Positions 1 through 20,784 of a stretch of 20,784 nt of DNA are shown piece after piece; position 1 is the stretch's first letter; every line of letters starts with the position of its first letter. Source of the stretch: Pigoraptor vietnamica (lineage: Eukaryota; Opisthokonta; Filasterea); NCBI GenBank assembly GCA_943704525.1, contig CALSCQ010002301.1:1-20784 (forward strand). Reading direction: 5' to 3'. Below the pieces are notes generated by a model. The model made no database searches. It worked only from the letters and a program-made list of their open reading frames with translations, and was not told the origin of the DNA. The position numbers and the translations under genes were made by a program.

Positions 1-52
1 GTGTGTTGTGTCTGTGTGTGTGTGTATGTGTGTGTGTGTGTTGTGCGTTGTG
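1..52. repeat. TG-rich dinucleotide tract
   Basis: The window opens in an imperfect (TG)n tract broken by a few single-base changes. Open reading frames through it encode only Cys-Val repeats and are not genes. Similar TG/CA tracts recur through the window, in introns and between genes. Confidence 0.85.
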
Positions 53-402
53 AGTGCGTGTGCGCATGCACGTGCGGTGTGCGGATAAGGGTCGCCCGGA
101 ACTCCGAAGTTCATTGCCGGATCAATGCATCATGCTCATATGTGATGTGCACTTGCGTTTTCAACTCGGCTTTTGCCAGCCGCCGGATGAACATACATCC
201 TCGGGCAAGGGAACTACGGCCCCTGGAAAGAAGGCTGTTGCGCTGCCCGGATCACCGTCTGCCTTGCACGCCGTGAGCGCCGGCACAGTAAATTATCGAT
301 GCTTGGCAGCCGTGCACTGCCAGTTCGCTTGCTCCATTGTTCAGTCAATTAGTGTGCCACCGGCAACGGCCACGTGTGTCATTTTCCGCACGGCGGTGAG
401 CT

Positions 403-608
403 GCTCGTCTGCGGCACTGACTCGTGTACTCTGCCCGTGCGCACTCTTCAGTCGTGAGCTGCTCGTCTGCGGCACTGACTCATGTACTCTGCCCGTGCGC
501 ACTCTTCATGCTCGTCTGCGGCACTGACTCATGTACTCTGCCCGTGCGCACTCTTCATGCTCGTCTGCGGCACTGACTCATGTACTCTGCCCGTGCGCAC
601 TCTTCAGT
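403..608. repeat. 49-bp tandem repeat, four copies
   Basis: Four direct copies of a unit starting GCTCGTCTGCGGCACTGACT begin at 403, 461, 510 and 559. The spacings are 58, 49 and 49 bp; the first copy is longer because of a 9-base extension containing GTCGTGAGCT. The later copies are nearly identical, so the expansion looks recent. The repeat lies between genes, about 1.3 kb upstream of the secreted-protein gene. No terminal repeats or coding signals are attached to it. Confidence 0.9.
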
Positions 609-1758
609 CGCGCTGGATTGTGACAGTGTATGCTCACTCTTGCACACAATTCCAGGCACAATGCACAGCAGTCTTCGCCAACCGTGAGTCGCGAGATTCA
701 GAGTGGCCGGTACTGGTAATACCAATGAGTCTTGCAAGGTTGGCTTCGCTCAGCTGCACATGACTGCTCAAGGCACTCGGGCAGAAGAACAGTCCACTCA
801 CACTGATGACTATTGATAAGGCAATAACGTCCGCGCAAAACGGCTCCCCGCAGCATACTTGTCACAGCTGCCATCCACTTCTCTGTCGAAGTTGCTGACG
901 CACACTGACGCACACACACGCACGATGCATTCATTCACACACTGCACGCACTCCCCACGCACGCACACACGCATGTTATTTTGGTCCGAGGAGTATGCAG
1001 CCTTCACCCATATGGGTGTGCCAAGTGGCGCCTTCAAGCTTTTTGGCCACCCAGTGTACCAGTAAACAGTACTTAACATACAGTGTGTAAAACCCGCACT
1101 GACTCACCCGGCGTGCTTCGAGTGGGCTGCCCTTGTTCTTGGCCCCACCAGGTTGTAAACATACGAGGCGCGCCGGTCCCATATCTGGTGGGAGAGGGGC
1201 AAGCCATGGCCCCTGCCCGAGCATACCATGGGTGCATTGACAAGACAGTGCCATGCACAGAGACTGAGCCGCTTGCTTCTTCCGATCACGGCAGCTCTTG
1301 GTCTCGTATGCTAAACTGCTTTCATCGACCGTGAGACTGCGCTCATGAGGAATAGGGCCATCATAACGTGCACGGCGCTCTTCGCATCCTCGAGCGCAGC
1401 GGTGTCCACGAACCGGAAGGAAGACATCCCGAGCTTACTACCGTCATTGAAAAGCTCAACGCGTCCGCTTCATACTCACCGTCAATCTTCTTCACGGCCG
1501 GCACTGTCACCGAAGTCGTCGTCCTCGTCAGACAGTGCGACAAACGAAGAGTTCGTCGGGAAGAGAGAGGAGGCCGATCGGCGAGCGTCCATTCTGTGGT
1601 TCGGCTGTGCACACACGTGTGTGGGCGAGAAGCACTGCAATTAGCGGTGGTCGCGTCCTTCCCACTTGATGCGCTGCGAGGTCGGACCTCACGTGACAAA
1701 TTGCCCGTACGATTGCAAAATCGCCCCATCACACATCACATGACTCGTCGCGAATCAG

Positions 1759-1796
<38 letters not shown>

Positions 1797-1880
1797 CCTT
1801 CGCTGCCAAAGAGAAGACGTCTTTCTCTCTCTTGACAGTGTGCCAACCGCTCCTTGAGTCTGTTGCTGCAACCAGAGAAA
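609..1880. other. Intergenic DNA with no confident gene
   Basis: This 1.27-kb stretch holds CA-rich tracts (about 898-972 and a perfect (CA)n at 1760-1794) and a 12-bp palindrome ACCCATATGGGT at 1007-1018. Several short open segments on the minus strand look faintly protein-like: 698-894, 971-1071, 1311-1437 and 1482-1592. The last encodes a Ser-rich start followed by an acidic stretch. Joining them would need introns of 36-42 nt, much shorter than any well-supported intron here, and one junction leaves a stop codon in frame. They may be a decayed gene or chance; I do not call a gene. The (CA)n at 1760-1794 lies about 90-120 bp upstream of the start codon at 1881. Confidence 0.5.
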
Positions 1881-4800
1881 ATGTACGGTCGCATCTTTGC
1901 CGTCGCCGTGATCGCGGCGTCGGTGTGCGCTGCGTTTGCGCGCCCCACCGTCGACCTCAACGCCATTGCACCGGGTGTGTGGACGGAGGGGCGCACGCTC
2001 TTCCGCGACAAGAAGGTCTACGTGCACGAGAGCAAGGTACATGACACCAACAGACGTGCGAAATGTGCATGGTTTCGGACACGCAGGCTTGTGTGTGTCT
2101 GAACGGGCGCACATACAACCAGTGCTCAGAGGTCGAACCCTGCCCCTGTTAACAGATGCACACGGTCGTCGTTGACTCGGACGAGCGCCCTGCGCCGCTC
2201 CATCCCCTTGAGCTCATCCCCCGCCTCGAGCAAAGCAAGAAGGACCGCAGCGCCTACGTCAGCGGCGTCGGCGCTTCGCCCATTCCCGACAAGGTCCGTC
2301 TCTGCGCCACACACGTGCGCCCTTTTGTGCGAGGGACCGTAGTTCATTTGCCGTTGAAAGTGCTGTTAGTGGGCTGTCGGGCTTAGGCATGTCCTCGTGC
2401 GGGTAGAATGCAATCGGTGTTTTCTGCACGATACTCGACGGCTTTCATGCTACTCTCGGTCGCACACACACACACAGTCGGTTGATGAGTGCCGTCTGTG
2501 TTTTCAAGGCTGACAGTCACGGCTTAGATTAGCTAATAATCGGCAGTGCGTGATATCGCTTACCGATAGTCACCCTCGCGCCCCCCCAGTTCTTCCACTT
2601 TGTCCCCGAGTACGTCGGCGCCCTTCACGCCGACCAGTCGCTCTCGTGGAGCGCGCCCTGCTTCCGCAACAGCAGCGTCACGGTGCAGATGGCTGCCGAC
2701 GGCACGGCCTCGCTCGCCTTCAACGTGGGTTGCGTGCGAAGTTGCCGAGTGTATTGAGGAGTTGGTGTGCACGCGCGTGCACATGCACATACACGGTTAT
2801 GATTGACCATTCACACGCACTTGTGCGCACACGCACACTACGATTGTTATTGACTTGTAACGTATGTGCGCAGGTTGAGTCTGGCTCCTCGCTGCTCTGC
2901 GGCGACAACTACGTCATCATGACGGTCACAAGCTGGCACCTCGCGACCTTTGAGCTCCACGGCGAGCACAAGGTGACGTGGAAGCAGCTCTCCGCCCTCG
3001 AGCTGGACGACGTCACGCGCAACGGATTCCGCATCTTCCGGTGGGTGCCGTGGTGTGTGTGTGTGTGCTGGACCGCTCGTGTGGTTTACGTCGCACGGAC
3101 GCAGTGCTTGTGTGTGCGCTGGACCGCTCGTGTGGTTTACGTCGCACGGACGCAGTGCTTTGTGTGCGCTGGACCGCTCGTGTGGTTTACGTCGCACGGA
3201 CGCAGTGCTTGTGTGTGCGCTGGACCGCTCGTGTGGTTTACGTCGCGCGGACGCAGTGCTTTGTGTGCGCTGGACAGTCGCTGTGTGCATGCGATACGTT
3301 GGGCTTATCATGGGCACGGGATGTGTGCGGATTGTGTCATTGTGGACGTGAGACAGAGGGAAGGGGCGGGGGGATGGGGAGGAACTCGCACACTGTCGTT
3401 TTGCGTGTGCATGTATCGGGCGTCGTTCTTAGTTGCATTTGGTACCGCAACAGTTTCGACGATTCGATGACGACGACCGTCGCCGACGTGTATGAGACGG
3501 CGTCGCTCTTCCTCGGCGCGCTCGACGGCCTCCATGGCAGTCACGTGCCTGACGATGTCGCCGCGAAGAACATCAAGTTCCTCAAGGAGTATTCGGACTT
3601 TGACCTCCCGGTGAGTCGTGGGTCACGTGCAAGTGTGTACGTGTGCGTAGCTTGTGCAGATTCGTGCGCCCGCAGTATGCAAATGTGTGTGCACGTGTGT
3701 GTTGCCCATGTACTCTCTGCTCCCACACAATGTGTGTGGTGCTTTTCGCTCGTGAGCAGCCGTCCGCAAACCCTCCGTTTTCGCTCGCTCACTCCCATCG
3801 TCTCCGCAGAACCGCACCGTGATTGATCTCCCCATCAGCGAGAGCGACATCCACAGCGGCGATGTCTTTGGCATCCTGCGTCTGGACGGTCTCGATCCCC
3901 TGATCTGCTGGGGCACGGGCGGGCGTCTCGGCCACACGGCCGTCGCCCTCCGCATCGACGGCGAGCTGTACGTCCTCGAGAGCCAGACGAAGAGCAACTA
4001 CTGGCCCAAGGACCTCATCCAGCGTAACAAGTGGGTCAGGGCGCTTTGCGTGCACTGTGGATGTGTGAGCGGGCGTGTGCGCGCTTGCATGCACTGGGGA
4101 TGCGTGCAAGTTGAATCACGGCGTGTGCGCTTGCGTGTTCTGTGCGTGGATGCAAGCAGAGTGTCTCTGTTCTTCGTGCACGTGTTCTACCCACCTTTCG
4201 CGCAAGTCCCACTCATCCCCTTCATACTCGCAGGTTCTCTGACTGGATTGCCAACGCGATCAACGCGGACTACAACGTCGTCCTCCTGCCCCTCTCCCAG
4301 GAGAACCGCGCCAAGTTCAACGAGACGGCGGCGGCCGAGTGGTTCCTGCACGGCGTTGGCGGCGAGCCCATCGAGGGCCTCATGTACGGCTTCCGCGGGT
4401 TCATCTTTGGGTGGATCGACACGCTCCAGGGTGCGTGAGGAAAACGGCCGTTGAAGTGCGCGCATTCTTGCGCATGCGCGACTGCCCACACACGCACACC
4501 ACCGTAACTGTCCTCGCTGTCACACACTCACACACACGCCCTCAACTCTCACATTATTGTGACTGGCCGGAAATGTGTCCTTCCTGTCGCACACTCACAA
4601 ACACACACTCGGCATGGACGGGGTGCGAATTGTCTGAATAGACGAGCCTCTAACCGCCCGCACGCCGCGCAGCCAACTACCCCCCTCCCCTCGACGAGTC
4701 CTTTGTGATGACGGGCTTTGCGTTGATGGACCCTTTGATGGACGTTATAACGTCTAAGGCTCACGTGCCCAGCCTCTGGAACGAGGCCCTCAACAAGCGC

Positions 4801-5460
4801 ATCGGCACGGTCAACCTAACCACCGCAGAGGTCTACGAGGTGCGTGGGCGTGTGGGCGTGCGCCAACTTGCATGCGGAGGTGGTCGATATGTATGCCGGT
4901 GCCATCACGGTGCATGTGTGCGCGCGCGTTTGAATAGTACGGTGTCTGTGTGTGTTCTGTGTAAGTTGCATGGCATGCTGTTGCTTGTCACGATGTTCTG
5001 TCTCACCACTGACGACCCCGTCCTCGCGCTCTATCCCGTGCAGGAGGCCGCGAAGCGCAACTTGACTTTCGGCGACCTCATGACGCAGACGGAGAAGGAC
5101 TCGTTCATCTACTCTGGCAGCCCCTACTGGCGCGAGGGCCCCTCGATGGTCTGCAACGTGTTTGTGTGCAACATCTACCGCGCCGCCGGCCTCTTCGACG
5201 GCGTTGCGGATTTCGATTGCGCCGAGACGGTCCCTCTGGACCTCTACGAGATGCAGCTGTTCCAGGACGCCGCGACGGCGTACCCCGACTGCGCCGCCAA
5301 GGAGCCCGGCAGCCAGCTGTGCCAGATCCTCGGCAAGAACGTGCTCACGCTCCCCCACTTCAACACGGTCAAGCCTTTCAACGGCATGCGGACGCGCTGC
5401 CCGGGCACCCCGCCCGCGTACGCCGACCGCTTCAGCGCGGCCATTGACGACTCGTGCTAG
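1881..5460 (+). CDS. Secreted protein with a likely permuted papain-like (NlpC/P60-LRAT-like) domain, nine exons
   Basis: Exons: 1881-2036, 2156-2293, 2590-2724, 2874-3040, 3454-3610, 3810-4030, 4234-4430, 4673-4839, 5044-5460. They sum to 1755 nt (584 residues, stop TAG). All junctions are GT-AG and phases agree. Residues 1-20 form a signal peptide (hydrophobic core, likely cut after AAFA), so the protein enters the secretory pathway. A middle region (about 95-250) is rich in beta-type sequence and unassigned. Around residue 293 lies GGRLGHTAVALRIDG, with Glu308 in YVLESQ; near the end comes MVCNVFVCNIYRAAGLF with Cys483. A His-containing strand before a Cys-containing helix is the order seen in circularly permuted NlpC/P60, YiiX and LRAT-like hydrolases, so His293 and Cys483 are candidate catalytic residues. 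The family call is inference; substrate is unknown. A further Cys (488) and several N-glycosylation-like sites fit an extracellular role. Confidence 0.8.
3068..3275. repeat. 50/51-bp tandem repeat inside intron 4 of the secreted-protein gene
   Basis: The unit begins CTGGACCGCTCGTGTGGTTT. Copies start at 3068, 3119, 3169 and 3220, and a broken copy starts at 3270. The spacings are 51, 50, 51 and 50 because alternate units end in GCTTGTGTGTGCG or GCTTTGTGTGCG. This alternation implies the array grew by duplicating a 101-bp dimer. The array fills about half of intron 4 (3041-3453). Long open frames across it are by-products of the repeat. Confidence 0.92.
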
Positions 5461-5956
5461 ATCTGTCTACGCTGTGTCTGCCCTCTGGATTGCCTTGGGG
5501 CTGACTAAATGTGCATCTCTCGTGTTGGCATCCCGCTGTTCATGACGTCAGAGAGGAGATGTCGCGCTCAGCTGCGTCTCGTCTTCGTTGGGTTTCCGGT
5601 CCGAACGGCCCAAAAGTTAGCGCAAGGGACGTTGCAGAGGCCTAAATGGGTGGTTCTCCCTTAATTCATGTTTCACGCAAGCGAGGCTTGTGCATTTGCG
5701 AGTCACAACAAATGGAGGCACCGCCCGTTGCACGGAAGCCAGCCAAGGGGACACTGGACCGCGCGCTTGCCCGGAAACCGTCAATAGCGCGCACGGGCCG
5801 ACGCGAGGCCTTCGTTGGAAAAACGAGTGTGCTGCATATCGTCCACGGGCCCATCTTTGACGTGCTCCCGATCGCACGCCGACATCATTCTCGCAGGTGC
5901 CAGCCGAAAAGAAGTCACAACCGGCAACAAAAACAAGTTCACGGACGCACTTGTCG
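5461..5956. other. Intergenic region, convergent gene ends
   Basis: This lies between the stop codon of the plus-strand secreted-protein gene and the minisatellite behind the minus-strand DJ-1/PfpI gene. Both flanking genes end towards it. Open frames on both strands show no recognisable motif or splice structure. I see no gene or RNA in it. Confidence 0.6.
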
Positions 5957-5961
5957 CCAAT

Positions 5962-6083
5962 CGCGAACGACGCGTGCCCTCACTCGATCGCGAACGACGC
6001 GTGCCCTCACTCGATCGCGAACGACGCGTGCCCTCACTCGATCGCAAACGACGCGTGCCCTCACTCGATCGCGAACGACACGT
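5962..6083. repeat. 27-bp minisatellite overlapping the 3' end of the DJ-1/PfpI gene
   Basis: About four and a half copies of a 27-bp unit, containing ATCGCGAACGACGCGTGCCC, run head to tail. The unit is exactly nine codons long. The copy at 6061-6087 supplies the last residues and the stop codon of the adjacent minus-strand gene (…SFAIE, stop TGA). Each following copy carries the same TGA in the same frame. The array therefore looks like repeated duplication of the gene's own 3' end into its untranslated region. Confidence 0.9.
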
Positions 6084-6918
6084 CCCGCTCGTCGTCGTTC
6101 CAATCGTACTCCATGCGGCGCGCGGCTGCAACGGCCGATTCCCTCCCAACAAGACGACACACAAGATGCAGGGCCATGTCCGTACCCGCCGATATCCCCG
6201 CGGACGTGACGACCGAGCCGCAATCGACCCACCGATGCAGCGCCGACCACCGCACACCGGCGGGCGACACGGAGCGCACCCAATCGAACGCGCGCCTGTT
6301 GGTGGTCGCGCCGGAGAGGCCGTCGAGCACACCCGCGCGAGCGAGAAGAGATGCGCCCGTGCACACGGACGCAAGCACTTCGGGGTCGGTGCCGTTCCAG
6401 TGGGACGGTGCGGTGTCGGCAGCGGCATTCGCGGCGGAAGCGGTGTGCGCGTGGGGCGGAGGCAGCTTGCGCGCGAACGCCCGCACGAAATCCACAAGAG
6501 ATTCGTTCGCGTACTCGCGTCGAGTGCCCATGCCACCCGGCACAAGCAGCACGGACAGGGGCGGTGCGTCGTGGATGGTGTGCTGCGGCAGAACACAAGG
6601 ACCGCCGTTCATGGCGATGGGTGCGAGTGACTCGCCGATGAAAACGACACGAAACGCCTTGTCGGCCGCCGGGACGTTCGTAATCGGCGGCGATTCGCGC
6701 GGAGGTGCGTGTTCGGCGACGACGAATGCCTCGAGCGGACCGAAGACGTCCAAGGGTTCAAAGCCGTTGAAGAGAAGGAACCCGACCGTGCGCATGCGGC
6801 TCATTGCGCTCGCAGCCGCCATCCTCGACGTGACGAACACGAAAAGGGCAAACAGGAGCCAAGGGAACGAAGGCGATCGCAAGTAATGGCAGCGCACTTC
6901 AACACACTCTCTAAGCAC
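6061..6918 (-). CDS. DJ-1/PfpI-superfamily protein, isocyanide-hydratase-like
   Basis: A single open frame of 285 codons; no intron is needed. The core starts at residue 42 (MRTVGFLLFNGFEPLDVFG), where Asp57 matches the conserved acidic residue of the isocyanide hydratase/PfpI subgroup. Then come a strand ending in LLVPGGMGTRRE (124-135) and the nucleophile elbow ASVCTGASLLARAGVLDG with Cys186. Next is GATTNRRAFDW, equivalent to the TTHW region, then TSAGISAGTDMAL. Members are glutamine-amidotransferase-like folds acting as hydratases, chaperones or deglycases; the exact reaction cannot be read here. A 25-residue Ala/His/Pro-rich insert (about 151-180) precedes the elbow. Upstream of the core, residues 18-38 resemble a signal peptide (hydrophobic run then AAASA). 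If that is not used, translation could start at Met33 (6822) or Met42 (6795). The stop codon lies within the 27-bp repeat. Confidence 0.88.
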   Translation of the reverse strand: MLRECVEVRCHYLRSPSFPWLLFALFVFVTSRMAAASAMSRMRTVGFLLFNGFEPLDVFGPLEAFVVAEHAPPRESPPITNVPAADKAFRVVFIGESLAPIAMNGGPCVLPQHTIHDAPPLSVLLVPGGMGTRREYANESLVDFVRAFARKLPPPHAHTASAANAAADTAPSHWNGTDPEVLASVCTGASLLARAGVLDGLSGATTNRRAFDWVRSVSPAGVRWSALHRWVDCGSVVTSAGISAGTDMALHLVCRLVGRESAVAAARRMEYDWNDDERDVSFAIE

Positions 6919-7307
6919 ACACTCAGACTGTGCGGGAGACTCGTGGCGATGCCATGCTTTTTGTGTGCGCCGTGTTCGCCCTTGATGACATCACGGTCGT
7001 GTCGGAATTGTGTGGGTGTGCCCACCAATCGGACTCATGCCTGTTCCGCTCAGCTGCTGTTAATCTGCCGCACATCCACTCTTTCGTCTCTTTACGAAAG
7101 CCTCTTCAACAGGACGACCACGTGGCATGCAGCGGAAGGTTCGTCTGAGAGCCCCTTCTGTGCTTCGTATTATGTGTATGTAATTGGCGCGTTGACGAGT
7201 GTAACACTGCCACGCGGCACTCACAGTGTCACCGCAATACTATGTTTTACTACCGTCTCGCTTCAGCATTGCGAACTCACGCACGCAGTGACGGCGAAAG
7301 AGCAGCC
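6919..7307. other. Intergenic DNA between two minus-strand genes
   Basis: A 389-bp gap between the start of the DJ-1/PfpI gene and the stop of the RMDN-like gene. It should hold the promoter of the former and the 3' end of the latter. Short open frames in it have no recognisable motif. I see no repeat or RNA gene. Confidence 0.5.
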
Positions 7308-8553
7308 TCAGAGTTTCTTCATGACACCGCGCACGTGATCATCGAGCGCAATCTCGCTGGCGCTGATTCCCTTCGTGGCAAGGGCGCGCGTGTACCATTC
7401 CTTCGCTTCGGACGTCTTCTTGAGGGCGACGCACACGTCCCCGATCGCGACCATGTTGCGCTTGAAGGTCGGGTCCAACCGCGATGCCTGCACGCACGAG
7501 AAGAGAAAGGGGGGGTGTCAGCGTGAATAATCACAGGAAGCAGCGACACTTGTGTGCGACAGTGTGATTCACACAGGAGATATATCAGCGGCACGCGCGC
7601 GCAGTGCCCACACGCACCTCCATGAGATGCGCGAGGGCTTCCTCGTACGTCGCCTCGAGTGGCTTGCTGCTCATGCTCGCGGCGAGTTTTCGCTGCACCC
7701 AATTCATTCCGGCGACGCCGCAGCACCAGCGGCCGAGCATGTGGTGCGGCATCGGATCGCTGGGGTCGAGTTGGATCGAGCGCTCCACGTGCTCGCGGAC
7801 CTTGACGACGTTGTGGATCTTCTCCTTGGCGCCGAGATGCTCGTTCTGTGCAAGTTGTTTGCACGTTAGTGAGACGCGAGCAGGGAGAAACTCTCGTACT
7901 CTCACGTGTGAAATGTCGGAGTTACAACACACGCACATACAGCACACGAGAACATGCGCGCGCACGCTCCGGCACTGACCCTCCCCCCGTCGCGCACACA
8001 GACATTGGCCAGAGCAACTCACCATGCATTTCAAGGAGATGGCGTATATCTTGTGGGACGCCGCATTGTCGGGCGACGCCTTGAGCGCCTTCCCCGCAGT
8101 TTCGTTCGCCACCCGCGCATACGCCTCCTTCGCGTGCTTGTCTTGAGTCTCTGTTCAAACGAGAGAGAGACCCGTCAGTGGAAGGCTTTAAGGTTTACCC
8201 CTACGGACGCGTACGCCACTCGATATCATGAAGACGCCCACCTTCGCTCAGATTGCAGCACGCTCGTGCAAATCGCCACAGCAACTCTGGGTTCTCGCAG
8301 TCCTTGTCGAGAGCGACCTGCAAACACACGGCAAGGGTGAGTTACGGCGACACAACTTCAGACGCGCGATCGGCCACAAAGTACGGTACCTTGAGCACGT
8401 CGTGAGCGCGCTGGAACTCTCCTTTCTTGTGGAGGTCGTCTGCGAGCTGCAGCGTCTGTTGGGTCTCCTCTGCGCAAGGCATATTGTGCTCGGTGTTGCT
8501 TGTGTGCGATTGAGTGTGAAAGTTCCTTCTTCCCGCAGACTGTGCTCACGCAT
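7308..8553 (-). CDS. Regulator of microtubule dynamics (RMDN/FAM82) family TPR-like protein, six exons
   Basis: Exons in transcript order: 8550-8553, 8390-8469, 8242-8317, 8023-8150, 7618-7845, 7308-7487. The sum is 696 nt (231 residues, stop TGA), close to the length of the short nematode member RMD-1. Family landmarks appear in order: LADDLHKKGEF with a TPR-like helix pair, then ELLWRFARAC, then ASPDNAASHKIYAISL. These are followed by GAKEKIHNVVKVREHVERSI, then HHMLGRWCCGVAGMNWVQRK, then ATYEEALAHLMEASRLDP. The C terminus is KEWYTRALATKG. Members are helical repeat proteins linked to microtubules and, in animals, to mitochondria and ER contacts. This one shows no membrane segment, so it is probably cytosolic. 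All introns are GT-AG with matching phases. The first exon, ATG plus one base, is the weak point. It is in phase and follows a TATAAAAG sequence at 8565-8572, but the ATG at 8620-8622 is in the same frame and could extend the N terminus. Confidence 0.88.
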
Positions 8554-8585
8554 GTTCAAGAGCCCTTTTATATCACTCGTGACAA

Positions 8586-8735
8586 TGTGTGTGTGCTCGT
8601 GCAACACAATGATGCGCATGGCGTGAGTGTGCGTGAGTGTGTGCGTGAGTGCGTGGCGTGCGTGCGCGTGTGTGAGTGAGTGAGTGAGTGAGTGTATGCG
8701 TGTGTGGTGTGCGTGTGTGTATGCGTGGTGTGTTG
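8586..8735. repeat. TG-rich, GTGA-rich low-complexity tract
   Basis: An imperfect run of GTGTGTG and GTGAGTGAGTG motifs about 150 bp long, just upstream of the RMDN-like gene. Protein frames through it are all Cys/Val/Ser or His/Thr repeats and are not genes. Depending on the true transcription start it may be promoter or 5' untranslated DNA. Confidence 0.8.
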
Positions 8736-8924
8736 CGCGTTTTTCAAACGGTTCCGAACACTCGGGCCGCACTGCGGGCCGTGCTGCCGAGCCGCACTTG
8801 CTCCCGAGTGATCGGAACCTCGTCTGGACATCGTGTCCGGACGGCCCGTTGTTTCACAACAAGGCATGCATCGGGCATCGTTGCCGGTGACTGGCACCTG
8901 ACCGACATTCGATTGGGGCGCACG

Positions 8925-9040
8925 TCCATTGCAGTGACGCCGTTCTGGCACCATCGCGAGAACAGTAGCGCACAGTACAACACACACCCCTCAGTTGCTG
9001 TCTGAATTTCCAAGGCCAGGCAGCGCACGGCGGCGCGGCG
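8925..9040 (-). pseudogene. Probable relic of a MYND finger
   Basis: The plus-strand stretch around 8938-8985 includes TGGCACCATCGCGAGAACAG and then TAGCGCAC. It lines up with the MYND-coding DNA of the intact gene (9330-9375) and even better with the decayed copy (14175-14220), which shares GAACAGTAGCGCAC. On the minus strand it reads VRYCSRD, where the intact gene reads VRYCSREC, and the frame then wanders. No flanking exon of the family could be found. I read it as the last trace of another copy downstream of the intact gene. The match is short, so chance similarity to part of the domain cannot be excluded. Confidence 0.5.
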
Positions 9041-9291
9041 TGTCAGTCGGCTCATTGCGTGCCGGGACTTTTGCTACTGGCTAGGCCGACTGAGTCGAGG
9101 CTCAAGCCCATGTTCACTAACGGCGCGGACGACTGCGCCGTGCGCACTTAACACATGTCAGACCGAGGAGTTTTCGAGGAGACGTCACAGCACAGCGCGA
9201 CTTCCCTTCGTGCACGGTCCGGCATATCACGACCACGTCAGGAGTGGCCAAGCTCGTGAGTATGGTTCAATTCATTTCCGGGGCCGACAGT
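9041..9291. other. Intergenic DNA downstream of the MYND gene
   Basis: This lies between the probable MYND relic and the stop codon of the intact MYND gene. No conserved motif or repeat is visible. It should contain the 3' untranslated region of that gene. Confidence 0.45.
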
Positions 9292-12200
9292 TCAGACGCT
9301 TTGATGCCCTGAACACGTCTGGCGGTGCTGCGGCCACGCGACCTTTTGGCACTCGCGGGAGCAGTAGCGCACCACGAGACACGCACCGCATTTGAGCAGC
9401 TTGACGTCGCCCTTCCCGCACGCTGCGCACGTGCGCGAAACGGTGGCCCCGTCGCGAGCTGGAGTGCCCTGGTTGTTGGACAGCGGGGACTCGGCTGACG
9501 GCGGACGAGAGAGAGTGGGGGTCCTAGACTGTGCACTGTTCTCGGGCGCTGACGTCCGCGTACCCGCACCAGCCTCCCTTACACCCGCTTGGCCAGTTTT
9601 CCGTGAAGCCGCTGTCGCAGCCGTGTTGCTCGTGCGCGCACGTTCTGCCGCCAGTGCTACCTCATGTTTGTGGGCGCCCATTGAGGGCGCTGGCGCAGGC
9701 GCGGCGGACGTGGACGGCGCACGCCGTTTCTCCTGCACGGGTGCTCCTTGACTCGCTTTCGCATCGCGCACACTGGTGGCGCCCGTTCCTGCAGCATCGT
9801 GGCCAGGACGTCAAAAAGGGTACCCGTACAATGGGCCACATGAACCACTCCCTCCTTCACACCACGCCACAAGAATTAGACAAGCGATGGGGCTGCAGAA
9901 ATCGTATGAAGGGACAATAGCCTGAATACAGATTTTTGAATGGATGGAGTGTGCACTGATCCCGGCGGTCCCAATCGCACGGACACGCAACTGAGACACG
10001 AGCATTCACCTTTTTCGCACGGATGCGGTCCCATAAATCCATCGAGGACGGCGAAGAACGGGTGCTGCTTGAATTGGCACGTGGGACAAACGACCTTCGG
10101 GCGCGCGGCAATTTCGGAGGGAGAGAGAAACGAGATACCCTGCACACAGGCGGCCCTCGGCTGTAAGCAAGCGAGCTGCTCCGTCGAACATGTACTGTAC
10201 GCACTCATCCTCATACACGCGCACACATGCGCCCACACACACACAAGGCGGCCTTGCGAGCCGAGTGGCGGTTGTAAGCGCACATATATATATATATATA
10301 TATAAGAATTTGGAGACACGCCAGGGGGAAATTGCAGCGGCGCGGCACTTACCAGCCGGTGCAGGTGCGTCTCAGGGTCCTTCCGCTGATGTGTCGACAT
10401 CAAGTCAGTTATGGCCACCCCCGTCGCCTTCCACTCGCGCACGGCGACGTATTCGCCCTGAAATTAGCGAAGCATCACGGACCATTCTCGATTCCACAGA
10501 CATCGACTGCGGTCGCACATGTACCAACCACCGAGTTCTTGAGCACGCGCATTGCTGTCCCGATCACTGCGAAGGTTTCGTTGTTCTCCCGCAGAGGCGT
10601 AACCGCAGCGACGACGGCCGCCATCGTAACGCGCTTTACCTCGATAGCACGAGCGAGGAACTCGGCGGCGTCGTTGCACACGTGCTCATCGGGTGGTGGG
10701 GTGCAGCAAAGCAGGAGCTTAATTCTGCGCATGCAACTCACGGTAAGTTTGATGAAGATGGAAGGCAAAGGTCGCGCGTTATATGACGGCAGCAATTGAA
10801 GTTGCGTAGTAGACAACACTGGTAGGGAACAGACGACACATAACGTCACGCTCATTGCGCGCGCTGGCAAAAAACGTTCGGGTACAACTGCTCTGCGTCA
10901 ATGCACAGTTCACGATGTCGTCAGGGACACGTGCGTGTCGCGGCAATTAATACTGACACACGCACCCGCCCACAACGTTCGCCGCAGTCAAGAGAGTGGT
11001 CCTCAACAAGGCATGTTCCGTACGCCCTGAGAGGAGCATCCGCTGCCACACGTCTGACGCGCCAGCGATGCAAAACACAACGAGTGCTTCGCGGGCCGAC
11101 GTGTCCCTGCCGTTAACCAGCTGCTCCAACGAAGCGATCGAGGCGGAATTCAGAAACGCCAGTACAGCCTTGAAGGCCGCGTCATACCAACTGTGTTCTT
11201 GCACTACAGGTATCCCCAGCGCGCAATCGCACGCGACGCCTGGCCTCGAACGCCTGAGTTCATAAACAACGCGCTGTCCGCCCATGATGAGCATGAAATG
11301 AGCCACCAGACCGCCACTATAGCGACGCCCACTCTCAGCGTCAGCAACGCCCCGCACCCACTCGAGCGCAAACCGCACGTCGTGCACCCAGTCACTGCCA
11401 GAGCCCCACGTCCCCAGCGCATCAACGAGCCCCCGTTCGCACACGGACAGGTCAATAGAGTGGCCGTCGTCGAGGATCATCCAGCTGAACACATGACCAA
11501 AGGACGAGGCCACACGCACTACCCATCGCGCAAGGTCGGCACGTCCACTGCGAAACGCACACGCAAGATGTCGCATCAACGTCGTCGCAAATGCCGAGTA
11601 GCTATAGTCCTTCAAGTACGCAGCATCAGCTATCAGGGGCGGTGAAAGTTGGCACGTCCGAGCGAGTACGCGTGGAAGAGTAAAGACCTCGGCATCGACA
11701 CCAGGAGAATCGCTGCCGCCAGGGACGCGCACAATTATCGTCATGAGCGTTACCGCCGTTTTCGGGGCAATGCGCGCGGAAAAGATCGCATCGAACGCGC
11801 GGGTGCGGCGCGGGTCGTCGAGGATGCACTGCACCAGCTGCGCGTACGCGAGCCCATCTTCGGCGTTCAATTGGGAATGGGCCAGGGTCGCGACAAGCGG
11901 GTCCAAGCAGCCGTCAGTCACACGGGTGAGATCCAGTGCGTCGATGCGCCCGCGTTTTGGCTGCTCGAGAACGGCATCCAAAGCGAGATTCCACAATCGC
12001 TCCCAGTCGCGACTTTTCACGGTGTCGGCGTCCACGTCACGTGAGAGGGCAGTCCTCAGCGCGCCCCACAGAATCGATTCGTCGTGGTCCGTCAGCCCCC
12101 CTCGCGCGCAACGTTCGCTTTTACCGTCGCCTCCACTCGTGGCGTCAACGTCGCTGCGCCCGCGGACCGCGGAGGGATCGCCGTCGTGAGCGTCGGGGCG

Positions 12201-12876
12201 ATATGCGTCTCTCACCGCCTGCTGCAAGACGACGTACAACTCCATGCAGTCCTTCACCGACTTGAGATCGCTGTTCTGCGAGAGCCGCCCGATAGAGTCG
12301 CCCAGAGAGCCGTAGAGAGCGAACCGAATTTCCTCCACTGCCGCAATTCCGCGAATGTACTCTAGGGCTTCGAAAGATAACGAGGACGTTTCCGCGAGGA
12401 CGCGCAATGCACACCGCGTGTGCATCGCTGGATACTCGGCGAATTTCGAGCGGTAGAGATGGAGGAGCGGAACACAAGCAAACATAACGTGGTCAATACT
12501 GTCAGGCGCGGCGCTCGGCGTTGGCGTCTCCCCTGTGCCCCCCACCGCCGCATAGAACGACGCCTCGAGGACGTTGTTTGCGCGCAGCATGTCGACCACG
12601 GGCTGAGGACACAGCTCACGGAAGCGGCAGAGGACGAAGACGGCGAGCATAGCCGTCGCCGTAGAGCCCCATTCCGAACGGTCGTCCTCAGAGGTCTGTA
12701 TAATGACGCGAGACAGTTCGTCCCACGCGCGCTCCCACGCTCTCGCGTCGACGACGAGCCCTTTGAGCTCTCCTCGAGAACCGCGACTGCCAACCTCAGC
12801 TGCCAAAAGGCCGACATGCATCACAGAACTACAGATGCGCAGCGCGACCTAGAGGTGGGGAAAGGGGGAGGGAGGG

Positions 12877-12933
<57 letters not shown>

Positions 12934-13246
12934 GGTGTTTAGATAGCACGGCATGCTCCATCGGTCGTCGCTCAACTCGACACCAGCATTCGACGCTGAC
13001 ACACAACGATTGAAAGTTTTTCAGACATAGATTACGCACCGCAACATCCCGAGAGGCCAGCGCGCGCCCCGTCTCTCCCCTGCTCAGAACAAATTCGCAC
13101 ACCACTGCGAGCGTGACGCGCAGCCCCTCGACCAACGCGGCCGTTCCTCGCGCGCCCTGTGCGTCCACGAGGGTAATGAAGGCGTCGTCCCTTGCGAACA
13201 TTCTCAGATAGTCTCGCACGGCGGGGCTGTACGCGAGCGACGCCAT
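9292..13246 (-). CDS. Large MYND-type zinc finger protein with an unassigned N-terminal region, six exons
   Basis: Exons in transcript order: 13040-13246, 10966-12848, 10532-10724, 10353-10457, 10010-10139, 9292-9788. They sum to 3015 nt (1004 residues, stop TGA) and all phases agree. Start MASLAYSPAV. Residues 1-760 are mostly alpha-helical in character and include repeated motifs such as CRFRELCPQ and QCILDDPRRT. I do not recognise a family; an ARM/HEAT-like solenoid is possible, especially around residues 700-760. A CPTCQFKQHPFF segment (exon 5) adds Cys residues that could bind metal. A low-complexity Ala/Pro/Ser linker then leads to a complete C-terminal MYND finger with ligands Cys960, 963, 973, 976, 982, 986, His994, Cys998 (C-x2-C, C-x2-C, C-x3-C, H-x3-C). 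MYND fingers mediate protein contacts, often with proline-rich peptides. The donor of exon 3 (GTGGTT at 10531) is the least certain junction. Two broken copies lie upstream. Confidence 0.82.
10283..10305. repeat. (TA)n microsatellite in an intron
   Basis: A run of about eleven TA units lies in the intron between exons 4 and 5 of the intact MYND gene (10140-10352). It is one of the few AT-only stretches in the window. Confidence 0.9.
12881..12937. repeat. (GT)22 tract plus GGGT repeats in MYND intron 1
   Basis: A perfect (GT)22 at 12881-12924 is followed by GGGT repeats to 12937. On the transcribed strand this reads as a long CA run followed by an unbroken C/T tract up to the acceptor (…CCCCACCTCTAG, exon starting at 12848). 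The tract lies 30-75 nt upstream of the acceptor and is polymorphism-prone. Confidence 0.92.
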
Positions 13247-13419
13247 TTCGCCCAGCCCACAGCAACTGTTGCGCAGGGGACAGCGCAGTGTGGGGAGGAG
13301 CACGCAACACGGGAGCACTTAGTTAGACGATAAAGTGTGTCGTGGAGCCGCCGGTGACGCCGTATTGACCGCCGGATCGGGCTAGCCTGTGTCCAGACGT
13401 TTAAAAAAAATTTTTTAGT
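13247..13419. other. Upstream region of the intact MYND gene
   Basis: About 170 bp separate the start codon of the intact gene from the relic to its right. They include an A/T palindrome at about 13401-13416 (a run of A followed by a run of T). The stretch should contain the promoter. No TATA box could be confirmed. Confidence 0.4.
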
Positions 13420-13981
13420 CGCCAGTTGAGATTCCCTCAAACCCGAGGAGGGCCAGCGCACGCACGGCGTGCAGTGCGTCGTCGTGGACGTCGGCGTTGG
13501 CCCTGTGCCCCCGGCAGCCGTATAGAGCGACGCCTCAAGTTTTTTGTTCTCGCGCATGTCGAACACGCGCTGCGGACACATCTCTCGGAAGCGACAGAGG
13601 TGACGGAAGACGAGGAGCAGCTGCGAGCCCGCGTTCCACCACACCGAACCGACGTCTTCGGCCGCGGTATGTACGGTGACAGGGGATTCGAGGACTTTCT
13701 CAGCTCGCAGGCCGAGTACGACTTCTCGATAAAGGAGCGCGAGGCGTGGTGAGTGGGATCGGGCGTGCACTTTGGGCTATCGGACGGTCTGAGCCGAAAG
13801 TTGTTCTTATTTCGCCAATTGGCTTTATTGTACTTCTGGTAGCATGCAATAGCATGCAATGCAAGTGACTCTCCGTCTTCTTCTTTCTTTGAGGATGCAT
13901 GAAGCAAGCCCAATCCACACGCGCTTCCTCGTTCTCAAGAAGGCGAATACGTCGGCGGTCAGTCCACGCCATGGTCGCCAT
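13420..13981 (-). pseudogene. Truncated 5' relic of a MYND-family gene
   Basis: On the minus strand it starts with MATMAW (ATG at 13981), matching MAAMAC of the decayed copy at 17688. The 5' flanks of the two copies also match (13990-14035 against 17695-17745, sharing GAGCGCACATGCGCC). A later part reads LCRFREMCPQRVFDM, then LEASLYTAAGGTG, clearly paralogous to exon 2 of the intact gene and closest to the decayed copy. After PTSTTTHCTPCV the sequence jumps to RALALLGFEGIS, skipping about 20 residues present in the decayed copy. The frame then stops near 13420. At least one further frame change lies in the exon-1 part. The rest of exon 2, exons 3-6 and the MYND finger are absent. The relic cannot make a family protein. 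Confidence 0.82.
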
Positions 13982-14078
13982 CAGTCTCCGCCACGAGCGC
14001 ACATGCGCCCTAACGTGGTGCTGTGGGCATCGCGCCGGCTTCTGTAAACATAAGTACATGACTTCGGCTTGCATGACG

Positions 14079-17000
14079 TTATAGCTTCACATTTTCCCGC
14101 GCTTTTTTCTTTTTTGCAGTGATCAGTTTATCGGCCGTCTTGGCCCACGTCTGGCGGTGCTGCGGCCACGCGGCCGTTTGGCACTCGCGGGAACAGTAGC
14201 GCACCACGCGACACCCTGCACACTTTGGCATCTTGGCCTCGCTCCTCCCACACGTCCCGCACGTGCACTGGCCGCGTTATTCCGGGGCGGCGACAGGTGG
14301 CGCGGCGTTGGGCACCGGCGGGCACCCGCTGTTCGGGGCGTTCTTTGCGTTCGCAGAAGAAGCCGTCGGCGCGCGTTGTGTGGGTGTGTCTCGCTGAACT
14401 GCGGTGCCTTGTATCGTAATGAGGCGACAGTCAGTACACTATTGTTCCCGGCAATCAATCCAAAGAAGACCCAGAAGTATGCAGACACGCTGTAAGTATG
14501 CGGCGCATGCACCTACGGACACGACAGCCTCGCATATGCGCCGAATCTCACACGACAGAACAGCGTAAAAACCCACCCTTTGCGCACGTGTAGAACACAA
14601 AGGATGCCAAATGGTGGCTGAACTGGCACGCGGCGCAGCCAAACTGCGAACGCGCGGCCAGTTGTCCCGGGGAGACAAACCGAATGCCCTGCGCGTGAGG
14701 AGCACTTGAGACAAAGCCGAACACTAGCGTTCACAGCAATGTGCTACCCCAGGACGAGAAACGATTCGTCATTTGAAAGAATGAAGTGATTGCGCCAAGC
14801 GAAGTGACGGGAATGCAGTTGAAACGTTGAAAGGCCCAGAAGAAGAGTGCAATGCATGCGAAGAACGGCCCTTACCAGCCGGCGCAGATGGGTCTCAGGG
14901 TCCTTCTGCTGTTCGCTCGACATGATGTCTGTGATGTTCCTCCCCGTCGCCTCCAAGCGATCACGGCAGCAAGTTCGCCCTGGCACGCGACGACATAAGC
15001 ACACGCTCGCGCAGCTCCGCAAGGAATACACATCGAGAGAGACCCACCATCTGCTTCTGAACTGTGCGAAGTGCCGCGGCGATCACCACGAGAGCGAGCG
15101 GCGCTCCTTGAGGTTGCGCCACCACACTGACGACATCCGACATCGACAGCAACTGATCCGAGACAGCATATCCCGCGAGTGCGCCCGCTGCGTTGCACAC
15201 CTCTTCGTCCGGATGCGAGCTGAAGCACAGCAACAATCTGAGCAAAAAACGCAAGCGAAAGACTGTGAGAAAAGCATGTCAAATCAATACAATGGAAGGC
15301 CTCTATTCAGCTCTGCCAAGCCAAATACAGGGAGACGGAGATAATGACGATCGTAAAAACGCACAGGCGCACGCACTACGCACCCGCCCACGACGTTGCC
15401 GGCAGTGAACACGGGAAGCCCGGCTACCAACAGTTCCCGAAAGCGATGGCGGTGCCGAACGTGTCGCACGGCGACGAAGCTCCACGCAACGAGCGCGTCG
15501 CGGTGAGCTGTCTCACACGCCAGCGAAACCAATGCGTCGACTGAGCCCGTAGCAAAGTATTCGCGGAAAGCTCATATAAGCGGCGTCGACCCAATCGACC
15601 TCCAGCGCCGCAGTACTGCCGACTTTCGAGGGATTCGAAACGGGGCTGCGCGCCTTCAGGATGCGCAAGAACTCTGCCCGTCTCGGGAGGTCCACTGAGC
15701 GCGTGACGTCATGTTCTCCAACCTCATCGTCACGGCAGATCCACTCGATTAAGAACTCCGCGTCAGTGTAGCCGTCGCCAAAACGCTTCGCAGACATCAC
15801 CTCCCGCAAGAGCCCCTGTTCGCACGCGGGCAGATCGACGCGCCTTTCATCGAGCACCGTCGCGCCATGCACTCTGCCAAAGGACGCCGCCACGCGCACA
15901 ATCCAGCGCGCAACGTAGACATGCTTGTTGCTAAAAGCACGTGCAAGACGCTCCATGAACACGGTCGCAATTTCCTGCCAGTCCTTTGCAACGTCCTGGC
16001 CAAAAAAGGGCGGCGCATGCTCGCACATGCGTGCCAGCACTCGCAGAAAAAGCTCGACGTCCGACCGTGCGTTCGTAGACATCAGGGCGCCCTCGCGAAT
16101 GCAGGCGCGGCGCAGAAACACCATAAGGAAAACGGTTACTCCCCGGCCAATGCCGGGGAAGAAGAGCGCGTCGAACTCGGGAGTGCGGCGTGGGTCGTCC
16201 AAAATGCAGTCGACCAGCTGCGCGTACGCCAGCTCGTCCTCACTTGTAGTAACGGCGGGCGGACAGATAAGCGCCCGAACAAGCGGATCCAGACGGCCGT
16301 CGCTCACGCCAGTGAGGTCTAGCGCATGGGTGCGACCCCACCTCTGCTGCTCGAGAACGGCGCACACAGCGATGGACCCCATACGCAGCCTTAGAACGCC
16401 CTGCACCATTTCCTCCATACGGTCGTAGTGGGAGGTGAGACCGGCCTTCAGCATGGTCCAGAGAACTTGCAGCGGCCTCGACCCCTTTCCAGCAGTCCGG
16501 CCACCGGCTCGGCAACCCACGAGTAATGGCAGGAGGTGCCGCCCGTTATGTTCGTTCGTCGCGGCTCGCCCGCCTAGGGACAGCCGAGGAAACGCCGTCG
16601 TGCTCGTCGCAGCAGATTGTCTCCCTCCGATCGAACGCAGCGTGCTGCAGCGCAATCGACAATTCCAGACACTCCTCAAGCAACGAATCGATCACCTCCC
16701 CGTCTGTGTCGAGGGCACGCGTGAGCTGCGCCATGCGATCGCGCAAGCCGCATGCAAGTTCTCTCGTACGCTGCGCACTTTGACGACTTCGCACAGGTAC
16801 TCCAAGGCATAGTCGATCGAGATGCCCCTAAACCCGAGAACCGCCAGCGCACAGCGCGCGTGCATCGCAGGAAACTCGGCGACGCTTCCGTAGAGGTGAA
16901 GAAACGCCATGCACACGCACGGCGTGCGTTGAGTTGTCGTGGACGTCGGCGTTTCCCCTGTGCCCCCAACGGCCGCATAGAGCGACGCCTCGAGCGCCTT

Positions 17001-17688
17001 GTTCGCCCGCAGTATGTCGAACACGCGCTGTGGACACAGCTCTCCGAAACGACACAGGGAAAAGACGGGGAGCATCTGCGAGGCTGCCACCCACCACTCC
17101 GCACCAACCTCCTCACGGGTCGCCACAGTGACGCGAGCAAACTTGGCCCACACGCGCTTCCACGCCTCTCCGTCGTCGACGATGCCGGCGAGCTCACCGC
17201 GCAAGCCGCGCTTATAGAGCTCCATCGCCAAATCAGACTGTACGCCCAAGAATTCGCTACACGTTGAGCCGCCTGAAGGGGGGATGCATGCCGTCAGCAC
17301 GCACTGTGATGCACCAGCGCAACGAGTACGTGCATTCCATATGGTCATGAACCCACATTCGAAGCAAAAAAAGCGCAACACGAACACAACACTCGATAGA
17401 ACTCCCCAGCACAGAGCGGAACACGAGTACATCCACCCAGAGAATACACGCAACCCGAATCCACCTGATGCAGTAACAAACCCACCCCAGCGTCCTTGCG
17501 CAAAGCCAGCACTGTCCGCTCTGGCTCTCCCTTGAGCAGAATCTGTTCGCACACAACTAGATTGACACGCGGAAGGCCTCCACAACACAATTCGCGTCAT
17601 AAAGAAGATGGATGCGCTCCACCACGTCATCATCTGTGAATAGGTCCAAGAAGTCGCAAACCTGGGCGCTGCAAGCCATGGCCGCCAT
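14079..17688 (-). pseudogene. Full-length decayed paralogue of the MYND-finger gene
   Basis: All six exons of the intact neighbour are recognisable: 17486-17688, about 15384-17272, 15048-15237, 14876-14979, 14577-14688, 14079-14398. Intron positions and phases match, so this is a DNA-level duplicate, not a retrocopy. It is broken in several places. A one-base loss lies in exon 1 near 17566, and another in exon 2 near 16775. A frame change lies near 15570, and possibly one near 16540. Exon 4 has 104 nt where the intact gene has 105. An in-frame TAA at 14277 lies just before the MYND finger. The finger itself keeps CGTCG, KCAGC and YCSREC, but its last zinc ligand is Trp (HRQTW in place of HRQTC). 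The intact gene has none of these faults, so assembly error is unlikely to explain them all. Translation could at best yield truncated pieces. Confidence 0.82.
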
Positions 17689-17997
17689 CCCCACGACGAG
17701 CGCACATGCGCCAACGTGGTTGCAGCAAGGGCATCGCGATCACGGAAACGTATTCGAAACACCAGGAGCTAACTGGACTAGTCATTAGCTCCTGGAAACA
17801 CTCATACGAGGTGGTCATCAATTTACGTGACGATTTCCCGCGCTATTTTCAGTTTGTCCGGACTGGTGCGGCTTGTCCGGACGGCGTGTTGTTTCAATTT
17901 GTCGGACCGTGTTTCTAAGAAACAGAACACAACGGACTCGCAAGCAGAACTCAGGCCCGTCCTGTTCCTCGGTACTGGCACTTTGCCTCTGTGAAGA
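17689..17997. promoter_or_regulatory. Divergent intergenic region with inverted and direct repeats
   Basis: This 309-bp gap separates the start of the decayed MYND copy (minus) from the CAP gene (plus). It contains a perfect 11-bp inverted repeat, CCAGGAGCTAA at 17762-17772 and TTAGCTCCTGG at 17785-17795, with a 12-base loop. It also has two direct copies of TTGTCCGGAC (17854 and 17873) and a near copy TTGTCGGACC just after. GTCCGGAC is itself palindromic. A promoter role is inferred from position only. Confidence 0.45.
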
Positions 17998-19618
17998 ATG
18001 GGAACTTCGCGCAGAGCTTCAATTGTCGTGGCTGTCGTATTATGCTTCGGTGGGCACAGCGAAGCACGCATACATGAGAACACACATATACACGCACATA
18101 CATGACGCGCACACACACACACACAGACACACACACATATACACGCACATCCATGCACGCTCACACACACACACACATACACGCACACGCATACAGACAC
18201 ACACACATATAAAGGCACATACATGCACGCACGCACACACACACACACAGCACACACACACACAGACACACACATATACACGCACACACACACACACACG
18301 CACAAGGCATACATACACGCACATGTGTAGGCGTACTCCTCTCGCACTTACACACACACATCCGTTCATGCACCACGCGCACGCATGACACGCATAACCT
18401 CTCCCCCTCGCGCGAACACTTAAGAGAAACTCGAACATGAGGACACAACTAACACGCGGCCACGTGCAGTCGGCGGTGCTCTTGCCCAGGGCGACCCTGC
18501 ATTTGAGAACCAGGTGTTTGTCCTCGTCAACCAAGTACGCGCGCAAAATGGACTCGCGGCGCTGTGCCTCAACAGCAAACTGCAGCGCGCCGCGGAATTG
18601 CATACGACGGACCAGGCCGTCCATTCAACAATGAGTGCGTCCTTCTGACGTGCGCGTGTGTTTGTGTTTGTGCATGACGCGTGAGGACATGTGCGAGTAG
18701 ATGCGTGGAAGGCACTGCGTGCATGCGTGATGGACGTGCGTGGACGTGTGTGGTGTGCGTGTGGGTGTGTACGTGCGTGCATATGTTTGCTACAACTACA
18801 GGTAATGGGAATTCACCCGCTTGTAACATTGCATTCACCAGGTCACACTGGATCGGATGGCAGCAATCCGGGCGCGCGTGTCACGCGGCAAAACTACGAC
18901 TGGAACAGCGTGAGTGCGTTGCCCTCATGTTGCCGTGCGTGTCGGAAGTGGGTCTGTGCGTGTGTGCATGCGTGTATACGTGCAAGTGTACGGAATGTGT
19001 GCAGCGTGAGCGTGTCTTTAATCGCGAAGGTCAGTTGGTCGCTAGTCCAAAAAAAAAGCGAGTAACTGCAAGTAACGAGAGTGTGGATCGCAGGTCGCCG
19101 AAAACGTCGCCGCGGGACAACGAACGCCCGCCGAAGTGATGAACTCGTGGATGAATTCTCCAGGTCCGTACACTCTTGGCCACTCTCGAGGCACATGCTT
19201 GCATGGCGCGCGCAGTTTGAGAAGCTACAGGAATTCGCGTCGGGGCGCATCGAGCGTGCGATGCGCAGTTCGAAAATTCACCGAAATCTCCCTCTTGACG
19301 CCGCAGGGCACCGCGCGAACATTCTCAGCGGCAACACGATGATTGGCGTGGGCTTTCAGAACTACTACTGGACGCAGGTAACGGCGACCACCATTCATTC
19401 CTCTGTGCACACTATTGGCTGCTGCATGCACGCAACCCCCCCTTCCCTTACCCAAGAGCCTCCTGCCGCTCTCGCCTGTTTCCTCACTGAGCCCAGCCAA
19501 CGCGCCACGCTACAACACGTGAGGACGAGGGTTCATTGAATACCCGCATGTGCAGGTCTTTGCGCGCTCGTCCACAGAAACGTGCGACATGCCCAACGGC
19601 ATCAATGGGGCATTGACG

Positions 19619-19649
<31 letters not shown>

Positions 19650-20437
19650 TTTATAGCGGCGCTGTTTATGGAGGAGGCGGAGGCGGTGGCAGCAACGGCG
19701 GTGCCATCGCGGGTGGCGTGATCTGCGCACTCGTCGTCGTTGGCGCGGTTGCGGGGCTTGCGTACTACAACCACACTCACAACGGCATCGTGGTACGTAC
19801 GTGCCAGTGCGCGTGCGTGTGAACCCCGAATACCGCAACGCACATTCGTGTGTAGGAGCACATGCCGTCCTGCAAAGTCTCTCCTGTGAATGATGTATTG
19901 CATTGCTCGCGGAACAACAGGTCTCCAACATCAAGAGGGGCTGGGCCAAGGTGTCGGGAGGCGGCGGAAGCGGCTCGAGGACAGTCACAACAACCAAGAA
20001 AACGTTCACATCGGAGAGCACCACGACGCTATCCGAGGTGAAGGTCGTCGCCAACCCTGTGCACGGCACCACTCCTCCACCATCGCGCTCCAAGCCGCAG
20101 TCGCCTGCGCCGGGTCGCGCTCAGTCGCCAGCACCGCCACGGCCGGCACCGGTAAATCTTTGGTCTGCGGTTTCTTTTCGCTGACGCCGTTTATTCTCTC
20201 GGGCAATTGCGTGTCGGTGTCGGTGTGTATGGGTTTGCAGCGGCTTGGGTGTGCGTCCGATGTGACCACTCTTGGCACACCCAGTTTTCCGTTGCTTACA
20301 CCAATCGGGTCCCAAAACACCCGCAGCCAACACACCATTCGCCGAATTCGCCCGCGCCGCCGCGCCCGTCGTCCCCGGCGACCAAGCCCGCAGCGTATGG
20401 GGGCAAGGCACCGCCGCGAGCCCCGTATAATCGCTAG
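17998..20437 (+). CDS. Membrane-anchored CAP/SCP-domain protein with proline-rich tail, eight exons
   Basis: Exons: 17998-18049, 18470-18634, 18842-18909, 19094-19163, 19307-19377, 19556-19792, 19921-20151, 20327-20437. They sum to 1005 nt (334 residues, stop TAG); every junction is GT-AG and in phase. The signal peptide is residues 1-23, with cleavage predicted after GGALA; splicing of exons 1 and 2 creates it. Residues about 29-148 form a CAP domain of the compact, bacterial/PR-1-like type. The landmarks are FVLVNQVRAQNGL, AELHTTDQ, SH74TGSDG, AE98NVAAG, PAE109VMNSWMNS, GH120RANIL, GVGF and YWTQVFA. The usual His-Glu-Glu-His tetrad is complete. A Gly-rich stalk (164-190, ten Gly in one run) follows, then a transmembrane helix (about 192-213). 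The cytoplasmic tail is about 120 residues, rich in Ser/Thr then in Pro, with several PxxP motifs. CAP proteins are usually secreted; this one should sit at a membrane with CAP outside. Confidence 0.9.
18069..18365. repeat. CA-rich satellite-like tract in CAP intron 1
   Basis: Intron 1 (18050-18469) is mostly (CA)n. A recurring motif ACATATACACGCACATACATG or close variant starts at 18084, 18135, 18205 and 18272, so blocks of about 50-70 bp have been duplicated within the CA background. Protein frames across it are His/Thr or Cys/Val repeats and not genes. Confidence 0.88.
19618..19648 (+). repeat. (GGC)n trinucleotide repeat encoding the Gly stalk
   Basis: A near-perfect GGC run in exon 6 of the CAP gene encodes ten consecutive Gly residues. 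A second Gly-rich block (GGAGGCGGAGGCGGTGGC) lies at about 19671-19690. The two form the flexible stalk between the CAP domain and the membrane helix. Length variation would change stalk length without shifting the frame. Confidence 0.9.
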
Positions 20438-20784
20438 GCGCGGCCGTGGGCGTGGTCGGCGAACAGCCGACAACCACAAAACGAAAAAGCCAAGGGCTCT
20501 AAGAGGGGGTGCGCCACTCAAAAGTATCCGCGGCCCTGACAGTGATTGGTCGAGGTAACATGTCACATAAATTGACAACTACCAAATTTTGTCGAATTTT
20601 TAGTCATCTCCAAATTACCACTCGGAGCGCTCCCGCCACATTGCGGCAGTGCCGAAATCAACGAAAAGACCACAAAAGACTGCATGAAAACGAGGCGCCT
20701 CATGTGCAACACCAATGACACGTTCAAGGGCTGTATTTCGGGCCTGTTCGGAGCCTCCAACAACACCAGCTTTGACCGGAGAAA
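20438..20784. other. Right-edge region with unresolved open segments
   Basis: After the CAP stop codon comes 120 bp without signal, then an AT-richer stretch (about 20555-20615). On the plus strand an open frame runs from about 20574 to the window end and includes LMCNTNDTFKGCISGLFGAS. It has no clear start and could be an exon of a gene continuing to the right. On the minus strand, ATG at about 20706 begins MRRLVFMQSFVVFSLISALP, which resembles a signal peptide and is followed by a possible GTAATT donor. At most one of the two is likely to be real. Neither can be settled from this window. Confidence 0.3.

Follow-up and report, generated by a model that had tools for sequence, protein, structure and literature searches.

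CAP proteins are widespread, and their mode of action is poorly understood. PMC10189770 describes plant CAP proteins that also contain transmembrane and kinase domains, the PR-1 receptor kinases of cacao, wheat and rice, and gives two conserved disulfide bonds for CAP domains. Animal GLIPR1 is presented in PMC3757444 as having a signal peptide, a CAP domain and a C-terminal membrane helix, and was shown at the cell surface. Among bacterial CAP proteins, BB0689 is named in PMC7554809 and PMC11784157, the latter of which describes its function as unknown.

We analyzed a 20,784-nt stretch of the Pigoraptor vietnamica genome (32.5 Mb in 1395 contigs), hereafter referred to as the window, which is contig C954 and carries intron-rich genes. 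At 17998-20437 on the forward strand, eight exons join into a 1005-nt coding sequence for a 334-residue protein that reads, in order, signal peptide, CAP domain, Gly stalk, one membrane helix and a 121-residue tail (Table 1). All seven introns, 128-420 bases long, are bounded by GT-AG, which together with the open coding sequence bears out the eight-exon model of the original prediction at the sequence level. Codon-usage scores for exons 1, 7 and 8 were negative or near zero and gave these exons no support. Three introns fall inside the Pfam CAP span and a fourth just before the VFARS residues, which excludes bacterial contamination as the source of the gene. VFARS, the stalk and the helix form a single uninterrupted open stretch in exon 6, so that skipping this exon would truncate the CAP domain too.

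Table 1. Features of the CAP gene, in positions of the window.
Feature	Position	Strand	Content
Exon 1	17998..18049	+	start codon and most of signal peptide
Exon 2	18470..18634	+	end of signal peptide (ALA/Q, residue 23/24) and beginning of CAP domain
Exon 3	18842..18909	+	CAP domain with H74 (SHTGSDGS)
Exon 4	19094..19163	+	CAP domain with E98 (AENVAAG) and W114
Exon 5	19307..19377	+	CAP domain with H120 (GHRANIL)
Exon 6	19556..19792	+	final CAP residues (VFARS), Gly stalk, transmembrane helix
Gly-rich stalk	19616..19702	+	residues about 163-191; contains (GGC)n 19619-19647
Transmembrane helix	19703..19768	+	residues 192-213
Exon 7	19921..20151	+	juxtamembrane tail and beginning of Pro-rich tail
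VANPVH (NPxH motif)	20047..20064	+	tail
Exon 8	20327..20437	+	remaining Pro-rich tail and stop codon

Elsewhere in the window, the reverse strand carries a DJ-1/PfpI family gene (6064-6990, E 1.6e-13), a Regulator of microtubule dynamics (RMD1-3) domain (7588-8154, E 1.6e-17) and four frames (10947-12848, 13204-13776, 15513-16691 and 16692-17768) with common stretches such as LEASLYAAVGGTGETPT or ALDLTxVxDGxLDPLV. Judging by these stretches, the four frames are apparently tandem relatives of one gene; a Pfam scan of the first, third and fourth returned no match. On the forward strand, 1881-5460 holds a multi-exon gene with a hydrophobic N-terminus, of which the stretches 5044-5457 and 3756-4451 were scanned against Pfam without a match. 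Minisatellites lie at 460-606, 3058-3275 and 5960-6083, with units of 49, 51 and 27 bases that match at 96-100%, the 51-base one being seemingly intronic.

The predicted CAP domain was confirmed by Pfam, in which PF00188 matched residues 36-141 (E 3.6e-17, 63.7 bits, cut-off 21.1). For its tetrad, we aligned the window protein with nine relatives from bacterial genomes and one from a viral contig, chosen from 83 that we had fetched. H74, E98 and H120 were invariant in all 11 sequences, as was the Trp. The position three residues beyond this Trp, which we take to be the place of the second tetrad Glu in PR-1 and GAPR-1 type CAP domains, was Ser in 11/11, and the E109 column varied among E, Q, D, A and S. 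Thus, by sequence, three residues of what had been called a complete tetrad are clear, but the second Glu has no conserved counterpart. Of the four Cys in the protein, C16 falls within the signal peptide and C199 within the helix, which leaves C50 and C152. Because only C50 and C152 lie outside the signal peptide and the helix, one disulfide at most can form rather than both, and the domain lacks the two-disulfide feature of the eukaryotic PR-1, CRISP and GAPR-1 CAP domains. An exon-by-exon scan of the genome, which a split gene could escape, found no second CAP gene (next match E 0.997).

Comparisons outside the genome pointed to bacteria. A phmmer search of PDB sequences with E up to 0.1 returned three chains (4ifa, 4d53 and 4h0a), none of them named as a eukaryotic CAP protein. 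The domain was not closer to the eukaryotic PR-1, CRISP and GAPR-1 CAP structures than to bacterial ones; in a profile search against the PDB, 4ifa scored 1.1e-28 and GAPR-1 followed far behind at 5e-6. Against the YkwD model TIGR02909 (NCBIfam), the domain scored 82.7 bits (E 2e-23), under the cut-off of 171. By these sequence comparisons, we class the CAP domain as bacterial and YkwD-like, though below TIGR02909 membership.

A scan of bacterial genomes confirmed 522 relatives, the best 80 of which were retained; the top identities among these, over the best segment, were 57% with the actinobacterium Streptomyces roseus and 56% with a Calothrix MAG. A plasmid search gave 90 records, and viral contigs gave three loci. 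When we considered the best 80 of the 522 bacterial loci together with the three viral-contig loci, the reading frame stopped within 23 residues of the nominal domain end in 81/83. Among the 83, just two cyanobacterial loci (L104 and L129) had long C-terminal extensions; these consist of TP repeats and measure 289 and 295 residues. In a midpoint-rooted CAP tree of 84 rows, of which the window domain was the sole eukaryotic one, that domain grouped on long branches with four cyanobacterial rows (95/79 support, not starred). The tree hints at a transfer of the CAP domain, without showing one.

The anatomy around the domain agreed with the prediction of a single-pass, receptor-like CAP protein. 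By hydropathy, the N-terminus is a putative signal peptide, MGTSRRASIVVAVVLCFVGGALA followed by Q, that ends at ALA/Q. One further hydrophobic segment was found, at residues 192-213 (19-residue hydropathy peak 2.5), corresponding to the single predicted transmembrane helix. The Gly stalk precedes it, and the tail, which had been put at about 120 residues, measures 121. Four K/R occur in the first 30 tail residues against zero in the 45 that lead up to the helix, which fits a type I topology. The gene is best read as encoding a predicted type I single-pass surface protein of receptor or adhesion type.

Further backing for the receptor-like reading came from stalk and helix likeness to SH3-tailed and kinase-tailed proteins in the same genome. 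A genome search with a query made up of the stalk, the helix, the tail and a portion of the CAP domain matched contigs C869 and C798 (E 3.5e-6 and 1.2e-5). Both carry a TSP1_ADAMTS domain upstream (E 1.2e-5 and 1.7e-6), then a stalk and helix similar to those of the window protein, and past the helix an SH3 domain (E 2.1e-14 and 7e-12) that, from order and strand, would belong to the same transcript. With a hand-written 36-residue consensus of stalk and helix as the probe, the genome yielded 22 places (E up to 10), one of which is the window's own. Two of them, in C77 and C345, run into tyrosine-kinase-type domains according to Pfam (E 7.9e-30 and 8.9e-11), and those in C333, C1386, C805 and C1308 resemble these two by eye, the C333 fragment having no Pfam match. 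All six are single-pass proteins whose tails open with a common juxtamembrane stretch, and C1386 and C1308 are near copies; together the six look like a receptor-kinase family. At the level of sequence, then, the stalk-helix layout is one that recurs among the single-pass proteins of this genome. The DNA did not support C869 or C798 as a recent donor of the helix exon, with 49/84 and 33/84 bases alike, respectively. Given this dissimilarity of the DNA, the helix likeness to these two loci may be convergent.

The original prediction had proposed SH3-, WW- or MYND-type partners for the tail, which it described as proline-rich with PxxP motifs. The Pro-rich segment does hold nine PxxP, but this is not above chance (shuffle mean 6.9; 19% of 5000 shuffles equal or higher). 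Class I and II SH3 ligands together number two (RSKPQSP and KAPPRAP), where shuffles average 1.9 and 60% of 5000 are as high. SH3-type motifs are thus at chance level given the composition of the tail. PPxY is a WW ligand and PxLxP a MYND ligand; the tail contains neither. We therefore rejected a WW link through PPxY, and likewise the MYND link, as MYND fingers have 58 matches genome-wide, six of them across about 22 kb of contig C686. The window itself has MYND fingers at 9313-9429 and 14151-14261 on the reverse strand, which carry little meaning in a genome where the finger is so common. With 86 SH3_1 matches in the genome (E up to 0.01), the tail could have SH3 partners, but none of its features points to them specifically, and the proposed partners as a group gained little from these results. 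A whole-protein Pfam scan placed no domain in the tail, and no kinase domain matched anywhere in the protein at E up to 1.

NPxY is a receptor-tail sorting signal that is well known in animals. The CAP tail contains VANPVH, with His where NPxY has Tyr. We first noticed the motif here and in the tail of C127 (AENPLH); the tails of C869, C798 and C333 lack NPxH. Judged by eye, the SH3 domain close to the C127 helix is part of another gene, one that is SH3-RhoGEF-PH-like. On the reverse complement of C127, 5704-8025 is a long frame that by eye reads as SH3-RhoGEF-PH (PIX-like), the SH3 being the part that was scored.

Fifteen further tails were located with the probe, which lacks the NPxH motif; C1372 and C1381 were dropped from the 22 places since in them a stop or the end of the contig removes the tail. 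Tails were translated in one frame, unspliced, with the kinase tails and the C551 tail trimmed by hand. NPxH appeared in two of the 15 (VMNPAH in C599 and MENPMH in C551), or in 4/20 tails overall, and C495 carries LSNPAF. In what we regard as the fairer test, with the pattern NP.H, 73 of 200,000 composition-preserving shuffles reached at least 2 of the 15 tails. A post hoc pattern, fitted after the cases had been seen, gave 0/200,000 both for these 15 and for the initial set of six (2/6), which overstates the case. NP[VL]H or NP[VL]HG, the narrow form in which the motif was originally noticed, was found in 0/15 of the later tails.

Genome-wide, ENP[ILMV]H occurred 21 times versus 9 for a reversed control pattern, and of the 19 other places, that in C753 alone looks tail-like. 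A large genome-wide NPxH code is therefore unsupported. A 24-residue motif probe of the genome found nothing. PTB/PID profiles gave two matches over the cut-off, in C1195 (E 2.9e-12) and in C1130 (E 6.9e-4, with an internal stop), and a PTB/PID protein is a possible reader of NPx-type motifs.

Taking these results together, we tentatively favor a type I surface protein with an outside-binding CAP domain and a tail that docks or sorts through NPVH and possibly SH3 proteins, a reading to which we give somewhat less than an even chance. The CAP domain would bind a ligand outside the cell, such as a lipid, a wall fragment or a partner protein. The tail would act in docking or sorting and not as an enzyme, with NPVH used in the manner of NPxY; possible partners are encoded among the SH3_1 matches and the two PTB/PID matches, one of which has the internal stop. 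As to origin, the gene probably arose when a bacterial-type CAP domain was joined to a stalk and helix of the layout found in other receptors of the organism. The main rival, which we consider doubtful but worth serious weight, is a GLIPR1-like membrane tether whose tail is inert low-complexity filler, so that the protein would act outside the cell only. Such filler would account for SH3-type motifs at the level expected from composition and for a tail devoid of Pfam domains, and GLIPR1 provides a precedent (PMC3757444); the recurrence of NPxH in tails beneath other ectodomains of the same genome argues for a working tail instead.

Two further alternatives concern the product rather than the function of the tail. 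The main product could be a soluble secreted CAP protein, released by stalk proteolysis or made by alternative splicing, with the membrane form a precursor or minor species. That 81/83 of the fetched bacterial or viral-contig relatives stop right after the CAP domain is in keeping with this, and a long Gly stalk should be accessible to proteases, but splicing would need a site internal to exon 6, where the CAP end, stalk and helix share one open stretch; we judge this version quite unlikely. Least probable to us is that exons 7 and 8 are mis-modeled, either because exon 7 reads on to a stop just inside intron 7 (frame 19894-20184) or because other splice sites are used, giving a shorter Pro-rich end. 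The unsupportive codon scores of these exons would be explained, but both have consensus splice sites and an open frame, and NPVH, which is present in other tails too, backs the frame of exon 7. Returning to the docking or sorting protein that we favor, one could extend it into a scheme in which a bacterial CAP domain, perhaps cyanobacterial, was wired into a protist receptor layout with a shared His-type NPxY signal, one adaptor serving several unrelated ectodomains. We regard this extension as unlikely.

Among the matches listed in our literature searches, we found no CAP-TM-Pro protein of a protist by title or abstract opening, no CAP receptor by title for CAP domains and choanoflagellates, and no title of a paper about an NPxH-type motif. 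The link between a CAP domain and an inner tail offers a handle, in that tail partners would reveal the cellular effect of CAP binding. If the domain was transferred and later acquired introns along with a membrane anchor, a bacterial envelope domain would have been turned into a eukaryotic surface receptor. Should NPxH prove functional, it would represent, in a protist, a histidine variant of the animal receptor-sorting signal.

Set beside known systems, the window protein shares parts with several. Within its own genome, the TSP1/SH3 proteins of C869 and C798 have the same Gly stalk and a GAIAGxVI helix, and C869 also has a Pro-rich tail, but they carry TSP1_ADAMTS outside and SH3 inside, if order and strand are a guide to one transcript. 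Bacterial YkwD-like CAP proteins (Streptomyces, Calothrix and Richelia) are up to 57% identical and keep the same invariant residues; they end within 23 residues of the domain in 81/83 loci, whereas the window protein continues into stalk, helix and tail. GLIPR1, as described, has the same architecture of signal peptide, CAP domain and then membrane helix, a likeness of architecture only; it is a 266-residue protein with a C-terminal helix, to which the Pigoraptor protein adds the Gly stalk and the 121-residue tail. The plant PR-1 receptor kinases, as described, likewise combine a CAP domain, a transmembrane segment and an inside part, but join a PR-1 type CAP domain to a kinase, in contrast to a bacterial-type CAP domain and a tail with neither kinase nor other Pfam domain. 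With GLIPR1 and the plant receptor kinases on record in these sources, membrane CAP proteins are already known and the idea itself is not new. The bacterial-type CAP domain, the stalk and the NPVH-bearing, Pro-rich tail set the window protein apart, and its CAP domain and tail look like a separate invention.
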